Position numbers and translations under genes: made by a program. Positions 1 to 64,000 of a DNA stretch of 64,000 bases are shown here, piece by piece. The stretch lies in the NCBI RefSeq assembly GCF_000466385.1, contig NZ_KE952672.1, positions 1-64,000 on the forward strand, written 5' to 3'. The notes beneath the pieces are model-generated. The model did not search any database, was not told where the DNA came from, and was given only the letters and a program-made list of their open reading frames with translations. The DNA is from Aneurinibacillus aneurinilyticus ATCC 12856. GTDB taxonomy: Bacteria; Bacillota; Bacilli; Aneurinibacillales; Aneurinibacillaceae. How positions within the stretch are numbered: the stretch's first letter is position 1; every line of letters begins with the position of its first letter.

Positions 1-80
1 CTGGATCATACTGGATAATCAACACCCTTGTTATATTTTATTGAAATAAAGATAAGGAAAAACGGCGACGTTCCTTATTA

Positions 81-1066
81 CTACGGATACGAATGATCAT
101 ATTTGGCTTTTTCATTTATTGCATCGACAAGTCTGCGATACGCATCGTATATTTCCTGTTCGGTTGCGTTTTTGTTGGCGACGACAGCCTCAGCATGTGC
201 AATAGCTTCGGCGAAAGTGTCATGTAGTGCATACGGATATTGGTAAGGATTTTCCTTTATCTCTTCCCATTCGAATGTGGCAATACGAAGTTGAGTAATT
301 AATTTCCACTTATCGGCGGGCAGTGCGTGTTGGCTGGCATAGAAATCAATCCGAGCAGAAACGTCCCGCTTCCTGTTTGCTGTGTGTTTATGAGTGTCGG
401 AAGCTTCCTATCTTTAAGAACAAAGGACGCATAGCTTATTGCAAATGTCGGATTTTTGCGCAAGTCATGAATTCCCGCAGTTATAAGTGCTGCCTCTTCG
501 AGCGGCTGATTTTGATCGAAGCCGACACGTAATACACGGGAGGATGCCTGAGCAAGATGCTGTATGGGGATGATTTTACCCCGGCTGGTTACTTCCAGAA
601 GAACATCTTTATCAAGCCATGCCTGACGCAGGGCATTGAAGTCAAAAGGACGGGAAAACGTAATGTATATGTCGCTTGCTCGATCAGAAGCTGCTTTTGT
701 GATTTTATTGATGGATTGTCGGCTACGTATTTCCTGTATCGGCTGGTCAATCCTCTGATTGAGGATGGTTCGCCATTCGCTGCCTCCGCTTCCCAGTATC
801 AGCGCAAAATCACGAAGCAGGGGAGTAGCCTGTAGCCGGGAAATCCCTTTCTTCTCCGCTGCGGAGAAGAAAGATGATAATTCTTTCAATGAAGTCAGTG
901 AAATTAACTTCTCAGGCTGTACTTCTTTTTCTTCAGAGGGAATTTCCTTTTTATCCGGCTCAGAAGCAATAGGGGCGGTGAGTGCGTGTACAGAAGCGGG
1001 TATGACCATTACACAAAAAAGTAAAGTAAGAGAAAGACGACGTAAGAGAGAAGAGAAACAATACAT
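81..1066 (-). pseudogene. Secreted protein with FIVAR-like tail, frameshifted
   Basis: The 5' part (stop at 299) encodes a signal peptide (about residues 10-30), an acidic/Lys linker and a domain of about 150 residues that I do not recognise. The ATG at 1066 is chosen because AAGGAGGA lies just upstream at 1071-1078; an earlier in-frame ATG at 1087 has no such site. Downstream, the -1 frame is open from 407 to 84 and encodes a helical stretch containing NATEQEIYDAYRRLVDAI, the pattern of a FIVAR repeat, ending in tandem TAG/TAA at 78-83. No start codon with a ribosome site opens that second frame, so it reads as one gene broken between 302 and 407. No classical -1 slippery heptamer was seen there. 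It could be a real mutation or a base-calling error. FIVAR repeats are typical of Gram-positive cell-surface proteins; the function here is unknown. Confidence 0.6.
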
Positions 1067-1271
1067 ACAATCCTCCTTAAAAAACATTGCTTGCTTATAT
1101 TGTAAAAAGAATGAAAAGATTGAAAATGGTTCATTCTCACTCTCTTTGCAATTGAAATGGATACAAAAGATACAGCAAGGAGGAAGGAAAAGTTGTCGTA
1201 TAAAGCGTTACCTGTGCGTATATTTGGATAAAAAAGGATTATAACAATAGAAGCATAAAGGAAGGGGAGCT

Positions 1272-2051
1272 ATGATGCATCAAGATGATAAGAGCAAGGA
1301 AATGGTGAAACGGCAGTTTGCACAACACGCGGATAAGTACGTAGCCAGTGAATCACATGCAAAAGGAAACGATCTGGCTTTATTAGTAGCGTGGTTGCAG
1401 CCGCATTCGGCATGGGTAGCGCTTGATGTAGCGACAGGGGGAGGACATGTGGCAAAGACGCTGGCTCCACATGTTGCGCATGTATTCGCCACCGATTTGA
1501 CACCCCGAATGTTGATGCGAGCAGCAGAGCATTTACGGCCAGAATGCCCAAATATCTGGTATATGGTAGCGGATGCTGAAGCGTTGCCATTCCTGGATAG
1601 GACATTTGATGCGGTAACGTGCCGTATTGCTCCTCACCATTTTCCCCGACCAGAGGAGTTTATCCGTGAGGTGGCACGTGTATTAAAGCCAGGTGGAAGG
1701 TTTTTGCTGATTGATAATGTATCGCCTGAGGATAAACAGCTAGGTTTATTTATAAATAAAATAGAAAAAACAAGAGATGAGAGCCATATCCGCTGTTTAA
1801 CGATAGAAGAGTGGAGAACGCTTTTTGCAGCGGCTGGTTTAACGGAGCGGAGGGGGGCATTACGAAGAAAAACGTACGATTTTCCAGTATGGGTGGCGCG
1901 TATGGCACGCGATACAAAGCAGATTGAAGCTGTTGAAAAGTTATTGATAGAAGCTGTGGACGAAGTGAAGCAATATTTCGCAGTGAAAATACAAAATGAA
2001 AAAGTTATATCTCTACAAGTTGATGAATGGATGGTTTTATTGGAAAAATAG
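1272..2051 (+). CDS. Class I SAM-dependent methyltransferase (UbiE-like)
   Basis: This is a 259-residue soluble enzyme of the UbiE/COQ5-like Rossmann methyltransferases. Motif I is DVATGGGHVAKTLA at about residues 53-66, followed by the acidic end of beta-2 (ATDLTPRM), the motif II region VADAEALPF, and the post-motif RVLKPGGRFLLIDNV. It should transfer a methyl group from S-adenosylmethionine to a small molecule, but the substrate cannot be read from sequence. Two ATGs (1272, 1275) follow GGGGAG; either may serve. It stands alone between a convergent neighbour and its own terminator. Confidence 0.85.
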   Translation: MMHQDDKSKEMVKRQFAQHADKYVASESHAKGNDLALLVAWLQPHSAWVALDVATGGGHVAKTLAPHVAHVFATDLTPRMLMRAAEHLRPECPNIWYMVADAEALPFLDRTFDAVTCRIAPHHFPRPEEFIREVARVLKPGGRFLLIDNVSPEDKQLGLFINKIEKTRDESHIRCLTIEEWRTLFAAAGLTERRGALRRKTYDFPVWVARMARDTKQIEAVEKLLIEAVDEVKQYFAVKIQNEKVISLQVDEWMVLLEK

Positions 2052-2060
2052 TATAGCAAT

Positions 2061-2093
2061 AAAGAGCGCTTGAAAGATGCAGGCGCTTTTTTT
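2061..2093 (+). terminator. Rho-independent terminator of the methyltransferase gene
   Basis: AGCGC at 2065-2069 pairs with GCGCT at 2083-2087 and a run of seven Ts follows. The stem is short. Confidence 0.55.
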
Positions 2094-2218
2094 GTGGAGC
2101 GTGAGGCATAAAAAGATAAACTGATCGGCAATGTTGGCGCGTGTTTTTCATTGGTATGGTATACTTTTTGCTTATATTATAAAGGATAATAATTTAACAA
2201 ACATTGAGGAGAGATATT

Positions 2219-3145
2219 GTGTCGGCGAAAAGAAAGATGTTTCTGGCTAATGCTGCGCTGCTCGGCGTAGCGATTTCATGGGGCTATACATTTGTCCTGA
2301 CGAAAGATTTGCTGGAGGAGATACCGCCGTTTTATTTTCTTGGCACCCGCTTCCTGCTTGCGGCCCTACTTCTTCTGCCATTCGTGTGGGGAAGTCTGAA
2401 GCGAACCGGTTGGCAAGTGTGGAAGATGGGAATTGGCTGCGGCATAGCGCTCTGGGCAGCCTTTATGCTTCAGGTTATTGGAATTGATTTAACGACGCCT
2501 GGAAAAGCAGGAGTAATTACAGGCACGATGGTGATGATAGTTCCATTTTTATACTTTGCTTGGGCGCGTATCCCGATGCAGCCAGGACCAGTGCTTGGAA
2601 GTCTTTGTGCATTTAGTGGACTTATTCTTCTTTCATGGGATGGAGGATGGTCAGGGATTAATATCGGGGACGTAGTCACATTTGTTGGCGCCATTTTTTT
2701 TGCGGTCCATATGGTTATGGTAGATCGTTCATATAATCGTAATGTTACATTTGACGCACTTGTATTCGTCATGATTCAATTGCTAGTAGTAGGCATAATT
2801 GATACCGGTATAGCTGCTTTTATCGAACCGTTTCCGCATTTGGGAAGCATTTCGCCCTACGGATGGTTTGCATACGGTTTCGACTTACTCTTTGGAACGC
2901 TTTTGGCCTATATTGTACAGGTAAAAGCACAGAAGTATTCCCCACCGACACATGTTAGTCTATTGCTTGCCTTCGAACCTGTATTTGCATTTGTTTTTTC
3001 TTGGTTGTTATGGGGAGAGGCGGTTAGCGCTGCTATCATTACAGGTGTGTTTCTAATTTTATCCGGAGTTTTTGTGACGGAGGGCTTTGATATGCTACGT
3101 GCGAAAAGCAAATCTCCTGCTCCTGAGCTTAAACGTTCTTCTTAA
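2219..3145 (+). CDS. EamA/DMT-family transporter
   Basis: This is a membrane protein of about 308 residues with ten hydrophobic segments arranged as two EamA repeats. Recognisable family features are the N-terminal GVAISWGYTFV, the FYFLGTRFLLAALLLLP stretch in the first repeat and PPTHVSLLLAFEPVFAFVFSWLL in the second. DMT transporters export or exchange small metabolites such as amino acids or nucleosides; the substrate is not predictable. GTG at 2219 is chosen because GAGGAGA (2206-2212) is correctly spaced; TTG at 2204 would overlap that site. It is monocistronic and followed by tandem hairpins. Confidence 0.85.
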   Translation: MSAKRKMFLANAALLGVAISWGYTFVLTKDLLEEIPPFYFLGTRFLLAALLLLPFVWGSLKRTGWQVWKMGIGCGIALWAAFMLQVIGIDLTTPGKAGVITGTMVMIVPFLYFAWARIPMQPGPVLGSLCAFSGLILLSWDGGWSGINIGDVVTFVGAIFFAVHMVMVDRSYNRNVTFDALVFVMIQLLVVGIIDTGIAAFIEPFPHLGSISPYGWFAYGFDLLFGTLLAYIVQVKAQKYSPPTHVSLLLAFEPVFAFVFSWLLWGEAVSAAIITGVFLILSGVFVTEGFDMLRAKSKSPAPELKRSS

Positions 3146-3183
3146 TGTAATGAGCAGTAAGACCCTAATACGTATAACGCATC

Positions 3184-3271
3184 ATCAGCCTAGGATGAAA
3201 AAAGCCTAAGCTGATAGAAGCTTTACTTTATATGAACCAAAGGCCGGCCTTTTTAAAAGTCGGCCTTTGGT
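3184..3271 (+). terminator. Tandem hairpins, second a terminator
   Basis: The first hairpin pairs ATCAGCCTAGG (3184-3194) with CCTAAGCTGAT (about 3205-3215). The second pairs ACCAAAGGCCG (3236-3246) perfectly with CGGCCTTTGGT (3261-3271) and is followed by GTATTTTT. Confidence 0.75.
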
Positions 3272-3272
3272 G

Positions 3273-3692
3273 TATTTTTCGATTGTTTTTAGCTGCATAT
3301 GGATGCTATTGATATCGCTTACTTGAGAAAGATGATATAAAATGGAGAAAATTAGGCTATGAATTTCCGCATACGCTATTCTGTTTCGCATAGTGTTAGC
3401 AACCTACTGTCTGATGGTTGATTTATCCCGAAAAGGAGATGATTGCATGGTCTATGTACTCAATCAGGATATAAACCACTTACGTTAACATAATGGTTAT
3501 GGGGTGATGCGATTGAGATAACAGAAGTTTGGAAAAATTGCATAAGGCAAAGTATATCGACATTCGCCAGGTGGGGAGAGCATTCGAAAGGTATATGTTC
3601 CCCTTTAACCAAAGGATGAAGTAAAACACGAGGAAAAGATTAACGATAAATGTAGGAATTAAAGTCGGCGGAAGTATGGGGAGGAGAAGGCT
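3273..3692 (+). other. Intergenic stretch with degenerate coding traces
   Basis: No intact gene is visible. At 3447-3488 a good ribosome site (AAAAGGAGATG) precedes a 13-codon frame, MVYVLNQDINHLR. Its first eight residues look like the start of RRXRR/IscB-type proteins (MVYVLNxxG...) before the similarity ends. Around 3526-3620 a frame of about 30 codons ends in KAKYIDIRQVGRAFERY-like sequence that I cannot place. The rest is AT-rich; the kinase ribosome site lies at its end. Confidence 0.3.
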
Positions 3693-4964
3693 TTGTTAGG
3701 GATTGAAAGACTTTTGCTGAACATCTTATTTATCATTTTACCAATTTTCCTATTTCAAATTTTCTTTGCAGAAAAATTGTTTAAAGCACAGAAGATATGG
3801 TCCACCATTATCGTTGGATTGTTTGCTTCCGCCACCATTATTTTGTGCATGACGTTTCCATTTACGTTTCTGCCCGGATATATATACGATATGCGGACGA
3901 TCCCGCTCATCATTGCCACACTGTATTGCGGATATAAAACGGGAATCGGCACGCTGGCAGTATTGCTTTTATATCGCTACTACATAGGCGGAGAAGGATT
4001 CTACACGACTCTTTATACATATCCTATAATTACAATGGTCGCTCTTGCCTATGTACCACGCTTTTGGTGTGCTGCCAGGGAAAAACGGGAGACAATAGCT
4101 ATTTGGTTGGCTATTTTTTCTGCCTCGCTTGTTCTCTTTATGACATTACTCCTGTTGTCTGAAGAGAATAAGATAGAGTTTAAATTCGTACAGTTTGCCT
4201 TTGAATATTCGTTGATTCAATTAGGGGGGATATGGATAGCTGTCTATCTGATTGAAAATATGCGTAAAAGTATAATGATGCAGCAGGAAATTCAACGGGC
4301 AGAGAAGCTATATGCAATGGGCGAACTGGCAGCATCGGTCGCTCACGAAATACGTAATCCGCTCACTGTTGTGCGAGGGTTTCTTCAATTGTTTGGCCGC
4401 CAGCAGATTTCTGTAGAGAAACAAGGAGACTATATCGACATTATGCTAAAAGAAATGAACAGGGCGGAAGAAATTATTAGCGATTATTTAACATTTGCCC
4501 GCCCGCATATCGAGATTCGGGAACGTATCGAAGCAGGCGAGCAAATTAAGCAGGTAGCAGGAGTTATGACTTCGTATGCACTGCTGAAAAATGTAGAGAT
4601 TTATACCGAGACAGAGGAACATTTATTTCTTGAACTGAATCGATCAAAGTTCTCCCAGTGCATGATTAACATTATGAAAAACGGTGTGGAAGCGATGCCA
4701 GAGGGCGGGACTCTTACTGTACGCGCTGCTCGTCAGGATAATAAAATCGTTATCCAAATTATCGATACAGGAAAAGGAATGAGCAAGGAAGAAATAAAGC
4801 GGTTGGGTAATCCTTTCTACTCGACTAAAGAAAAAGGGACGGGCCTGGGGCTTATGGTATGCTATCGAATCATTGAGGCATGGGGAGGAAAAGTGGAGGT
4901 GCAAAGCGAAAAGGGGAAGGGAACTCATTTCTCGATTATTCTTCCAGCCGTATCTGATGAATAA
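3693..4964 (+). CDS. Membrane sensor histidine kinase, 5TM-LYT type (sporulation-kinase like)
   Basis: This is a 423-residue sensor kinase. Residues 1-190 form about six membrane spans and include the signature of 5TM receptors of the LytS/YhcK type (YDMRTIPLIIATLYCG, then a GG-containing loop near 99-100). A HisKA domain follows with the phosphorylated His218 in ASVAHEIRNPL. The HATPase domain shows the N box (NIMKNGVEAM), G1 box (DTGKGM) and G2 box (GTGLGLMVC). TTG at 3693 is the start, with GGGAGGAG upstream. KinB-type sporulation kinases have this layout and often lack an adjacent response regulator, as here. A phosphorelay role is inferred, not shown. Confidence 0.8.
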   Translation: MLGIERLLLNILFIILPIFLFQIFFAEKLFKAQKIWSTIIVGLFASATIILCMTFPFTFLPGYIYDMRTIPLIIATLYCGYKTGIGTLAVLLLYRYYIGGEGFYTTLYTYPIITMVALAYVPRFWCAAREKRETIAIWLAIFSASLVLFMTLLLLSEENKIEFKFVQFAFEYSLIQLGGIWIAVYLIENMRKSIMMQQEIQRAEKLYAMGELAASVAHEIRNPLTVVRGFLQLFGRQQISVEKQGDYIDIMLKEMNRAEEIISDYLTFARPHIEIRERIEAGEQIKQVAGVMTSYALLKNVEIYTETEEHLFLELNRSKFSQCMINIMKNGVEAMPEGGTLTVRAARQDNKIVIQIIDTGKGMSKEEIKRLGNPFYSTKEKGTGLGLMVCYRIIEAWGGKVEVQSEKGKGTHFSIILPAVSDE

Positions 4965-5020
4965 AAAAACTTGTGGGCCTTGTCGAGCATGTTTTTCAAA
5001 TAGTACTTTTTTATCCATAA

Positions 5021-5103
5021 AAAAGAAGAGGGACCACCAAAGACAGTCTCTCTTCTTTTTCCTTTATATAAAGACAGGAAGCACGGTGTATCCGGCTTCC
5101 TGT
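5021..5103. terminator. Convergent terminators between kinase and ylaN
   Basis: AAGAAGAGGGAC (5023-5034) pairs with GTCTCTCTTCTT (5046-5057) and is flanked by A-rich and T-rich runs, so it works in both directions. A second stem, ACAGGAAGC (5074-5082) with GCTTCCTGT (5095-5103), lies next to the ylaN stop. Confidence 0.8.
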
Positions 5104-5108
5104 TCTTC

Positions 5109-5363
5109 TTATTTTCCGATTTTGGCGGATACCCGCTTTTCCAATCCATCCAGAATTTCCTTGCCTTCTTCTTTGTTCAGCAAGTCGAGACGAATCAGAA
5201 AATCTACGACACGAGAGAGACCGAACATCTGTGTATCAAGTACTTCTTCATATAAGGGGCACTTCGGCATTGTTAGGTTTGTCCGCTGTACCTCGATTAG
5301 ATGTTCAATCTTATTGGCTTCCGCCCGTAACAGTTGCATGGTTTGTTCTTTCAAAGCATCCAT
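5109..5363 (-). CDS. ylaN: YlaN family protein (Fur antagonist)
   Basis: This 84-residue protein matches the YlaN/DUF1507 family over its full length, with the diagnostic block [20 protein letters not shown] followed by [11 protein letters not shown]. In Bacillus subtilis and Staphylococcus YlaN is an iron-binding protein that contacts Fur and relieves Fur repression, and it becomes essential when iron is limiting. The ATG at 5363 follows AAGGAGAAGGTGG. It is monocistronic. Its position next to dps, pfeT and ferritin fits an iron-homeostasis neighbourhood, though nothing shows co-transcription. Confidence 0.93.
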
Positions 5364-5474
5364 TCAAATAGCCACCTTCTCCTTGTCCATCCTCGCAATG
5401 CTAGAAGGAAGTCTTTTTTTATACGTTATCTTGAGTATAGCAAAAATGGAGAAGAAATGTAGCCTTTCATGCGT

Positions 5475-6059
5475 TTATTCAAGTTTTCGGTCATCCTGAA
5501 TGGTACGTCCTGGATAAAACATTTGCCCGGGATGGACGGGGTTGATTTTTCCAGTTATCCGTAGCGGCGTAATCCGGTATACGGATGTAGGGCTGCCAAG
5601 GCTGGAACGGTATTTATCCACATGTGATGAAGCAAGGGTGCTTGAGTAGTATCCGGGTACATATTTGCCCAGCATGGCTTGAAGCGCCTCTGTAGCTTCT
5701 TTAAGCAATTCGACTTTCTCTGGATAGCCGAATACCATTACGCTTCGATAGGCAGTGCTTGTGTGGGCTGGAATGGGGTGAGCGATGGTTCCCCAATCTT
5801 CTACTGCTGTAAAACAGACAGGTGCTTCTTGCTGGGCCAGAGCGTCCGTCTTCCGACCCTCACTGCTCCCATGAAAGTAAAGACTTCCATTATGCCAAAC
5901 AAAATTAAGCGGTACAACATACATGCCTTCATTATCTTGCAGACCTAGATATCCGGTACGTACTGTTCTTAGGCATGTTTCTATTTCTGTCTGCGAGGTT
6001 AATTCGTTGACCGTCCGTCGGATTGGGCGTGTATTCTGATTTTTGATTTGTTCTGTCAT
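5475..6059 (-). CDS. Pyridoxamine 5'-phosphate oxidase-like flavoprotein (NimA type)
   Basis: This 194-residue protein has the split-barrel flavin-binding fold. Recognisable elements are the N-terminal CLRTVRTGYLGLQDNEGMYVVPLNFVW strand region, the LYFHGSSEGRKTDAL cofactor loop with G-x-K/R, and VCFTAVEDWG. NimA-like members bind FMN or heme and reduce small substrates; true PdxH activity is not assured. GGGAGGA precedes the ATG. It is divergent from a MocR regulator across a 102-bp gap holding a perfect 12-bp dyad, so it is the likely target of that regulator and may belong to vitamin B6 metabolism (inference). Confidence 0.8.
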   Translation of the reverse strand: MTEQIKNQNTRPIRRTVNELTSQTEIETCLRTVRTGYLGLQDNEGMYVVPLNFVWHNGSLYFHGSSEGRKTDALAQQEAPVCFTAVEDWGTIAHPIPAHTSTAYRSVMVFGYPEKVELLKEATEALQAMLGKYVPGYYSSTLASSHVDKYRSSLGSPTSVYRITPLRITGKINPVHPGQMFYPGRTIQDDRKLE

Positions 6060-6089
6060 TTTTCTTCCTCCCTTGTATTGTATGTATAT

Positions 6090-6123
6090 AATTGTTCTGC
6101 TAGTCTGAAGGAGCAGAACAATT
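6090..6123. promoter_or_regulatory. Perfect 12-bp inverted repeat, probable MocR operator
   Basis: AATTGTTCTGCT (6090-6101) and AGCAGAACAATT (6112-6123) are exact reverse complements separated by 10 bases. The repeat lies centrally between the divergent flavoprotein and MocR genes, and no T-run follows, which argues for an operator rather than a terminator. Confidence 0.6.
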
Positions 6124-6161
6124 GGGCAAAATTTTTAGAATTATACTGAAGGGAGAATAGG

Positions 6162-7598
6162 ATGTCAATTCCTTTTTTACATATACAAAGAGCAAGCCGG
6201 ATGCCTTTATCCGAGCAAATAGAGACACAAATTATACGCGCGATTCGAACCCGACGCATGAAAGCAGGACAGGCTCTGCCGACGGTGCGCCGACTGGCGG
6301 CTTCGCTTGGGGTCAGCATAGAGACGATTCAAAAAGCATACAGCGCCTTAAAAAAGGAAGGGTGGATTGAGAGTCGGCCGCGCTATGGTACAACGGTCAG
6401 CCATACGCTTCCAGATTCTCTTCTTATGCTATCACCGAAACGAGAGGAAGAGAGGGAACCTTTTCTGGCAAGGATCAAAGAGTATAAGAAGGCAGATGGC
6501 CTTATTCCTGTATCCGGTATTTCACTGCCTCCGACAGATGGGGAATTTATGCGCGCATTCCGTCAGGCCGGAGAGGAGGCGGTTGAAGGAATGTTTGCTG
6601 CAGGAAATCCAGACCCATTCGGTCTGCTTTCGCTTCGCAGTCGAATTCAGGGGTTGTTGGCTGCACGGGGATGTTGGACGGACATAGAGGACATATGTAT
6701 GGTGAATGGTACACAGCAGGCGCTCTGGCTTCTGGCGGATCAGATATGCAAGCCGGGTGATGCAGTGGCCGTACCTGCAATGTGCTATTTGCCGGCAAGA
6801 GATGTGTTTTGCGATCGGGGGTTACGCGTAATATCCATCCCGTTAGGCAGTGAAGGAATGGATATAGACACTTTGGAAAAGATATGTGAGAAGGAGAAAA
6901 TTACAGCCTTATATGCAATGCCGAATGCTCATTATCCGACAGGAGCCTCCTGGTCTATGTCAACAAAACAAGCAGTGCTTGCATTAGCCGAACGGTTTGG
7001 ATTTTCCATTATTGAAGACGAATACTTTGGTGAATTATATTATACGCCGTATCCGCCTTCTACATTGTATGGGATGGCAAGGGAGAAAGGAGAAGTGTCT
7101 GTTTTCTATATGAGCTCATTTAGTACCATTGTACATCCAAATCTACGGCTGGGTTATATGGTGCTTCCTCGGACATACAGAGAGAGGTTGCAACAGGCAA
7201 AATATTTGCTTGATGGAACGACGGCAGTACTAAGCCAGCAGCTTTTTCTCCATGTATGGGATCGTGTGAATTTTCCTGTTTATATGGAACGCAAGCGGGA
7301 GGAGCTCAGACAGGCGCGCAATGCGGCGATGGACAGCTTACACCGTCGTCTGCCTGCGGAATACATGTTTCATACACCAGATATGGGGGTATGTACATGG
7401 GTGTATGCACCGCAAAATTTCGATAGCCTTCGTTTTTTCGATTCATGCCTCAAACGCGGTGTGTATGTCCTTCCTGGGGCTGCATTTGCTGTAGAGGACC
7501 CCATTCCGGGATTTCAAGTGAAATTCGGATCGGTAGCACCGGCGGTGTTGGATGAAGGACTGCAATGTATTGCTGAAGTCCTGTTGTTTAATTGGTAA
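6162..7598 (+). CDS. MocR/PdxR-family transcriptional regulator
   Basis: This 478-residue protein has two parts. Residues about 12-76 form a GntR winged helix (PLSEQIETQIIRAIRTRRMKAGQALPTVRRLAASLGVS). From about residue 100 it is a fold-type I aminotransferase-like domain that normally binds pyridoxal phosphate, with the family stretch YAMPNAHYPTGASWS and the IIEDEYFGELYY block. MocR proteins sense PLP or an amino acid and control a divergent gene. The ATG follows AAGGGAG. The adjacent pyridoxamine-oxidase-like gene and the dyad between them point to local control. A role like PdxR is possible but pdxST is not in the window. Confidence 0.88.
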   Translation: MSIPFLHIQRASRMPLSEQIETQIIRAIRTRRMKAGQALPTVRRLAASLGVSIETIQKAYSALKKEGWIESRPRYGTTVSHTLPDSLLMLSPKREEEREPFLARIKEYKKADGLIPVSGISLPPTDGEFMRAFRQAGEEAVEGMFAAGNPDPFGLLSLRSRIQGLLAARGCWTDIEDICMVNGTQQALWLLADQICKPGDAVAVPAMCYLPARDVFCDRGLRVISIPLGSEGMDIDTLEKICEKEKITALYAMPNAHYPTGASWSMSTKQAVLALAERFGFSIIEDEYFGELYYTPYPPSTLYGMAREKGEVSVFYMSSFSTIVHPNLRLGYMVLPRTYRERLQQAKYLLDGTTAVLSQQLFLHVWDRVNFPVYMERKREELRQARNAAMDSLHRRLPAEYMFHTPDMGVCTWVYAPQNFDSLRFFDSCLKRGVYVLPGAAFAVEDPIPGFQVKFGSVAPAVLDEGLQCIAEVLLFNW

Positions 7599-7626
7599 TT
7601 CTTCGGTTTTTTTTCTGCAAATTTGC

Positions 7627-7682
7627 TTGACTTATACAGATAGAAGAGTATAATAAAGGTATATTAATTATAATAATTATAA
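7627..7682 (+). promoter_or_regulatory. dps promoter with perfect PerR box
   Basis: TTGACT (7627-7632), a 16-base spacer and TATAAT (7649-7654) form a near-consensus sigma-A promoter. TTATAATAATTATAA at 7668-7682 is an exact 7-1-7 Per box placed just after the expected transcription start, ideal for repression by PerR. Confidence 0.85.
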
Positions 7683-7724
7683 ATAAATAATAAATACAAA
7701 TTAAAACTAACAGGAGGACGTAAA

Positions 7725-8159
7725 ATGAAAAACATTGCTGAAGTATTGAATCAACAAATCGCAAACTGGACTGTGCTGTATACAAAACTGCACAACTACC
7801 ATTGGTATGTGAAAGGCAGCCAATTCTTCACGTTACATGCAAAATTCGAGGAATTCTATAACGAAGCAGCGCTTCATATTGATGAATTGGCCGAAAGACT
7901 GCTGGCCTTGAAAGGTGCGCCGGTTGCGACAATGCGTGAATCTCTGGAACTGGCTTCCGTGAAAGAAGCAAGCAATAAGGAAGATGCACGCGAGATGGTA
8001 CAAGCACTCATAAATGACTTTGAACAAATTAATAAAGAATTAAAAGAAGGTATGGAGTTGGCTGAGAAGGAAAATGATGAAGTAACGGGTGATATGCTGT
8101 TGGCGATTCATTCTTCGCTAGAGAAGCACATCTGGATGCTTACTTCCTTTCTCGGATAA
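7725..8159 (+). CDS. dps: Dps family DNA-protecting ferritin-like protein
   Basis: At 144 residues this has normal Dps length. The ferroxidase signature is visible: [22 protein letters not shown] followed by [12 protein letters not shown], supplying the His, Asp and Glu ligands at the dimer interface. Dps forms dodecamers that oxidise Fe(II) with peroxide, store iron and shield DNA. GGAGGA precedes the ATG. The perfect Per box in its promoter matches the known control of Bacillus mrgA/dps by PerR. It is monocistronic with its own terminator. Confidence 0.95.
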
Positions 8160-8166
8160 TTGCTAC

Positions 8167-8197
8167 AAAAAAGCGAAGCGCAAAGCTTCGCTTTTTT
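8167..8197 (+). terminator. dps terminator
   Basis: AAAAAAGCGAAGC (8167-8179) pairs perfectly with GCTTCGCTTTTTT (8185-8197) around a 5-base loop. Confidence 0.92.
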
Positions 8198-8211
8198 GAT
8201 GGATAAGAATA

Positions 8212-8263
8212 TTGACGGATAAGTCATACAATTATAGAATGTAAAGCGTAACAATTATTATTT
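8212..8263 (+). promoter_or_regulatory. Promoter with Zur-like operator, ferredoxin-like gene
   Basis: TTGACG (8212-8217), 17 bases, TAGAAT (8235-8240), then CGTAACAATTATTATTT at 8247-8263. The last element resembles the left half of the Bacillus Zur box (CGTAATnATTACG). It recurs with one base difference, at the same 35-base distance from an identical -35, upstream of the COG0523 GTPase gene. Confidence 0.6.
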
Positions 8264-8314
8264 ATTTAGATGAAGAAAGGCTACGCCATGAATAAAAGGC
8301 GAGGAGTGAGTTGA

Positions 8315-8677
8315 ATGGCAACGTGGGATTTATCCGGCACACGGCATCATGTGTTTATTTGCAACGGAGGAAGCTGCATGAAGCATGGTGGAGAAGCGGT
8401 TACGCAGACTATTCGAAAAGCGATTGCTGAAAAAGGTGCAGACTCACTCATTCATACGACACGGACACGCTGTAACGGTCGGTGTGAGGATGCTTGTGTA
8501 GTGATCGCGTATCCGCAGGGAATATGGTATCGTGGAGTAACGCCGGAAGCATGTGCGGATATTATAGCGCATCTGCTGGATGAAGAAGAGGTACGGTCCC
8601 CGCAAGTAAGCTATACATATAATTGCACTGAAGGGTTAGTTTTTTCTGAAGAAGTGGCGACAGGAACAAAAAAGTAA
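8315..8677 (+). CDS. Thioredoxin-like [2Fe-2S] ferredoxin
   Basis: This is a 120-residue protein of the (2Fe-2S) thioredoxin-like ferredoxin family. Cluster ligands are evident as Cys16 and Cys21 in VFICNGGSCMKHGG and Cys53 and Cys57 in RCNGRCEDACVVIAYP, the C-x4-C...C-x3-C pattern of these proteins; a further Cys follows. Such ferredoxins often sit near cobalt, zinc or CobW-type genes, but their partners are mostly unknown. The start ATG lies after GGCGAGGAGTGAG. Shared promoter architecture with the COG0523 GTPase gene downstream suggests both respond to the same metalloregulator, probably Zur (inference). Confidence 0.85.
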   Translation: MATWDLSGTRHHVFICNGGSCMKHGGEAVTQTIRKAIAEKGADSLIHTTRTRCNGRCEDACVVIAYPQGIWYRGVTPEACADIIAHLLDEEEVRSPQVSYTYNCTEGLVFSEEVATGTKK

Positions 8678-8680
8678 ACA

Positions 8681-8719
8681 AAAAACGCTCCGGTATGGTA
8701 TGTTTTCCGGAGCGTTTTT
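8681..8719 (+). terminator. Terminator of the ferredoxin-like gene
   Basis: AAAACGCTCCGG (8681-8692) pairs exactly with CCGGAGCGTTTT (8707-8718). Confidence 0.92.
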
Positions 8720-8746
8720 ATATGCTGATGCATTCCTTGTACATTT

Positions 8747-8851
8747 TTATCTATGCTCCTTGGTTCCTGCATTTGCAAACGAAAACAGCAGGAATGGGGA
8801 GGAAATTAGCAGGATGATAAATAAAATTACTTCAATCATATATATATCCAT
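8747..8851 (-). CDS. 34-residue single-pass membrane peptide
   Basis: The reverse strand encodes MDIYMIEVILFIILLISS and continues to a charged end (KEHR), 34 residues in all. One hydrophobic helix spans about residues 6-25. AGGTGGAGAG sits at normal spacing before the ATG at 8851, and a Fur-like box (8871-8893) lies immediately upstream. It resembles no family I can name; tiny subunits such as CydS or KdpF have this size and layout. It is divergent from pfeT and convergent with the ferredoxin-like gene. The ribosome site and clean frame support translation. Confidence 0.6.
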   Translation of the reverse strand: MDIYMIEVILFIILLISSPFLLFSFANAGTKEHR

Positions 8852-8870
8852 AATTCTCTCCACCTCTTAA

Positions 8871-8893
8871 TTGAAAATAATTATTATATTCAA
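8871..8893. promoter_or_regulatory. Fur-like box upstream of small membrane peptide
   Basis: TTGAAAATAATTATTATATTCAA is partly palindromic. Within it TGAAAATAATTATTA fits the 7-1-7 Fur consensus TGAtAATnATTaTCA with two mismatches. It lies 20 bases upstream of the peptide's ATG. Confidence 0.45.
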
Positions 8894-8971
8894 TTATAAA
8901 GACAGCAATCGATATCGTCAATAAAAGTTCGTCTATTTTTATATTCTGCTTTTCAAGAGAAAAAAATTAGA

Positions 8972-8986
8972 TTATAATAATTATAA
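8972..8986. promoter_or_regulatory. Perfect PerR box upstream of pfeT
   Basis: TTATAATAATTATAA is identical to the Per box at dps and to the consensus TTATAATnATTATAA. It lies about 148 bases upstream of the pfeT ATG. PerR control of pfeT (formerly zosA) is established in Bacillus subtilis. Confidence 0.85.
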
Positions 8987-9028
8987 AATAGTTGCTTTAA
9001 TACAAAAAAATTAGACTTAAGCAAAAAA

Positions 9029-9043
9029 TGAAAATCATTCTTA
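9029..9043. promoter_or_regulatory. Fur-like box upstream of pfeT
   Basis: TGAAAATCATTCTTA matches the 7-1-7 Fur consensus TGAnAATnATTnTCA except at the right end. Iron-responsive Fur control in addition to PerR is known for PfeT/FrvA-type exporters. Confidence 0.45.
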
Positions 9044-9133
9044 ATTAGAAACGGGTATGCTGCTGTCCAAAGGGACAGCAGCATTCGTGCTTTCTGCTAC
9101 AAAATTGAGATTTATTATCAGGGGTGAACACGA

Positions 9134-11065
9134 ATGGGCGAAATGAAAACAACATGCACGCAAACGGTATCGGTAAAGCCGGATTTGAAGCAGGCAGAAT
9201 GGAAGCAGGCGTTGCAGCGGCATGGCGAGAGCATTGCGGCCATAGGATGCGGTGTATTGACGTTTGGTGCATGGCTGCTGCAAGGTAGCGGAACGGCCTG
9301 GACTTTGGTTTTGTATGTACTTGCATATTGCATTGGAGGATATGTAAAGGCGAAAGAGGGCATCGTGACACTGTATAAAGAGAGGGAACTGGATGTTAAT
9401 TTGCTCATGCTGCTTGCAGCGGGCGGAGCAGCCGGTATTGGGTACTGGTTTGAAGGTGCGATCCTCATTTTTATTTTCTCGTTGAGCGGGGCATTGGAGA
9501 ATTACACAATGAAACGCAGCAGTAAAGATATCGCATCATTAATGGATATAAAGCCGGAGACTGCCTTGCTGTATAAGGGCGGGAAGGAGAGTCAGGTCAA
9601 GATTGAAGAATTGAACATAGGGGATTTCATCATTGTGAAGCCGGGTGAGCGTATTCCAGCAGATGGTATCGTCCGTGAAGGTGTATCATCCGTCAATCAG
9701 GCATCCATTACCGGTGAGTCGATTCCTGTGGAAAAGGAAGTGGAGGATTCAGTATTTGCCGGAACCTTGAATGGAGAAGGCGCTCTTATAATCGAAGTAA
9801 CGAGTGAGAGCGAATCAAGCTTATTCTCAAAAATTATCCGCCTCGTTCAGGAAGCTCAAAGCGAGATGCCCCCTACGCAGCAATTCATCGAGCGCTTTGA
9901 AGGAACTTATGCCAAGACGGTAATTGGAATTACGGTGCTTTTAATGACAGTACCGCATTATGCTCTTGGCTGGACCTGGTCTGAGACGCTGTACCGGGCT
10001 ATGGTATTTCTTGTTGTCGCTTCACCTTGTGCGCTCGTTGCTTCTATTATGCCAGCGATGTTATCTGCCATATCCAACAGTGCACGTAAAGGTGTGCTGT
10101 TTAAAGGTGGGGCGCATCTGGAGAATTTGGCTGGTATTCGTGCGATTGCGTTCGATAAAACAGGCACGCTAACAGCAGGGCGACCGGAGATTACCGATGT
10201 TGTATCATTACAGGATTATAGCGAAGAGCAACTGTTATGGATTGCTGGATCGATTGAAAGTTTATCCGAGCATCCGATTGGTAGGGCCATAACGGAAAAA
10301 GCGGAAGCTTGCGGGAGACCGTTGCTTCGGCCGAAACAATTGACGGCAGTAACCGGATTTGGTGTTATGGCGGAATTCGAGAATGAAACATGGAAGATCG
10401 GAAAAGAAGCGTTTGTGGATGAGCGGGGCAGGCACGAAATGTTAGCGGAGTTAACCAAGCGTTTGGAGATGGAAGGAAAGACGGTCATCTTCATTCAGAA
10501 CGACAGGGGAATTGCGGGCGTATTGGCAGTACAGGATACGCTGCGTCCTGAGGCGAAAGCGGCAATAGCCCAATTAAAAAAATTAGGGATTACGATTGTT
10601 ATGCTAACGGGAGATAAGCGCTCAACAGCAGAGGCAATTGCTAATGAAGCTGGGGTGGATGAAGTGTATGCTGAACTCCTGCCGCAAGAGAAGGTTGAAA
10701 GCGTCAAAGCACTCAGAGAGCGGTACGGTAAAGTGGCGATGATAGGAGACGGGGTTAACGACGCTCCTGCTTTGGCAACTGCATCGGTTGGTATTGCGAT
10801 GGGCAACGCAGGCAGTGATGCCGCACTAGAGACGGCAGATTTAGTGCTGATGAACGACGATTTGGGAAAAATTCCGACAGCGATTCGGTTAGGGAAAAAA
10901 ACAGGGCAAATCATTAAGCAGAATATTGTCTTTTCGCTTGGCGTTATTTTGCTGCTCATTCTATCTAATTTTGCGCAGTCCTTGAGTTTGCCGCTTGGCG
11001 TTATCGGACACGAAGGCAGTACCATTCTCGTTATTTTGAACGGACTTCGTTTATTGAAATCATGA
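9134..11065 (+). CDS. pfeT: P1B-4-type heavy-metal ATPase, Fe(II) efflux (PfeT/ZosA)
   Basis: This 643-residue P-type ATPase has about six to eight membrane spans, an actuator loop with TGES (about 193-196), the metal-site SPC motif (297-299), the phosphorylated Asp341 in DKTGT, the SEHPIG motif of the nucleotide domain, and GDGVNDAPAL. Near the C-terminus HEGST (626-630) together with SPC marks subgroup P1B-4. It lacks an N-terminal CxxC metal-binding domain. In Bacillus this subgroup is PfeT, which pumps Fe(II) out during iron overload or peroxide stress. The upstream Per box and Fur-like box fit exactly. Cobalt or zinc as substrate remains possible. Confidence 0.9.
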   Translation: MGEMKTTCTQTVSVKPDLKQAEWKQALQRHGESIAAIGCGVLTFGAWLLQGSGTAWTLVLYVLAYCIGGYVKAKEGIVTLYKERELDVNLLMLLAAGGAAGIGYWFEGAILIFIFSLSGALENYTMKRSSKDIASLMDIKPETALLYKGGKESQVKIEELNIGDFIIVKPGERIPADGIVREGVSSVNQASITGESIPVEKEVEDSVFAGTLNGEGALIIEVTSESESSLFSKIIRLVQEAQSEMPPTQQFIERFEGTYAKTVIGITVLLMTVPHYALGWTWSETLYRAMVFLVVASPCALVASIMPAMLSAISNSARKGVLFKGGAHLENLAGIRAIAFDKTGTLTAGRPEITDVVSLQDYSEEQLLWIAGSIESLSEHPIGRAITEKAEACGRPLLRPKQLTAVTGFGVMAEFENETWKIGKEAFVDERGRHEMLAELTKRLEMEGKTVIFIQNDRGIAGVLAVQDTLRPEAKAAIAQLKKLGITIVMLTGDKRSTAEAIANEAGVDEVYAELLPQEKVESVKALRERYGKVAMIGDGVNDAPALATASVGIAMGNAGSDAALETADLVLMNDDLGKIPTAIRLGKKTGQIIKQNIVFSLGVILLLILSNFAQSLSLPLGVIGHEGSTILVILNGLRLLKS

Positions 11066-11085
11066 TGAATGGAGCTAGAGATGTT

Positions 11086-11124
11086 AAAAGGAGGCTAACC
11101 GTTTTTTACCGGTGCCTCCTTTTT
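11086..11124 (+). terminator. pfeT terminator
   Basis: AAAAGGAGGC (11086-11095) pairs with GCCTCCTTTT (11114-11123), followed by TGTTTTTT. Confidence 0.85.
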
Positions 11125-11228
11125 GTTTTTTCCTGGCTATGCGTGTGAAAGAATGGGTAACAAAAAGAGGCGAATATGAATGTTCCTGCTCTTGGTCATT
11201 GCTTCCAATGCGTTTTTAAAATATAAAT

Positions 11229-11320
11229 TGTAATTATTATTTTTTATAAATTGCTTATTAATTAAAGATTGACGATTAAATGGAGTTCTTATATTATTTA
11301 AAACGTAATAATTATTATTT
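11229..11320 (+). promoter_or_regulatory. Promoter with two Zur-like sites for the COG0523 GTPase
   Basis: TTGACG (11269-11274), 17 bases, TATTAT (11292-11297), then CGTAATAATTATTATTT at 11304-11320. A second related sequence, TGTAATTATTATT, is at 11229-11241. The downstream site and its distance from the -35 match those of the ferredoxin-like gene. Confidence 0.6.
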
Positions 11321-11340
11321 GTGGTAAAGGGGAACTGAAA

Positions 11341-12108
11341 ATGAACCAGGGGAAAATTCCTGTTACGGTATTGAGCGGATATCTGGGTGCTGGAAAAACA
11401 ACTTTATTAAATCATATATTGAACAACCGCGAAGGATTAAAGGTAGCAGTAATTGTGAATGACATGAGCGAGGTAAACATTGATGCGGAATTAATTGAGA
11501 AAGGTACATCGCTATCACGGACAGAAGAGAGGCTGGTGGAAATATCAAATGGCTGTATTTGTTGCACGTTGCGAGAGGATTTGATACAGGAAATTGAGCG
11601 GCTGGCCACTGAAGGGAAATATGATTATATTTTGATCGAATCCACTGGTATTGGTGAACCGATACCGGTAGCACAGACATTTACATATCAGGATGAAGAA
11701 AGCGGAATCGACATAACGAAGTATTGTCGCCTGGATACAATGGTAACGGTAGTAGATGCCTACCGCTTCTGGAAGGATTTCTCTTCAGGTGAGAGTCTTC
11801 TGGAACGTGAGCAGGCAGTAGGTGATGACGATAGACGCGAAGTTGTAGACTTGCTGATTGATCAGATTGAATTTTGTGATGTGCTTATTTTGAATAAGTG
11901 CGATATGGTGTCGGAGGAAGAACTGGAACAGTTAGAAGGTGTACTGCGCAAGCTCCAACCTTCAGCTCGCTTTATTCGCGCATCTCACGGACAAGTGGCT
12001 CCGAAGGAGATATTGAATACTCGGTTATTCGATTTTGATAAAGCATCTCAAGCAGCTGGCTGGATTCAGGAATTGGAGCAGGAGGAACATGCGCCGGTAT
12101 ACGAATGA
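11341..12108 (+). CDS. COG0523 (CobW/YciC/ZagA) metallochaperone GTPase, N-terminal part
   Basis: The 255 residues hold the complete GTPase domain: Walker [11 protein letters not shown] (12-21), the metal-binding GCICC (Cys72, Cys74, Cys75; the CxCC hallmark), ESTG switch, and NKCD for guanine recognition. Family members run to about 390-400 residues with a CobW C-terminal domain. Here the frame ends at a TGA (12106) and that domain continues in the +1 frame from 12089. ZagA/YciC proteins deliver zinc under zinc starvation and are controlled by Zur, consistent with the operator-like sites upstream. The frame change falls inside a perfect inverted repeat. Whether this is a broken gene or two coupled cistrons is open. 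Confidence 0.88.
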
Positions 12109-12562
12109 GGAATATGGTATTTCCTCATTCGTATACCGGCGCAACCGCCCGTTTCATCCAGAACGGTTAGCTACCTGGCTTGCTGATTGGCCAGCGGAAG
12201 TCATACGCGCTAAAGGCTTTATGTGGCTGGCAACCCGCAATGAAATGGCGGTTAGTGTAAGCCAAGCAGGACCGTCCATTCAGCTTGGGGCAGCCGGATA
12301 TTGGATAGCGGCTATGCCAGAAGAAGAAAGGCAGCTTTATTTGGAAGAAGATCCGGAATGGGCGGCGACCTGGGACCCAAAATGGGGTGACCGGATGACG
12401 GAAATCGTGTTAATTGGGATAGGGATAAACAAGAATGAAATTGAAAAGACGCTGGATCGATGTCTGCTGACTGCAGAAGAAGAGGAGGCCGACTGGAGCT
12501 TATTCGCAGATCCGTTGCCTGTATGGGAAGAGGCGGAAGGCATACAGGAGCAGAGCGTATAG
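12089..12562 (+). CDS. COG0523 GTPase, CobW C-terminal domain part
   Basis: The frame encodes 157 residues beginning [16 protein letters not shown] and is the standard CobW_C domain that follows the GTPase domain in COG0523 proteins ([10 protein letters not shown]..., then GFMWLATR). An ATG at 12089 follows AGGAGG with only three intervening bases, overlapping the end of the GTPase frame by 20 bases. Translation could therefore be coupled, making a two-subunit metallochaperone. Alternatively the region is simply the 3' half of a frameshifted gene. A terminator follows directly, so both halves share one transcript. Confidence 0.75.
12090..12143. repeat. Perfect 23-bp inverted repeat at the frame change
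   Basis: Bases 12090-12112 are the exact reverse complement of 12121-12143, with an 8-base loop (TATGGTAT). The right arm encodes conserved CobW_C sequence (SSFVYRRN); the left arm carries the N-terminal part's TGA stop. It is not followed by a T-run and lies inside coding sequence. Confidence 0.97.
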
Positions 12563-12573
12563 AGTGATGTAGT

Positions 12574-12605
12574 AGCACCCTGTGATGTGAGCAGGGTGCT
12601 TTTTT
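12574..12605 (+). terminator. Terminator of the split COG0523 gene
   Basis: AGCACCCTG (12574-12582) pairs with CAGGGTGCT (12592-12600), then TTTTT. Confidence 0.9.
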
Positions 12606-12627
12606 ATGTTTTTCACAAGAGGAAAAT

Positions 12628-13227
12628 TCAAGAAGCAGGCTTACCGCGAAAACGTATTGCTAACCAAAGGATAAGGCCAGCGATTAGGAGAATACTAAGT
12701 GCCAACAACCCGTAGTCATGCACAGCGACGCCGATTCGATCAATGTACCGACCAAATATGCGTCCGATAAGGAAGAAAAAAAGCGTCCAGACGAAGCCAA
12801 CTGTGTAGGAAAACAGCGCATATCTTGCAAATGACATGCGTCCTATGCCAACCAGATACGGTACAAGATGGCGCACAATTGGAAACGCATAGCTAAGACA
12901 TAACGAATACGAGCCGTATTTGTTAATCAAATCATATGATTTTGTTAAGTATTTATCCACGTTTTTCTTTTTCTTAAGTTTATTTAGTACTGGCGGACCC
13001 ATTACTCGTCCAAGCCCATATCCGATAGATAAACCGGATATGACACCCATATACGTAATGAGAAACGCCAGAACAGGATCGAGCAGATGAAGCGAGGTTA
13101 CGAAGCCGCCGGTCATGACTACGACTTCATCCGGAATTGGCATGCCGACAATGCCTAGCCATAGGCAAAAAAAGAGCGCGGCGTAACCGTACTGCTCTAT
13201 AAACGTAACTAACGTATCAACATCCAT
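12628..13227 (-). CDS. DedA-family membrane protein
   Basis: This is a membrane protein of about 199 residues. The DedA/VTT signature is clear: GMPIPDEVVVMTGGF in a re-entrant loop near residue 30, and FPIVRHLVPYLVGIGRMSFARY with the conserved R-x3-P. DedA proteins flip undecaprenyl phosphate or phospholipids and support envelope stability and proton-motive force. ATG at 13227 is preferred to 13245 because GGAGG lies six bases before it. It is monocistronic on the minus strand, convergent with the metallochaperone unit. Confidence 0.87.
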   Translation of the reverse strand: MDVDTLVTFIEQYGYAALFFCLWLGIVGMPIPDEVVVMTGGFVTSLHLLDPVLAFLITYMGVISGLSIGYGLGRVMGPPVLNKLKKKKNVDKYLTKSYDLINKYGSYSLCLSYAFPIVRHLVPYLVGIGRMSFARYALFSYTVGFVWTLFFFLIGRIFGRYIDRIGVAVHDYGLLALSILLIAGLILWLAIRFRGKPAS

Positions 13228-13314
13228 TACTATCCTCCAATTCATTCAGTTTCTCCCCAATTATAAGCACTTTGGCTGAAGATTGAAAGGTTGTTGATAA
13301 ATTGCACGCAGGCG

Positions 13315-13342
13315 TTGCAGAATGACCAGTATGTGGTACGAT
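13315..13342 (+). promoter_or_regulatory. Ferritin promoter
   Basis: TTGCAG (13315-13320), 16 bases and TACGAT (13337-13342) form a plausible sigma-A promoter. No Per or Fur box is visible at it. Confidence 0.5.
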
Positions 13343-13375
13343 AGAATGAGTTTTGGGAGGAAAGAGGTAAAAGCT

Positions 13376-13894
13376 ATGATGAGTGAGAATTTAGTTGCAG
13401 AGATGAACAAACAGATTAATTTTGAGTTTTATTCCTCTAATTTTTATTTGGCGATGGCAGCCTATTGCGCAGCGGAGGATTTGGACGGTTTTGCTAACTT
13501 TTTTACTGTTCAAGCGCAAGAAGAAAATTTTCACGCGATGAAAATTTTTCATTTTTTAAATGCTACTGGTAATCGAGTACTTATTGAAGGGCTAGAAGCG
13601 CCACAAAATGAATTTACTTCGGTCGAAGATGTATTTCGCGCGGCATATGAACATGAGCAATTAGTAACAAAACGGATATATTATCTGGCAGATATGGCTG
13701 CGCAGGAGCGCGAGCATGCGACCAGCAGCTTTTTAAATTGGTTCATTGATGAACAAATTGAAGAGGAAGCGACCTTCAGCAGCATTCTAAAAAAATTAGA
13801 GCGAATTGGCGCTGACGGAAATGCATTATACATGCTTGATGACGAACTAGGCAAGCGCACTTTCGAGCCACAGGACGCTACCACATTTAAATAA
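13376..13894 (+). CDS. Ferritin (FtnA type)
   Basis: This is a non-heme ferritin of about 172 residues. The di-iron centre ligands are visible: Glu in NFEFYSSNFYLAM, the E-E-x-x-H pattern in AQEENFHAMKIF, and Glu/Gln in the C-terminal helix (NWFIDEQIEEEATF). Ferritins form 24-mer cages that oxidise and store iron in the cytoplasm. ATG 13376 or 13379 follows AAAGAGG; the longer frame from 13322 lacks a ribosome site. With dps, pfeT and ylaN nearby it adds to the iron theme of this region. Confidence 0.93.
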   Translation: MMSENLVAEMNKQINFEFYSSNFYLAMAAYCAAEDLDGFANFFTVQAQEENFHAMKIFHFLNATGNRVLIEGLEAPQNEFTSVEDVFRAAYEHEQLVTKRIYYLADMAAQEREHATSSFLNWFIDEQIEEEATFSSILKKLERIGADGNALYMLDDELGKRTFEPQDATTFK

Positions 13895-13930
13895 ATTTGA
13901 ACAAATTGTGATAATCTCTGCAAGATGTGG

Positions 13931-13948
13931 GTAATAATTAATTATTAC
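13931..13948. repeat. Perfect 18-bp palindrome, candidate operator
   Basis: GTAATAATTAATTATTAC reads identically on both strands. It lies 28 bases upstream of the next small gene's ATG and has no T-run or GC stem, so it is more likely a protein-binding site than a terminator. Confidence 0.5.
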
Positions 13949-13976
13949 TACATTTTTACAAAGGGGTTTTCACACA

Positions 13977-14180
13977 ATGAATTGGATTGCAAAGCAGTGG
14001 CATCATGCCTGGGCCAGTTATTATGCATCCAAGGTTGAGAGCCTGGATAAAACTACAGAAGATACGTATAATGCAGATTTACGCACTTATCATTCGAAAA
14101 AATTTGTTACTCATTATGAGGCGTTATATGGAAGCGAACGTCAGGAACAAAGCAATGAAAAATCGATGCGTACATTTTAA
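13977..14180 (+). CDS. Small hydrophilic protein, unknown
   Basis: This 67-residue protein begins MNWIAKQWHHAWASYYASK. It is rich in Trp, Tyr and His at the N-terminus and otherwise polar, without a membrane segment. I do not recognise the family. AAAGGGG precedes the ATG at suitable spacing. A perfect 18-bp palindrome just upstream hints at specific regulation, and the gene follows ferritin by 82 bases without an obvious terminator between, so read-through from ferritin is possible. An overlapping frame at 13987 has no ribosome site. Confidence 0.6.
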   Translation: MNWIAKQWHHAWASYYASKVESLDKTTEDTYNADLRTYHSKKFVTHYEALYGSERQEQSNEKSMRTF

Positions 14181-14235
14181 GCTCACTGAAGATATGCCAA
14201 GCAAGGAGTCTGCTATGTAATTGCAGCAGGCTCCC

Positions 14236-14344
14236 TTGTCACCAAGCGGATAAACGAGTATAATAATGTATACAGCAAGAACATAGCGCTTAACAAAGGG
14301 AGTACAAACTCCCTCTTGCAAAAATCGAGCCAATTATGTATGAT
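14236..14344 (+). promoter_or_regulatory. Tandem promoters for the noncoding transcript
   Basis: P1: TTGTCA (14236-14241), 17 bases, TATAAT (14259-14264). P2: TTGCAA (14316-14321), 17 bases, TATGAT (14339-14344). A hairpin, AGGGAGT with ACTCCCT (about 14298-14315), lies between them. No convincing coding frame follows. Confidence 0.6.
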
Positions 14345-14350
14345 AATAAT

Positions 14351-14594
14351 CAATAAAGCAAAACATATTGCCTGCGATGTACGATTCATTTTTTTGTTTC
14401 GAACCTTACGAAGAAAAAGGGAGTCTAAAATTAGGCTATGGACGCTATGCTCGCCAAGACGGGACAGCGGAAGTGGCTTTGCGGACACCCACCTGCGAGA
14501 GCGGGTTTTGAAACATAAGGGTGAAACGGCATAGGCGGGGTTTCATAATGAACTAACCAGGACGCTTTTGTATTTTATGCAAGTGTTCTTTTTA
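14351..14594 (+). ncRNA. ssrS: Structured noncoding RNA, possible 6S RNA
   Basis: Between strong promoters and a terminator lies about 240 bases with no gene. Its 3' half contains ACACCCACCTGCGAGAGCGG followed by GTTTTGAAAC and AAGGGTGAAACGG. The ACCC/GGGT hairpin and this sequence resemble the conserved 3' region of Firmicute 6S RNA as I remember it. CTATGC (about 14442-14450) can pair with GCATAG near 14529-14535 to close a long helix. 6S RNA mimics an open promoter and binds sigma-A RNA polymerase. The identity rests on recalled motifs; the presence of a transcript rests on promoter and terminator. Confidence 0.5.
14559..14594 (+). terminator. Terminator of the noncoding RNA
   Basis: AGGACGCTT (14559-14567) pairs with AAGTGTTCT (14581-14589) using G-U pairs, then TTTTT. 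Confidence 0.7.
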
Positions 14595-14624
14595 TTTATA
14601 ACGAATAAAAAATGCTGTGCATGT

Positions 14625-14655
14625 AAAAACTCTCATCATTCGATGAGAGTTTTTT
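14625..14655. terminator. Bidirectional terminator
   Basis: AAAACTCTCATC (14626-14637) pairs with GATGAGAGTTTT (14642-14653) around ATTC. It serves the minus-strand small membrane gene and gives a second stop for the ncRNA. Confidence 0.88.
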
Positions 14656-14667
14656 GTGTCAGAGGAA

Positions 14668-14802
14668 TTACTTCACAAAATACTCGACAATCATCATACC
14701 GATAAAGATAACCATTAAAATGCCGAACGAAAAGCCAAATCCGAGAGAAGAATCGACTACATCATTTTGGTTTTTGTCTAAATTCAGGTTTGGATTTGTC
14801 AT
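14668..14802 (-). CDS. YqzM-like small membrane protein
   Basis: The reverse strand encodes 44 residues with an N-terminal polar part (NPNLNLDKNQNDVVDSS), one transmembrane helix rich in Gly/Phe (GFGFSFGILMVIFIGMMIV) and a short EYFVK tail. The NDVVDS...GF.FSFG pattern resembles YqzM, a small membrane protein of Bacillaceae of unknown function. GGAGGTGATTG precedes the ATG at 14802. It is the last gene before a bidirectional terminator. Confidence 0.65.
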   Translation of the reverse strand: MTNPNLNLDKNQNDVVDSSLGFGFSFGILMVIFIGMMIVEYFVK

Positions 14803-14910
14803 TGTTCAATCACCTCCATTTTTTCATCATATCATAGGAGGCAGGCCGTCGCCTACGAAGGTAAGGGGCAAACAAGTGACAAATTTGCTAGTTTTTCTTA
14901 ACATAAAGAA

Positions 14911-15426
14911 TCAGGAGTCAATTAAACTCTGCACTTTACGCTCCAATTGTTCCGGGGAAAGCAAGCCATTTGCAATAAACACAATCTTTCCGCTCTTATC
15001 GACAAAAATGTTGGTAGGAAAACCTAAAACCTGATACATTTCTGTCACCTCTCCCGTTCGATCGAACAGAATAGGGAATTTTATATCGAAGAAGTGAACA
15101 AATTTTTTTGCGTTCTCTTCTTTATCATTTACTGTCACATTCACGGCCAGTATTTCGAATTTTTCGCCATATTTATTATACAAGCGGTTAAGATCCGGTG
15201 TTTCTGCCCGGCAAGGACCACACCAGGACGCCCAGAAATTAATGAGCACGGGTTTTTTAACTTCAGAGAGACGGTGTTCATTTCCATCCATCCCGATTAG
15301 AGCAAAATCCGGGGCATAGGAGCCGACTTCTGCTTTTTCTTCTTTTTTGATTAAGATTCCATTCGTATAGAGCGTGTAGCCTATAAGAGCAAGAACGATG
15401 GCGAGCGCCAAAAAGGCTTTTTTCAT
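14911..15426 (-). CDS. Membrane-anchored thiol-disulfide oxidoreductase (TlpA/ResA-like)
   Basis: This 171-residue protein starts with a single membrane anchor (about residues 4-22) followed by an AhpC/TSA-Redoxin fold. The active site WASWCGPC and cis-Pro region GFPTNIFVDKSGKIV are intact. ResA-like proteins reduce disulfides outside the membrane, for example in apocytochrome c or spore proteins (StoA). Start at the ATG 15426, with AGGTG upstream; an in-frame GTG at 15435 overlaps that site. No ccd or res genes flank it, so the substrate is unknown. Confidence 0.88.
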   Translation of the reverse strand: MKKAFLALAIVLALIGYTLYTNGILIKKEEKAEVGSYAPDFALIGMDGNEHRLSEVKKPVLINFWASWCGPCRAETPDLNRLYNKYGEKFEILAVNVTVNDKEENAKKFVHFFDIKFPILFDRTGEVTEMYQVLGFPTNIFVDKSGKIVFIANGLLSPEQLERKVQSLIDS

Positions 15427-15520
15427 GTTTTTCACCTGCTTTGTTTGTTATGCGACATGTCTTAGTTTATTATAGTTTGTTATGCACGGGAAGAGGATGC
15501 ACCTGTTTGTTCAATAAATA

Positions 15521-16285
15521 TCATGGACGCTTCCGCTTTTGTTTGCGTTCCGGAGTGCCATGGAGCAATCGGTAGGCGAGTGCAGGCCGGGGAGTGATAA
15601 TTCCATCTGTTCCTAAGTCGATCATCTTCTTAATCTCGGCGAGCGTATTGACCTGGTAAGGAACAACTTTTAAACCCTGTTCACCGCAGGATAACAGTAA
15701 TTCCTCGGTAATCTCCTGGATGGGCGGATGAATGTATGTACATGCGTATTCTTTAGCATATTTCCATGGCTCTTTAAGCCGGCCGAAATAAAGAAACGCA
15801 ATGTCAGATGCGCATCCGTTCTTGTGCAAAAGCTCCAGGCTGAACGGATTGAAGGTCGAGATTGTGACCTGTTTTTCCATGTTATGAAGACGGATTAACT
15901 CAACCACCTTCTTCTCTAGCCCGTTTCGCATGGCGAAAAAATTTTTAAGCTCAATGTTTATCATGATATTTTTGCCGGTGAACTGTTTAAATACCTGCTC
16001 CAATGTCGGTATGCGGACCCCCGCAAATGTCGTATGTTTCCAGATGCCAAAGTCCATCGTCCGCAGTTGCTTAAGCGTGTAATCGCTGATTTTTCCCCGT
16101 CGTCCAGTAATACGTTGTAAAGTCCAATCATGAAATACGACAATCTGTTCATCGCGGGTTAACTGTACATCAAGTTCAATACCGTTTGCTCCGTCCTTTA
16201 TTGCACGGGTAAAAGCGGGCAGCGTATTCTCAGGGAAGCGAATAGAGGAGCCGCGGTGCGCATAAATAAGAAACATATTATTCAT
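15521..16285 (-). CDS. Glycerophosphodiester phosphodiesterase (GlpQ/UgpQ-like)
   Basis: This cytoplasmic protein of 254 residues has the GDPD TIM-barrel motifs: YAHRGSSIRFPENTLPAF with the catalytic His, the metal-binding ELDVQLTRD, and VVFHDWTLQRITG with the second catalytic His. It should hydrolyse glycerophosphodiesters to glycerol-3-phosphate and an alcohol. No signal peptide is present, so it is of the intracellular UgpQ type. The start is at 16285, with GCGAGG upstream. It is monocistronic, divergent from tRNA-Gln. Confidence 0.9.
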   Translation of the reverse strand: MNNMFLIYAHRGSSIRFPENTLPAFTRAIKDGANGIELDVQLTRDEQIVVFHDWTLQRITGRRGKISDYTLKQLRTMDFGIWKHTTFAGVRIPTLEQVFKQFTGKNIMINIELKNFFAMRNGLEKKVVELIRLHNMEKQVTISTFNPFSLELLHKNGCASDIAFLYFGRLKEPWKYAKEYACTYIHPPIQEITEELLLSCGEQGLKVVPYQVNTLAEIKKMIDLGTDGIITPRPALAYRLLHGTPERKQKRKRP

Positions 16286-16361
16286 ATACCAAGCAGCCTC
16301 GCTTATTTTTTATGATATGTTTGTATAAACTATGCAGAAAAAGCCATACTAATGATAACGT

Positions 16362-16436
16362 TGGACAGTAGCCAAGCGGTAAGGCACCGGACTTTGACTC
16401 CGTTATACGAAGGTTCGATCCCTTCCTGTCCAGCCA
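16362..16436 (+). tRNA. trnQ: tRNA-Gln (UUG)
   Basis: The 72-base cloverleaf has acceptor arm TGGACAG/CTGTCCA, D-arm GCCAAGCGGTAAGGC, anticodon loop CTTTGAC with anticodon TTG at 16394-16396, and T-arm GGTTCGATCCC. The CCA end is encoded (16434-16436). Confidence 0.97.
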
Positions 16437-16478
16437 TTTTTGTATCTTCATAATGATGTATTATTGATTATAAAGGGG

Positions 16479-16506
16479 CTAGGATCTCAGATGAGACCTA
16501 GTCTTT
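16479..16506 (+). terminator. tRNA-Gln terminator
   Basis: CTAGG-A-TCTC (16479-16488) pairs with GAGACCTAG (16493-16501), with one bulged A, then TCTTTT. Confidence 0.75.
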
Positions 16507-16606
16507 TAGGCGTATAGGCATTATTTTTTTGAAAACACATTAGAAAATATACACTCGCAGCCAGACGGGGTTATACTTAAATTATATGGAACGGAGGGAA
16601 AAAATA

Positions 16607-17338
16607 ATGGATGTTTCATGGTTCGTAAAGTCATTTCAGGAGGATTATTCCACACTTTACCAGCATCGGGATGAAGAGTCAGCACGAAAAGAAATTGATG
16701 GGCTCCTCCAAAAGCTGCCGTTGCCAAAGACGGGGCGGGTGCTTGATTTCTGTTGCGGCGACGGTAGACACACACGCGCATTAGCGCGACATGGCTACGA
16801 AGTGGTCGGCTTTGATTTGTCTGAGTATTTGTTAGAGCAAGCGCATCAAAAAACAAAAGATAAAAACATCACATACTACAGATATGATATGCGTGAAATC
16901 CCGTTTGACAGTGAATTCGATATAGTATTTAATCTGTTTACCAGTTTTGGTTATTTCCCGGACGATGCGGAAAACGAAAAGGTCCTGCACAGAATGGCGC
17001 AGGCGCTCCGTCCAGATGGTCATTTTGTGATTGATTATTTGAATCCGTTGTACATTGAAGAGCACCTTGTACCGGAGTCGAGTCGTGAAGTTGAGAATAA
17101 GCACATTGTTGAGCGCCGTAAAATTGAAAATGGCTTTGTTGTGAAAGAAATTAACATTACAGAAAACGACCAGACGCGCCAGTTCTGGGAAAGGGTGCGG
17201 CTGTACAGTCTTGAAGAGATGAAAGCAATGCTCTCCCGTGCTGGTATGGAAGTCGAAAGCGTGTATGGTGATTATGATTTCCGTGCGTATTCCAAAGAAG
17301 GTAAACGAATGATCATTTATGGTCACTGTCGTAAATGA
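16607..17338 (+). CDS. Class I SAM-dependent methyltransferase
   Basis: This is a soluble methyltransferase of 243 residues. Motif I is RVLDFCCGDGRHTRALARHG, beta-2 ends in GFDLSEYLL, and the motif IV region is FDIVFNLFTSFGYF with the post-motif ALRPDGHFVIDYLNP. The C-terminal part resembles the SAM-methyltransferases that carry a small beta insert (FWERVRLYSLEEM). The substrate is unknown. ATG 16607 is used because GGAGGGA precedes it; 16586 lacks a site. It is monocistronic with a terminator. Confidence 0.85.
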   Translation: MDVSWFVKSFQEDYSTLYQHRDEESARKEIDGLLQKLPLPKTGRVLDFCCGDGRHTRALARHGYEVVGFDLSEYLLEQAHQKTKDKNITYYRYDMREIPFDSEFDIVFNLFTSFGYFPDDAENEKVLHRMAQALRPDGHFVIDYLNPLYIEEHLVPESSREVENKHIVERRKIENGFVVKEINITENDQTRQFWERVRLYSLEEMKAMLSRAGMEVESVYGDYDFRAYSKEGKRMIIYGHCRK

Positions 17339-17393
17339 AGGGAGAATAGCGCATGCTCTCCGGCTAGAGGAACGTTTAAAATAATAAAAATAA

Positions 17394-17420
17394 AAAACGA
17401 GGCCATAGCGCCTCGTTTTC
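17394..17420. terminator. Bidirectional terminator
   Basis: AAAACGAGGC (17394-17403) pairs with GCCTCGTTTT (17410-17419). It is shared by the methyltransferase gene and the small minus-strand gene. Confidence 0.92.
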
Positions 17421-17421
17421 T

Positions 17422-17556
17422 TTAAAATTTACCTAAATTCGAAATTTCACCACTGATTTCAACTAGTGCTTGCAGCGCTTCGACAGATTGAAACGCGAAA
17501 ATCGGGAGAGCGACGATATAGAGTAAACCTTCACCAATCATGTTCATAATGCTCAT
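17422..17556 (-). CDS. Small hydrophobic protein, unknown
   Basis: The reverse strand encodes 44 residues starting MSIMNMIGEGLLYIVALPIF. Hydrophobic residues cover about 12-30 and the end is SGEISNLGKF. AGAGGAG lies at normal spacing before the ATG at 17556. I do not recognise the family; it could be a single-pass or membrane-associated peptide. The shared terminator and ribosome site support a real gene. Confidence 0.6.
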   Translation of the reverse strand: MSIMNMIGEGLLYIVALPIFAFQSVEALQALVEISGEISNLGKF

Positions 17557-17630
17557 CGCAATCACTCCTCTGTAAATTTTTATATAATTATGAATTTGAA
17601 GTATAGTTAATGATAAACTATTAATATTAT

Positions 17631-17654
17631 AATTACAATGTTAAAAATGTAATT
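17631..17654. repeat. Inverted repeat upstream of HxlR gene
   Basis: AATTACA (17631-17637) and TGTAATT (17648-17654) are exact complements separated by 10 bases, in an AT-rich stretch between the divergent small membrane gene and the HxlR regulator. A candidate HxlR operator. Confidence 0.4.
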
Positions 17655-17802
17655 TTCAAGTATAAATATGGCTGCAAATTTTGCAATACTACTGTATATT
17701 CAAAAATAAAATATGGGAAACTTATGTGAGCATGAAGAAAAATTAATCCTTTTATTTGTATCGTTACTTATTCGTGATAGAATAGAAATGGAGGTGTGTG
17801 TC

Positions 17803-18111
17803 GTGGATTACAGCAGAATGTGTCCTAAGTACGAGTCTGCTATTGAGCTTTTGGGCAAGAAATGGTCAGGATTAATTATTCGTGTGCTGCTAGGCGGCCC
17901 AAGACGCTTCAAAGATATTAAAGCGCAAATTCCGGAAATGAGCGATAGAATGCTGACGGAGCGAATTAAAGAATTCGAAGAAGCTGGTATCTTAAACCGT
18001 AAAGTATATCCAGAGACGCCAGTGCGTATTGAATATGAACTTACGGATAAAGGGCGGGCCCTGGAGCGGGTTATTGAGTCCATTCAGCATTGGGGCGAGA
18101 CATGGATGTAG
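17803..18111 (+). CDS. HxlR-family winged-helix regulator
   Basis: This 102-residue DNA-binding protein has the HxlR pattern: conserved Cys at CPKYESAIELLGKKWSGLII, then RRFKDIKAQIPEMSDRMLTERIKEFEEAGILNR as helix-turn-helix and wing, and YELTDKGRAL at the end. HxlR proteins sense aldehydes, quinones or redox change, often through the N-terminal Cys, and act as dimers. GTG at 17803 is chosen because GGAGGTG is correctly placed. The regulated gene is uncertain; the divergent small membrane gene is the nearest candidate. Confidence 0.9.
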   Translation: MDYSRMCPKYESAIELLGKKWSGLIIRVLLGGPRRFKDIKAQIPEMSDRMLTERIKEFEEAGILNRKVYPETPVRIEYELTDKGRALERVIESIQHWGETWM

Positions 18112-18126
18112 GGAAAGGCCAGACGG

Positions 18127-18159
18127 AAGCCAGACCGCTAAACGATCTGGCTTGTTTTT
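18127..18159 (+). terminator. Terminator of the HxlR gene
   Basis: AAGCCAGACCG (18127-18137) pairs with CGATCTGGCTT (18143-18153), then GTTTTT. Confidence 0.8.
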
Positions 18160-18202
18160 CATCCAGGAATATTGATGTATGTGTGTACGTAAGAGGGGAG
18201 AT

Positions 18203-18412
18203 TTAGAAGCGGCCGCCAAGCTGTTGCTCAGCCATTTGCACCAAACGCTTGGTAATTTCGCCACCAACCGAACCATTTTGGCGGGAAGTCGTATCCGGTC
18301 CCAGCTGTACGCCAAATTCGGAAGCGATTTCATACTTCATTTGGTCAAGCGCTTGTTGTGCACCGGGCACTACCAGATTGTTAGTGTTGGAGTTGCGTTG
18401 GTTTTGAGCCAT
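18203..18412 (-). CDS. Alpha/beta-type small acid-soluble spore protein
   Basis: This 69-residue protein is a typical alpha/beta SASP with [22 protein letters not shown] (the first half containing the GPR protease cleavage region E-I-A) and [22 protein letters not shown], the conserved DNA-binding repeat. These proteins coat spore DNA and protect it against UV and heat, and are degraded at germination. AAGGAG lies ahead of the ATG. Expression should be forespore sigma-G dependent; I could not place a convincing sigma-G promoter. The 5' leader holds a small perfect hairpin. Confidence 0.96.
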
Positions 18413-18446
18413 GGTTTGTTCATCTCCTTACGAGAGTTTGTATTAT

Positions 18447-18464
18447 CAAGGATAGTTATCCTTG
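18447..18464 (-). repeat. Hairpin in the SASP leader
   Basis: CAAGGATA and TATCCTTG are exact complements around GT, 35 bases upstream of the SASP start. Possibly an mRNA-stabilising stem or an operator. Confidence 0.4.
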
Positions 18465-18541
18465 TAAGTATATTGTCACAAAATATTCATCATCTTAAAC
18501 ATGGTAAATTATAGGATTTGAAGCGGTGAGGGAGGAGCCAG

Positions 18542-18787
18542 ATGGTCATACAACTGGTATTATATTTTGGGGGACTTGTAACGTTTGCTGTATCACTTGT
18601 CACTTATTTCGCTACTAAGCGGGCATGGCCAGCGCCTGTTGTGCTAATGCCGATGTTCGCTTTTGTATCGTATTATTCGACAAACAAGCAAATGATTTTA
18701 TGGATTGGGGCTGGGTTTTCGCTGCTGGCATATCTTGTTGCACTTACTATTAAAGTTCTGATAAAAAGAGAGAAGCAGCAGGGATGA
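18542..18787 (+). CDS. Small membrane protein, DUF2651-like
   Basis: This 81-residue protein has three hydrophobic segments (about 3-24, 30-45, 50-72) and a basic tail (KVLIKREKQQ). The pattern PVVLMPMFAFVSYYSTNKQMILW resembles the uncharacterised DUF2651 membrane family; this is a tentative match. GGGAGGAG precedes the ATG. The next gene starts 15 bases downstream, so the two form an operon, but no function can be inferred. Confidence 0.65.
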   Translation: MVIQLVLYFGGLVTFAVSLVTYFATKRAWPAPVVLMPMFAFVSYYSTNKQMILWIGAGFSLLAYLVALTIKVLIKREKQQG

Positions 18788-18802
18788 AGAAAGGAGAACT
18801 AG

Positions 18803-19246
18803 ATGAAACAGATTACATGCCCTTATTGCGGAAAACAGGTGACTGGAAATCATCGCTATGAGGTAAAGTGTTACCATTGCGGAAATTATAGCTATCTAAC
18901 CAAAGGGCTGCCGGCCGAGCAGGAAAAAAAGGAGCTTAGTGAAGCAGCTCATGAATATGCATATGCGTATGTACCGCAGCATGTTCGGGAGTATGCTGAT
19001 AAGTATGGTCTGGCTCAGTCCGGCCCAACGACGCTTCGCTGGTTCCGTGATCACGAGGAAGAAGCGTACAGAACAATTGTCCAGTTCCTCGATGAGAAAT
19101 TGGACGAAGAAGTACTGAGCAAGCTGCATAAAGAACATAACAGAACAATGCCATTTGTATTGTTTGCACTTGATTATCTCCATTTTCCATTGCAGCGTGC
19201 TTCGTTGGAATGGGAAGCAGATCAGACGGGCAGCAGTGAATTTTAA
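18803..19246 (+). CDS. Zinc-ribbon protein, unknown
   Basis: This 147-residue protein opens with a zinc ribbon formed by CPYCGK and CYHCGN, about 20 residues apart. It continues as a mostly helical acidic domain rich in Glu, Tyr and His (EAAHEYAYAYVPQHVREYADKY). I do not recognise the C-terminal part. AAGGAG lies before the ATG. It is co-transcribed with the small membrane protein upstream. The ribbon could bind nucleic acid or act structurally. Confidence 0.7.
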   Translation: MKQITCPYCGKQVTGNHRYEVKCYHCGNYSYLTKGLPAEQEKKELSEAAHEYAYAYVPQHVREYADKYGLAQSGPTTLRWFRDHEEEAYRTIVQFLDEKLDEEVLSKLHKEHNRTMPFVLFALDYLHFPLQRASLEWEADQTGSSEF

Positions 19247-19263
19247 GTATAAATGAGATGTCC

Positions 19264-19298
19264 AAGCTCTTATTTGCGTATGCCGATAGGAGCTTTTC
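19264..19298 (+). terminator. Terminator of the zinc-ribbon operon
   Basis: AAGCTC (19264-19269) pairs with GAGCTT (19290-19295), followed by TTCTT. A weak but well-placed stem. Confidence 0.55.
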
Positions 19299-19387
19299 TT
19301 ATAAGCTGAGGAGTTGTCAAGCAGGATTTTCCTCCGGTATCGTACAATTGTAAATCAAGGAAAAGAAAAAGGAGAGAGAGTAGAGGA

Positions 19388-20113
19388 ATGGGTAAACTAA
19401 ATCAAGTGAACGTAAATCATAAATTTGACACAAAAAAAGAGTACAAAGAAGAGCTGAAAAAATATCAACTGGAGCTTTTGCGCTTGCAGCAACAGTTTTA
19501 TCAGAAAGGTATTCCGCTTATTCTTGTGTTTGAAGGCTGGGATGCAGGTGGTAAGGGGGGGGCTATTCGCCGCCTTACGGAGAAAATTGACCCACGTGGA
19601 TTCCAGGTTCATGCTATTAGTGCTCCGAATGTAATCGAAGCGAAGTACCATTATTTGTGGCGTTTCTGGAACAAGCTCCCTGCTAAAGGCCAAATCGGCA
19701 TTTTTGATCGCTCCTGGTATGGACGTGTGCTGGTGGAGCGAGTGGAAAAGTTGGCAACTGAAGAGGAATGGAAGCGTGCCTACCGCGAGATTAATGAGTT
19801 CGAAAAAGTGCTCGCTGATGACGGAGCAGTCATTGTAAAGTTTTGGTTACATATATCTAAACAGGAACAACTTGAACGGTTCGAGGAACGAAAAAACAAT
19901 CCGTTTAAAAATTGGAAATTGACAGAAGAGGATTGGCGCAACCGTGAGAAGTGGGATGATTATGAGCAGGCGGTTGATGAAATGCTGGAGAAAACCGATA
20001 AACCTCATGCTTCATGGCATGTTATCGGGGGCAATTATAAGTGGCATGCTCGTGTGGCAGTGCTGAAAACAATTGTTAAAACGATGGAAGCCCACCTGTG
20101 TACTGAAAAATAA
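19388..20113 (+). CDS. Polyphosphate kinase 2 family protein
   Basis: This 241-residue enzyme is of the single-domain PPK2 type. The Walker A-like EGWDAGGKGGAIRRL, the lid/Walker B region IGIFDRSWYGRVLVERV and the FWLHISKQEQLERFEER block are intact. PPK2 enzymes transfer phosphate between polyphosphate and nucleotides (mainly making ADP/ATP or GTP from NMP/NDP). Substrate class cannot be fixed from sequence. GGAGAG lies upstream of the ATG. It stands ahead of the large dynamin gene by about 100 bases with no clear terminator between. Confidence 0.92.
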   Translation: MGKLNQVNVNHKFDTKKEYKEELKKYQLELLRLQQQFYQKGIPLILVFEGWDAGGKGGAIRRLTEKIDPRGFQVHAISAPNVIEAKYHYLWRFWNKLPAKGQIGIFDRSWYGRVLVERVEKLATEEEWKRAYREINEFEKVLADDGAVIVKFWLHISKQEQLERFEERKNNPFKNWKLTEEDWRNREKWDDYEQAVDEMLEKTDKPHASWHVIGGNYKWHARVAVLKTIVKTMEAHLCTEK

Positions 20114-20214
20114 ATATTACAACAGTTGCACGAACAATACGGGGATGGTAGATTAATGACATAAAATGTACACAAAATATGTGTAGACAAATAAGAGAAA
20201 CAGCGGTGAGTGGA

Positions 20215-23200
20215 ATGATTGAAACAATAGAACGCCTATCACAGGCTCAGGAGGAGCGGGGCCAGGTACCCGCCGAAGTGCTGTATTATAGGGTTAAGAA
20301 GCTAAAGGAAGGCTTTGCTGCCGCAGGAGATGAGAAAAACGCCAAAAAAGCGGAGCAGTTGCTCGAAAAATTATACAAGAAAGAATTTACTGTTGCTTTT
20401 TGCGGTCATTTCTCTGCAGGAAAGTCAAGCATGATTAATGCGTTAATGGGTGCTCAAGTATTGCCGTCAAGCCCGATTCCGACAAGTGCCAATGTTGTGA
20501 GCATTAAAACAGGAAAAAAATCAGCCCGTATTTTTTTGAAACATAGTGCGCCTGTCGATTTTCCGGCGAATTATGATGTAAGCGAGCTTAAGAAATATGC
20601 AGTAAACGGAGATGAAGTAGAAACAATTGAATTATATCATCCATCCAATCTGCTTGGAGAAACAGTAAGCATTATGGATACACCGGGTATTGATTCTACT
20701 GATGATGCACACAAAGTATCAACCGAGTCGTCCCTGCATCTATCCGACGCTGTATTGTATGTAATGGACTATAACCATGTCCAGTCTGAAGTGAATTTCC
20801 AATTTACCAAGACGTTGAAAGACCGGGGAGTGCCGGTATATCTGGTCATTAATCAGGTTGATAAACATGTGGACTTCGAGCTGAGTTTTGAGCAATATCG
20901 TGCAAGCGTAATTGATGCTTTCCGACATTGGGATATCGAACCGGACGGTATTTACTTTACATCTTTAAAAGATGCAAACCATCCGGAGAACGAATGGTCT
21001 AAGTTGTTGGCAAAGCTGGGACAATTGTTCAAAGAGAAGGAAACGTTGATCATTCCGAGCATCATGCGGGCTGCTATGTATTTGATCGGTGAGCATCGCA
21101 GATTTCTGCATGATGCACATGCGATACAGCGTGAGCCGCTTGAGCGTTTGCTGGAGCAGAAGGCAGAAGAGGAGAATGTGCAAGAGAAATATGCGATGCT
21201 TGAGCACCGCCTCGCTTCTTTGTTTGAACCGGCTGATAAGCTTGAAGAAGAAGGAAAGCAAGAACTACAGAACATTTTGGATAATGCACCACTTATTCCT
21301 TTTTCGACGCGCGAATTGGCCCGACTATTTTTAGAGAGCCGTCAGCCCGGTTTCAAGGTCGGCTTTTTGTTTGCAGGTGGCAAAACAAAGGAAGAGAAAG
21401 CGAAGCGATTAAAAGATCTGTATATCGAGTTGTCCGAGAATGCATCTGCCCATCTTGAATGGCATATTAAAAGTCTTTTACGTACGCTTCCGGAGAAGTA
21501 TGGTTACGATGATAGCGAGTATGAAAAGAAAGTTATGGAGTTTGCTGTACCTTTTTCCGAAGAAGTGCTGGAAAATGAAGTGAAGGCGGGCGCACTGACA
21601 GGCGGGGAAGCGATTCTGAATTATTCCAAAGACATCGCAAATAGCGTGAAGAGTTTGTATCGCCGTGCTGCTCTGGAGATGATTGAGAACGCCTCGCGGA
21701 AGATGCGTGAACAGGCCGAGACGAAGGCGGTAAATATTCGGCAGGAGTTGGATGCCGTACGCGTCTTGAAGGAGGCGGAAGACGGACTTCTGGCATTGGA
21801 CAATCAGGAAGCGCTGGCTGAGGAGCGCCTTTCTGATATGGTCATACAAGGTGTTCCGGAGGAAGATCAGGCTGAACCACTTCCAGCATACGAGCAGCAA
21901 GTAGCTGAACAGGTGGTTGCACCGACAACCTCCCCTGACGGCACGAAAGCTCGGAATCCGGTTAGTTTAACGAACGTGCGGGAAGAAAAACCGGCAGATG
22001 AAGCTACAACGTATTCTTCATCGATTAAAAAAGATTATAAATCGCATATGCTTGAAACGGCAGATGTGTTAAGGCAAACTTCACAGCGTGTTCATGATAT
22101 TCCAGGACTCGCGGGTATCGCGCGTGCCATGGAGCAGCGTGCCGAACGATTGGAGAAAAATCGCTTTACTGTTGCTCTATTCGGTGCGTTTAGTGCGGGA
22201 AAATCATCGTTTGCTAATGCGCTGATGGGTGATTTAATTCTGCCGGTATCACCGAATCCGACCACTGCCGCAATCAATAAAATTCTCCCACCTGATGAGC
22301 ACAATCCACATGCCAGTGTTCGTGTGCGTTTGAAAACGCATCAGGATGTTACGAACGATGTTCTTCATTCGTTGGAAGTATTCGATGTTCATGCGGATAC
22401 GATCGAACAGGCGATTGAGAAAACATCGACGCTTGATGCGGGCGACATACATCCGACAGCGAAGCCGCATTATAGCTTCCTGCGTGCCGTGCAGCGGGGG
22501 TATGGAGAGATTGAATACCAGCTCGGTCAGGATATCATCATCGGACTGCAGGAATTCCAGGAATTCGTTGCTCAGGAGCATAAAGCATGCTTCGTGGAGT
22601 GGATCGAGTTGTATTATGATTGTCCGCTCACCCGTCAGGGAATTATTCTGGTAGATACACCAGGAGCTGATTCCATTAATGCCCGTCATACAGGCGTGGC
22701 CTTTGAATACATCAAGAATGCAGATGCCGTATTGTTTGTTACTTATTATAATCATGCGTTTTCACATGCGGATCGGGAGTTTCTTATCCAGTTGGGACGT
22801 GTAAAAGACACGTTCGCTATGGATAAGATGTTCTTCTTGGTCAATGCCGCAGACCTTGCTCATTCACAGGAAGAGCTGGATGGCGTCGTAGAACATGTTG
22901 TGCAGAATCTTGCTACCTGTGGCATTGTGCGTCCGCGTATTTATCCTGTATCAAGCCAAACTGCGCTTCTGGCAAGAATGGGCGAGCGGGGCAAGCTAAG
23001 TGAATCAGCGACGGGTGTTCTCCGCAAGCGGCTTGGCATAGTCGAGGGCGAAGCACTTCCTTCGGTGGAAGAGGCGTTACGTTTCTCGGGATTACAGCGT
23101 TTTGAGGAAGAGTTTATTTCTTTTACATTGGAAGAATTAACACAAATTGCACTTAATGAAGCGTTTGCGGAAGTGCGACGGGTTCTGAAGACGATAGATG

Positions 23201-24006
23201 ACTTCATCGCTGCGGCACGCCAGGATGTGAGCCTGCGAGAGCAAAAGCTGCGCGAAGCAAAAGAGCGTCGGGAAAGTGCGTTGCAGACGGTACAAGAGCT
23301 GGATGCAGCGGCCGATATTCAGGCGGTGGAAAAAGAGATTCAAGAACTTGTTTATTATGTTAAGCAGCGAGTGATGCTTCGTTTCAGTGAAGCATTTCGC
23401 TATTCATTTAATCCGGCTTCTATTCAGAGTGATGGTCGTAATATGCAAAAAGCATTGCAGCTTTCTTTAGATGAGCTCTCACGTTTCCTAGCATTCGATC
23501 TTGCGCAGGAGATGAGGGCCACTGCGCTCCGTATCGAGAAGTTCATGGCAGGTGCGGGAGTGAAGCTGATAGAGAAGCTGACGGGACGCGTGCATGTCGA
23601 ACACTTCGAATTAAGGGCCTGGGAGCAGCCGACATACGATACACCGGACTTTGCTGCTGTTTTCCCTGAGGGAACAACCAATGACCTTAAAAGCTCGCTT
23701 AGCTTGTTTAAAAATCCGAAGCAATTCTTTGAGCAGGGTGGACAGGAAAAGATGAAGGAATCACTTGAACAGAAGTATCAGGTTCCGGTACAGGCTTATT
23801 TAGACAGAAGCGGGCAAGTGCTGCACGAGTACTATGTTCCCGCATTTGAACAAGAGGTCGAGGTGGCTCGTCAAAGGGCGATGACAGAAGTGGATGAGCA
23901 TTTTGCTGGACTTATTGCTGCACTTGACATGAAAATTGATGTGGAAAGTCTAATTGTCCGCAAGCAAGAGGTCGAGGCTATGCTAAGTGTGGTAATGGAC
24001 AAATAA
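20215..24006 (+). CDS. dynA: Bacterial dynamin with two GTPase domains (DynA-like)
   Basis: This protein of about 1263 residues is a tandem fusion of two dynamin modules, as in Bacillus subtilis DynA (about 1190 residues). GTPase 1 has GHFSAGKSSMINALMG, DTPGIDSTDD and NQVDKH; GTPase 2 has GAFSAGKSSFANALMG, DTPGADSINARHTG and VNAADLAHS. Long coiled-coil stalk regions follow each, and hydrophobic paddles tether membranes. DynA tethers and fuses membranes without nucleotide, helps repair pores, and delays phage lysis. The start is uncertain: ATG 20215 follows GGTGAGTGG; an earlier in-frame ATG is at 20179. Confidence 0.93.
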   Translation: MIETIERLSQAQEERGQVPAEVLYYRVKKLKEGFAAAGDEKNAKKAEQLLEKLYKKEFTVAFCGHFSAGKSSMINALMGAQVLPSSPIPTSANVVSIKTGKKSARIFLKHSAPVDFPANYDVSELKKYAVNGDEVETIELYHPSNLLGETVSIMDTPGIDSTDDAHKVSTESSLHLSDAVLYVMDYNHVQSEVNFQFTKTLKDRGVPVYLVINQVDKHVDFELSFEQYRASVIDAFRHWDIEPDGIYFTSLKDANHPENEWSKLLAKLGQLFKEKETLIIPSIMRAAMYLIGEHRRFLHDAHAIQREPLERLLEQKAEEENVQEKYAMLEHRLASLFEPADKLEEEGKQELQNILDNAPLIPFSTRELARLFLESRQPGFKVGFLFAGGKTKEEKAKRLKDLYIELSENASAHLEWHIKSLLRTLPEKYGYDDSEYEKKVMEFAVPFSEEVLENEVKAGALTGGEAILNYSKDIANSVKSLYRRAALEMIENASRKMREQAETKAVNIRQELDAVRVLKEAEDGLLALDNQEALAEERLSDMVIQGVPEEDQAEPLPAYEQQVAEQVVAPTTSPDGTKARNPVSLTNVREEKPADEATTYSSSIKKDYKSHMLETADVLRQTSQRVHDIPGLAGIARAMEQRAERLEKNRFTVALFGAFSAGKSSFANALMGDLILPVSPNPTTAAINKILPPDEHNPHASVRVRLKTHQDVTNDVLHSLEVFDVHADTIEQAIEKTSTLDAGDIHPTAKPHYSFLRAVQRGYGEIEYQLGQDIIIGLQEFQEFVAQEHKACFVEWIELYYDCPLTRQGIILVDTPGADSINARHTGVAFEYIKNADAVLFVTYYNHAFSHADREFLIQLGRVKDTFAMDKMFFLVNAADLAHSQEELDGVVEHVVQNLATCGIVRPRIYPVSSQTALLARMGERGKLSESATGVLRKRLGIVEGEALPSVEEALRFSGLQRFEEEFISFTLEELTQIALNEAFAEVRRVLKTIDDFIAAARQDVSLREQKLREAKERRESALQTVQELDAAADIQAVEKEIQELVYYVKQRVMLRFSEAFRYSFNPASIQSDGRNMQKALQLSLDELSRFLAFDLAQEMRATALRIEKFMAGAGVKLIEKLTGRVHVEHFELRAWEQPTYDTPDFAAVFPEGTTNDLKSSLSLFKNPKQFFEQGGQEKMKESLEQKYQVPVQAYLDRSGQVLHEYYVPAFEQEVEVARQRAMTEVDEHFAGLIAALDMKIDVESLIVRKQEVEAMLSVVMDK

Positions 24007-24032
24007 ATGTAAAATATAAGCAAACTTATCTC

Positions 24033-24240
24033 TCGCCACCCTATGTTTTTTTTACTATAATAAAGTAAAACTTCCACTAGCGGAGGTTCGTCACCCCTGC
24101 TAGTGGTTCGTTGCACTTATTGGGGTTTTAGGGGCAATTATTCCCCATGTAGTACACTTGAATTGAGGGTCTTACTGCCCGTTGGACCCGGATAATATGG
24201 AAGGAATACAGGGCAAAATAATAGGGTGGGTGAATATCGG
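24033..24240 (+). promoter_or_regulatory. Promoter and structured leader of the YugN-like gene
   Basis: TCGCCA (24033-24038), 17 bases, TATAAT (24056-24061). The leader of about 170 bases contains CCACTAGC (24074-24081) paired with GCTAGTGG (24099-24106), extendable inward, and a GGGG/CCCC hairpin near 24131-24147. It matches no riboswitch I can name; there is no T-run. Confidence 0.4.
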
Positions 24241-24666
24241 ATGAAAATTATCGAAACGAATCTTATAGGACAGGAATTCTCTTTCGATCTGGTAGACACG
24301 GTGCTGCATGATATCGGTTTCAACCGTGGTGAGATGTTTGAATACGATTGGGCTGCATACGATTATCCGCTGTTAACATCAAAACTGGAAGATTTTGTGT
24401 TCCTCCGTATTTTTACTCGGGCTACATCCGGTGAAATCGAACGCAGCAATTGTACGGTACAAGTGACTGATCTCATGATTACGGGTGCCAAGTACCTTGA
24501 AGGACTTGACTTCAGTAAAGAAATCGAGAAACGGTACGTAGACCGCTCCCGTGAAATCTTAAAAGAAGTGGCACAACGTTTGAAGCTTGATAGTATCGAA
24601 GTTGGCATCCGTGATGCCAGCACAGCGGATTGTGAAGTACGCAGTGGTGTTCGTCCTGTATTCTAG
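24241..24666 (+). CDS. YugN-like family protein
   Basis: This protein of about 141 residues resembles the YugN-like family: an N-terminal IGQEFSFDLVDTVLHDIGF helix, then FEYDWAAYDYPL and EDFVFLRIFTRATSGEIE. The function of that family is unknown. It has no signal peptide or membrane segment. The start is either ATG 24241 or GTG 24226; AGGGTGGG lies before both. It has its own promoter, a long leader and a terminator, so it is monocistronic. Confidence 0.65.
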   Translation: MKIIETNLIGQEFSFDLVDTVLHDIGFNRGEMFEYDWAAYDYPLLTSKLEDFVFLRIFTRATSGEIERSNCTVQVTDLMITGAKYLEGLDFSKEIEKRYVDRSREILKEVAQRLKLDSIEVGIRDASTADCEVRSGVRPVF

Positions 24667-24683
24667 CCTGTGTAAAAGGTAAG

Positions 24684-24720
24684 AAAAGTCTCCGAGCGGT
24701 TTTTGGCGGAGGCTTTTCTT
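24684..24720 (+). terminator. Terminator of the YugN-like gene
   Basis: AAAAGTCTCCG (24684-24694) pairs with CGGAGGCTTTT (24707-24717), with one G-U pair. Confidence 0.85.
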
Positions 24721-24754
24721 GTGTTGACAACATAATGAAAAAAGGGTGGGGAAC

Positions 24755-25231
24755 ATGAAAAAAAAACTAACGTTGTCCGTCGTGCTTTTGCTTGCCATAT
24801 TTATGCTTGCTGCCTGTAGTTCAGGCAAAGGACAGGAAGGACAGAATGACGGAAAAGATACATCAGGCATGAACGTGGCTTTTAAGGCGCCAGAAAGAGT
24901 GGAAGCAGGCCAAAAGCTGGAGTATAGCGTTACGATAGAAAAAGATGGACAGCCAGTACGCGATGCAAATGTAATCGTTCATCTTGAGATGGCGGAGATG
25001 GATCATGGCGAGAATGGATTTCGCGGCAAAATGGAATCTCCTGGTATATATAAAGGACAGGCTGTATTACCTATGGGTGGCGATTGGATTGCATATGTAA
25101 ATGTGAAGGCAAATGGAGTGGAAACGACACGCCAGTTTGCCTTTAAGGCTGAAGGTGATATGATGCTTCCGGAAGAATTGAAGAAAGCGGGATTAAATGA
25201 GGATGGTTCCATACAAAATCCAGATTTTTAA
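24755..25231 (+). CDS. Lipoprotein with FixH/YtkA-like domain
   Basis: This 158-residue protein has a lipoprotein signal: a basic start, a hydrophobic core and the lipobox LAAC with the lipidated Cys near residue 21, followed by a Gly/Gln/Asp-rich spacer. The remainder is an immunoglobulin-like YtkA/FixH fold (VTIEKDGQPVRDANVIVHLEMAEMDHGENGF, then YKGQAVLPMGGDWIAYVNVKANG), with the His/Met-bearing loop found in YtkA-type proteins. It may bind metal, possibly copper, at the membrane surface (inference). ATG 24755 follows GGGTGGGG. Confidence 0.82.
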   Translation: MKKKLTLSVVLLLAIFMLAACSSGKGQEGQNDGKDTSGMNVAFKAPERVEAGQKLEYSVTIEKDGQPVRDANVIVHLEMAEMDHGENGFRGKMESPGIYKGQAVLPMGGDWIAYVNVKANGVETTRQFAFKAEGDMMLPEELKKAGLNEDGSIQNPDF

Positions 25232-25306
25232 TAAAGCGAAGCTTAAATCAGTGAGTTTTTTCTCCTTTTCCCCCTGATTGTCGGTTAAGCGTGGGATAAA
25301 GGTTTT

Positions 25307-25350
25307 CAAGGGTGTTGACTCTTCCGCCTTCAGAAGAACCAACACCCTTG
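25307..25350. repeat. Long inverted repeat between lipoprotein gene and minus-strand ORF
   Basis: CAAGGGTGTTG (25307-25317) and CAACACCCTTG (25340-25350) are exact complements around a 22-base loop. There is no strong T-run, so it may be a weak terminator. The same 11-mer CAACACCCTTG occurs at the start of the window (20-30). Confidence 0.5.
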
Positions 25351-25377
25351 GTGTCTATTTACGAGTGCCCTGTTTTC

Positions 25378-25626
25378 TCAAATTTTTTGGGAATTGTATA
25401 CGTATTCATAGGCCGGCATATCGTCATAAGGTTTATTCGTCCACGAATCTTTCGGGTCAGGACCATCCAAGCGCCTGAATTCTTTAATGTCCCCTGATGC
25501 TTCTATCGCTTGTGATACTTGGTGTTTTGGGGTATGCGACAGGGACGCAAACGAGTGCAGACTTGTTGAATAGCTTACACATGTCTCAATGATTTCATCC
25601 CAATTGGCGAAGCTCACCCAGGTCAT
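25378..25626 (-). CDS. Hypothetical protein, 82 residues
   Basis: The reverse strand encodes a polar protein beginning MTWVSFANWDEIIETCVSYS with a Pro/Asp/Lys-rich tail. No signal peptide, membrane helix or motif is visible and I do not recognise it. GAAGGGA lies close to the ATG, with tight spacing. It lies in otherwise empty sequence with an inverted repeat past its stop, which supports it modestly. Confidence 0.45.
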   Translation of the reverse strand: MTWVSFANWDEIIETCVSYSTSLHSFASLSHTPKHQVSQAIEASGDIKEFRRLDGPDPKDSWTNKPYDDMPAYEYVYNSQKI

Positions 25627-25771
25627 TCTCCCTTCATGTAAAATTCATTTTCCAATAACCGTTAGCCATTGTACGACGAGTAGTGTGTTGCCAGCCCTCC
25701 TTTCTGAATCTTTTGCCTTATTATAAGTAAAGAAAAATAAAAGAACAATACGTGTTTTTCTCATATAATAT

Positions 25772-25799
25772 AAAAAGGACGGGAGGCCCGTCCTTTTTT
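25772..25799. terminator. brnQ terminator
   Basis: AAAAAGGACGGG (25772-25783) pairs with CCCGTCCTTTTT (25787-25798) around AGG; T-runs exist on both strands. Confidence 0.9.
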
Positions 25800-25815
25800 A
25801 CTGTACACATCCTAT

Positions 25816-27162
25816 TTATTCTGTTACGGTTTTGCGAGAAGAAGGGTTAATGGAAGAGAGAATTCCACCAATGATAATCCCTATAAGTGCCGGAATAATC
25901 CAGCCAAGTCCCTGCGTCATAAGCATACCCATAAGAGGTAGCTGTTGCAAGGTTTCTGTAATTGCTGGGAATGCAAAGCCGGCTGCAGCCAGACCATCAA
26001 TAATGGAGATGCAGGCAGCGCCAATTACGCCTCCGGTATATACTGCTTTGCGTCCACCGAATACATTGTTGGTTAACGTCAATATAATGAGTACAATCGC
26101 AACCGGATACAGCATGACCAGCAGTGGTACCGAAATCTTAAGAATAGTGGAAAGGCCGAAGTTTGTAATAATCAAACTGAACAAAATCAGCACAGACAGT
26201 ACCAGACGATATGATAGTCGATTGTTTGTCAAGTTTGAGAAAAATTCGGCGCTGCTTGTTACCAAACCTACACATGTAGTCAAACAAGCGAATGTAACAG
26301 CGAGCGATAGCAGTATAAGTCCGATTGAGCCAAGTAATTGCCTGGCCATAAGTGTAATAAGTTCTCCACCGTTCTCGTACGGACCAACCATATGTCCGCT
26401 GGTAGCACCTAAATAAGTCAGGCCGATATACAGGAGTCCTAAGCATGCGACTGCAATAATACCTGATTGGATAATGATCCTGGCTTGTGCACCTCTCTCG
26501 GTTATACCACGTTCGCGTACGGTATTTGCAATGACAATGCCGAATACGAGCGCAGCTAGCGTGTCCATTGTATTGTACCCCTCCAGAAATCCTTTGGAGA
26601 ATGGATTATCCAGTGTAGGTGGTGCATATTCTCCACCTAGAGGATACATCGCTCCGCGTATAAGAAGCGTTGCCAGCAGTACGATCATAATTGGTGTAAT
26701 AACTTTACCAAAGCGATCGACTAGCTTTCCGGGATTCAGGCAAAGCCAGAAAGCGAGTGCAAAGAATACGATACTATATAAGAACAAAGTGACGGCCGAT
26801 GTTTTGGTATCCTGGGACAGAAATGGAGCCAGTCCAATTTCGAATGCAACAGCCCCTGTCCGCGGGATAGCAAGTAAAGGACCGATTGCTAGGTATGTTA
26901 ACACCGAAAAAATAACAGAAAATACAGGGTTTACCCGATTGCCCATCAGGCGGACATTTCCACCCGCGCTTGCTACGGCTGCAACGCCGAGTAAAGGGAG
27001 ACCTACGCCGGTAATCAGAAATCCGAGAATGGCTGTCCACATTGCAGGTCCTGCATCGTGTCCAAGTGTTGGTGGAAAAATGATGTTCCCTGCACCGAGA
27101 AAGAGAGCGAACGTCATCAGCCCAACAGCTATTAGTTCTTTGAATGATAAAACTTGCTTCAT
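25816..27162 (-). CDS. brnQ: Branched-chain amino acid:cation symporter BrnQ
   Basis: This 448-residue membrane protein has about twelve transmembrane helices. The N-terminal block GLMTFALFLGAGNIIFPPTLG is diagnostic for the BrnQ/LivCS family, as are the PRTGAVAFEIGLAPFL and GYNTMDTLAALVFGIVIAN stretches. BrnQ imports Leu, Ile and Val with Na+ or H+. AAGGAGG precedes the ATG. It is monocistronic, and no T-box or other leader element is seen upstream. Confidence 0.95.
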   Translation of the reverse strand: MKQVLSFKELIAVGLMTFALFLGAGNIIFPPTLGHDAGPAMWTAILGFLITGVGLPLLGVAAVASAGGNVRLMGNRVNPVFSVIFSVLTYLAIGPLLAIPRTGAVAFEIGLAPFLSQDTKTSAVTLFLYSIVFFALAFWLCLNPGKLVDRFGKVITPIMIVLLATLLIRGAMYPLGGEYAPPTLDNPFSKGFLEGYNTMDTLAALVFGIVIANTVRERGITERGAQARIIIQSGIIAVACLGLLYIGLTYLGATSGHMVGPYENGGELITLMARQLLGSIGLILLSLAVTFACLTTCVGLVTSSAEFFSNLTNNRLSYRLVLSVLILFSLIITNFGLSTILKISVPLLVMLYPVAIVLIILTLTNNVFGGRKAVYTGGVIGAACISIIDGLAAAGFAFPAITETLQQLPLMGMLMTQGLGWIIPALIGIIIGGILSSINPSSRKTVTE

Positions 27163-27294
27163 ACAGCCTCCTTATACATACACAATAAATTGACTGAATT
27201 TTTTGTCGTGTCTGTCAAACACCTCATTCATCATACCATATTTTATTTATAAATAAAGTATAATGAATAAATTCAAAATTGAAAGTTTATTGTA

Positions 27295-27723
27295 TTATTT
27301 GTTCGGATATATAATGGAAGGCCATTGAGAGAGTGTGAAGCTTAATAATAGACGGTATTTTTTTGTAATGATTTCAAGAAAACCGAGTTTTTCTTCGTTT
27401 TCGATGAGGATGGGTTCTTTTCGGCGTAAAAAAAGAGGAGCATCTTCCAAGGAGAAAAAAATATTCTCTTCCTGATCGTAGAAATATATAATGCGCTTTT
27501 GTTCACATACGCTTATGCTACGTAGTTGAATGGTACGCCCCTGGTGAATGCGTCGCCATTCAAACAAACCAATGCGTGTTGCTTGATTATGCTGTCGGTA
27601 TGCAGATAGCGGAACAAAGGAAAAATATAGGGAGGAAGTTTGTCCTTTTGCGCGCAGCAAGCTGGACACACGGAGTATTTCACGCAATTCTTGTGTAAGA
27701 TATGTAAAGCGGATAAGAGACAT
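27295..27723 (-). CDS. Hypothetical protein, 142 residues
   Basis: This is a basic, soluble-looking protein beginning MSLIRFTYLTQELREILRVS. It alternates short beta-like stretches (KRIIYFYDQEENIFFSLED, KYRLLLSFTLSQW) and has no signal peptide or membrane helix. I recognise no family. AAAGGAGC before the ATG at 27723 and good coding texture support it. It is divergent from ypuI and upstream of brnQ on the same strand, separated by 130 bases. Confidence 0.6.
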   Translation of the reverse strand: MSLIRFTYLTQELREILRVSSLLRAKGQTSSLYFSFVPLSAYRQHNQATRIGLFEWRRIHQGRTIQLRSISVCEQKRIIYFYDQEENIFFSLEDAPLFLRRKEPILIENEEKLGFLEIITKKYRLLLSFTLSQWPSIIYPNK

Positions 27724-27934
27724 ATGTAAGTGCTCCTTTATTTATGAAACAATATGTATCATTTATGTAGTATGTCCTAGTCGTAAGAATAACAAACGAA
27801 AGAAATAAAAAGGTGCATAATTATGAATTTTTCAACTTTGTTATATGAATGAAATAATGCTAGGTTCGTTGTGACAAATTTGTTACAATTGCTGTAATAG
27901 GGAAGAGAAATTTTAAAGGTTGGAGGGTATCTTA

Positions 27935-28438
27935 ATGCCAGAGACTCAGTTGAAAGAAATCTGTGAGGAGTCTTACAACAGGCTGAAGAAAGTGTGTATG
28001 GAACTTGAAAAATTCTTGAACACTACGACACTGAATGCACTCGTGCAAACCTCTTCGGATCCTGAGCAGTATGAGCCGTATTACCGGGACTACTTATCTG
28101 ATTTTCGCCATCTCCTTGTCAATTGTGAAAACGCGTATGAGAAACTGGGCATCTGCTTACGACGCGCTCGCTTCAACAAAGAATTCGCGGAAGAGGCACT
28201 CTATACGGTGTATCACACTTGTGTGAATATGTTCTTCTATCCAAAGGGAGAAGTATATGAAGAAGATGGACGCAATTCATACACCGGACGCGATGCAATT
28301 ATCTTCCATAAAGAAGTAACTCCTAGTTTGAAAGTGCTTACTTTAGGATTATCAAAAGTTTTTGAGTATTTGCGTGATGAGCTTCAATACTATGAGACAG
28401 ATTATGTAACGATGAAACGTATGAGCGCTGCGCGCTGA
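27935..28438 (+). CDS. ypuI: YpuI family protein (DUF3907)
   Basis: This 167-residue, mainly helical cytoplasmic protein matches the YpuI/DUF3907 family over its length, for example CVNMFFYPKGEVYEEDGR and the NSYTGRDAIIFH segment. The family is conserved in Bacilli and its function is unknown. ATG 27935 is used because GGAGGG is seven bases before it; the ORF extends to 27920 without a site. It is monocistronic with a strong terminator. Confidence 0.85.
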   Translation: MPETQLKEICEESYNRLKKVCMELEKFLNTTTLNALVQTSSDPEQYEPYYRDYLSDFRHLLVNCENAYEKLGICLRRARFNKEFAEEALYTVYHTCVNMFFYPKGEVYEEDGRNSYTGRDAIIFHKEVTPSLKVLTLGLSKVFEYLRDELQYYETDYVTMKRMSAAR

Positions 28439-28456
28439 AACGAATTATTTCAATAC

Positions 28457-28490
28457 AATCCCCCGCTGTAATCGTCAGCAGGGGATTTTT
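28457..28490 (+). terminator. ypuI terminator
   Basis: ATCCCCCGCTG (28458-28468) pairs with CAGCAGGGGAT (28476-28486), one mismatch, followed by TTTTTG. Confidence 0.85.
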
Positions 28491-28511
28491 GTATTGTGTG
28501 ATGCCTTGTAC

Positions 28512-29924
28512 TTACATAAATAAATCTTTCAGTCGTTCGAAAAATCCGCCCTTTTGCTTCGGCACAGGCTGTGGTTTCCGGTTTGTATTTTGCATCTGTA
28601 CCCCGGCCAAATCAAGTGCACGAGGTGCATCCATAATGCCATAACCGTAATTCTGATCCCAGCCAGGCTCACCAACATCACGAGTTGCCTGACGCATAAT
28701 TTTCATTACCTCGGTGTTTTTTAAGGATGGATTTAGCGAACGGATTAGTCCGGCTAATCCTGTAACATGTGGACAGGCCATTGACGTACCTGATAATGAA
28801 GCATAATGGTTTTGTGTATAGGTACTTGGAATATCCACACCGGGTGCGGATATATCGATATGAGAGCCGAAATTGGAGAATTCAGCCTGTTTTCCTTGCC
28901 AATCCACAGCTGCTACGCTGAGAACTTCCGGGTATGCAGCAGGAAAGCTAGGCTGGGATGTGTGATCATTTCCGCTGGCTGCCACCATGACAACATTTTT
29001 ACTAAATGCATATTTAATTGCATCGTGGAGTACGTTTGATGGATGATAGTTGCCGACGCTCATGTTGATTACGCTGGCGCCGTGGTCCGCAGCCCAGATA
29101 ATGCCTTTGGCAATATCGAACGAGGAACCGCTCCCGTCGCTGCCAATACCTTTGATTGGCATAATTTTGTTGTTCCACGTGATACCGGCAACACCCTGCT
29201 GATTGTTCGTTTTGGCTGCAATAATACCGGCGACATGAGTGCCATGCCCGTTGTCATCCTGTGGACGGTCGGAGCCATTCAGTACGTTATAGCCTTTCAC
29301 TAACTTTCCCTGGAATTCCGGATGATTAAGATCAACCCCGGTGTCGACGATAGCAATAACGACATTTTCACTCCCCTTAGTAATATCCCATGCATTTTCC
29401 ATGTCGATAGCAGACATGTTCCATTGATATCGAGGATAGAGTGTATCGTTTGGTGTGACATTTGGAAGCAGAAGATAGTTCGGCTCCGCGAATTGGACGT
29501 CCGGCCGTTTGCTAAAATATGCGATAAGCTGATCCGTTGACATGGTTCGTGATTTGAAAATAAATATATTGCCGTGATGCGCTTTTTGCCATCCATTAAT
29601 TGACGCAAGTGTCTGCTTTAGAACAGCTGGAGATGGGGAGCGCTTGAACTTTACTGTTACTTCGCGTTTCATGTAATGGCTGGTCTGATTGCTGCTATGA
29701 TGGATAGTAATAACATTTTCATTGTTATGCAGTTGTGTCCGCGACTCCTGTACTTCACTGATGTAGTTGATGCGGTAAAACTTGCTTTTTTTCTCTGCCT
29801 GTTGCACAACAGGTGGAGATGCAGGCTTGGGTGGTGCCGCACTGCGCTCGGGCTGGGCCAGCAAGAAATACGCAGCCGCCAGAATCGCTAGGCCTCCCAC
29901 GCTGTATCGGGCGAAGCGTCCCAT
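28512..29924 (-). CDS. Subtilisin-family serine protease (S8), membrane-anchored or secreted
   Basis: This 470-residue protein has a hydrophobic N-terminal segment (about 8-23), an inhibitor-type propeptide region (about 85-150, ending AEPNYLL) and a subtilase domain. The catalytic triad is Asp194 (AIVDTGVD), His227 (GHGTHVAG) and Ser381 (SGTSMACPH), with oxyanion Asn319 (AASGND). The C-terminus is a basic tail (KPQPVPKQKGGFFERLKDLF). The N-terminal helix lacks an obvious signal peptidase site, so it may stay anchored. It is likely extracytoplasmic and involved in protein degradation or processing. Confidence 0.93.
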   Translation of the reverse strand: MGRFARYSVGGLAILAAAYFLLAQPERSAAPPKPASPPVVQQAEKKSKFYRINYISEVQESRTQLHNNENVITIHHSSNQTSHYMKREVTVKFKRSPSPAVLKQTLASINGWQKAHHGNIFIFKSRTMSTDQLIAYFSKRPDVQFAEPNYLLLPNVTPNDTLYPRYQWNMSAIDMENAWDITKGSENVVIAIVDTGVDLNHPEFQGKLVKGYNVLNGSDRPQDDNGHGTHVAGIIAAKTNNQQGVAGITWNNKIMPIKGIGSDGSGSSFDIAKGIIWAADHGASVINMSVGNYHPSNVLHDAIKYAFSKNVVMVAASGNDHTSQPSFPAAYPEVLSVAAVDWQGKQAEFSNFGSHIDISAPGVDIPSTYTQNHYASLSGTSMACPHVTGLAGLIRSLNPSLKNTEVMKIMRQATRDVGEPGWDQNYGYGIMDAPRALDLAGVQMQNTNRKPQPVPKQKGGFFERLKDLFM

Positions 29925-30064
29925 TGTTATTCCTCCTTATTGCGATTACACGGTTGTACATAGGTTTTAGCGGGAGGATAGATTATATGAACGGTGAATT
30001 TTAACAGGGAAAGCATACCAATAGAATAAGACAGCTAATTATAAAGAAATCACAATTTTTTGAA

Positions 30065-30078
30065 GGTAAACGCTTTAT
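30065..30078. promoter_or_regulatory. cre-like site upstream of acsA
   Basis: GGTAAACGCTTTAT matches the catabolite-responsive element TGWAANCGNTNWCA in its core but misses three outer positions. CcpA control of acsA is known in Bacillus subtilis; here it is only suggested. Confidence 0.35.
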
Positions 30079-30182
30079 TTTGTCGAATAGCTATAGTACA
30101 GTTGTTGTATAACAAAAAAGTTGTCCTACAGTAAAAAGCTCTGTATAAGAGCCGAAATAACCTTAGGATGGGAGTTGGAACC

Positions 30183-31904
30183 ATGACTACAAAAGAAAGG
30201 CCGCAGGACATTATGATGCTTGACGACACCGCAAATTTAAAAAATTATACGGAAGCGTCCCATACCATGGATTGGAAAGAAGTAGAAAAGAATTTTTCAT
30301 GGTACGAAACGGGAAAAGTCAACATCGTCTATGAGGCGATTGACCGACACGTGAAGAACGGAAATGGCGACAAGGCGGCATTGTTCTACACCGATGGAGA
30401 GCGGGATGAACACTATACGTATGCACAGCTTCAGAAGCTATCTTGCCAGTTCGCCAATGGCTTGAAGGCGAAAGGAATCAAGCGAGGGGATCGCGTCTTT
30501 ATTTTTATGCCGCGTAGCCCGGAGCTTTTTATAGCATTGCTAGGGATTGTACGCATCGGTGCGATTGCAGGACCTCTGTTTGAAGCCTTTATGGAGGACG
30601 CTGTGCGTGACCGTTTGCTTGACAGTGGCTCGGTAGCAGTTGTTACTACACCTTCTCTTTTGCCTCGCGTGCCTGTTAATGCACTTCCAGAATTAAAACA
30701 TGTGATTTTGGTTGGTGCTGATAAGAAGGCGGCTGACAATCAATTACTATATCAAGAAATAATGGAAGGATCTGATAAGTACACAATTGAGTGGGTAGAA
30801 CGAGAATCAGGCATGCTTCTGCATTACACATCAGGCTCCACAGGTAAGCCGAAGGGTGTTTATCAAGTTCATGATGCAATGATTCATCAATACGTGTCCG
30901 GCAAATGGGTATACGACCTGCGTGAAGGCGACATTTATTGGTGTACAGCCGATCCTGGCTGGGTAACCGGAACATCCGCAGGCATGTGGGCTCCATGGCT
31001 CAACGGTGTGACCGTTGTGTTGCGTGGAGGACGCTTTAAGCCGGCAGACTGGTACGCTACACTTGAGAAATACAAAGTGAGTGTATGGTTTAGTGCTCCT
31101 ACAGCGTTTCGCATGCTGATGGGGGAGGGAGACGAGTTGCCGAAGCGATTCGATTTATCCAATTTGCGTCATGTTCTTTCGGCAGGGGAGCCGTTGAATC
31201 CGGAAGTTATCCGCTGGGGATTGGACGTAATCGGTCACCGGATTCATGACAACTGGTGGATGACGGAGACTGGATCGACGATCTGTGCCAACTACCGTTC
31301 GATGCCGATTCGCCCAGGTTCAATGGGAAAGCCGCTTCCAGGTATTAAGTTGGCGATTGTGGATGATGAAGGCAATGAGCTGCCGCCGAATACGATGGGG
31401 AATTTGGCGATTATGCCGCCATGGCCGGCAATGATGCGTCAGATTTGGAATAATCCGTCCAAGTATGAAGAATATTTTATGACAGGATGGTATATGTCCG
31501 GTGACTCAGCCTATATGGATGAAGATGGATATTTCTGGTTTGAGGGCCGGGTAGATGATGTAATTAATACATCTGGTGAGCGTGTCGGTCCATTTGAAGT
31601 CGAAAGCAAGCTTGTGGAGCATCCATCGGTAGCTGAAGCAGGTGTTATCGGCGTTCCCGATCCGGTACGTGGTGAGATTATTAAGGCGTTTATCACGCTT
31701 CGTACGGGATATGAGGCGAACGATGAATTGAAAGAGGATATTCGAAAATTTGTAAAAGAACGGTTGGCCGCACATGCAGCCCCCCGTCAAATCGAATTCC
31801 GCGATAAGCTGCCAAAGACGCGTTCCGGTAAGATTATGCGCCGTGTGCTAAAAGCATGGGAACTCGGACTGCCAACAGGCGACTTATCGACGATGGAAGA
31901 TTAA
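30183..31904 (+). CDS. acsA: Acetyl-CoA synthetase (AMP-forming)
   Basis: This 573-residue enzyme is the length of Bacillus AcsA. Adenylation motifs are present: TSGSTGKPKGVYQ (P-loop), the NWWMTETGS A5 motif, GDSAYMDEDGYFWFEGR (A7) and the catalytic Lys in PKTRSGKIMRR (A10). It activates acetate to acetyl-CoA with ATP. In Bacillus it is switched off by acetylation of that Lys by AcuA; acuABC is not in this window. ATG 30183 is preferred, with GGGAG eight bases upstream; ATG 30168 is the alternative. Confidence 0.95.
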   Translation: MTTKERPQDIMMLDDTANLKNYTEASHTMDWKEVEKNFSWYETGKVNIVYEAIDRHVKNGNGDKAALFYTDGERDEHYTYAQLQKLSCQFANGLKAKGIKRGDRVFIFMPRSPELFIALLGIVRIGAIAGPLFEAFMEDAVRDRLLDSGSVAVVTTPSLLPRVPVNALPELKHVILVGADKKAADNQLLYQEIMEGSDKYTIEWVERESGMLLHYTSGSTGKPKGVYQVHDAMIHQYVSGKWVYDLREGDIYWCTADPGWVTGTSAGMWAPWLNGVTVVLRGGRFKPADWYATLEKYKVSVWFSAPTAFRMLMGEGDELPKRFDLSNLRHVLSAGEPLNPEVIRWGLDVIGHRIHDNWWMTETGSTICANYRSMPIRPGSMGKPLPGIKLAIVDDEGNELPPNTMGNLAIMPPWPAMMRQIWNNPSKYEEYFMTGWYMSGDSAYMDEDGYFWFEGRVDDVINTSGERVGPFEVESKLVEHPSVAEAGVIGVPDPVRGEIIKAFITLRTGYEANDELKEDIRKFVKERLAAHAAPRQIEFRDKLPKTRSGKIMRRVLKAWELGLPTGDLSTMED

Positions 31905-31973
31905 AAGATAGGGTGAAACTTCCTTGTTTCCTTAGTGCTTCGAGATGTGGACCTGTCTGTTAAGAGTTCGAGC

Positions 31974-32007
31974 AAAAAGGCGAGAGTGTAAGCTTCTCGC
32001 CTTTTTT
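31974..32007. terminator. Bidirectional terminator, acsA and exonuclease genes
   Basis: AAAAAGGCGAGA (31974-31985) pairs with TCTCGCCTTTTT (31995-32006). Confidence 0.93.
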
Positions 32008-32021
32008 GTCATATTGTTGTG

Positions 32022-32780
32022 CTATAACGGAGCATATCCTGACTCTGTACGTTGGCGCAGCAGGTGCATGGATTTAATGTAATTCTCCAAAGAATGGAGC
32101 GTATGGATACCTCGTCTTTCTAGTTCTTCGATGAATTTTAGATACAGCTCCGCTGTCATTACTGCGTCACCAAGTGCAGTATGGCGTCCTTCTACCTTGA
32201 TTTTATGCTGCTCAAGCAGTATATCGAGTCCATATGATTGATTCGTAGGAAGCAGATGATAGGCCAGTGTCATCGTGTCGATGACCGGGTTATACAGCTT
32301 GGTCTTGCATAGCTTTTTGAGTTTGCTATTCATAAAGTTCATATCGAAGTCGGCGCAGTGAGCTACAAGATAGTTCTCGCCGACGAAGTGTAGAAATTTG
32401 TGCAGTATCGGAAGAGGGGGAGGCGCATTTTGTACATCGCCATCTGCGATGCCGGTAATTTTTGTGACGACAGGCGGGATGGCAGTAGTAGGTCGAATGT
32501 ATTCATGAAAAAAATTACTTTCTTGTATTTGTCCATTTTCAATTATAATCGCCCCGATGGAGATTATTTCATCCCCTGCATATGGATGGAATCCGGTTGT
32601 CTCCGTATCGAATACAACAAATCGCATGTTACGCAGATGACGGTCTGGATAAGATTGCTTTCGTATCGCTTCAGTCATGTGCTGTATTTCTTTAATTAAA
32701 TTCGGGTCAAGCGCAGGTTTTTCCTTATACCAATTCGTGGTGATGTGTTTGATGTATTTGCCTAAAGGAAAAGAGTACAT
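32022..32780 (-). CDS. DEDDh 3'-5' exonuclease (DnaQ/PolC-epsilon-like)
   Basis: This 252-residue protein has the DnaQ-like exonuclease fold. Exo I is FVVFDTETTGFHPYAGDEI (Asp and Glu ligands), Exo II is LVAHCADFDMNFM and Exo III is GRHTALGDAVMTAELYL with the catalytic His. N-terminal and C-terminal helical extensions flank it. Such stand-alone proteins trim or proofread nucleic acids. The start is ATG 32780, with AGAAGG upstream; a GTG at 32789 is too close to it. It is convergent with acsA. Confidence 0.88.
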   Translation of the reverse strand: MYSFPLGKYIKHITTNWYKEKPALDPNLIKEIQHMTEAIRKQSYPDRHLRNMRFVVFDTETTGFHPYAGDEIISIGAIIIENGQIQESNFFHEYIRPTTAIPPVVTKITGIADGDVQNAPPPLPILHKFLHFVGENYLVAHCADFDMNFMNSKLKKLCKTKLYNPVIDTMTLAYHLLPTNQSYGLDILLEQHKIKVEGRHTALGDAVMTAELYLKFIEELERRGIHTLHSLENYIKSMHLLRQRTESGYAPL

Positions 32781-33000
32781 CGTATTCACATCCTTCTCTC
32801 TATGAATCTATTCTCGTTCATTGTGGTGAAGTGAGTCTTAAGGTTCGTTATTTTTGAAAGCGTTGTCGTTTTTTATCATACCATAGGAGTATACTAAAAA
32901 ACATATTATTTAGAAAATTTAGATTGCTATTTGTTTCTTGACGTAAATATGTTTGAACAGTACGATGAAAAGAAAATGTAGCCACTAGGGGTGCTTATTG

Positions 33001-33804
33001 ATGAAAGTAAGCAGAGCGTTAACAATAGCTGGTTCTGATAGTGGTGGAGGCGCGGGGATTCAAGCTGACTTAAAAACATTTCAGGAACTTGGTGTATATG
33101 GAATGTCCGTTCTTACCGCACTTACTGCACAAAATACACAAGGTGTACATGGGGTATATGCGATTCCGTCAGAATTTATTGCCCAGCAAATGGATGCCGT
33201 ACTAACGGACATCGGGTGCGATGCAGTAAAGAGTGGAATGCTATTTGACAGTAACATTATCGAAACGGTGGCACACAAGCTAAAAGAGCATAGCGTGCCC
33301 AATTATGTGCTTGATCCGATTATGATCGCCAAAGGAGGAGCTCCGCTTCTGCTACAGGAAGCTGTAGAGGCAGTAAAGGAGCTTCTGCTCCCACTAGCAA
33401 CTGTCATTACGCCGAACCTGCCGGAAGCAGAAGTACTAACTGGAATGAAGGAAATCAAGACCAGGGAGCAGATGGAGGAAGCTGCACGCATTCTTCATGA
33501 CTGGGGTGCGCAAAATGTTGTAGTAAAAGGCGGGCATAGCGAAGGGGAGATAGTAACCGATTTGTTATATGATGGCCGCGAGTTTATTGAGTTATCTTCA
33601 ACCCGGTTTCATACGCAGCATACACATGGTACAGGATGTACATTTGCGGCAGCGATTACATCGGGACTTGCAACTGGTAAACCGATACGTACAGCAGTAG
33701 AGCAGGCCAAGCGCTTCATCACGGCAGCCATTAGTAATCCACTTGGTATCGGTCATGGACATGGACCGACCAATCACTGGGCCTATCGGAAGGAAAATTT
33801 TTAA
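33001..33804 (+). CDS. thiD: Hydroxymethylpyrimidine/phosphomethylpyrimidine kinase (or PdxK)
   Basis: This 267-residue ribokinase-fold enzyme has AGSDSGGGAGIQADLKTF at the N-terminus, the anion-hole and catalytic-Cys motif THGTGCTFAAAI, and KGGHSEG. It phosphorylates HMP and HMP-phosphate in thiamine synthesis; Bacilli also use a close paralogue as pyridoxal kinase, which sequence alone cannot separate. ATG 33001 follows GGGGTG; TTG 32998 is immediately before it. It is monocistronic with a very long terminator hairpin. Confidence 0.9.
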   Translation: MKVSRALTIAGSDSGGGAGIQADLKTFQELGVYGMSVLTALTAQNTQGVHGVYAIPSEFIAQQMDAVLTDIGCDAVKSGMLFDSNIIETVAHKLKEHSVPNYVLDPIMIAKGGAPLLLQEAVEAVKELLLPLATVITPNLPEAEVLTGMKEIKTREQMEEAARILHDWGAQNVVVKGGHSEGEIVTDLLYDGREFIELSSTRFHTQHTHGTGCTFAAAITSGLATGKPIRTAVEQAKRFITAAISNPLGIGHGHGPTNHWAYRKENF

Positions 33805-33848
33805 AACCAAAACAGGCGGGGGTGAAGTCCCCCGCCTGTTTTGGTTTT
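33803..33848 (+). terminator. thiD terminator, 20-bp stem
   Basis: Bases 33803-33822 pair exactly with 33829-33848 (AAAACCAAAACAGGC... with GCCTGTTTTGGTTTT). It is unusually long and overlaps the thiD stop codon. Confidence 0.92.
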
Positions 33849-33923
33849 ATCTCGGTTTAACGGGCAGCAAGGTGCCGATGTGTATGACGAGCCGGGAAAA
33901 CTCCCTCGCACAGGAGTTTTGCT

Positions 33924-34295
33924 TTATGCGTTCGCTTTTTTAGCAGAGCTTTTCGCCGATTTCTCTAGTGTTGTTTTAATCTCGTCCAATCTTGCCATAA
34001 CCTCATCATCTAATCGTTCATCCAGCTTTTCCACTTTTTCTTCCAGTTGAATGACCAGCTGTGCCACACGGGCAATCTCTTCCTTGCTCGGCATATTATT
34101 CTCGTTAAGGAATTGATCCATCCATTTCTTATATTGCTCCTGGGAATAAAAAAACCACTTCTGATATTCGCCGACCATAGCCGAGTATTCAGATGTTTTC
34201 ACAAAATCATCCATTGACTTCCCCCATGTTTTCTCGACCAGATCGTACCAGCTTTTCCACATTTGTACCGGGTCAAACGTTTGATTGGATGCCAT
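33924..34295 (-). CDS. Polyhydroxyalkanoate synthase subunit/granule protein (PhaR/PhaP-like)
   Basis: This 123-residue protein is predicted amphipathic and helical, rich in Trp, Lys and Glu. The block MPSKEEIARVAQLVIQLEEK resembles the C-terminal part of class III/IV PHA synthase accessory subunits (PhaE/PhaR), and the FDPVQMWKSWYDLVEKTW start resembles phasin-like proteins. The end is Ala/Lys/Ser-rich. It is divergent from a phaQ homologue, the arrangement seen for phaP and phaQ in Bacillus. GGAGGG precedes the ATG. It probably coats PHA granules; no phaB or phaC is in the window. Confidence 0.7.
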   Translation of the reverse strand: MASNQTFDPVQMWKSWYDLVEKTWGKSMDDFVKTSEYSAMVGEYQKWFFYSQEQYKKWMDQFLNENNMPSKEEIARVAQLVIQLEEKVEKLDERLDDEVMARLDEIKTTLEKSAKSSAKKANA

Positions 34296-34360
34296 GCGAA
34301 TCCCTCCTGTGTTTTAATCCCTCCTTCTTATATTACGTGGGATAGAAAAAATATACAAAT

Positions 34361-34380
34361 AGAAATTGTGAAAAAATTAG
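34361..34380. repeat. Copy 1 of a 20-bp direct repeat
   Basis: AGAAATTGTGAAAAAATTAG recurs at 34968-34988 with one extra A. It lies in the divergent region between the PHA-granule gene and phaQ. Confidence 0.6.
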
Positions 34381-34464
34381 AAACTAATTGATAGGCATTT
34401 TTAGAAAGGGACATTCGTATAGTAAATTATATCCACATACCTTTTAATATTAGAGAAGAAGAGA

Positions 34465-34495
34465 GAGGAGGTTGGAAGAGATATCCTACCTCCTC
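34465..34495 (+). repeat. Hairpin in the phaQ leader
   Basis: GAGGAGGTTGGA (34465-34476) pairs with TCCTACCTCCTC (34484-34495), 11 of 12 positions. It has no T-run. It may be an operator or an RNA element; the left arm resembles a ribosome site but no gene follows. Confidence 0.5.
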
Positions 34496-34586
34496 ATTAG
34501 TATGTGAGATATACATCCAGCCTTGCTGTTGCAAAATATTTATGTGTCATCAAGATATTAGGATATGAAAGGAAGGAGGAGTATAT

Positions 34587-34964
34587 ATGGGGAACGAAAA
34601 AGATAAAACCCATGCTTACAGCGCACCGAAAAATTTGCTTATCCCCTGTGTGCTGCTTTTGCTCCGAAGGATGAGCAATTATGGATATCGAATTATTCAA
34701 GAACTAGTAGAGTTCGGCTTTTCTTCTATCGATCCGGGTTATGTTTACCGGATTCTGCGTCAACTGGAAAGTGAAAGGCTTGTGCAATCTCATTGGGAAG
34801 TATCGAGTGGTGGCCCGCCGAAGCGTATGTACGCTATTACAAGCGCTGGAACCGAGTATTTGGAAGCCTGGTCGCAAACACTGGAGAAATATCAATACAC
34901 TTTGGAGCGCTTTTTTACTATGTATGAGCGTCTTCTCTTTCTTTCGACAGAAAAAAATAAATAA
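34587..34964 (+). CDS. phaQ: PadR-family regulator PhaQ-like
   Basis: This 125-residue PadR-type winged-helix protein has [25 protein letters not shown] as the first helices, [21 protein letters not shown] as recognition helix and wing start, and [19 protein letters not shown]. PhaQ of Bacillus megaterium is a PadR-like repressor that senses polyhydroxybutyrate directly and controls phaP and itself. The divergent granule-type gene supports this identification. GGAGGAG lies nine bases before the ATG. No phaRBC genes follow; a chemoreceptor gene does. Confidence 0.75.
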
Positions 34965-34967
34965 AAA

Positions 34968-34988
34968 AGAAATTGTGAAAAAAATTAG
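34968..34988. repeat. Copy 2 of the 20-bp direct repeat
   Basis: AGAAATTGTGAAAAAAATTAG, just after the phaQ stop and about 80 bases ahead of the chemoreceptor start, repeats 34361-34380. Confidence 0.6.
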
Positions 34989-35064
34989 GAAAAAGTATGG
35001 AATACAAAGAGATTACCATATAAGATATAAGCGATATGTAATGTGCCTAAGGGAGGAAAATGTA

Positions 35065-36738
35065 TTGTTTCAAAAGATAAATAATATGTCAATTAAATTA
35101 AAATTAACGGCAACTATTTTGCTTATTACCCTTATTCCGTTAATGGCATCAGGATTTCTAAGCTATCACTCTGCTTATGATAGCGTCTATGATATGACTG
35201 TACAGGATTTGAAGTATATGACTAAAGTAAAGGCAGAGGAAATCGCCGCTTATACAAAAGACGGTCATGTAGATGCAGCTATGTCAGAAAAAATAAAAGC
35301 ACTGGTGGATGATGTAGAGACAAGTTATTACAAGGCTAATGGATTGAGTGGATACGCTTACATTATAGATGATCAGGGAAAGGTATTGTACCATCCTGAC
35401 CCTCAAATGATAGGCACAAGCCTTGCGAATGAATCATTTGCCCAGGAAATTCTTAAAGAGAAAACCGGATACATTACATACCCCTGGAAGGGGGAAGAGA
35501 AAGTTGCTTCATTCTCGCAATTGCCGAATGGATGGGAGCTGGTTATCGGCAGCTATTTAAAAGATATGATGAAGCCCCTTCTGTTTATTCGTAACCAGAT
35601 GTTCGTTATTAGTCTTGTTTCCTCATTGCTTGCCATCGTCATCGGATACGTCATCGTACATATGTTGACAAAACCGATGAAAGAGCTTGTACAGGCCATG
35701 GAAAAAGCGGAGGCAGGAGACGTTACTGTACAGGTTACACCAGGCTCCAAGGATGAAGTGGGACAACTCACTCATATGTTTAATGAGATGATTCGCGAAT
35801 TCAGAAATATGCTACGTCAGGTACATGAAGTTTCAGAGCAGGTAGCGGCCTCTTCCGAGCAGCTGACAGCCAGTGCCAATGAAAGTACGCGTGCATCGGA
35901 ACAAATTTCGGAGGCATCACAGGAAATTGCCTCCGGGTCGGAAGGACAGATGGAAAGCGTACGCGCGACAACTGAGGCGCTGCATGAGATGAGCGGCAAC
36001 ATACAGTCAATTGCTGATAAAATTCAAGCTGTCAAACATGACTCATCAACGGTAGTAAAATATGCACATACGGGCGAAAGTTCTCTGAAAAAGGTAATTT
36101 GGGAAATGAATGATATTTCTGAAAAAGTTAGTAATACAGAAGTGCAGATTCGTGAACTGGGAAACCGTTCGGAAGCGATCAAGGGAATTATTGGAACGAT
36201 TCATGAAATTAGCGAACAGACCAATCTGCTTGCATTAAATGCAGCGATTGAAGCGGCACGTGCCGGGGAGCAAGGAAAAAGCTTCGCAGTAGTTGCTCAA
36301 GAAATTCGTAAGCTGGCAGAGCAATCGGGTAAATCAGCAAGAGAGATTGCGATGTTGATCTCTGATATTCACGCCAAAATCGGTACCGCTGTTACTTCGA
36401 TGGGCGAGAGCAGCAAAGCCGTATCGGAAGGTCGCAGCGTAGTAGAAGAGGCGGGGCAATCATTCTCTAGCATTCTTAAAGCGATTGCCGATTTGAATAA
36501 GCAGATCGAGCTTGTGACGGCTTCTTCCAAAACGATTTCCGAAGGAACGGAACATATTGTACGCCAGGGAGATGAAATATCACGCCTGGCATCTATTGCT
36601 GCGGCTGATACACAGGAAGTGGCTGCTGCATCGGAGGAACAAACCGCCACGATGGAGGAAATCAATGCCGCATCCGAGATGCTGGCCAAGATGGCGGAGG
36701 AGCTGCAAGCACATGTCAGCCGATTTAAAATCTCATAG
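35065..36738 (+). CDS. Methyl-accepting chemotaxis protein with Cache sensor
   Basis: This chemoreceptor of about 557 residues has TM1 (about 12-33), an extracellular Cache-type sensor ([42 protein letters not shown]), TM2 (about 183-205), a HAMP linker beginning [12 protein letters not shown], and a signalling domain with the hairpin tip [24 protein letters not shown]. It reports ligands to CheA; small carboxylates are typical for such sensors but unproven here. The start is TTG 35065, because GGGAGG lies seven bases upstream; the longer ORF overlaps phaQ and lacks a site. Confidence 0.92.
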
Positions 36739-36799
36739 CGTGTAGCATTCCGCTCCTTAATTAGCTAGAATGAGAAAAAAGGGGCGGGAGGTGAAAGAA

Positions 36800-37384
36800 T
36801 TGGATTATGTGGATCGCAATCGTGCTTCTTTTGATAAGCTGGCAAATGAGACAGGGGGAAAGTGGCGTCACCGCGAGCTGACTATGCAGTTTATTTCCGG
36901 ATTTCAAATGCTTTTGGGCGGCAACAGCGTGCTTGATCTCGGGTGCGGGGTAGGCCATGATGCGCTTAGACTAAAGCGTTATGATCTGCATGTGCAGGGA
37001 TTGGACATCAGTGAGGTAATGCTTGAACAGGCCAAACAGCAGGTGCAGGGTGTCGAGTTTATCCAAGGGGATTTCCGGCATATTCCGACCGGGAATGAAC
37101 TGTACGACGGAGTATGGGCTAACGCCTCGCTGATTTATTTAACAGAAGAAGATTTGCATAAAGCATTGGATGAAGTGTACCGGGTGTTAAAGCCGGGTGG
37201 TGTTTTCTTCTCTTCATACCGACTTGGTGAAGGTAATGTCGTTATTGATAATATTTTCAACCAGTTATATAGGGAGGAGGAAATACAGAATATCCTGCGT
37301 TTGCACGGATTTCGAATTTTTGACCGGACGAATACCGGGGGCGAGGAAGAGCCGTACTTAAGCTTATATGCTATTAAGCAATAA
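36800..37384 (+). CDS. Class I SAM-dependent methyltransferase
   Basis: This 194-residue enzyme has motif I SVLDLGCGVGHDALRL, beta-2 GLDISEVML, the QGDFRHIPTG motif II region and RVLKPGGVFFSSYR. It begins LDYVDRNRASFDKLANETGG, the usual helical lead-in of this group. The substrate is unknown. GGGAGGTG points to TTG 36800 as the start; GTG 36791 and ATG 36770 are in frame but poorly placed. It follows the chemoreceptor gene by 61 bases. Confidence 0.82.
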   Translation: MDYVDRNRASFDKLANETGGKWRHRELTMQFISGFQMLLGGNSVLDLGCGVGHDALRLKRYDLHVQGLDISEVMLEQAKQQVQGVEFIQGDFRHIPTGNELYDGVWANASLIYLTEEDLHKALDEVYRVLKPGGVFFSSYRLGEGNVVIDNIFNQLYREEEIQNILRLHGFRIFDRTNTGGEEEPYLSLYAIKQ

Positions 37385-37413
37385 TTTCACCTATATATTT
37401 TGTGCATACATAG

Positions 37414-37444
37414 AAATAGCCACGGAAAGCCCGTGGCTATTTTC
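37414..37444. terminator. Bidirectional terminator overlapping the thioesterase stop
   Basis: AAATAGCCACGG (37414-37425) pairs with CCGTGGCTATTT (37431-37442). The minus-strand stop codon (37437-37439) is inside the stem. Confidence 0.92.
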
Positions 37445-37931
37445 TTTTTTTTAGGCGTTCTTTTGTGAGCTCACGACGTCGACTGCGGATTTCGAAGCGC
37501 TCAGACGCGGTTTTGTAATTCCAACGTTCTTCTTCTGTCTCGGGAAGCACAGGAGGAACAGGCGTTGGTTTATCGTTTTCGTCAAGTGCCACGAATGTCA
37601 GGTACGCTTGCGAAGTCAGGCGCCGTTCGCCTGTTAGCAGATTTTCCGCTTCGACTTTTACATATACTTCCATTGATGTGTGATGGGTCCAGGATACGTA
37701 ACCTTCGAGGCAGATAGCTTCCCCGGTACGGATAGGCGCAAGAAAATCAAGGCTATCGCTTGATGCGGTTACGACCTGTCTTCGGCAGTGGCGCATGGCA
37801 GTAATGCTTGCAACTTTATCGATATAAGCCATAACATTTCCGCCAAAAATCGTTCCATGATAGTTCGTATCAGGTGGGAGTACAATATCGGTCATGATTG
37901 TGCGTGATTCGCTCGTTTTCTTTCCGTTCAA
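37437..37931 (-). CDS. Acyl-CoA thioesterase, hotdog fold (YkhA-like)
   Basis: This 164-residue protein has the YciA/YkhA hotdog signature: VLPPDTNYHGTIFGGNVMAYIDKVASITAMRH with the catalytic Asp region, VTASSDSLDFLAPIRTGE, then MEVYVKVEAENLLTGERRL. It hydrolyses acyl-CoA esters to free acids and CoA. The C-terminus is an Arg/Lys-rich tail (SRRRELTKERLKKRK). The start is TTG at 37931, with AGGTGAG eight bases upstream. Confidence 0.9.
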   Translation of the reverse strand: MNGKKTSESRTIMTDIVLPPDTNYHGTIFGGNVMAYIDKVASITAMRHCRRQVVTASSDSLDFLAPIRTGEAICLEGYVSWTHHTSMEVYVKVEAENLLTGERRLTSQAYLTFVALDENDKPTPVPPVLPETEEERWNYKTASERFEIRSRRRELTKERLKKRK

Positions 37932-37985
37932 AGGAACTCACCTCAATTTTTAGAAGTTCGAGTAGGTATGCACCTAATTTCCCAG

Positions 37986-38019
37986 CTATGGGCAGATGTC
38001 GTGTCCTAACGACCCATAG
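37986..38019 (+). repeat. Stem-loop upstream of the His/Lys/Tyr-rich gene
   Basis: CTATGGG (37986-37992) pairs with CCCATAG (38013-38019), and TCGT (37999-38002) pairs with ACGA (38009-38012) inside the loop. There is no T-run. Role unknown. Confidence 0.5.
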
Positions 38020-38076
38020 GTGAATACAGTGTAGCAGATTGATAAATAAATTGATAACGAATGGAGGATGTTACAC

Positions 38077-38430
38077 GTGAATTATTATCATGACCCGATG
38101 GGCATAGTTCAAACCACGGACGTAGAAGTGGTCAAATTTCATTACCACGTCGAGAGGATGAAGTATTACGAGTACAAGTGTCATAAGCATGTACATCATA
38201 AGAAACACTATAAAAAATATTATAAGCGTTATTGTTACCACAAAAAAATGTATGAATTTTATTACAAAAAAAGCTATCATAAGATGTATAGTATCGGACC
38301 GGTTTCGCAGGCGGAGATGTACCCTCATCCACCGGTAGCTCCTATTTATCCGGTTACTCCGAATCATCCGGTGGGTCCGAGCTATCCAGCATCTGAGGGC
38401 AAAAAACGTGAAAGTTCCGCCTGTTGCTAA
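38077..38430 (+). CDS. His/Lys/Tyr-rich low-complexity protein, probable spore coat protein
   Basis: This 117-residue protein is dominated by His, Lys and Tyr in residues about 20-75 (KYYEYKCHKHVHHKKHYKKY), then turns into a Pro-rich part (HPPVAPIYPVTPNHPVGPSY) and ends in a double Cys. Bacilli use such Tyr/Lys/His-rich, Cys-tailed proteins in spore coat and crust layers, where they crosslink; I infer this role from composition only. Metal binding through the His clusters is another possibility. GTG 38077 is chosen because GGAGG is nine bases upstream. Confidence 0.65.
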   Translation: MNYYHDPMGIVQTTDVEVVKFHYHVERMKYYEYKCHKHVHHKKHYKKYYKRYCYHKKMYEFYYKKSYHKMYSIGPVSQAEMYPHPPVAPIYPVTPNHPVGPSYPASEGKKRESSACC

Positions 38431-38448
38431 TTGTGAATACAATGTAAG

Positions 38449-38479
38449 GAAGAACGGGCCTTATACGCTCGTTCTTCTT
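38449..38479 (+). terminator. Terminator of the His/Lys/Tyr-rich gene
   Basis: GAAGAACG (38449-38456) pairs with CGTTCTTC (38470-38477). It is convergent with fetB, whose stop it touches. Confidence 0.6.
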
Positions 38480-39230
38480 ATTTCCAGCCTATGTATTGGT
38501 GAGCTCGGGTGAACAGCGTAGGATAGACAAGAAAGCCAAGGATAATGCTTGTCATGGCTGATGCCGCTGTATATGAAAACATAATAAGCAATTGATAGCG
38601 AACGGCTTCGATCGGACTGGTTCCTGCAATAATAAGCCCTGTCATCATGCCAGGAAGCTGAACGAGTCCAACGGTTTTTAATGCATCAACAATCGGGATC
38701 ATACCTGCGCGTATCGACTCCCGAATCAGTCGTTCGCTGGCCTGTCGACTGGTGGCGCCAAGAGACAGCGCGACAAGGATTTCTTCCCGCATGGATGCGG
38801 CCTTCTCTTTCATCTGATTTAGTAGAAGTGAAGAGACGATCATGCAGTTGCCGATGACCATACCGCTGATTGGGATGACGGATTGCGGCTTCCATTGCAG
38901 CATACCGAATGCAAGCATCATTGCGAGTGTGCCTGCTGCAACAACCATAATAGTAAAGAATACGCGGACAAATATATATGGAATTCCGTCTCCTCGCTTG
39001 GCCGAATTTTGGGCAGCAACCAGGAGCATTATTAGCAATATGCACGCGATAAATAGAGGATGTCTGCTCGAAAATACAAATTCGAGCACATACCCAATCG
39101 CAACAAGTTGGATGATGGCGCGTATTGTGCCAATGAGCATATCGCGCTCCAGCTTTAATTTCAGTCGAAGCGATAAAAGCATAGCAATAAATACAAAACC
39201 AACGGTCATAATGGTTGCAAGTGTACTCAT
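38478..39230 (-). CDS. fetB: FetB-type ABC transporter permease (iron export)
   Basis: This 250-residue membrane protein has about seven hydrophobic segments and the UPF0014/FetB pattern: RAIIQLVAIGYVLEFVF, MVIGNCMIVSSLLLNQ, and LVQLPGMMTGLIIAGTSPIEAVRYQLLIMF. With FetA it forms an ABC exporter that improves resistance to iron and peroxide in E. coli. The ATG overlaps the fetA stop (ATGA), indicating translational coupling. ATG 39230 is preferred to the upstream in-frame start. Confidence 0.87.
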   Translation of the reverse strand: MSTLATIMTVGFVFIAMLLSLRLKLKLERDMLIGTIRAIIQLVAIGYVLEFVFSSRHPLFIACILLIMLLVAAQNSAKRGDGIPYIFVRVFFTIMVVAAGTLAMMLAFGMLQWKPQSVIPISGMVIGNCMIVSSLLLNQMKEKAASMREEILVALSLGATSRQASERLIRESIRAGMIPIVDALKTVGLVQLPGMMTGLIIAGTSPIEAVRYQLLIMFSYTAASAMTSIILGFLVYPTLFTRAHQYIGWK

Positions 39231-39901
39231 GGCACAAGCTCCGTCTCTAACAGTCCGTCTTTCAGGCGCCATAAAATACTCCCCAGCCGCTTCGCCTGTT
39301 CAGGGGAGTGTGTAATCCACAATACTGTGTGTCCAGCCTCATGATAAGCTTTGATCTCGCTTTCGATGTGTTTTGCGCTCTTTTCATCGAGGGCAGATGT
39401 CGGTTCATCAAGCAGAAGAACGTCGGGGGCAAGTGATAAGGAACGCGCGATGTTCACGCGCTGCTTTTCTCCACCGGATAATTCTTCGATACGGCGCGAT
39501 ATATAGTTTTGTGGAAGTGCGACCCGGCGCAGCAAATCTTCCATCTCTTCCGTTTGTAGTGTATTCCCCTTAAGCCTTGCCGAATAAGATAAGTTATCGG
39601 CTACTGTGCCAGGAAACAAGACGGGTGCCTGAAAGACATAATGAAGCTTTTGACGCAGCTCAGGTGGATGCCATTCAAAAAGCGGTTTACCTAAATAAAG
39701 GATCTGGCCTTCATCAGGTTCCTCTAAACGTGTTAATAGACGGAACAGTGTACTTTTCCCCGTGCCGGACGGGCCTGTAATGATAATAAAATCTCCATTC
39801 GCTACGTTGGCGGTAACGTTTTTTAGCGGTGTGGAGCGATGGTGTGGTGTCCGGTACGATTTTGATATGCATTGGAGTTCAAGTATAAATTCGCTCCCCA
39901 T
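39227..39901 (-). CDS. fetA: FetA-type ABC transporter ATPase
   Basis: This ATPase of 224 residues has Walker A GPSGTGKSTLFRLL, Q-loop VFQAPVLFPGTV, ABC signature LSGGEKQRVNIARSL, Walker B VLLLDEPTSALDEK and the H-loop Thr-His-Ser. It powers the FetB permease encoded immediately downstream with a 4-base overlap. GGGGAGAT precedes ATG 39901; the ORF extends further without a site. Iron as the substrate is inferred from FetAB of E. coli. No Fur or Per box was noticed in the short divergent gap. Confidence 0.87.
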   Translation of the reverse strand: MGSEFILELQCISKSYRTPHHRSTPLKNVTANVANGDFIIITGPSGTGKSTLFRLLTRLEEPDEGQILYLGKPLFEWHPPELRQKLHYVFQAPVLFPGTVADNLSYSARLKGNTLQTEEMEDLLRRVALPQNYISRRIEELSGGEKQRVNIARSLSLAPDVLLLDEPTSALDEKSAKHIESEIKAYHEAGHTVLWITHSPEQAKRLGSILWRLKDGLLETELVP

Positions 39902-39996
39902 AGCGTGACTATCTCCCCTTTGTGTATCGTATCGTTTTTCATATTTCATGTACGTATAGTATATTATATGTAAATTCCGCAGAAAGGAAGAATCGT

Positions 39997-41178
39997 TTGG
40001 ATATTACGTTAGCACAGCAGTATATATGGAGAGTGGCATATCGCCTCGTGACAGAACAAGAATACACAGTAGTAGGTTCCGGAGGAGAGAACATCGAGCT
40101 TCTAAGCCGGAAGGGGAAGGAGCTGCGTTATGTCCAGCTTCGGCTGGCGGACTTTCTATGGGGCGCTACGATGGGGTATGACTTGCGTGAAGGTGCCGGA
40201 CGCATGGATGATATTCGCAGACAGCTCCGTGCCAGAGCGATTCAAGGGCAGATCGTGTATGTATGCTATAAACCGGTGACAGAAGGCATGCGCGATGCCC
40301 TACAGCAAGAAGAAGGTATACATGAACAGCAAGTTTCACTTGATCTGGCAGGATATGATTTTACACAGAGACAATGGATTATACGAGATCGCAGAGAAAA
40401 GGAACCGGAGATTGTGTCGCCGCAATTATTAGACGATACGCCGTATGGGGACGAAGAGCCGCCTGCTTCTTATTGGATGCGTAGCATTGAACAGGCGGAG
40501 ATGGAACGGGAAAGTGAAGTGCGTTCAACATTTTTTTACGGAAAACCGCGTTTTACTTATGCATTTCTTGCCATTATTATTGCTGTATTCATTCTGATGG
40601 AATTGAGCGGCGGTAGTCAGGATCCCCGTGTGCTGCTATTGTTCGGGGCCAAATTCAATCCGCTCATTCTTGCAGGAGAATGGTGGCGTTTTGTGACACC
40701 GATGTTTTTACATATCGGCTTTATGCATATTCTTTTCAACGGTGTTGCGCTGTACTCATTAGGTACCCTAACCGAGCAGATTTACGGTTCAGCGCGATTT
40801 TTTGTTATCTATATGATATCCGGAATTAGCGGTGTGGTTGGCAGTTTTGCATTTTCCGATAATATTTCCGCTGGTGCGTCTGGTGCAATTTTTGGCCTGT
40901 TTGGAGCGCTGCTATATTTTGGTACACAGAATAAGAATTTGTTTTTCCAGACCTTGGGTACCAACATTTTGGTTGTATTAGGTATTAACCTTGTCATCGG
41001 ATTTCTCTCCCCCGGTATCATTGATAACTATGCCCATCTCGGAGGGTTGGTGGGGGGATTTCTTGCTTCAGCGCTTATGGGAATGCCCAGGCATGGATCA
41101 CGCACAGGCATAAGAATAGGTGCAATTATTCTTCTTGTTCTTCTACTCTGGTGGGGCTTGCGAACGGGAGGATTGTAG
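39997..41178 (+). CDS. Rhomboid intramembrane serine protease (GluP/YqgP-like)
   Basis: This 393-residue protein has a soluble N-terminal domain of about 185 residues with no membrane segment, then a rhomboid core. The rhomboid motifs are EWWRFVTPMFLHIGFMHILFN, the catalytic Ser in GASGAIFGLFGAL and the catalytic His in NYAHLGGLVGGFLAS. The large N-terminal domain resembles Bacillus GluP/YqgP, which clears membrane proteins with FtsH, for example the Mg2+ transporter MgtE under Mn2+ stress. The start is TTG 39997, with AAAGGAAG upstream. C-terminal TPR repeats of GluP are absent. Confidence 0.87.
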   Translation: MDITLAQQYIWRVAYRLVTEQEYTVVGSGGENIELLSRKGKELRYVQLRLADFLWGATMGYDLREGAGRMDDIRRQLRARAIQGQIVYVCYKPVTEGMRDALQQEEGIHEQQVSLDLAGYDFTQRQWIIRDRREKEPEIVSPQLLDDTPYGDEEPPASYWMRSIEQAEMERESEVRSTFFYGKPRFTYAFLAIIIAVFILMELSGGSQDPRVLLLFGAKFNPLILAGEWWRFVTPMFLHIGFMHILFNGVALYSLGTLTEQIYGSARFFVIYMISGISGVVGSFAFSDNISAGASGAIFGLFGALLYFGTQNKNLFFQTLGTNILVVLGINLVIGFLSPGIIDNYAHLGGLVGGFLASALMGMPRHGSRTGIRIGAIILLVLLLWWGLRTGGL

Positions 41179-41247
41179 GTAGGGAATAATTTCTTCCGGA
41201 AAAGCAAACGGATAAAGGGAAGACCGTTTTCCGGAAGGAGGAGTTTC

Positions 41248-42555
41248 ATGCAGGATACGTATGATGCAATTGTAGTCGGCGCGGGTCCATCCGGATCTGT
41301 GGCCGCCTATATGATGGCGCGTGGCGGGCTTAAAGTTCTGCTGCTTGAAAGAGGTCCGCATCCAGGTAGCAAAAATATGTTTGGCGGCACGATTTATGCG
41401 TTACCGACGGCTGATATTTTTCCGGAATTTTGGAAGGATGCACCGTGGGAGCGCTTTGTAACAACTGAATACTTGTATTTTTTGGATGATGACTCTGCGT
41501 TTCAAATAGGCTTTACTAACATGGTATATGGCAAGCCGCCTTACAATAAGGTCGTGGTTCATCGTGGAGTTTTCGATAGGTGGGTAGCACAGAAAGCGGT
41601 GAACGAAGGAGCAGTTCTGCAGACGAATGCCCTTGTGACAAATCTTATATATGAAAAATCTTTGTTTGGCAGAGACAAAGTGCAGGGTGTGCAACTGGAT
41701 AACGGCTGTATTTATTATGCGGACGCTGTCATTCTATGTGAAGGCATTAATTCATTTTTGACGAAACAGGCAGGACTGCGTACAGATATTCCGGCGGAAA
41801 CGGTCAAGCTGTATGCCAAGCAGGTGTTTCGTCTACCGCGTTCTATTTTGGAGGATCGGTTCCATTTAGAGGGGGATGAGGGAGCCATATATGCATTTAC
41901 CGGGTACCCGACCGCTGGTGTTATTGGCAAAGCAGGTATTTGGACTGGAAAAGAAACCCTTGCGCTTATCACAGGCGGTTTTTTGGATCAGTTGGCGGAA
42001 AAGCGTATGAGCCCATATGAGTTGCTTGAGCGAACAAAACGTCACCCGTTAATCCGACGCTTATTGAAAGATGCGGAGCCGATTGAATATGCTGCACATA
42101 TGATACCGAAAGGCGGCTTCAAAATGATCCCCCAGTTGTATGATCATCATCTTCTGATCGCGGGGGATGCCGCTACAATGGTCAGCGGACGCCGTGGTAC
42201 TGACCTGGCTATGCTGTCAGGGAAGATGGCAGGTGAGACCATTCTTCAGGCACACGCCAAAGGAGACTTCAGTCAGAAAATTCTAAGCAACTATGGCTGG
42301 AAAATTAACCAAAGCTTCTTCATGACCGATATCCGGAAAAAAAGAGGAACAGATAAGTACGTCGCAAAATATCAGGACAGCGACTATCTCATCAGTCGGG
42401 CGATGAACGAATTCGGCTCGGAGTTTTTTCATGTAGGCATGGGTACGGAACAAGACAAGATGAAGAAGATTCAGCAGGAGCTTAAACAAATTCAATTACC
42501 GCTTAAATCATTCGAAGATGTATGGCAGGCGCTAAGACACTGGGAGGTGCTGTGA
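41248..42555 (+). CDS. fixC: FixC-like flavoprotein (ETF:quinone oxidoreductase type)
   Basis: This 435-residue FAD protein starts with the dinucleotide motif VVGAGPSGSVAAYMMARGGLKVLLLERG and shows the FixC/ETF-QO pattern: GGTIYALP after GSKNMF, a substrate-domain middle and AGDAATMVSGRRGTDLAMLSGK near residue 310. It should pass electrons from an electron-transfer flavoprotein to quinone, with FixX as its Fe-S partner. AAGGAGGAG precedes the ATG. fixA and fixB are absent from this window. Confidence 0.9.
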   Translation: MQDTYDAIVVGAGPSGSVAAYMMARGGLKVLLLERGPHPGSKNMFGGTIYALPTADIFPEFWKDAPWERFVTTEYLYFLDDDSAFQIGFTNMVYGKPPYNKVVVHRGVFDRWVAQKAVNEGAVLQTNALVTNLIYEKSLFGRDKVQGVQLDNGCIYYADAVILCEGINSFLTKQAGLRTDIPAETVKLYAKQVFRLPRSILEDRFHLEGDEGAIYAFTGYPTAGVIGKAGIWTGKETLALITGGFLDQLAEKRMSPYELLERTKRHPLIRRLLKDAEPIEYAAHMIPKGGFKMIPQLYDHHLLIAGDAATMVSGRRGTDLAMLSGKMAGETILQAHAKGDFSQKILSNYGWKINQSFFMTDIRKKRGTDKYVAKYQDSDYLISRAMNEFGSEFFHVGMGTEQDKMKKIQQELKQIQLPLKSFEDVWQALRHWEVL

Positions 42556-42851
42556 TGGAGGAGTTTGGTGTGACGAGGACCGACATGGCGCCAATGGATC
42601 AGGTGCAGCGCATACCGGTTACAGAAGTTTTCATCGATATTTATGATCCGACCATTTGCTTAAATCGCTGCGTTAATAAGCCTTGCACATATTTCTGTCC
42701 GACACAGGTATATCAATGGCAGGATAATCAGGTGGTTATCAATCAGGATCGGTGCGTGGAATGCGGAGCTTCGGTAATGGGGTGCCCATACGGCAATATT
42801 GACTGGAAATATCCTCCGGGCGGCACTGGAGTTGTGATAAAACATGGATAA
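42555..42851 (+). CDS. fixX: FixX-like ferredoxin
   Basis: This 98-residue ferredoxin carries two Cys clusters: CLNRCVNKPCTYFCPTQVY and RCVECGASVMGCPYGNIDW, the FixX pattern also found at the C-terminus of ETF:quinone oxidoreductase. It binds an Fe-S cluster and works with FixC. Its ATG overlaps the fixC stop (TGATG), and GGGAGGTG is just upstream, so it is translationally coupled. Confidence 0.92.
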   Translation: MEEFGVTRTDMAPMDQVQRIPVTEVFIDIYDPTICLNRCVNKPCTYFCPTQVYQWQDNQVVINQDRCVECGASVMGCPYGNIDWKYPPGGTGVVIKHG

Positions 42852-42997
42852 GCCTTCCCCCTTCATGAAATGTCCGATATAATAAAAAATTGAGAGTAAT
42901 TTCTCATAATGCCCCATGATTTTGACCGGAAGCCTGGTTATAAAGCAATTCGATAGAAACCATGGGGACAGGAGATTGGGAAAAGGGGTAGGAGACC

Positions 42998-44527
42998 ATG
43001 AATCAATTTAAAGACAGCGTATACCAGCTGATCGTTGAAACATCCACCAACCTGCCGCCGGATGTGCGCCGTGCGGTTGCAAGCGCAAGAAAGAAGGAGA
43101 ACGCAGGTACGCGTGCCGCGCTTTCGCTTACAACGATTGCGCAAAATATTGAAATGGCGGAAACAAATGTGTCCCCCATCTGTCAGGATACCGGTATGCC
43201 GACATTTGAAGTGCATACACCGGTGGGGGCTAACCAGATCGAGATGAAAAAAGCCATCTGTGAAGCGATTGATCTGGCAACGAAGAACGGTAAGCTTCGT
43301 TCGAACTCTGTTGATTCGCTGACAGGGGAAAATAGCGGTAATAACCTCGGGCCTGGCACTCCGGTCATTCATTTCGAGCAGTGGGAAAAAGACGAAATTG
43401 AAGTAAAGCTTATCCTCAAAGGTGGCGGCTGTGAGAACAAAAATATTCAGTACAGTCTTCCAATGGAAATCGAAGGTTTGGGCAAAGCGGGCCGTGATCT
43501 CGATGGTATTCGTAAATGTATCCTACATAGCGTATACCAGGCACAGGGACAGGGCTGTAGCGCCGGATTCATCGGTGTAGGTATCGGTGGCGATCGTACA
43601 ACCGGTTATGCGCTTGCTAAAGAACAATTGTTCCGTAAAGTTGACGATGTGAACCCAAATCCGCAGTTGGCGGAATTGGAAAGCTATATTATGGAGAAGG
43701 CGAACGAACTTGGTATCGGAACGATGGGCTTCGGCGGCGAGACGACGCTTCTCGGCTGTAAAATCGGTGCGATAAACCGCCTTCCGGCCAGCTTCTTCGT
43801 ATCGGTCGCCTATAACTGCTGGGCGTTCCGCCGTCAAGGTGTGACGATTCATCCGGCCACCGGCGAAATTACAGGCTGGCTTTATAAGGATGGAACGGCT
43901 GATCTGCATGAAGGTGTACAGCAGCCAGAGCAGACGGAAGAGCGTCGTGAAGTGGTGCTGCAATATCCGATTACAGAAGAGCAAGTACGCAGCTTGAAGG
44001 TGGGCGATGTCGTAATCATCAATGGCTTGATGCATACGGGCCGTGATGCGTTCCACAAATATATGATGGATAATGACTGTCCGGTTGATTTGAATGGTGG
44101 CATTATTTATCATTGTGGACCGGTTATGCTTAAGGATGATAGCGGCGAATGGCATCTGAAAGCGGCAGGGCCGACAACAAGTATTCGGGAAGAGCCGTAT
44201 CAAGCAGATATTATGAAGAAATTCGGCATTCGCGTTGTTATCGGAAAAGGCGGAATGGGACCGAAAACATTGAAAGGCCTGCAGGAGCATGGCGGCGTTT
44301 ACTTAAACGCCATCGGCGGTGCTGCTCAGTATTACGCAGATTGTGTGAAGAAAGTTGAAGGTGTGGATTTCCTTGAATTCGGTATTCCAGAAGCGATGTG
44401 GCACTTGCAAGTAGAAGGCTTTGCTGCGATCGTAACGATGGATTCACACGGAAATAGTTTACATGCCGACGTAGATAAAAGCTCGCTGGAGAAATTGGCG
44501 AAATTTGCCGAACCGGTGTTTAATTAA
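42998..44527 (+). CDS. Class I (Fe-S) fumarate hydratase
   Basis: This 509-residue enzyme contains both the alpha domain (SPICQDTGMPTF with one cluster Cys, GGGCENKN with the second, QGCSAGFIGVGIGGDRTTGY with the third) and the beta domain (VGDVVIINGLMHTGRDAFHKYM, IGKGGMGPKTLKGLQEHGG). It interconverts fumarate and malate through an oxygen-sensitive [4Fe-4S] cluster. It differs from the class II FumC typical of Bacillus subtilis. GGGGTAGGAG precedes the ATG. The two-domain fusion is complete. Confidence 0.93.
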   Translation: MNQFKDSVYQLIVETSTNLPPDVRRAVASARKKENAGTRAALSLTTIAQNIEMAETNVSPICQDTGMPTFEVHTPVGANQIEMKKAICEAIDLATKNGKLRSNSVDSLTGENSGNNLGPGTPVIHFEQWEKDEIEVKLILKGGGCENKNIQYSLPMEIEGLGKAGRDLDGIRKCILHSVYQAQGQGCSAGFIGVGIGGDRTTGYALAKEQLFRKVDDVNPNPQLAELESYIMEKANELGIGTMGFGGETTLLGCKIGAINRLPASFFVSVAYNCWAFRRQGVTIHPATGEITGWLYKDGTADLHEGVQQPEQTEERREVVLQYPITEEQVRSLKVGDVVIINGLMHTGRDAFHKYMMDNDCPVDLNGGIIYHCGPVMLKDDSGEWHLKAAGPTTSIREEPYQADIMKKFGIRVVIGKGGMGPKTLKGLQEHGGVYLNAIGGAAQYYADCVKKVEGVDFLEFGIPEAMWHLQVEGFAAIVTMDSHGNSLHADVDKSSLEKLAKFAEPVFN

Positions 44528-44550
44528 TACGAGTTTTGTCGAACTGAAGA

Positions 44551-44580
44551 AGTCAGCAGATTCCCTGCTGGCTTTTTTTG
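44551..44580 (+). terminator. Fumarase terminator
   Basis: AGTCAGCAG (44551-44559) pairs with CTGCTGGCT (44565-44573), one G-U pair, then TTTTTT. Confidence 0.88.
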
Positions 44581-44629
44581 TATGGCAGAGTATAATGATT
44601 GAGAAAAGACTGTTGCCAAAAGGAGTGAA

Positions 44630-45868
44630 GTGCTGGTGCAGCCTCCCGTTTCCTATGAGGTTCTCCGTAGATATGCACGCACGATTACAGACCGGCATTT
44701 TATCGAGCTTGTGACGCATACCGAACTGGCGAGCAATATCCAAGTCGAGAAGCTGAACAATAGAAGATGGCGGTTTAAATTTTCTGTGCGCACCTTCTAC
44801 TTGCTTTATTTAATTTTTTACAGAAGGAAGGTAGGACGGGCACGTAAAAAATCGTTGCATGATGCTTACAGGATTGGCTATAAGATTGGAGCCAACAACG
44901 TTGGCTTCCAGACCACGCTTCTTTTTGCCAATTTATATCGAAGGACTTTTATGGATGGTGTACGAAGACTGTTTCGCGAAAAAGGGTATGGAGACTACGA
45001 ACGGGCTGAGAGCGTCGTGGATGAATTTGTTGATCAGTACTTGCTTGGTTATTTGGCTAAGAAAGAAAATACCATTGAACGCCTGCATGAACAAAGGATG
45101 GCTATTATGGGGCAGATGGCGGCCAGCATGGCACATGAAGTGCGTAATCCACTTTCGGCCATTGCTGGATTTCTAACGCTCATCCAGCAGGATGAACAGA
45201 TGGATAGACAAAAGCGCGAGGAATATATGCGTATCATTTTACATGAAACAAAAGAAACAAACAGAATTATCACTCAATTCCTTCAATTCTCGCGCAAGGG
45301 ACAGGCGGAAGATTCATCTCTTACTGCAGTATCGCTCGTGTCTTTACTTACAGAAGTACATGAATTCGTAAGGGCGAAAACCATTCAGGAAAATATCAAA
45401 TTTTACCTGTGTCTGCCTAGAGAGGATTTCATGATTCGGATACATCGGGAATCAATTAAGCAAGTGCTTGTCAATGTAGTTCATAATGCGTTTGAAGCTG
45501 TGCACAATCAAGAAAATCGTCGTGTGGACATATATGCGTATAGGAAGAATACAGAACAAGCACGCATCGAAATTGTGGATAATGGGCCCGGTATGTCCCT
45601 TGAAGTTCTGGATCGTGCATTTGAGCCATTCTATTCAACAAAAGATACGGGAACAGGCATTGGGCTTGCATTGAGTAAAGAGCTGGTTAAGAAAAGCGGG
45701 GGAGACATCCGTATTCTTACCGGACAATATGGTACAACCATTGTGATTACGCTGCCGGTGACACAGCGGGAGCGGGGCAAAGCAAAGGAAGGGAATGAAA
45801 ATAGTGAGTACATATACGATTGCAATGATACAGATGGACATTGTATTCGGGAATCCGGAGGAAAATAG
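44630..45868 (+). CDS. Soluble sensor histidine kinase
   Basis: This 412-residue kinase lacks membrane helices. Residues 1-150 form a basic domain I do not recognise. HisKA follows with His169 (MAASMAHEVRNPL), then HATPase with N box VVHNAFEAVHN, G1 DNGPGMS and G2 GTGIGLALSKELV. Kinases of this layout feed sporulation phosphorelays in Bacilli; no response regulator is adjacent. The start is GTG 44630 or 44636 after AAAGGAG. The C-terminal 30 residues beyond ITLPV overlap the next gene by 74 bases in another frame. Confidence 0.85.
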   Translation: MLVQPPVSYEVLRRYARTITDRHFIELVTHTELASNIQVEKLNNRRWRFKFSVRTFYLLYLIFYRRKVGRARKKSLHDAYRIGYKIGANNVGFQTTLLFANLYRRTFMDGVRRLFREKGYGDYERAESVVDEFVDQYLLGYLAKKENTIERLHEQRMAIMGQMAASMAHEVRNPLSAIAGFLTLIQQDEQMDRQKREEYMRIILHETKETNRIITQFLQFSRKGQAEDSSLTAVSLVSLLTEVHEFVRAKTIQENIKFYLCLPREDFMIRIHRESIKQVLVNVVHNAFEAVHNQENRRVDIYAYRKNTEQARIEIVDNGPGMSLEVLDRAFEPFYSTKDTGTGIGLALSKELVKKSGGDIRILTGQYGTTIVITLPVTQRERGKAKEGNENSEYIYDCNDTDGHCIRESGGK

Positions 45869-46601
45869 AAGGCGTGTTCGTGAATGGTTTGAAAAAATAA
45901 AAGAGCTGACGCCAAAGCCAAATATTGTGCTGCTGCCAGAGTTGTGGGATACTGGCTATGATTTGAAAAGGCTGGGTGAAATTGCCGATCCGGACGGTAC
46001 CTACGCGAAGGAAATGCTTGCTGAATTAGCGCAGCAATACGGGGTCTACCTTATTGGAGGCTCCATTGCAGAACAGAAGGCGGAAGGTACATATAACACC
46101 TCGTTCGTATTTACACCTGATGGACAATTGGTGCATGAATACCGCAAAGCCCACTTGTTTCGTTTGATGGAAGAGGAGAAATATCTACAGGCAGGACAAG
46201 AGCTTCCTGATTTTCGGATAGGAGATATGCCGGCGTTTCTGCAAATCTGTTATGATATTCGTTTTCCGGAAGGAATTCGCACAGGTGCGCTAACTGGAGC
46301 GGAAGTGCTGTTTGTCGTGGCAGAATGGCCTAATCCGCGCCTTGTACATTGGCGGCAGTTGCTTATTGCACGTGCAATTGAAAACCAGATGTATGTTGTG
46401 GCCTGTAACCGGGTAGGAAGCGACATAAACAATACATTTTTTGGTCACTCGCTCATCATTGATCCGTGGGGCGAAGTTATCGCTGAAGGCGGTGAAGAAG
46501 AAGGGATTGTTACAGGTACAATAAGCAGGGAGTTAGTAGCCGATGTACGCAACAGGATTCCGATTTTTTCAGATCGAAGGCCCCATTTGTATACGCTATA
46601 G
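45795..46601 (+). CDS. Carbon-nitrogen hydrolase (omega-amidase/NIT2-like)
   Basis: This 268-residue nitrilase-superfamily enzyme has the Glu-Lys-Cys triad: LLPELWDTGYD, EYRKAHLF and LQICYDIRFPE, with WPNPRLVHWRQLLIARAIENQ downstream. It matches the omega-amidase group (YafV/NIT2; MtnU in Bacillus), which hydrolyses alpha-ketoglutaramate or ketomethylthiobutyramate in transaminase salvage. The start ATG 45795 follows AAGGAAGGG closely; GTG 45804 is an alternative. It overlaps the kinase gene and probably shares its transcript. Confidence 0.88.
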   Translation: MKIVSTYTIAMIQMDIVFGNPEENRRRVREWFEKIKELTPKPNIVLLPELWDTGYDLKRLGEIADPDGTYAKEMLAELAQQYGVYLIGGSIAEQKAEGTYNTSFVFTPDGQLVHEYRKAHLFRLMEEEKYLQAGQELPDFRIGDMPAFLQICYDIRFPEGIRTGALTGAEVLFVVAEWPNPRLVHWRQLLIARAIENQMYVVACNRVGSDINNTFFGHSLIIDPWGEVIAEGGEEEGIVTGTISRELVADVRNRIPIFSDRRPHLYTL

Positions 46602-46618
46602 ATAGGCAGGACAAGAGG

Positions 46619-46647
46619 AAACGCGGGAGAAACTCCCGCGTTTTTTT
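46619..46647. terminator. Bidirectional terminator
   Basis: AAACGCGGGAG (46619-46629) pairs with CTCCCGCGTTT (46633-46643), then TTTT. Confidence 0.93.
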
Positions 46648-46675
46648 ACATATCGTGTACGATCCTAGCGTTTGA

Positions 46676-46876
46676 CTAGAAGAAGTCATCCTCGTTGTGG
46701 CGATTATCACGCACGGTGTCGATAGCGCCAAGCACGATATGTGCAAGGCCAAACCCTGCCAGTCCCCAGGCGTATGGATTATCAACCCTGTTATCGGTGT
46801 GCCGGCGGTTCAACATGCTAACACCGGTCAATGTAACGGCTGTTCCGAGCGCAATTGGAATAATACCCTTTCTCAT
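46676..46876 (-). CDS. Small membrane protein, unknown
   Basis: This 66-residue protein starts MRKGIIPIALGTAVTLTGVS, a hydrophobic stretch, followed by a polar segment (NRRHTDNRVDNPYAW), a second hydrophobic helix (GLAGFGLAHIVLGAI) and an acidic tail ending DDFF. I do not recognise the family. AGGAGGTG lies at normal spacing before ATG 46876; the longer ORF has no site. Convergent with the hydrolase gene across a shared terminator. Confidence 0.65.
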   Translation of the reverse strand: MRKGIIPIALGTAVTLTGVSMLNRRHTDNRVDNPYAWGLAGFGLAHIVLGAIDTVRDNRHNEDDFF

Positions 46877-46993
46877 CAGTCCAACACCTCCTCTTAACAG
46901 CATGCCCGGACAGTTTATCCGATATGTTTGGCATTGTTTTCTTAATAATTGTAGTAGAATAAAAGAGAAGATTGTGGGAAAGGAAGTTGGTGG

Positions 46994-47902
46994 ATGGTTT
47001 ACTGGCGTTCTGTTCTGTTTGTTTTTTTAGGTGCATGTAGTTATGGCATGTTATCGACATTTGTAAAGCTTGCGTATAAGGCAGGCTTCTCGCCTGGAGA
47101 AGTGAGCGGCAGTCAGATGTTTTTAGCAATGGTTTGCATGTGGGGAGTTGCACTCTTGTTTTCGCGGCAAAGAATTGGGACAAAGCAGTGTATTGCGCTG
47201 ATGGGAGTTGGTGTTGCGAGTGGACTGACCGGCATTCTTTATTATCAATCATTGCAGTATGTACCGGCTTCGATAGCAATCGTTCTTCTGTTTCAGTTTA
47301 CATGGATCGGTGTAATTATTGCAGCAATTATGGAACGTAAGAAACCAGGCATAGAGAAGATAGTGGCTCTTGTATTGTTGATGGTCGGTACACTGCTTTC
47401 CGGAAACGTATTTACTGGTGAATTCGGGCAATTTAATCTCATTGGGATTGTATTCGGATTGCTGTCGGCGATTACGTATGCGCTGTTTGTTATTTTTAGC
47501 GGCAGGGCAGCATCTGGTGAGCTTTCACCCTATACGCGCGCGGCCGTTACTTTAACGGGGGCAATGCTAGTTACATTTATCATCTATCCTCCCTCGTTTC
47601 TTATAAACGGTGCGCTAATGTCAGATTTGTTACTGTATGCGTTGCCGCTGGCACTATTTGGTGGCATTATTCCTGTTCTCTTTTTTACACTAGGCGTATC
47701 GCATATTGGGGGCGGGCTGGCTACGATTCTAAGTGCTGCCGAGCTGCCGACTGCGGTGCTGCTGTCCAGAATCGTATTGCATGAGAATGTAACCATGCTG
47801 CAGTGGCTCGGTGTTTTAATTATTCTAGGCGGGATTGCTTTTCCTGAGTTTGTGCGTAAACGGCGGGCAAATCGTATGCAAACGGATATAATATCAATGT
47901 AA
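46994..47902 (+). CDS. EamA/DMT-family transporter
   Basis: This 302-residue protein has ten hydrophobic segments in two EamA repeats; LYYQSLQYVPASIAIVLLFQFTWIGVIIAAIMERKKP closes the first repeat, and AELPTAVLLSRIVLHENVTMLQWLGVLIILGGI closes the second. The substrate is unknown. AAGGAAG precedes the ATG. Its downstream neighbour, the M42 peptidase, starts 59 bases later without a terminator, so the two may be co-transcribed. Confidence 0.88.
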   Translation: MVYWRSVLFVFLGACSYGMLSTFVKLAYKAGFSPGEVSGSQMFLAMVCMWGVALLFSRQRIGTKQCIALMGVGVASGLTGILYYQSLQYVPASIAIVLLFQFTWIGVIIAAIMERKKPGIEKIVALVLLMVGTLLSGNVFTGEFGQFNLIGIVFGLLSAITYALFVIFSGRAASGELSPYTRAAVTLTGAMLVTFIIYPPSFLINGALMSDLLLYALPLALFGGIIPVLFFTLGVSHIGGGLATILSAAELPTAVLLSRIVLHENVTMLQWLGVLIILGGIAFPEFVRKRRANRMQTDIISM

Positions 47903-47961
47903 CTGAGCAGTCTTCTATTATATAGCTTGATATGACTAAAAAATTGAAGAGGATGGGATGT

Positions 47962-49032
47962 ATGGATAAGCAGATGACTTTGTTCCGGCGGTTAACGGAG
48001 GCCTGCGGTGCCCCAGGTTTTGAAGAGGATATACGTGGGATTATGCGTGAATACATAAGTAAAACGACAGAAGAAATCATATATGACAACCTTGGAGGTA
48101 TTTTTGGTGTATTGCGCGGGAATGAGAGCGGTCCGAAAATCATGGTAGCCGGTCATATGGATGAGGTCGCATTCATGGTGACGCGGATTACGGATAAAGG
48201 TTTTATTCAATTTCAACCGTTAGGCGGCTGGTGGAGTCAAGTATTGCTGGCACAGCGGGTACAGATTGTGACTGCGGATGGGATAGTGATGGGAATTATT
48301 AGTTCGATTCCGCCGCATGTATTGCCTCAGGGTCGAAGAAACAAACCAATGGAGATAAAAGATATGTTCATTGATGTGGGGGCGGATAACAAGGAAGATG
48401 CGGAGCGTATGGGAATTCGCCAGGGCCAGCCTATCCTCCCAGTTTGTCCGCTTACGGTAATGGGCAATCCGAAAAAGCTCATGGCGAAAGCATGGGATAA
48501 TCGATACGGCTGCGCACTTGCTATTGAGATGATGCAAGAAATGAAAGAAGAGGAGCATCCAAATATAATTTATGGCGGTGCTACGGTGCAGGAAGAGGTA
48601 GGTCTGCGTGGTGCGGGTGTTGCTGCAAATATGATTGAGCCGGACCTATTTTTTGCATTGGATGCAAGCCCGGCAGGGGATATTCCAGGCGTTCAGGACG
48701 GCGTGGGAAAACTTGGAGACGGTCTTCTGATGCGGATTATGGATCGGACAATGGTCACCCTGCCAGGCCTGCGCGACTTCATGATTGACACGGCAGAAGA
48801 ATTAGGGATTCGTTATCAGTTCTTCGTATCGCCTGGCGGTACGGATGCAGGCAGAGTACATTTGACAGGCAAAGGAGTACCGTCCGCTGTCATTGGCATT
48901 CCGGCGCGCTACATCCATAGCCACGCTGCCATTATTCATCATGATGATTATGAAGCGGCAAAGCAATTATTGCTGGCGCTGCTTAAGCGAATCGATACCG
49001 ATACGCTCGGGCGCATCAAGGAACGACAGTAA
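47962..49032 (+). CDS. M42-family aminopeptidase
   Basis: This 356-residue metallopeptidase has the M42 zinc-ligand pattern: [38 protein letters not shown] (catalytic Glu pair), ALDASPAGD and [15 protein letters not shown]. These cytoplasmic enzymes form dodecameric tetrahedral aminopeptidases (glutamyl or deblocking). ATG 47962 follows GAGGATGGG. A protein of unknown function begins 17 bases after its stop and likely shares the mRNA. Confidence 0.92.
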
Positions 49033-49049
49033 CAGTAAGGAGGCCTGCT

Positions 49050-49565
49050 GTGCAGTACTTGTATTTACACAGAGTTACACAGCCTGAGAAGCAAGCGGTG
49101 CAGTATATATACCAATTCGATGACCATAATCTTTCACCGAGCAACCTGGTAATCCGCAAGCTATTTTACTGCATGCTGGATACGCTACAAGCTGAGCTGA
49201 CAGGGGTGGAAATAGAATATAATGATGCGGCAATGGTAAAGTTGGTGGGGATGGAACAGGCAGTAGCTTTTCTCACGGTAATGGGTGCTCGTGAAGCTGA
49301 GCAGCATGAGTACTGGCAAGAAGGGGTACTGCTCAGCCGGACGTTTACGACAGAATTGACACCTGTACGTCTTGAGTACTTCTACTCTCTCAAGGATCTG
49401 GATATTGCATATCGCCTGCGTTTTGTGAGAAACGGAGAAGAACGCATTCAGATATACTTTGCGGAAACGCTTCGTTGTTTGCTTCCTGAGGCAAAAGAAG
49501 AGGCTTTTTTGGCGCATTTAACGAAGCAGCGTGTACCTCATAAAGTTTTGGGGGAGAACCGTTAA
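49050..49565 (+). CDS. Hypothetical protein, 171 residues
   Basis: This soluble-looking protein begins MQYLYLHRVTQPEKQAVQYI and mixes helical and strand segments; no signal peptide or motif is recognised. AAGGAGG lies six bases before the GTG start at 49050. Tight spacing to the M42 aminopeptidase suggests a shared operon and perhaps a shared process, which cannot be named from sequence. Confidence 0.7.
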   Translation: MQYLYLHRVTQPEKQAVQYIYQFDDHNLSPSNLVIRKLFYCMLDTLQAELTGVEIEYNDAAMVKLVGMEQAVAFLTVMGAREAEQHEYWQEGVLLSRTFTTELTPVRLEYFYSLKDLDIAYRLRFVRNGEERIQIYFAETLRCLLPEAKEEAFLAHLTKQRVPHKVLGENR

Positions 49566-49614
49566 AATTTTGTCGATTTTTGCTTAAAAACAACCATTTT
49601 TCCTAAATTTTCTA

Positions 49615-49712
49615 TTGTTTATTGCCGAATTTTATATTATTCTTTTTATGACAACTTATTCAATTGGTTGAGAGTTGTTGTTTTAGCTCCGCTTTGGCGG
49701 GGCCTTTTTTTT
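49615..49712 (+). ncRNA. Candidate small RNA with terminator
   Basis: TTGTTT (49615-49620), 17 bases, TATTCT (49638-49643) could start a short transcript. It would contain the hairpin ACAACT/AGTTGT (about 49651-49677) and end at the terminator GCTCCGC (49686-49692) with GCGGGGC (49697-49703) plus eight Ts. Alternatively the terminator just closes the upstream peptidase operon. Confidence 0.35.
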
Positions 49713-49757
49713 CGACAAAAATTTTTGCCGGTCCAGCCTTGGCGCCACAAAACGGCC

Positions 49758-49810
49758 GTGTCCCTTCCTTGTGAGAAAAAGATGAGGGAACACGTCGACG
49801 CGTGTCCCCT
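49758..49810. other. Mutually exclusive hairpins (GTGTCCC/GGGAACAC elements)
   Basis: GTGTCCCT (49758-49765), AGGGAACAC (49785-49793) and GTGTCCCCT (49802-49810) can form either of two hairpins that share the middle arm; the second is extended by ACACG/CGTGT. This lies in the 163 noncoding bases past the acyl-CoA ligase stop. The remainder of 49811-49875 shows nothing. Confidence 0.45.
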
Positions 49811-49875
49811 CTTTCCTCCATCTTATGGATAATCAACAGGTGTGTATAAATATTGATTGTATAGCATGTAGAGAG

Positions 49876-51468
49876 TTAGTTAACTAGCCGGTCGGCCTTT
49901 TTCCAGAATGGCTCACGCAGAACGACCTTTTGGATTTTACCGGAAGCGGTCTTTGGAAGCTCTGTAACGAACTGTACCGACTTCGGGCATTTGAAGTGTG
50001 CCATACGTTCCCGGCAGAAAGAAATAATCTGCTCCTCGGTTACGTTTGCATCCTCATGTAGAACACAAACCGCGTGCGGCACTTCGCCCCACTTTTCGTG
50101 CGGTACGGCAATGATGGCTGCTTCCAGGATATCCGGGTGCTCGTACAGTGTACCTTCAACCTCGATTGAGGAAATGTTTTCGCCGCCGCTGATGATAATG
50201 TCTTTCTTACGGTCGACAATATCAATATAGCCATTCTCATCGATCGTAGCCATATCTCCGGTATGATACCATCCATTAATGATGGAACGGGCCGTTTCTT
50301 CTGGCTGCAGCCAGTAGCCGTCCATCACAGAATTGGAACGGCAGATGACTTCACCTACTTCCTGACCATCAGGTTTAACATCTTCTCCGTCTTCGTTTAT
50401 TACGCGAGCCTCCACATTAATCATGCTAATGCCAGCTTTCGCTTTCAGCCTATGGATACGCTCTTCGTCACCCTCATCGCGAATGGCTTTCTTAATATGG
50501 CCGACGGTGATGAACGGGGCAACTTCTGTCATTCCGTATACTTGTAAAAAAGTCCAGCCAAGTTCCTGTTCAACCGCTTTAACAAACGATGGCGGCGGAG
50601 CAGAACCGGCAATGACTACACGAACATTTTGCCGAATGTTCGTCGTTTTGGCCGCAGGTTCATTCAAGATCATATTCAGTACAGTTGGTGCCATACAGGC
50701 GACCGTTATACCTTCCGTTTCAACCAAATGTACAATGTGTGCTGCATCAATTTTACGCAGCATAACGTGTGTAGCACCCATTCCTGTAAAAGAGAACGGT
50801 GTACCCCATCCGTTCACATGAAACATTGGCAACGTATGAAGAAGAATATCCTCATCTTCGGCACGCGTATGGATAATCGTATTGATTGCGTTCATATACA
50901 GGCTACGATGTGTTTGAACCACACCTTTGGGCCGCCCGGTCGTACCGCTCGTATATAGGATGGTTGCCATATCCCTCTCATCTACATCTTCATATACCGG
51001 GGCAGGCGAAGCGCTTTCAAGCATAGCATCATAAATAAGCCAACCGTTCCGGTTATCGAAGCCTTCCACCTGCAAGGAGACATAGTGCTTTACATTTGTA
51101 AGATTGGTCTTTACAGGTTCGATGAGCTGAGCAAGTTCGGCATCCACCAGAAACATCTTAGCGCCCGAATGATTAATAATGTATTCATAATCGGCGGGCA
51201 TGAGTCTGGTATTTAGCGGTACAATAACCGCACCCAGTAGAAAAGCAGCATAGAAAGCTTCGTACATTTCCAGACGATTCGGAGATAGTACGGCGATGCG
51301 ATCGCCTTTTACAATTCCGTTTGAGCGAAAGGCGTTCGCAAGGCGGTTTACACGTGTTTCGATTTCTGCGTACGTAAGGCGGCGTTCACCATCTATGACC
51401 GCTGTTTTTTGTGGATAATGATAAACCGCCCGTTTTAAGAAATCCTGAAGCAATAAAGGTACATACAT
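49876..51468 (-). CDS. Acyl-CoA synthetase (fatty-acid/medium-chain type)
   Basis: This 530-residue AMP-forming ligase has ILYTSGTTGRPKGVVQTHRS (P-loop), the QVYGMTEVAPFITVG A5 motif, GWYHTGDMATIDENGYIDIVDRKKDIIISGGENISS (A7-A8) and the catalytic Lys in PKTASGKIQK. It activates a carboxylic acid to its CoA thioester; chain length cannot be set, but the family includes medium- and long-chain ligases. ATG 51468 follows AGGAGGAG; the ORF extends upstream without a site. It is monocistronic. Confidence 0.92.
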   Translation of the reverse strand: MYVPLLLQDFLKRAVYHYPQKTAVIDGERRLTYAEIETRVNRLANAFRSNGIVKGDRIAVLSPNRLEMYEAFYAAFLLGAVIVPLNTRLMPADYEYIINHSGAKMFLVDAELAQLIEPVKTNLTNVKHYVSLQVEGFDNRNGWLIYDAMLESASPAPVYEDVDERDMATILYTSGTTGRPKGVVQTHRSLYMNAINTIIHTRAEDEDILLHTLPMFHVNGWGTPFSFTGMGATHVMLRKIDAAHIVHLVETEGITVACMAPTVLNMILNEPAAKTTNIRQNVRVVIAGSAPPPSFVKAVEQELGWTFLQVYGMTEVAPFITVGHIKKAIRDEGDEERIHRLKAKAGISMINVEARVINEDGEDVKPDGQEVGEVICRSNSVMDGYWLQPEETARSIINGWYHTGDMATIDENGYIDIVDRKKDIIISGGENISSIEVEGTLYEHPDILEAAIIAVPHEKWGEVPHAVCVLHEDANVTEEQIISFCRERMAHFKCPKSVQFVTELPKTASGKIQKVVLREPFWKKADRLVN

Positions 51469-51578
51469 CGTTTCTCTCCTCCTAAAAGTAAACAGATATT
51501 TACAAGTTCGTACAGATTCAAAATAACATAAAAATTCCAAAAAGAAAGATATTATTTTTGTCTTTTTAAAGAAAAAAG

Positions 51579-51614
51579 AAACCCGAACGGCATGTTATAT
51601 GCTGTTCGGGTTTG
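51579..51614 (-). terminator. Terminator of the cax operon
   Basis: A 15-base arm (51579-51593) pairs with 51599-51613, one mismatch; on the minus strand a run CTTTTTTC follows. Confidence 0.88.
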
Positions 51615-51624
51615 CTATAGTAAG

Positions 51625-52122
51625 TTAGACAACTGTAAATCCGATAATTCCTTGAATCGGTTGGCCGATGTTCCGCCCGTCTCCGAAGTAAAGATGCACA
51701 GGTCCATTCTCACGAATTGGCTTGCCGTCGATGGCAAAGCAGAGGACCGCTTTATAAGCTTCTTGAAGCGGGAGGGAGAGCTCTTCTCCGTTCTCCAAGC
51801 GACAAACGAGTGTGGATGCATTTTCTGCAGGTTCTGCATTTTTCAGGAAAGGCTCCAGATACATTCCGTAATCACCAACGATTTTCTTTTTCTCTACGAA
51901 CAGTTTTTCACTTTGCTTGGTTGGGGCAACCCCGTGTGTTAGTTCCCGATCCCATTGCTGTCCTATTTTCATGAGCGACTCGTCGCGTTCTGCTTCTTTT
52001 TCCTCGCCGATGCTCGCAAAAAAGTCTTCAAGCTTGAATTTGCGATCATCAAAAATCCATACGCTCGGATCAAGCGTAATACTAAATTTAACATTTCCAT
52101 TAACTGTAATTATATCTGCCAT
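51625..52122 (-). CDS. Hypothetical protein downstream of cax
   Basis: This 165-residue protein begins MADIITVNGNVKFSITLDPS. Its C-terminal part (FAIDGKPIRENGPVHLYFGD) vaguely recalls small oxidoreductase molybdopterin-type folds, too weakly to assign. There is no signal peptide or membrane segment. AAAGGAGAGAG precedes the ATG. It starts 12 bases after the cax stop on the same strand, so the two are one operon and it may act with the exchanger. Confidence 0.7.
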   Translation of the reverse strand: MADIITVNGNVKFSITLDPSVWIFDDRKFKLEDFFASIGEEKEAERDESLMKIGQQWDRELTHGVAPTKQSEKLFVEKKKIVGDYGMYLEPFLKNAEPAENASTLVCRLENGEELSLPLQEAYKAVLCFAIDGKPIRENGPVHLYFGDGRNIGQPIQGIIGFTVV

Positions 52123-52134
52123 ATTCTCTCTCCT

Positions 52135-53190
52135 TTATGCTAGGAAGTAAAATGCCGCACCAAGAATAATATAAACGATGACAAGCAATACGCCTTCGTA
52201 CCAATTTGTGCTGCCGTCTCGTGAGATAGAAGATGCGATAAACGCCCCCACTCCGATGGCAGCTAGCTCATATGACGTAAATACGAGATCCATCGGTTTG
52301 CCGAACAGCAGGCTTACGAATACAAGGGTCGGGGCGACGAACAAGGCAATTTGCAGGCTGCTGCCGACAGCGATTTCCACAGAGGCACCGATTTTATTTT
52401 TCATAGCAAGAAAGACAGCCGCACTATGTTCGGCAGCATTACCGACAATGGCGATAACGAAAGCCCCCACGAAGATTTCCGACCAACCGAGATGAGCTGC
52501 CACTTCTTTGATGCTATGCACCAGCCATTCGCTTGTAATTGCAACGAATACAGTAGCAACAATAAGTATAAGAATCGAAGTACCTTTGCCCCACATATGA
52601 CCTTCTGCTGCTTCTTCTTCCACTGCTTTATCTGCTAGTTCTTCTTTATGGGTAACCATGGAGAAGAACAGCCAGAGTATGTAGGCGATGATGAGAAGAC
52701 CGGAGATAATTAGGCTAAGCGTTTCGGTTCGTTCTGCATGAATCTGTTTTAAAAACACGGCTGGAATAAACAGCGCAATCACCGCAAGCAGCATAAGGGA
52801 AGCATTGTGTCCGGCAAGCATCGGATTAAACCGCTGTTGCTTAAACTTCAGTCCCCCGGCAATAACACTTAGGCCCAGTACCAGCAATAGGTTTCCGATG
52901 ATGGAACCGGTAATGCTGGCCTTTACCATATCGAACAGGCCCTCTTTAATTAGAAAGATAGCGATAATCAATTCTGCCGCATTTCCAAATGTTGCGTTCA
53001 GAAAGCCCCCCACGCGCTCACCCGCATAATGGGCAACGTTTTCCGTCGCTTTACCGAGTAGAGCAGCTAGCATAATAATGGCCGCTGATGTCGTGACGAA
53101 CTGTAGCCCGGCGGAATGGGTAAAGTAGTGAGCCCAGCCGCTGAGAGCGGTCAATACGATGACAAGCGTGAAAAACAATTTCTGATTCAA
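52135..53190 (-). CDS. cax: Calcium/proton exchanger (CaCA family)
   Basis: This 351-residue protein has about eleven membrane spans and both alpha repeats of CAX-type exchangers: GNAAELIIAIFLIKEGLFDMVKASITGSIIGN and GNAAEHSAAVFLAMKNKIGASVEIAVGSSLQIA, which supply the acidic cation-site Glu residues. It exports Ca2+ in exchange for protons; YfkE is the Bacillus counterpart. The start is TTG 53190, with GAGGAAA upstream. A Glu-rich cytoplasmic loop (KAVEEEAAEG) lies between the halves. Confidence 0.93.
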   Translation of the reverse strand: MNQKLFFTLVIVLTALSGWAHYFTHSAGLQFVTTSAAIIMLAALLGKATENVAHYAGERVGGFLNATFGNAAELIIAIFLIKEGLFDMVKASITGSIIGNLLLVLGLSVIAGGLKFKQQRFNPMLAGHNASLMLLAVIALFIPAVFLKQIHAERTETLSLIISGLLIIAYILWLFFSMVTHKEELADKAVEEEAAEGHMWGKGTSILILIVATVFVAITSEWLVHSIKEVAAHLGWSEIFVGAFVIAIVGNAAEHSAAVFLAMKNKIGASVEIAVGSSLQIALFVAPTLVFVSLLFGKPMDLVFTSYELAAIGVGAFIASSISRDGSTNWYEGVLLVIVYIILGAAFYFLA

Positions 53191-53319
53191 ATAATTTCCT
53201 CGCTTTCCTTCATGAATGTGCTTGATTTTTAATGAAACGATGCCTAACCTAAACTTTAGTGTAAAACATGGATACTACAAAAAGCAAAAATTTTTCAGTT
53301 TATGATAGGAGAAAAGTGC

Positions 53320-53568
53320 ATGAAAAAAGTAGCTGTCATCGGAGCGGGCTACGCCGGATGTTACGGCGATTTTCTCCGTTGTTGATACTATTGCCCAACA
53401 TATACGAAAAGATGTTGTCATCGCTATAAAAAGCACTGTGCCTCCAGGAACATGCGGAGCGGTTCAGGCACGTCTGCGCGAGCAGGTGAGCAGTAGGTGC
53501 TGATGTTAAAGTATTGACCAAGGCTTTGGGGGCCGATCTGCACAAAAGGATAGCCTGGTATACAAAAA
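53320..53568 (+). pseudogene. UDP-glucose 6-dehydrogenase remnant
   Basis: Three fragments of a UGDH gene survive in order. MKKVAVIGAGYAG at 53320 is the NAD-binding start (the frame stops at 53385). VTAIFSVVDTIAQHIRKDVV continuing to KSTVPPGT (about 53360-53485) is the central Rossmann part. GADVKVLTKALGADLHKRIAW (about 53500-53560) is from the domain linker. Large internal deletions and frame changes make it non-functional. AGGAGAAA before the ATG persists. Neighbouring capsule or teichuronic acid genes are absent. Confidence 0.75.
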
Positions 53569-53605
53569 GGCGGAGCGGGAATAAAAATCCCTGCTCCGCT
53601 TTTCC
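53564..53605. terminator. sleB terminator, bidirectional
   Basis: AAAGGCGGAGCGGG (about 53566-53579) pairs with CCCTGCTCCGCTTT (53589-53602), with small bulges. Confidence 0.82.
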
Positions 53606-53608
53606 TTT

Positions 53609-54394
53609 TTAGTTGCAGAAAATATGTTTACCAATCTTTTTAATCTGCGGCCGTGTCCAAATCCACTTTGATGTCGCTGTATCAGGGTTAAAGTAATAGG
53701 TGGCTCCACCGGTTGGATCCCAACCATTTAATGCATCCTGTACCGCATTTTCGGCCGTTTGATTCGGCGTCAGCCAGATTTGTCCATCAGCTACTGCAGT
53801 GAACGCGCCCGGTTCAAAAATAACTCCGCTTGGAGAGTCCGGGAATGATGGACTTTTTACCCGATTCAGGATAACAGCAGCTACGGCTACCTGCCCGGTG
53901 TAGGGCTCGCCCCGCGCTTCTCCATATACTGCATTAGCCATGATTTTTAGTTCGTTTTTTGAAAGAGATGTATTCGTTTTTGGCAACGCTTTTTTGGCGG
54001 CTGCTTTCTCGGCACTAGGTTGTGGAGCGGTAGTTGGGCCAGGAGAGACAGCAACTTCGCCGGGACCCGGTCGCCAATTTTTCGTCGCTTCCCAGAGCTT
54101 CAGTTTTGTTTTCGGACCGAGTATGCCGTCGATTTTCATTCCGAACTCGTATTGGAAATTGCGCAAAGCGTGATATGTACGCCAGGAGAACGTTCCATCC
54201 ACCTTGCCGGTATAAAAGCCGAGGAATTTCAAGCGTCCCTGCATTTCCTTTACGTCGTCCCCAGATGAGCCGACATAGACTGTTCCCTTGCTGAATGCGT
54301 GTGTTACTTGCTGTGGAAGCCAGGGGATACTAGCACACAGAAGTGTCAGAACCAAGGAGAAGCTGAGAAGCCAAACGAACTTTTTCTTGTCCAT
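53609..54394 (-). CDS. sleB: Spore cortex-lytic enzyme SleB
   Basis: This 261-residue protein has a signal peptide (about residues 5-33), a peptidoglycan-binding repeat (SSGDDVKEMQGRLKFLGFYTGKVDG...TYHALRNFQ) and a SleB/hydrolase_2 catalytic domain with AVYGEARGEPYTGQVAVAAVILNR (catalytic Glu). SleB is a lytic transglycosylase active on muramic-lactam cortex during germination. ATG 54394 is selected because GGAGG lies just upstream; the ORF extends far beyond without support. ypeB, its usual partner, is not adjacent. Confidence 0.93.
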   Translation of the reverse strand: MDKKKFVWLLSFSLVLTLLCASIPWLPQQVTHAFSKGTVYVGSSGDDVKEMQGRLKFLGFYTGKVDGTFSWRTYHALRNFQYEFGMKIDGILGPKTKLKLWEATKNWRPGPGEVAVSPGPTTAPQPSAEKAAAKKALPKTNTSLSKNELKIMANAVYGEARGEPYTGQVAVAAVILNRVKSPSFPDSPSGVIFEPGAFTAVADGQIWLTPNQTAENAVQDALNGWDPTGGATYYFNPDTATSKWIWTRPQIKKIGKHIFCN

Positions 54395-54509
54395 AAGGAA
54401 CCTCCATTTACAAAGATTAAGCGTATTTACCCATATTTTGAACGTTAAGATGAAAAAACATGTGTATAATGAAAAGTGAAAAGAAGGGAATGATTGGAGA
54501 ACGATAATT

Positions 54510-54782
54510 ATGGAACATAAACTGGATGAGATGGCAAAAGCATGCAAAGCGCTCGGACATCCTGTGCGCTTGAATATCCTGTATATTCTCGCCCGTCAGG
54601 ATGAGTATTACTGCGGTGATATTGTCTCATTGGTCGGGATGGCACAATCGACCGTATCTCATCACCTCAAAATATTAAAAGATAGCGGGTTAGTGGAGAC
54701 AGAGGAACGAGGCACCTTTGTGTGCTATCGTGTGCAACGTGAGAAAATGAAAGAGCTTTCCGTTTTCTTACAATCATTTTAG
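54510..54782 (+). CDS. ArsR-family metalloregulator
   Basis: This 90-residue winged-helix protein has the ArsR/SmtB pattern: ACKALGHPVRLNILYILARQ, CGDIVSLVGMAQSTVSHHLKILKDSGLV as the recognition helix, and the beta-wing RGTFVCYRV. Two Cys (one in YYCGDIV, one in FVCYRV) could bind metal or thiols, but the classical CxCxxC is absent. It is divergent from sleB and may regulate itself. GGAG precedes the ATG with a rather wide gap. Confidence 0.88.
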   Translation: MEHKLDEMAKACKALGHPVRLNILYILARQDEYYCGDIVSLVGMAQSTVSHHLKILKDSGLVETEERGTFVCYRVQREKMKELSVFLQSF

Positions 54783-54874
54783 AAAAAATTTCAACGCTTT
54801 CTGGAAACAAGTTGCCTTCGCCCATATGAAAGAATAAAATGAGAACTAACTAGATATATAAAGGAGGAATTCCC

Positions 54875-55264
54875 ATGGCCGATGTAAAAGGAAACGGAGT
54901 TGTGCGCATTGCGGATGATGTGGTAGCCGTAATTGCCGGAATTGCAGCAAGTGAAACCGAAGGTATTGCCGGGATGTCGGGCGGGATTACTGAAGGGTTG
55001 GCCCGAAGAGTAAGCGGTAAGAATGTGCAAAAAGGAGTATCTGTCGAAGTAGGAGAATTTGAAGCGGCCATCGATTTACGCGTAATTGTCTCCTATGGCT
55101 CCAAAATTGATGAAGCATGCCGCAATCTGCAGCAAAGCGTAAAAGAAGCGGTAGAGTCCATGACCGGACTCCGTGTTGTCGAAGTTAATGTAAAAGTAGA
55201 AGGTGTGGAATTCCCTAAACCGGAAAAAGAGACGTTGCCAGAACCGGCGAACCGCGTCAAATAA
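54875..55264 (+). CDS. Asp23/Gls24 family envelope stress protein
   Basis: This 129-residue protein matches the Asp23/Gls24 family: GVVRIADDVVAVIAGIAASETEGIAGMSG, then DLRVIVSYGSKIDEACRNLQQSVKEAVESMTGLRVVEVNVKVEGV. Members (YloU, YqhY, Asp23) are cytoplasmic or membrane-associated and link to cell-envelope homeostasis or fatty-acid synthesis. AAGGAGG precedes the ATG. It is monocistronic, behind the ArsR gene by 92 bases. Confidence 0.92.
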   Translation: MADVKGNGVVRIADDVVAVIAGIAASETEGIAGMSGGITEGLARRVSGKNVQKGVSVEVGEFEAAIDLRVIVSYGSKIDEACRNLQQSVKEAVESMTGLRVVEVNVKVEGVEFPKPEKETLPEPANRVK

Positions 55265-55277
55265 CTATAAATGAAAC

Positions 55278-55309
55278 AAGGGCTGCTGAAAATACTCGGC
55301 AGCCTTTTA
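55278..55309 (+). terminator. Terminator of the Asp23 gene
   Basis: AAGG-CTGC (55278-55286, one bulged G) pairs with GCAGCCTT (55299-55306), then TTAT. Confidence 0.7.
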
Positions 55310-55362
55310 TATTATATGTAGGCGCTTGTTAGTTACAGGATGCAGGAGCGGAAAGAATACGC

Positions 55363-55851
55363 TTATCTTGGCTCGACAAGGTAAAAGCTTCCTGTGCCAG
55401 CAAGGACAAGGCGTCCCTGTTCGTTATGTATTTTGCACTCGCAGACACACAGCGTTTTGCCATGCCGCAGCACAGAAGCGGTGGCGATAAGTCGATCACC
55501 AGTACCTGGAGTGAGATAGTGCACATTTATTTCTGTTGTTACGACTTTATACCCGGTTGAACGGCTTGCTACCGCTCCCATGACCGAATCAGCCAAAGTG
55601 GCGGTAATGCCGCCGTGTGCCGCTTTCATTTGGTTTAGCATAAACGGAGTAATGGGTACTTCGAATCGATAAGTACCATCTTCAAGATATTCGCCCTGTA
55701 AACCTAGAAACCCGGCGATATAGGCTGTTTTTCGTTCCCGCATATATTCGATTGCCTGACGTGCCAGGTAGAGGATTTGTTCTTCGTCTTCCGTCCCATT
55801 TGCCAGAGTATCCTGCATGAATTGCAACAATGATTCTTGATCTTTACGCAT
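55363..55851 (-). CDS. PaaI-type thioesterase (hotdog fold)
   Basis: This 162-residue protein has the PaaI/YdiI hotdog pattern: FMLNQMKAAHGGITATLADSVMGAVASRS (catalytic HGG loop) and TTEINVHYLTPGTGDRLIATASVLRHGKT. It hydrolyses acyl- or aryl-CoA thioesters; the substrate is unknown. GGAGGGAG lies upstream of the ATG at a somewhat long spacing. It is monocistronic, convergent with the Asp23 gene. Confidence 0.87.
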   Translation of the reverse strand: MRKDQESLLQFMQDTLANGTEDEEQILYLARQAIEYMRERKTAYIAGFLGLQGEYLEDGTYRFEVPITPFMLNQMKAAHGGITATLADSVMGAVASRSTGYKVVTTEINVHYLTPGTGDRLIATASVLRHGKTLCVCECKIHNEQGRLVLAGTGSFYLVEPR

Positions 55852-56021
55852 ATAGTAGCTTGCTCCCTCCGATAAGTTTGTTTTGTTTCTTTCATTTCAT
55901 TATAATCGAAAAACAAAAGCATTAAATTTTTAAGTATGTTTTTATCTTGTTTTAATACATAGCAAGAAATGTGTATACTTACGTACTGTAGGTACTTTTA
56001 TGTATATATTGGAGTGGAACT

Positions 56022-57968
56022 ATGGAAATCCGTTACATTCTAGAACAACTCAATGATCGCCTGCTTTACCGGCTAGCCGAGGAAAATGCATGGCCGTGCG
56101 TGCAATCAGACGGAAATTTGCTCAACATAGAGAATATTGTGCAGCACATAACAAGTCATGATGCAATAGAGTGTGTCTGGCGTTCGCTTACGACGGAAGA
56201 AAAGGAATTGTTACTCCATTTTCTGTTTCGTATCGGTACCGATATGGTGACGTACCGGCAGATGGAGGAGTACGCCAAAATAGATTCACAGCTTGCTATT
56301 TATAGTGGTTTGACCGGGCTGAGACAACGTGGCTTGATATATACGCTGCGCCGACTATGGGGGGAACTGGCGTATTATTTACCAGATGATGTACAGACAG
56401 CGTACCGCTCCTGGTTGCTATCACGCTTTGTACGTGAAGAGGGTATTCCGGCTTGTGAAATGGCTTGCCATTGGGATACATCGTCTACTCCGCTGGCCCG
56501 AGTGGTATTCCAGATTTTGCAGATGCACCGATATCAACCGATTGGTTTGACAAAGAAAGGAACGATGACGATGAAAGCGCGTCGGGCCTGGCAAAATATT
56601 GTTCCGTATCCGCAAGAGATGTTTCTTCCGCTGGTGCCTGATGTATCAGGTGGACAAGAGGCAAGGGAGCAATTTTTGCTTGAATTGCTGTTGTCACTCG
56701 GTATGCTTCGCAAACAATCTTCAAATGAAGGGATGCAATATGCAGTAGACGAGGAGCGTACGGCAGAAGTGTTCAAAGGCCATGAAGCCGAAGTGCAGCG
56801 TCGCCTTTATCTCAAGGTTAAAGAAGTGTTGAGCCGACTTCATCCTTGTTACTCTGTCATTTTTGACTGGATGGAAGCTGCCGGCGAGCGGACTTTTTCC
56901 TTGCATGCATTGCGGGAAGCGGAATCCACGCTGCTAGGCTCTATCGCTTCTTTGGCAGAGAATGAACACTGGCAATCTTTTGCAAGGGAAGTGGCTCCTA
57001 TACTTTCGCTTTTTGGATTTGCGATAAGAAAGGGAGAGGGAGAGACGGCTGTATTTAGTTGGGATGTAGCATTATTTGCTTCTGAACAGAAAGAGGGAGA
57101 AGCAGTATGGGAAGGAACCGGCTATGTACAACCGACATTTGAAATCTTGCTTCTTCCGCATGCGCCATATGATATGCGTTGGCAGATTGGGCGATATACG
57201 GCGCTTGAGGAACAGCAGGAAGTATGGAGATTCCGCTTGACGAAAGCTTCGGTACAAGCTTGTGAAGCGGACCCTGAACATGAGAGAGAACGTCTGCTCG
57301 GAATTTTGGAGCGCATACAGCCAGATGTACCAGCGAATGTAAAAGAGCAGACGCATCAATGGATAGGTGGCGATGTGCCACTTGCATTTATGCGTGTAAC
57401 GATACTTCGTTGTCCCGATGTTGAGACAGCGGACTGGCTAGCAGAAGAACGCGACGTAACAGGAGGACTGAGGGAGAGATTGAATGATTGTGATTTTCTT
57501 ATAGAAGAATCGACCAGGGAGGAACTACAGCAAGCCTTGATAAACAAAGGCTTGCGCATAAGTGAATCTGATAGGGCAAAACTAAAAGCAAAAGAAACTC
57601 CCAGACTTGAATTTGCAGCGGCTTCTGTGCCATCTGCCGAGAGTGGATATAAAGTTGAGTCCGTATTTCCTTCACTCACTGACGTACTGCCAGAGCTTAA
57701 GGAAGTGCCTGCGATTTGGCACAAAAATTTTCAGAAGTACCATCATTCAACGCTCCGAAAAATAATGTCTACAGCACGTGATCTTGGTATTTCTGTATGC
57801 GCAGAAATTGACGGAAAGCTTATGGAGCCTGTACGTATAGTGGATATCAGAAACGAAGAAGGACACTATCGCTTAACGCTAAATGCCCATGGTAACAAAC
57901 AACATGTAAATTTAGAAGAAATAGGGAGAGTCAAACTTGCATTTCCCTTGTTGCCTGACCGGGACTAG
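56022..57968 (+). CDS. Helicase-associated-domain protein (XPB/Ssl2 N-terminal-like)
   Basis: This 648-residue soluble protein has no helicase motor. The central part (GTGYVQPTFEILLLPHAPYDMRWQIGRYT, followed by RFRLTKASVQACEADPEH) resembles the helicase XPB/Ssl2 N-terminal domain found as a stand-alone in Paenibacillaceae. The N-terminal 200 residues are helical and the C-terminal 60 resemble a WYL-like beta module (LMEPVRIVDIRNEEGHYRLTLNAH). Function unknown; a DNA-repair or regulatory role is possible. GGAGTGG precedes the ATG. ylbF follows 43 bases later, so the genes are probably co-transcribed. Confidence 0.75.
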   Translation: MEIRYILEQLNDRLLYRLAEENAWPCVQSDGNLLNIENIVQHITSHDAIECVWRSLTTEEKELLLHFLFRIGTDMVTYRQMEEYAKIDSQLAIYSGLTGLRQRGLIYTLRRLWGELAYYLPDDVQTAYRSWLLSRFVREEGIPACEMACHWDTSSTPLARVVFQILQMHRYQPIGLTKKGTMTMKARRAWQNIVPYPQEMFLPLVPDVSGGQEAREQFLLELLLSLGMLRKQSSNEGMQYAVDEERTAEVFKGHEAEVQRRLYLKVKEVLSRLHPCYSVIFDWMEAAGERTFSLHALREAESTLLGSIASLAENEHWQSFAREVAPILSLFGFAIRKGEGETAVFSWDVALFASEQKEGEAVWEGTGYVQPTFEILLLPHAPYDMRWQIGRYTALEEQQEVWRFRLTKASVQACEADPEHERERLLGILERIQPDVPANVKEQTHQWIGGDVPLAFMRVTILRCPDVETADWLAEERDVTGGLRERLNDCDFLIEESTREELQQALINKGLRISESDRAKLKAKETPRLEFAAASVPSAESGYKVESVFPSLTDVLPELKEVPAIWHKNFQKYHHSTLRKIMSTARDLGISVCAEIDGKLMEPVRIVDIRNEEGHYRLTLNAHGNKQHVNLEEIGRVKLAFPLLPDRD

Positions 57969-58011
57969 GCAGGGAATAAACGACATGATACAATAATATC
58001 GAGGTGAGATT

Positions 58012-58482
58012 ATGTCAAGCCAGACCGTGACTTTGTCACCGCTCGATTTTCATGAAGCGTTGGAGCGAGCTTACCTTATCGGGGAGCAGATTACAGGTTC
58101 CAAAGAAATGAAGCGGTACCTGGAATTCCGACAGCGAATGGAGCAGGACCCGGAAGCCAAAGAAAAAATCACCTCCTTTAATCGAATGAAGGAAGCGTAT
58201 GAGGAAGTACAACGATTCGGAAAATATCACCCGGATTACAATAAAGTTACACGTGAAATTCGTCAGAAAAAGCGCGAGATGGAGCGAGTGACATCAGTGG
58301 CTGCGTTCAAACAGGCTGAGGACGAACTGGATGAATTGCTCTATCGTGTTAGTCGCACGATTGCGGACGCTGTATCTGAAAGTATTAAAGTGCCAAGCAA
58401 TAACCCGCTATATCAGATGATGGGCGGTTGTGGAAGTGGTGGATGCGGCACGGGAGGTAGCTGCGGCTGCTCCGCAAAATAA
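58012..58482 (+). CDS. ylbF: YlbF (RicF) family protein
   Basis: This 156-residue helical protein belongs to the YlbF/YmcA family (AYLIGEQITGSKEMKRYLEFRQRMEQDPEAKEKI). In Bacillus subtilis YlbF joins YmcA and YaaT in the RicAFT complex, which binds Fe-S clusters and promotes RNase Y-dependent mRNA processing, biofilm formation, sporulation and competence. Here the C-terminus is a Gly/Cys-rich tail with four Cys in the last 18 residues, a likely cluster-ligand region. GAGGTGA precedes the ATG. ylbG is the next gene, as in other Bacilli. Confidence 0.92.
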   Translation: MSSQTVTLSPLDFHEALERAYLIGEQITGSKEMKRYLEFRQRMEQDPEAKEKITSFNRMKEAYEEVQRFGKYHPDYNKVTREIRQKKREMERVTSVAAFKQAEDELDELLYRVSRTIADAVSESIKVPSNNPLYQMMGGCGSGGCGTGGSCGCSAK

Positions 58483-58543
58483 TCGGCAAGGTGCAAGGAG
58501 AAAAGAAGCAAGGCGGTAAGGCAGCCCCTTCCGTCGCTGTAGG

Positions 58544-58570
58544 GCCGCCCGAGCAATCAGGCGGCTCGTT
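58544..58570 (+). terminator. Possible ylbF terminator
   Basis: GCCGCC (about 58545-58550) pairs with GGCGGC (58560-58565), then TCGTTTC. The T-run is weak. The 234 bases between ylbF and ylbG hold no convincing gene. Confidence 0.4.
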
Positions 58571-58716
58571 TCATGATACAGAATCATACTTGAACATTTC
58601 AGAAGTCGGTGTATATTGTCTGCTATCCTAGTAATAAAGTTGTCACTTCTTCTTACAAGTAGGTCCTTGATAACGAATATCACTGATGTTACTATACGAA
58701 AAAGGAGAGTCAAAGA

Positions 58717-59022
58717 ATGAGAGAACGCCGTGTGGGACTGGCTGTTTATGTCAAAAATGCCAAAGCTGCCCGCAATCTGCGTAAGTTTGGCAATATTCAT
58801 TACATATCTCGCCGTATGAATTATGTGTCGATGTATACCGCGGCAGATATGCTAGAAGATACAATCGAACGTATTTCCAAACTTGATTTTGTGACGCGAG
58901 TGGAGAAATCGCATCGTCATGAGATACCGGTTCATTACGACAATGCGAAGCCGGATAAGGCAAAGGAATTCGACTATAAGATGGAAGAATCTCAAATTCT
59001 ATCGATTACACGGGGAGAATAA
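58717..59022 (+). CDS. ylbG: YlbG family protein
   Basis: This 101-residue protein matches YlbG (DUF2129, UPF0298) over its length: RRVGLAVYVKNAKAARNLRKFGNIHYISRRMNYVSMY and LDFVTRVEKSHRHEI. It is a cytoplasmic protein of unknown function, consistently next to ylbF. AAGGAGAG precedes the ATG. It is followed after 34 bases by a small membrane-peptide frame with a shared terminator. Confidence 0.93.
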   Translation: MRERRVGLAVYVKNAKAARNLRKFGNIHYISRRMNYVSMYTAADMLEDTIERISKLDFVTRVEKSHRHEIPVHYDNAKPDKAKEFDYKMEESQILSITRGE

Positions 59023-59056
59023 ATGTAATTAGAGTTGAGGGGGAGGGAACGGCCCG

Positions 59057-59158
59057 GTGGATTGGATGTGGAACATTCCTATTTTCCTGCTTGCTGCGGG
59101 AGTACTTGGTTTTATCATGTACATTGTAGTAAGCGACGATCAGAAAAAGACGCACTAA
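59057..59158 (+). CDS. 33-residue single-pass membrane peptide
   Basis: The frame MDWMWNIPIFLLAAGVLGFI continues to a charged end DDQKKTH (33 residues). One hydrophobic helix covers about residues 6-24. GGGGGAGGG precedes the GTG start at 59057 and the terminator follows immediately, so it is the last cistron of the ylbG transcript. I recognise no family. It is too short for routine gene callers. Confidence 0.6.
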   Translation: MDWMWNIPIFLLAAGVLGFIMYIVVSDDQKKTH

Positions 59159-59169
59159 TTCCAGAAGCC

Positions 59170-59195
59170 AGCAACCTGGGCAGGTTGCTTTTTTG
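59170..59195 (+). terminator. ylbG operon terminator
   Basis: AGCAACCTG (59170-59178) pairs with CAGGTTGCT (59181-59189), then TTTTTG. The 2-base loop is minimal. Confidence 0.85.
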
Positions 59196-59279
59196 TTTGT
59201 GCATGAAGGGGTTCAGGCAAACAAGGCTTGCACATGGGCCACCCGTATAACAAGAGAAAGATGAAGTGGGTGAGGGATT

Positions 59280-60416
59280 ATGCAGAATCATATTAAGAGC
59301 AAACTCCGCTTTGTCTCCTTGAGTGTAATTACGCTAACTTATTTTTTTGTACAGCATCATCCCACATTTTCGCCGATTGTTTTTTGGGGGTTAACACTGA
59401 CCGGATGGGCGATTGAAATTGTCATCTATACGTGGAAGGGTAAAAAAGCAGAAACGTTTCTCGCTGTAAATGAACAGAGGCTCCGGGTGCTCGATTTCAT
59501 TTTTGTTATGGGGTACATGTGGGTAACCGGCGGAGTGGGAGAAAGTCCTTATTTGATTCTTATATATTTGGGTATTGCATCGATCGGATTATATGATGAA
59601 AAGCGGGTAGGGCTGCTATATTCGTTGCTGGCTGTTGCCATTCTTATCACATATGATTACGGGTATACGTATTTTTATAAGGGGGAGTGGGGCACATCTG
59701 TTTATGTACTATCCCATATCTTCATGTTGCCTGTATTCGGTGTACTAGCCAATCTGCTTATTGCCCATTTTCAGCAGATAAAAAAAGAGGAGCAGACAGT
59801 ACTGGACGAACTGGTTACCAGTCTTGCCAAGGCAATCGGCAGCAAGGATTCCTATACGCTTGGACATTCCACGCGTGTACAGATGTATTCGCTTGCACTC
59901 GGTAAAGAGCTTGGACTTGGCCAGGAAGAGATGTTTACTCTCAAGTATGGGGCGCTTTTGCATGATATCGGGAAAATTCACATCTCGTCTGCTGTCCTGA
60001 ATAAAACGGGGAAGTTGACCGAGGATGAATGGCTGGAATTGAAAGGACACTCAATGGAAGGAGCACGTATCATTGGCGGGTTAAAAAAGCTGAAGGGTGT
60101 GCGAGATATTATTTTGTACCATCACGAGAAATATGATGGAAGGGGATATCCACACGGTTTGCAGGGAGAAGAAATTCCATTTCTTGCGGCTGTCGTCAAT
60201 GTAGCTGACTCATTCGATGCAATGACATCCTCTCGATCATATAATAAACCTAAAACGATAGAAGAAGGCATGGAGGAAATCCGCCGTTGTGCAGGGACGC
60301 AATTCCATCCAGTCGTTGCCGCTGCTGCACTATCGCTCTACCGGAAAGGGAAGTGGCCAAGATTCAAGCAAACAGAACACTGTGAAGAGGTAGACTATAC
60401 ATATGATATGGTTTAG
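59280..60416 (+). CDS. Membrane HD-GYP domain phosphodiesterase
   Basis: This 378-residue protein has about six membrane spans in residues 1-165, then an HD-GYP domain with GHSTRVQMYS, the metal motif LLHDIGKIHI, LKGHSMEGARIIGGL and HHEKYDGRGYPHGLQGEEIP. HD-GYP proteins hydrolyse cyclic di-GMP or related signals. The membrane part presumably senses an input; it resembles none I can name. GTGAGGG precedes the ATG. It is monocistronic. Confidence 0.92.
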   Translation: MQNHIKSKLRFVSLSVITLTYFFVQHHPTFSPIVFWGLTLTGWAIEIVIYTWKGKKAETFLAVNEQRLRVLDFIFVMGYMWVTGGVGESPYLILIYLGIASIGLYDEKRVGLLYSLLAVAILITYDYGYTYFYKGEWGTSVYVLSHIFMLPVFGVLANLLIAHFQQIKKEEQTVLDELVTSLAKAIGSKDSYTLGHSTRVQMYSLALGKELGLGQEEMFTLKYGALLHDIGKIHISSAVLNKTGKLTEDEWLELKGHSMEGARIIGGLKKLKGVRDIILYHHEKYDGRGYPHGLQGEEIPFLAAVVNVADSFDAMTSSRSYNKPKTIEEGMEEIRRCAGTQFHPVVAAAALSLYRKGKWPRFKQTEHCEEVDYTYDMV

Positions 60417-60552
60417 ACGCAGCCATTGAACAACAATCGTGCTGAATTTGTTATAACTTTTCTTTTAATTCGCTAGAAAGTACCAAAATACGACTGTAAA
60501 ATAAAAATGTGAGGAAGCAATAGAGAAGTTCTACAGCGAGGAGGAGGAAGAA

Positions 60553-60999
60553 ATGTTTAACAAAATTTTGGTAGCAATCGACGGTTCGGAGATGGGCGAT
60601 AAAGCACTGGAGGCTGCAATAAGCATCGCAAAGGAACAGGATGCACAGGTTAGCCTGGTGCATGTGGGAAAAGAAGTAGCCATTCCGCCATATATGGTTG
60701 GGGAGATGGCGTATATTTCCAGAGAATATGACATTGATTTTAATGAAGCGATGAAAAAAGAAGGCGAAGAATTGTTAGGCCAGGCGAAAGCTAAAGCGGA
60801 AGCTGCGGGTGTCAAATCAGAAGCTTTTTATACCAAGGGAGATCCGGCCCGCCAAATTGTGGAGAAGGCGCAAGAAGGCTCATATCAGTTAATCGTTATT
60901 GGTAGTCGGGGTCTGAGCGGACTTAAGGAAATGATGCTTGGCAGCGTTAGCCACAAAGTGTCTCAGCTTGCGAGTTGTCCAGTGTTGATTGTGAAATAG
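60553..60999 (+). CDS. Universal stress protein (UspA family)
   Basis: This 148-residue protein has the Usp fold with ILVAIDGSEMGDKALEAAISIAK and the ATP-binding pattern G-x2-G-x9-G-S/T (VIGSRGLSGLKEMMLGSVSHKVSQLASCPVLIVK). It likely binds ATP and contributes to stress survival. GAGGAGGAGG precedes the ATG at 60553. It is monocistronic; a decayed cytochrome fragment follows. Confidence 0.93.
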   Translation: MFNKILVAIDGSEMGDKALEAAISIAKEQDAQVSLVHVGKEVAIPPYMVGEMAYISREYDIDFNEAMKKEGEELLGQAKAKAEAAGVKSEAFYTKGDPARQIVEKAQEGSYQLIVIGSRGLSGLKEMMLGSVSHKVSQLASCPVLIVK

Positions 61000-61013
61000 A
61001 ATAAAGTAGATAA

Positions 61014-61163
61014 TGCAATGAAATAGACCTTCATGATGGTAGCGCCAAGACGATAGCCGATGTGTTAACAACGCGCAATAAAGAAGGAAAACATGGCAAT
61101 GTAGGAACTTTAACAAAAGAAGAGAGAGAGGCGTTAATCGAATACGTAAATTCTATTGAATAG
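61014..61163 (+). pseudogene. C-terminal remnant of a cytochrome c-type protein
   Basis: A 49-residue open stretch without start codon or ribosome site reads LHDGSAKTIADVLTTRNKEG, then KHGNVGTLTKEEREALIEYV and a stop. The LHDGSA and NKEGKHG...LT.EE...L..Y pattern is that of the C-terminal end of cytochrome c/peroxidase-like or beta-propeller cytochrome proteins. No heme motif remains. It is a 3' fragment left after deletion. Confidence 0.6.
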
Positions 61164-61175
61164 AAGAAATAAGAC

Positions 61176-61211
61176 AAGGTACCGTACCATTCCAGGTGCG
61201 GTGTCTTTTTT
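61176..61211 (+). terminator. Terminator left downstream of the cytochrome remnant
   Basis: GGTACCGTACC (61177-61187) can pair along its length, with G-U pairs, to GGTGCGGTGTC (61193-61203), followed by ten Ts. Confidence 0.75.
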
Positions 61212-61282
61212 TTTTCGTAAAATGTCGAAAATAGATGTTATTTTGGAAAAATATGGTATAATTTGTAAAAGGAGGGGATGAA

Positions 61283-62404
61283 ATGGTTGAAGATGTGACT
61301 GGATATGTAAAAGCGCTTATTCGGAAAGGAATTCAAGCAGGGGCCAGCGATATTCACTTTGAGCCGACGATGGAAGGAATTGTTGTACGTTTTCGACTGG
61401 ATGGCTATTTACGAGTAATCGAAACGAAAGAAGAAGGCTGGGGACCACCTACTGTTTCGCGCATTAAACTGATGAGCGGGATGGATATTGGGGAGAGGCG
61501 GTTGCCCCAGGACGGCGGTTTTACTTTTCAAATCGGCGAGGCAACGGAGGAACGCTCAATTGATGTGCGCGTTGCTACCCTCCCGACAATTTACGGGGAA
61601 AAGATTGTACTTCGATTGCTGCCGCATGAGACACGCTACCAATCACTTGGCTCGCTCGGTATGAGTGGGGAGAATGTTTTCGAGATAAGAAAAATGTTGG
61701 CAAGATCACAAGGGATGATTCTCATTGCGGGACCGACCGGCAGCGGTAAGACGACAACGATGTATACGATGCTTCATGAACTACAGCGGCATGGCCGCAA
61801 TATTGTTTCATTGGAACAACCGGTTGAGTATCGGATTCCAGGTATTAATCAGGTACAGATTCATCCGCGCACGGGCCTATCATTTCATGAGGGGCTGCGG
61901 GCTGTATTACGTCAGGACCCTGATGTCATTCTTGTCGGTGAAATCCGGGACAAGCCTACGGCGGAAGTGGCGGTACGTGCCGCACTTACCGGGCATTTGC
62001 TGCTTTCCACCATTCACACGCTTGATGCAGTAGGAACCGTGCTCCGTCTGCTGGATATGGGGATAGATCCATATTTGGTAAATTCGGCGCTGACCGGTGT
62101 AGTTGCGCAGCGCCTCATTCGCAAACGGTGCCGACAATGCTACGGACAGAAGGATTGTTCCGTTTGCCATAATACAGGATTTCATGGACGGGTCGGCATT
62201 TATGAAGTGCTGGAGATAGAAGAAGAACTCCACCCTTATATTTTAAATCGCTGTTCTGCTACTACACTCCGGCGTCATTTGCAAAAGAAAGGTTTTACTT
62301 TTTTGTCCTCGCTTTTGGAGAAGAAGATAACAGAAGGGGTGGCGGAATCGATTGAACAAGGTCATTATGCAATGCATGTCGAGGGAGATGCGATGGTCCG
62401 ATGA
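61283..62404 (+). CDS. comGA: Competence ATPase ComGA (type II/IV secretion family)
   Basis: This 373-residue traffic ATPase has GASDIHFEPTMEGIVVRFR, Walker A AGPTGSGKTTTMY, Asp box EQPVEY, Walker B DPDVILVGEIRD and a His box GHLLLSTIHT. A tetracysteine zinc site (CRQCYGQKDCSVC) is in the C-terminal part. It powers assembly of the transformation pilus at the inner membrane. GGAGG precedes the ATG. The -10 TATAAT (61255-61260) lacks a good -35, as expected of a promoter needing an activator such as ComK, but no clear K-box pair was found. Confidence 0.95.
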   Translation: MVEDVTGYVKALIRKGIQAGASDIHFEPTMEGIVVRFRLDGYLRVIETKEEGWGPPTVSRIKLMSGMDIGERRLPQDGGFTFQIGEATEERSIDVRVATLPTIYGEKIVLRLLPHETRYQSLGSLGMSGENVFEIRKMLARSQGMILIAGPTGSGKTTTMYTMLHELQRHGRNIVSLEQPVEYRIPGINQVQIHPRTGLSFHEGLRAVLRQDPDVILVGEIRDKPTAEVAVRAALTGHLLLSTIHTLDAVGTVLRLLDMGIDPYLVNSALTGVVAQRLIRKRCRQCYGQKDCSVCHNTGFHGRVGIYEVLEIEEELHPYILNRCSATTLRRHLQKKGFTFLSSLLEKKITEGVAESIEQGHYAMHVEGDAMVR

Positions 62405-63404
62405 ATCATTGGCACGCTTAAGTCAGCGGCTATCCTATTTATTAGAGGCAGGAATACCTTTGCTAGATAGCCTTCAATTAACTCTTCATCATTTTGCCCG
62501 TCGAGAGAGGAAACAATTGCTGCGTGTTCTTGAACGTCTCGAAGCAGGAGCTCCCCTATCCTTAGCGCTGGAGAGAATGAGAGTACCGCCGCTGTTTCTT
62601 TCCCTTGTTGCAGCCGGAGAGCAACATGGTCAGTATGCTTTAAGCTTTACTTTTGCTGCCCGCTATTACCGTAGACGGGCAGCTTGGAAGCATCAAATAT
62701 ATCAAATTCTTAGTTATCCTCTTCTATTGCTTGTTCTATCTTTTGTGTGCTTTTGGTTCCTGCTTCATGTGATTCTTCCGCATATTTCCTCGATGTATGA
62801 CACAATGAATCTTTCACTTCCGCCATTGACTCACTGGTTTATGAATATTTTTTTGCTTGTTCCTTCGTATTACACGCTGATAGCCAGCATGTTTGTCGTA
62901 GTCTTGTGTACGATGTTTGTGTTTCATAAAAAGCGAAGGCTGGTTCCTTTTCTCCTGAAGTTTCCTGTTGCACGGCATTGGATTATGCTGCAATACAGTC
63001 ACTATTTTTCCGTGCAGACAGGGCTTTTACTGGAAGCTGGCATATCCATTCTGGAAGTATGCCGCTTATTTCAAATGAAGGCCCCCTGGATTTTTTTGAG
63101 GGAAACGGCGTGCACAATCGAAGGAAGATTGCGGCAAGGTCATGCCTTGAGCGATGCTTTGCGGCAGCATTCATGTTTTACTGCGGAGCTTATTCGTTAC
63201 ATTGAATTAGGGGAGGAGGGCGGAAGAATTGGTGAATGTCTGCTATTTTATGGTGAACAGCTTGAAACATATAGTAAGCAGCGAATCGAAAGAATGATGC
63301 GTTGGTTCGAACCGTTGATTTTGCTTGGCGTTGGTGGTGTTGTGTTTATCGTGGTCATGTCTTTTTTCATGCCTGTGCTACAGATGATGAATGAGGTGAA
63401 ATGA
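62376..63404 (+). CDS. comGB: Competence pilus membrane protein ComGB
   Basis: This protein of about 342 residues is of the GspF/PilC family, with two repeats of the platform domain (LLEAGIPLLDSLQLT and LLEAGISILEVCRLF) and three hydrophobic segments (about 115-140, 165-190, 315-338). It forms the inner-membrane platform for the pilus. The start overlaps comGA; ATG 62376 is a choice among 62367, 62376 and 62388, none with an ideal ribosome site, implying translational coupling. Confidence 0.93.
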   Translation: MSREMRWSDESLARLSQRLSYLLEAGIPLLDSLQLTLHHFARRERKQLLRVLERLEAGAPLSLALERMRVPPLFLSLVAAGEQHGQYALSFTFAARYYRRRAAWKHQIYQILSYPLLLLVLSFVCFWFLLHVILPHISSMYDTMNLSLPPLTHWFMNIFLLVPSYYTLIASMFVVVLCTMFVFHKKRRLVPFLLKFPVARHWIMLQYSHYFSVQTGLLLEAGISILEVCRLFQMKAPWIFLRETACTIEGRLRQGHALSDALRQHSCFTAELIRYIELGEEGGRIGECLLFYGEQLETYSKQRIERMMRWFEPLILLGVGGVVFIVVMSFFMPVLQMMNEVK

Positions 63405-63405
63405 T

Positions 63406-63768
63406 ATGAATATCCATAGAAAGCGCAACCTAGAAGCTGGATTTACGCTTATCGAACTGCTTATTGTGATTGCGATTATCGGAACTTTTTTAACGCTCGC
63501 GTTGCCTACCTATAAGGGCGCCATCGTTAAGGCACAGAATCAGAGTTGCGAAGTAAATAAACGTATGGTTGCAACTGCGCTTGAAGCGTATGCTATCGAG
63601 AACGGAGGCAGCTATCCGTCAGCCTCAGAAGCACTCAAGGAGTTGTCAGATAAAGGATATTTGGGGCAGGAACCAGTTTGTCCTGCCAAGGGAACATATG
63701 CGGTGGAGATCTCGGCTGATGGTAAGAAAATCAATGTGAAGTGCAGCAAGCATGAAAGTCCGTCATAG
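63406..63768 (+). CDS. comGC: Major competence pseudopilin ComGC
   Basis: This 120-residue prepilin has the processing site EAGFTLIELLIVIAIIG (cleaved after Gly by ComC, the N-terminal Phe methylated) and a C-terminal domain with two Cys (QSCEV; KCSKHES) besides CPAKG, able to form a disulfide. It is the main subunit of the transformation pilus. GGTGAAATGAT precedes the ATG, one base past the comGB stop codon. Confidence 0.95.
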   Translation: MNIHRKRNLEAGFTLIELLIVIAIIGTFLTLALPTYKGAIVKAQNQSCEVNKRMVATALEAYAIENGGSYPSASEALKELSDKGYLGQEPVCPAKGTYAVEISADGKKINVKCSKHESPS

Positions 63769-64000
63769 TGGCTTCAGCTTAATCGAGGTGCTGATCGTGC
63801 TCGCTATTTTGGGGGGAATGCTCTGTATTGCACTTCCTTCAGTTGTCCATACGTTTCGGTATATGCAGGGCGAACAATTTATCGATATGCTGGGGGCGGA
63901 TATATATCTTGCCGCAAATGAAGCACTAAGCCATCGCGGACAAGTTCGAATTGTTTTTTACCCGCAGAATGACTTTTATACCGTACAACGAATGTGGGAG
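63752..64000 (+). CDS. comGD: Minor pseudopilin ComGD, 5' part
   Basis: The frame opens with ATG at 63752, overlapping the end of comGC, and encodes a prepilin with RHSGFSLIEVLIVLAILGG and the start of a soluble domain (RYMQGEQFIDMLGADIYLAA). It runs past the end of the window. As the fourth gene of the comG operon it is a minor pilin. The weak ribosome site again implies coupling. Confidence 0.88.
   Translation, partial: MKVRHSGFSLIEVLIVLAILGGMLCIALPSVVHTFRYMQGEQFIDMLGADIYLAANEALSHRGQVRIVFYPQNDFYTVQRMWE

Follow-up and report, generated by a model that had tools for sequence, protein, structure and literature searches.

Results

Locus and Neighboring Genes

The window analyzed here, a stretch of 64,000 nucleotides of the Aneurinibacillus aneurinilyticus ATCC 12856 genome, carries a full-length 6S RNA gene at 14366–14545 on the forward strand. 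It was recognized by a covariance search against RF00013, with a match spanning model positions 1–187 of 187 at 73.4 bits (cut-off 46.4; E 1.4e-12 for the whole window). A first-pass annotation made from the letters had noticed a resemblance to 6S RNA near 14478–14530; the resemblance was borne out by the search, but the limits were too narrow, since homology actually covers 14366–14545. The possibility of an undescribed RNA, also raised there, falls because the covariance search assigns 6S RNA at such a score. The Rfam search of the 64 kb gave one other family at its cut-off, a tRNA (16362–16433), and the ten matches to families besides 6S found within 13900–14900 at E up to 10 are all under their gathering scores. 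The stretch of about 240 bases described as free of genes holds no other supported gene either: ORFs listed there overlap the 6S or run antisense to it. The stretch encodes a second copy of a well-known RNA and, as a gene, it is ordinary.

Upstream, on the same strand, lie a ferritin gene (13379–13894, start codon uncertain; PF00210, 141.6 bits on 13382–13891) and an ORF for a 67-aa protein (13977–14180) with no Pfam match at E 0.001. This pair is followed by a hairpin without T-run (14205–14234, forward strand; fold -16.2 kcal/mol), possibly a decayed terminator; by eye, a hairpin with a T-run occupies the same interval in G002 (compared genomes are given as G numbers and fetched loci as L numbers). 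Downstream, a YqzM-like 44-aa protein is encoded convergently (14668–14802, reverse strand; PF14141, 33.5 bits, cut-off 27), and a symmetric terminator-like hairpin with no strand assigned stands between it and the 6S gene (14625–14654; -16.3 kcal/mol). Gene order is partly shared among relatives, which include G001 of the window's genus and G007, G008 and G010 of the same family. YqzM-like, TlpA-like, GDPD and methyltransferase genes are found downstream, all or in part, in G001, G002, G004, G005, G006, G007 and G008, and, in G010, GDPD and a distant HxlR gene were all that was recovered downstream. The ferritin gene is common to G002, G004, G005 and G006, with homologues of the 67-aa ORF conserved behind it in G002 and G005. 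Elsewhere in the window, a CobW N-terminal domain and a CobW_C domain lie in two overlapping frames (11341–12108 and 12035–12562), resembling a single COG0523 gene that was broken by a frameshift or by a sequencing error.

Fold and Covariation

Both the minimum free energy (MFE) fold and the consensus fold are a rod with two irregular arms, a bubble whose 5′ strand is open over 15 nt in the MFE fold, and a small hairpin on the 3′ side. The MFE z-score is -3.88 and none of 200 shuffles was equally stable. Covariation was assessed in 13 aligned sequences, i.e., the window's plus eight from its own family, three from a sister family of the same order and one more distant; it does not include four non-aspS copies from the order, G007c, G011y, G013x and G014x. 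Over 52 pairs, 96.7% of the 676 cells are paired, and 18 of these pairs show changes on both sides. The observed value of any of five covariation measures was reached by 0 of 500 shuffles. When partners were slid, pairing dropped to 39–47%, a control in which the structure is favored by being derived from the same alignment. The covariation supports the 6S fold.

Promoters, Leader and Terminator

The tandem sigma-A promoters with 17-base spacers proposed in the first-pass annotation are both present as promoter-like sites. The distal one, P1 (TTGTCA-17-TATAAT, 14236–14264, forward strand), has 11 of 12 consensus bases and a predicted start at ~14271; the proximal one, P2 (TTGCAA-17-TATGAT, 14316–14344, forward strand), has 9 of 12 and a predicted start at ~14351. 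Forward-strand sites of at least 11/12 arose in 0.1% of 2000 dinucleotide shuffles of the intergenic 14181–14365 (185 nt) and in 1.55% of 2000 shuffles of 13895–14365 (471 nt), and the whole 64 kb window contains five such sites on both strands. All 12 hexamer bases of P1 are kept in the closest relative, G005, although 38 mismatches have accumulated between the two genomes over the 185 nt before the 6S. None of the other seven family genomes with the gene has a counterpart above 8/12 at that distance; sites of 8/12 are present at -111 to -137 in G004 and G006. P1 was therefore rejected as a general feature of the locus, being an 11/12 site in the window and G005 only.

Taken alone, the 9/12 score of P2 is within chance, as promoter-like sites number 13 over 3 kb where 6.9 ± 2.1 would be expected. 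P2 is credible despite that score because it recurs at the same place in relatives: TTGCAA with a 17-nt spacer in G005, G002 and G001 and, by eye, a TTGCAT box in G006, G004 and G007. No promoter-like site of at least 8/12 was found within 150 nt before the 6S in G008 and G010, where tRNA genes are found instead.

The gene ends at an intrinsic terminator, as had been claimed (14559–14597, forward strand; stem-loop 14559–14589, U-rich tail 14590–14597; -10.2 kcal/mol). This hairpin was missed by a generic terminator scan, for which the G-U pairs and the bulge in its stem are probably to blame. All eight family relatives folded have a hairpin with a T-run directly 3′ of the 6S, with differing stem sequences. 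By this recurrence, the gene has its own transcription signals at the sequence level, P2 and the terminator.

Only transcripts from P1 would carry a 7-bp hairpin located between the promoters (14297–14314, forward strand; -10.5 kcal/mol); judged by eye, G005 forms this hairpin too, from a different sequence. Together with the 11/12 score of P1, this hairpin could suggest that the leader, 14271–14365, acts alone and makes the longer RNA a different regulator. We consider this very unlikely: conservation of the leader between the P1 start and the 6S reaches no further than G005, and no Rfam match overlaps it at E up to 10.

Two 6S Paralogues in One Genome

The genome has two 6S matches, located on different contigs: the window copy, at 73.4 bits, and G000:C151:12258-12440, at 92.8 bits. 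Of the 51 other loci examined, 28 have a homologue of the ORF before the latter next to the 6S, a count that covers this locus too. We read it as aspS, from the look of the protein ends and from the B. subtilis order aspS–bsrA–yrvM. G000:C151:12258-12440 (in L032) holds the standard 6S-1 place after aspS and the window copy does not, which agrees with the earlier remark that the location could not be matched to known 6S loci. The surroundings of the aspS-linked copy are conserved in relatives as far as contigs reach.

The lower score of the window copy and the lack of a window-type copy in one of the seven genomes of the genus (G003, a draft) might be taken as signs that a duplicated 6S gene is decaying here into a pseudogene, whose RNA is not produced or does not work. 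This is extremely unlikely. The 6S body differs from that of G005 at four positions (176 of 180 identities), whereas an alignment of the preceding 185 nt contains 146 identities, 38 mismatches and two gaps. Compensatory changes across the 13 sequences and the recurrence of promoter and terminator in relatives also argue for a maintained gene.

Across 15 genomes of the order we found 29 copies, 13 aspS-linked and 16 non-aspS. A tree of 52 tips was built from all 29 and from 23 of the 31 matches outside the order (G018, G020, G029, G031, G036, G037, G038 and G040 were left out). It splits into 26 tips that are all aspS-linked and 26 tips that include two aspS-linked ones (G015 and G035), and this deep split has an SH-aLRT support of 91.7 and a bootstrap of 58. 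The 16 non-aspS copies of the order form a clade with G019 and G033y (88.4; ultrafast bootstrap 96). Within it, the window copy and eight family orthologues form another (95.5; bootstrap 94). Nine genomes of the family have both copies, and their two lineages do not mix in the tree.

The bootstrap of only 58 at the deep split would leave room for the window RNA to belong to the 6S-1 lineage, as a recent duplicate of the aspS-linked gene. Such an origin is highly improbable, given that the same genome keeps a separate copy behind an aspS-like ORF in conserved surroundings and that the nine window-type copies, as well as the non-aspS copies of the order, group in the clades just described. We favor two paralogous lineages. 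Whether the window lineage is that of Bacillus 6S-2 is a different matter. G027, a Bacillus-like genome, carries the exact complement of the B. subtilis 6S-1 pRNA, and its second copy was taken as Bacillus 6S-2 for that reason. This copy falls on the window's side of the tree but outside the 18-tip clade, at splits of 91.7/58 and 86.3/69 (SH-aLRT/bootstrap). Given the bootstrap of 58, the presence of G015 and G035 on the window's side and the placement of G027, the link of the window copy to Bacillus 6S-2 is only moderately supported.

A separate observation concerns the 6S-1 promoter. A CcpA-site-like palindrome lies on the -35 box of 10 of the 11 aspS-linked family copies, the one without it being G009, and matches 12–13 of 14 positions of the cre consensus. 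In the 6S-1 copy of A. aneurinilyticus it is found at L032 6214–6227 (G000:C151:12213-12226). The exact 14-mer occurs once in the genome, at this box, and with one mismatch at two more sites (three for the backward control). The genome has a CcpA gene. No CcpA site was found at the window copy, where the best match was 8/14. According to passages of PMC8414754, roughly one in three species of lactic acid bacteria has such a site at its 6S promoter, and in B. subtilis no 6S gene turned up among the CcpA targets.

Sister Copies Beside tRNA and Other Stable-RNA Genes

A same-strand tRNA gene lies within 300 nt of 8 of the 16 non-aspS copies (G007c, G008b, G010b, G011x, G012, G013x, G013y and G014x), seven of them at 5–82 nt. 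The fetched loci of the 13 aspS-linked copies contain none, that of G003 spanning only 3.85 kb with the 6S near a contig end. Loci were scanned for 23 of the 31 matches outside the order, and none of these loci, 12 of which span only ~3.2 kb, shows a tRNA. Gaps of 5–22 nt are found at L046 1013–1286, L051 142–1114, L073 2742–3238, L076 2995–3273, L078 2969–3238 and L080 2970–3412, and one of 82 nt at L048 5430–5776.

Two cases occupy the locus orthologous to that of the window. In G008, tRNA-Val, -Met and -Asp come directly before the 6S with a 13-nt gap and, in G010, a Val-Met-Asp-Gly series precedes it by 82 nt; a terminator-like hairpin follows each 6S. In both genomes, the tRNA genes take the position of the window's promoters. 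A Bacillaceae-1 RNA (RF01690, L048 5833–5898) also lies within the tRNA cluster that precedes the 6S of G010, and by eye a similar spacer occurs in the clusters of G007 and G008.

Other copies are flanked on one side or both. G007c has tRNA-Pro on one side (10 nt) and tRNA-Met on the other (22 nt). The sole 6S detected in G012 lies between tRNA-Arg (12 nt), itself preceded by a 10/12 promoter, and tRNA-His (11 nt). G011x starts 13 nt after tRNA-Arg. Promoter-like sites are found just before G014x (9/12) and G013y (10/12), which are followed by tRNA-His after 5 nt and by tRNA-Arg after 20 nt, respectively. G013x (L075/L131; G013:C16, ~36300–37500, reverse strand) belongs to a compact row of RNase P RNA, 6S, SRP RNA, tRNA-His and tRNA-Gln with gaps of 34, 15, 10 and 102 nt. 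A prophage origin of the RNase P–6S–SRP cluster in L131 was considered and rejected, as the surrounding ORFs look chromosomal by eye.

The genomes of the sister family (G011–G014) have two to three RNase P RNA and two to three SRP RNA genes each, and G010, of the window's family, has two RNase P RNAs. It is unusual for a genome to carry several RNase P RNA genes. The surroundings of these genes were scanned at the eight extra-copy loci fetched, the best-scoring copies in L101–L130 being left out. Extra copies lie beside a tRNA or each other at four of the eight (L137, L138, L141 and L144) and have no such neighbors at L139, L140, L142 and L143. Estimated assembly contamination is 8% for G007, 8% for G010, 7% for G014, 4% for G013 and 3% for G012, so that an isolated extra copy, G007c for instance, could be of foreign origin.

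Discussion

Our analysis established the RNA family and its fold, two paralogous 6S lineages, a terminator and a conserved proximal promoter. What first appeared as an orphan RNA is settled as a second 6S gene, and the two Aneurinibacillus paralogues differ in their surroundings and promoters. The locus is almost certainly a standalone, 6S-2-like gene that would be expressed from P2 and probably from P1, end at its terminator and give a trimmed rod that would hold polymerase off and be released by pRNA synthesis.

In this scenario, transcription from P2 (~14351) to the terminator near 14594 would give a primary RNA of ~244 nt and, in the window species, a start at P1 (~14271) would probably give one of ~324 nt, both trimmed to a rod of ~180–190 nt. 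By imitating melted promoter DNA, the open central bubble would let the RNA bind the sigma-A RNA polymerase holoenzyme, which would then be withheld from sigma-A promoters. With an ample supply of nucleotides, the polymerase would use the 5′ strand of the bubble as template for a short pRNA, and this synthesis would refold the 6S RNA and free the enzyme. We infer polymerase binding, pRNA synthesis, trimming and a growth-phase role by analogy with the 6S family. Passages of PMC11077062 and PMC7430163 describe B. subtilis 6S-1 and 6S-2 as both binding the sigma-A holoenzyme and templating pRNAs.

The predicted pRNA template is the 5′ side of the central bubble, 14396–14410 on the forward strand. 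Within it, U42 and A43 (14407–14408) are invariant in all 13 sequences. Under the rule given in section 12 of PMC8414754, an adenine lies immediately upstream of where the pRNA starts; known pRNAs have GG at 4/5 or 5/6. A start opposite U 14407 has the upstream adenine and would place GG at 3/4; one opposite C 14409 has no conserved A before it. Initiation is most likely opposite U 14407, just before the invariant A 14408, and the pRNA would probably start with A.

Among known systems, B. subtilis 6S-2 (bsrB) is similar in being a second 6S paralogue away from aspS. The pRNA of bsrB begins with A, as predicted for the window copy, which also shares its side of the tree with the second 6S of the Bacillus-like G027. 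On the other hand, none of nine window proteins was matched within the 8.2 kb near that second copy, and the G027 copy is outside the window's 18-tip clade. Expression of B. subtilis 6S-2 peaks in exponential growth, as stated in part of PMC11077062. Its function was called unknown in passages of a 2020 review (PMC7430163), where no link of 6S-2 with ferritin is mentioned, nor was one found in the open-licence literature. A study later than that review reportedly describes a biofilm phenotype in B. subtilis. Family, fold and expected mechanism are those of B. subtilis 6S-1 (bsrA). According to an excerpt of PMC11077062, bsrA lies between aspS and yrvM; in the window genome, by contrast, it is the other copy (L032) that occupies this place by aspS.

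The 6S gene of E. coli, ssrS, has two promoters at different distances. It differs from the window gene in that the distal site of the latter is lineage-specific and in that the tested neighbors of the window 6S include no ygfA linkage. The relevant portions of PMC4064990 link ssrS to ygfA, those of PMC8998176 name a native P1 promoter of ssrS, and neither the latter nor portions of PMC5982834 give tandem ssrS promoters. The Bacillus cereus group also has two 6S paralogues in a Bacilli genome, ssrSA and ssrSB. These are tandem and co-transcribed, as reported in passages of PMC7726162, whereas the two genes of the window genome are on different contigs. We found no report in the open-licence literature of 6S with Aneurinibacillus, and papers matched there for a second copy in Firmicutes/Brevibacillus did not deal with this subject.

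The unusual part, worth a specialist's look, is that the sister copies recurrently stand beside tRNA and other stable-RNA genes. No report of 6S in tRNA operons or clusters was found in the open-licence literature, and the available sections of one mycobacterial paper treat Ms1/6S and tRNA clusters separately. From the spacing, tRNA and 6S may be transcribed as one unit. We tentatively hypothesize, while regarding it as somewhat doubtful, that the 6S-2-like gene of this order behaves as a tRNA-type stable RNA gene, moving between its own promoters and tRNA or mixed ncRNA operons and freed by tRNA-processing enzymes, with a dose that follows growth-rate-controlled tRNA synthesis, unlike 6S-1. 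RNase P would then cut at a tRNA on the 3′ side, and RNase Z or exonucleases would act at a tRNA on the 5′ side. The window locus would be a case where tRNA genes were swapped for the gene's own promoters, or the reverse. If these 6S copies are expressed with tRNA and with RNase P and SRP RNA genes, the dose of 6S would be tied to growth rate, and this, if true, would be a testable handle on the role of the second 6S.
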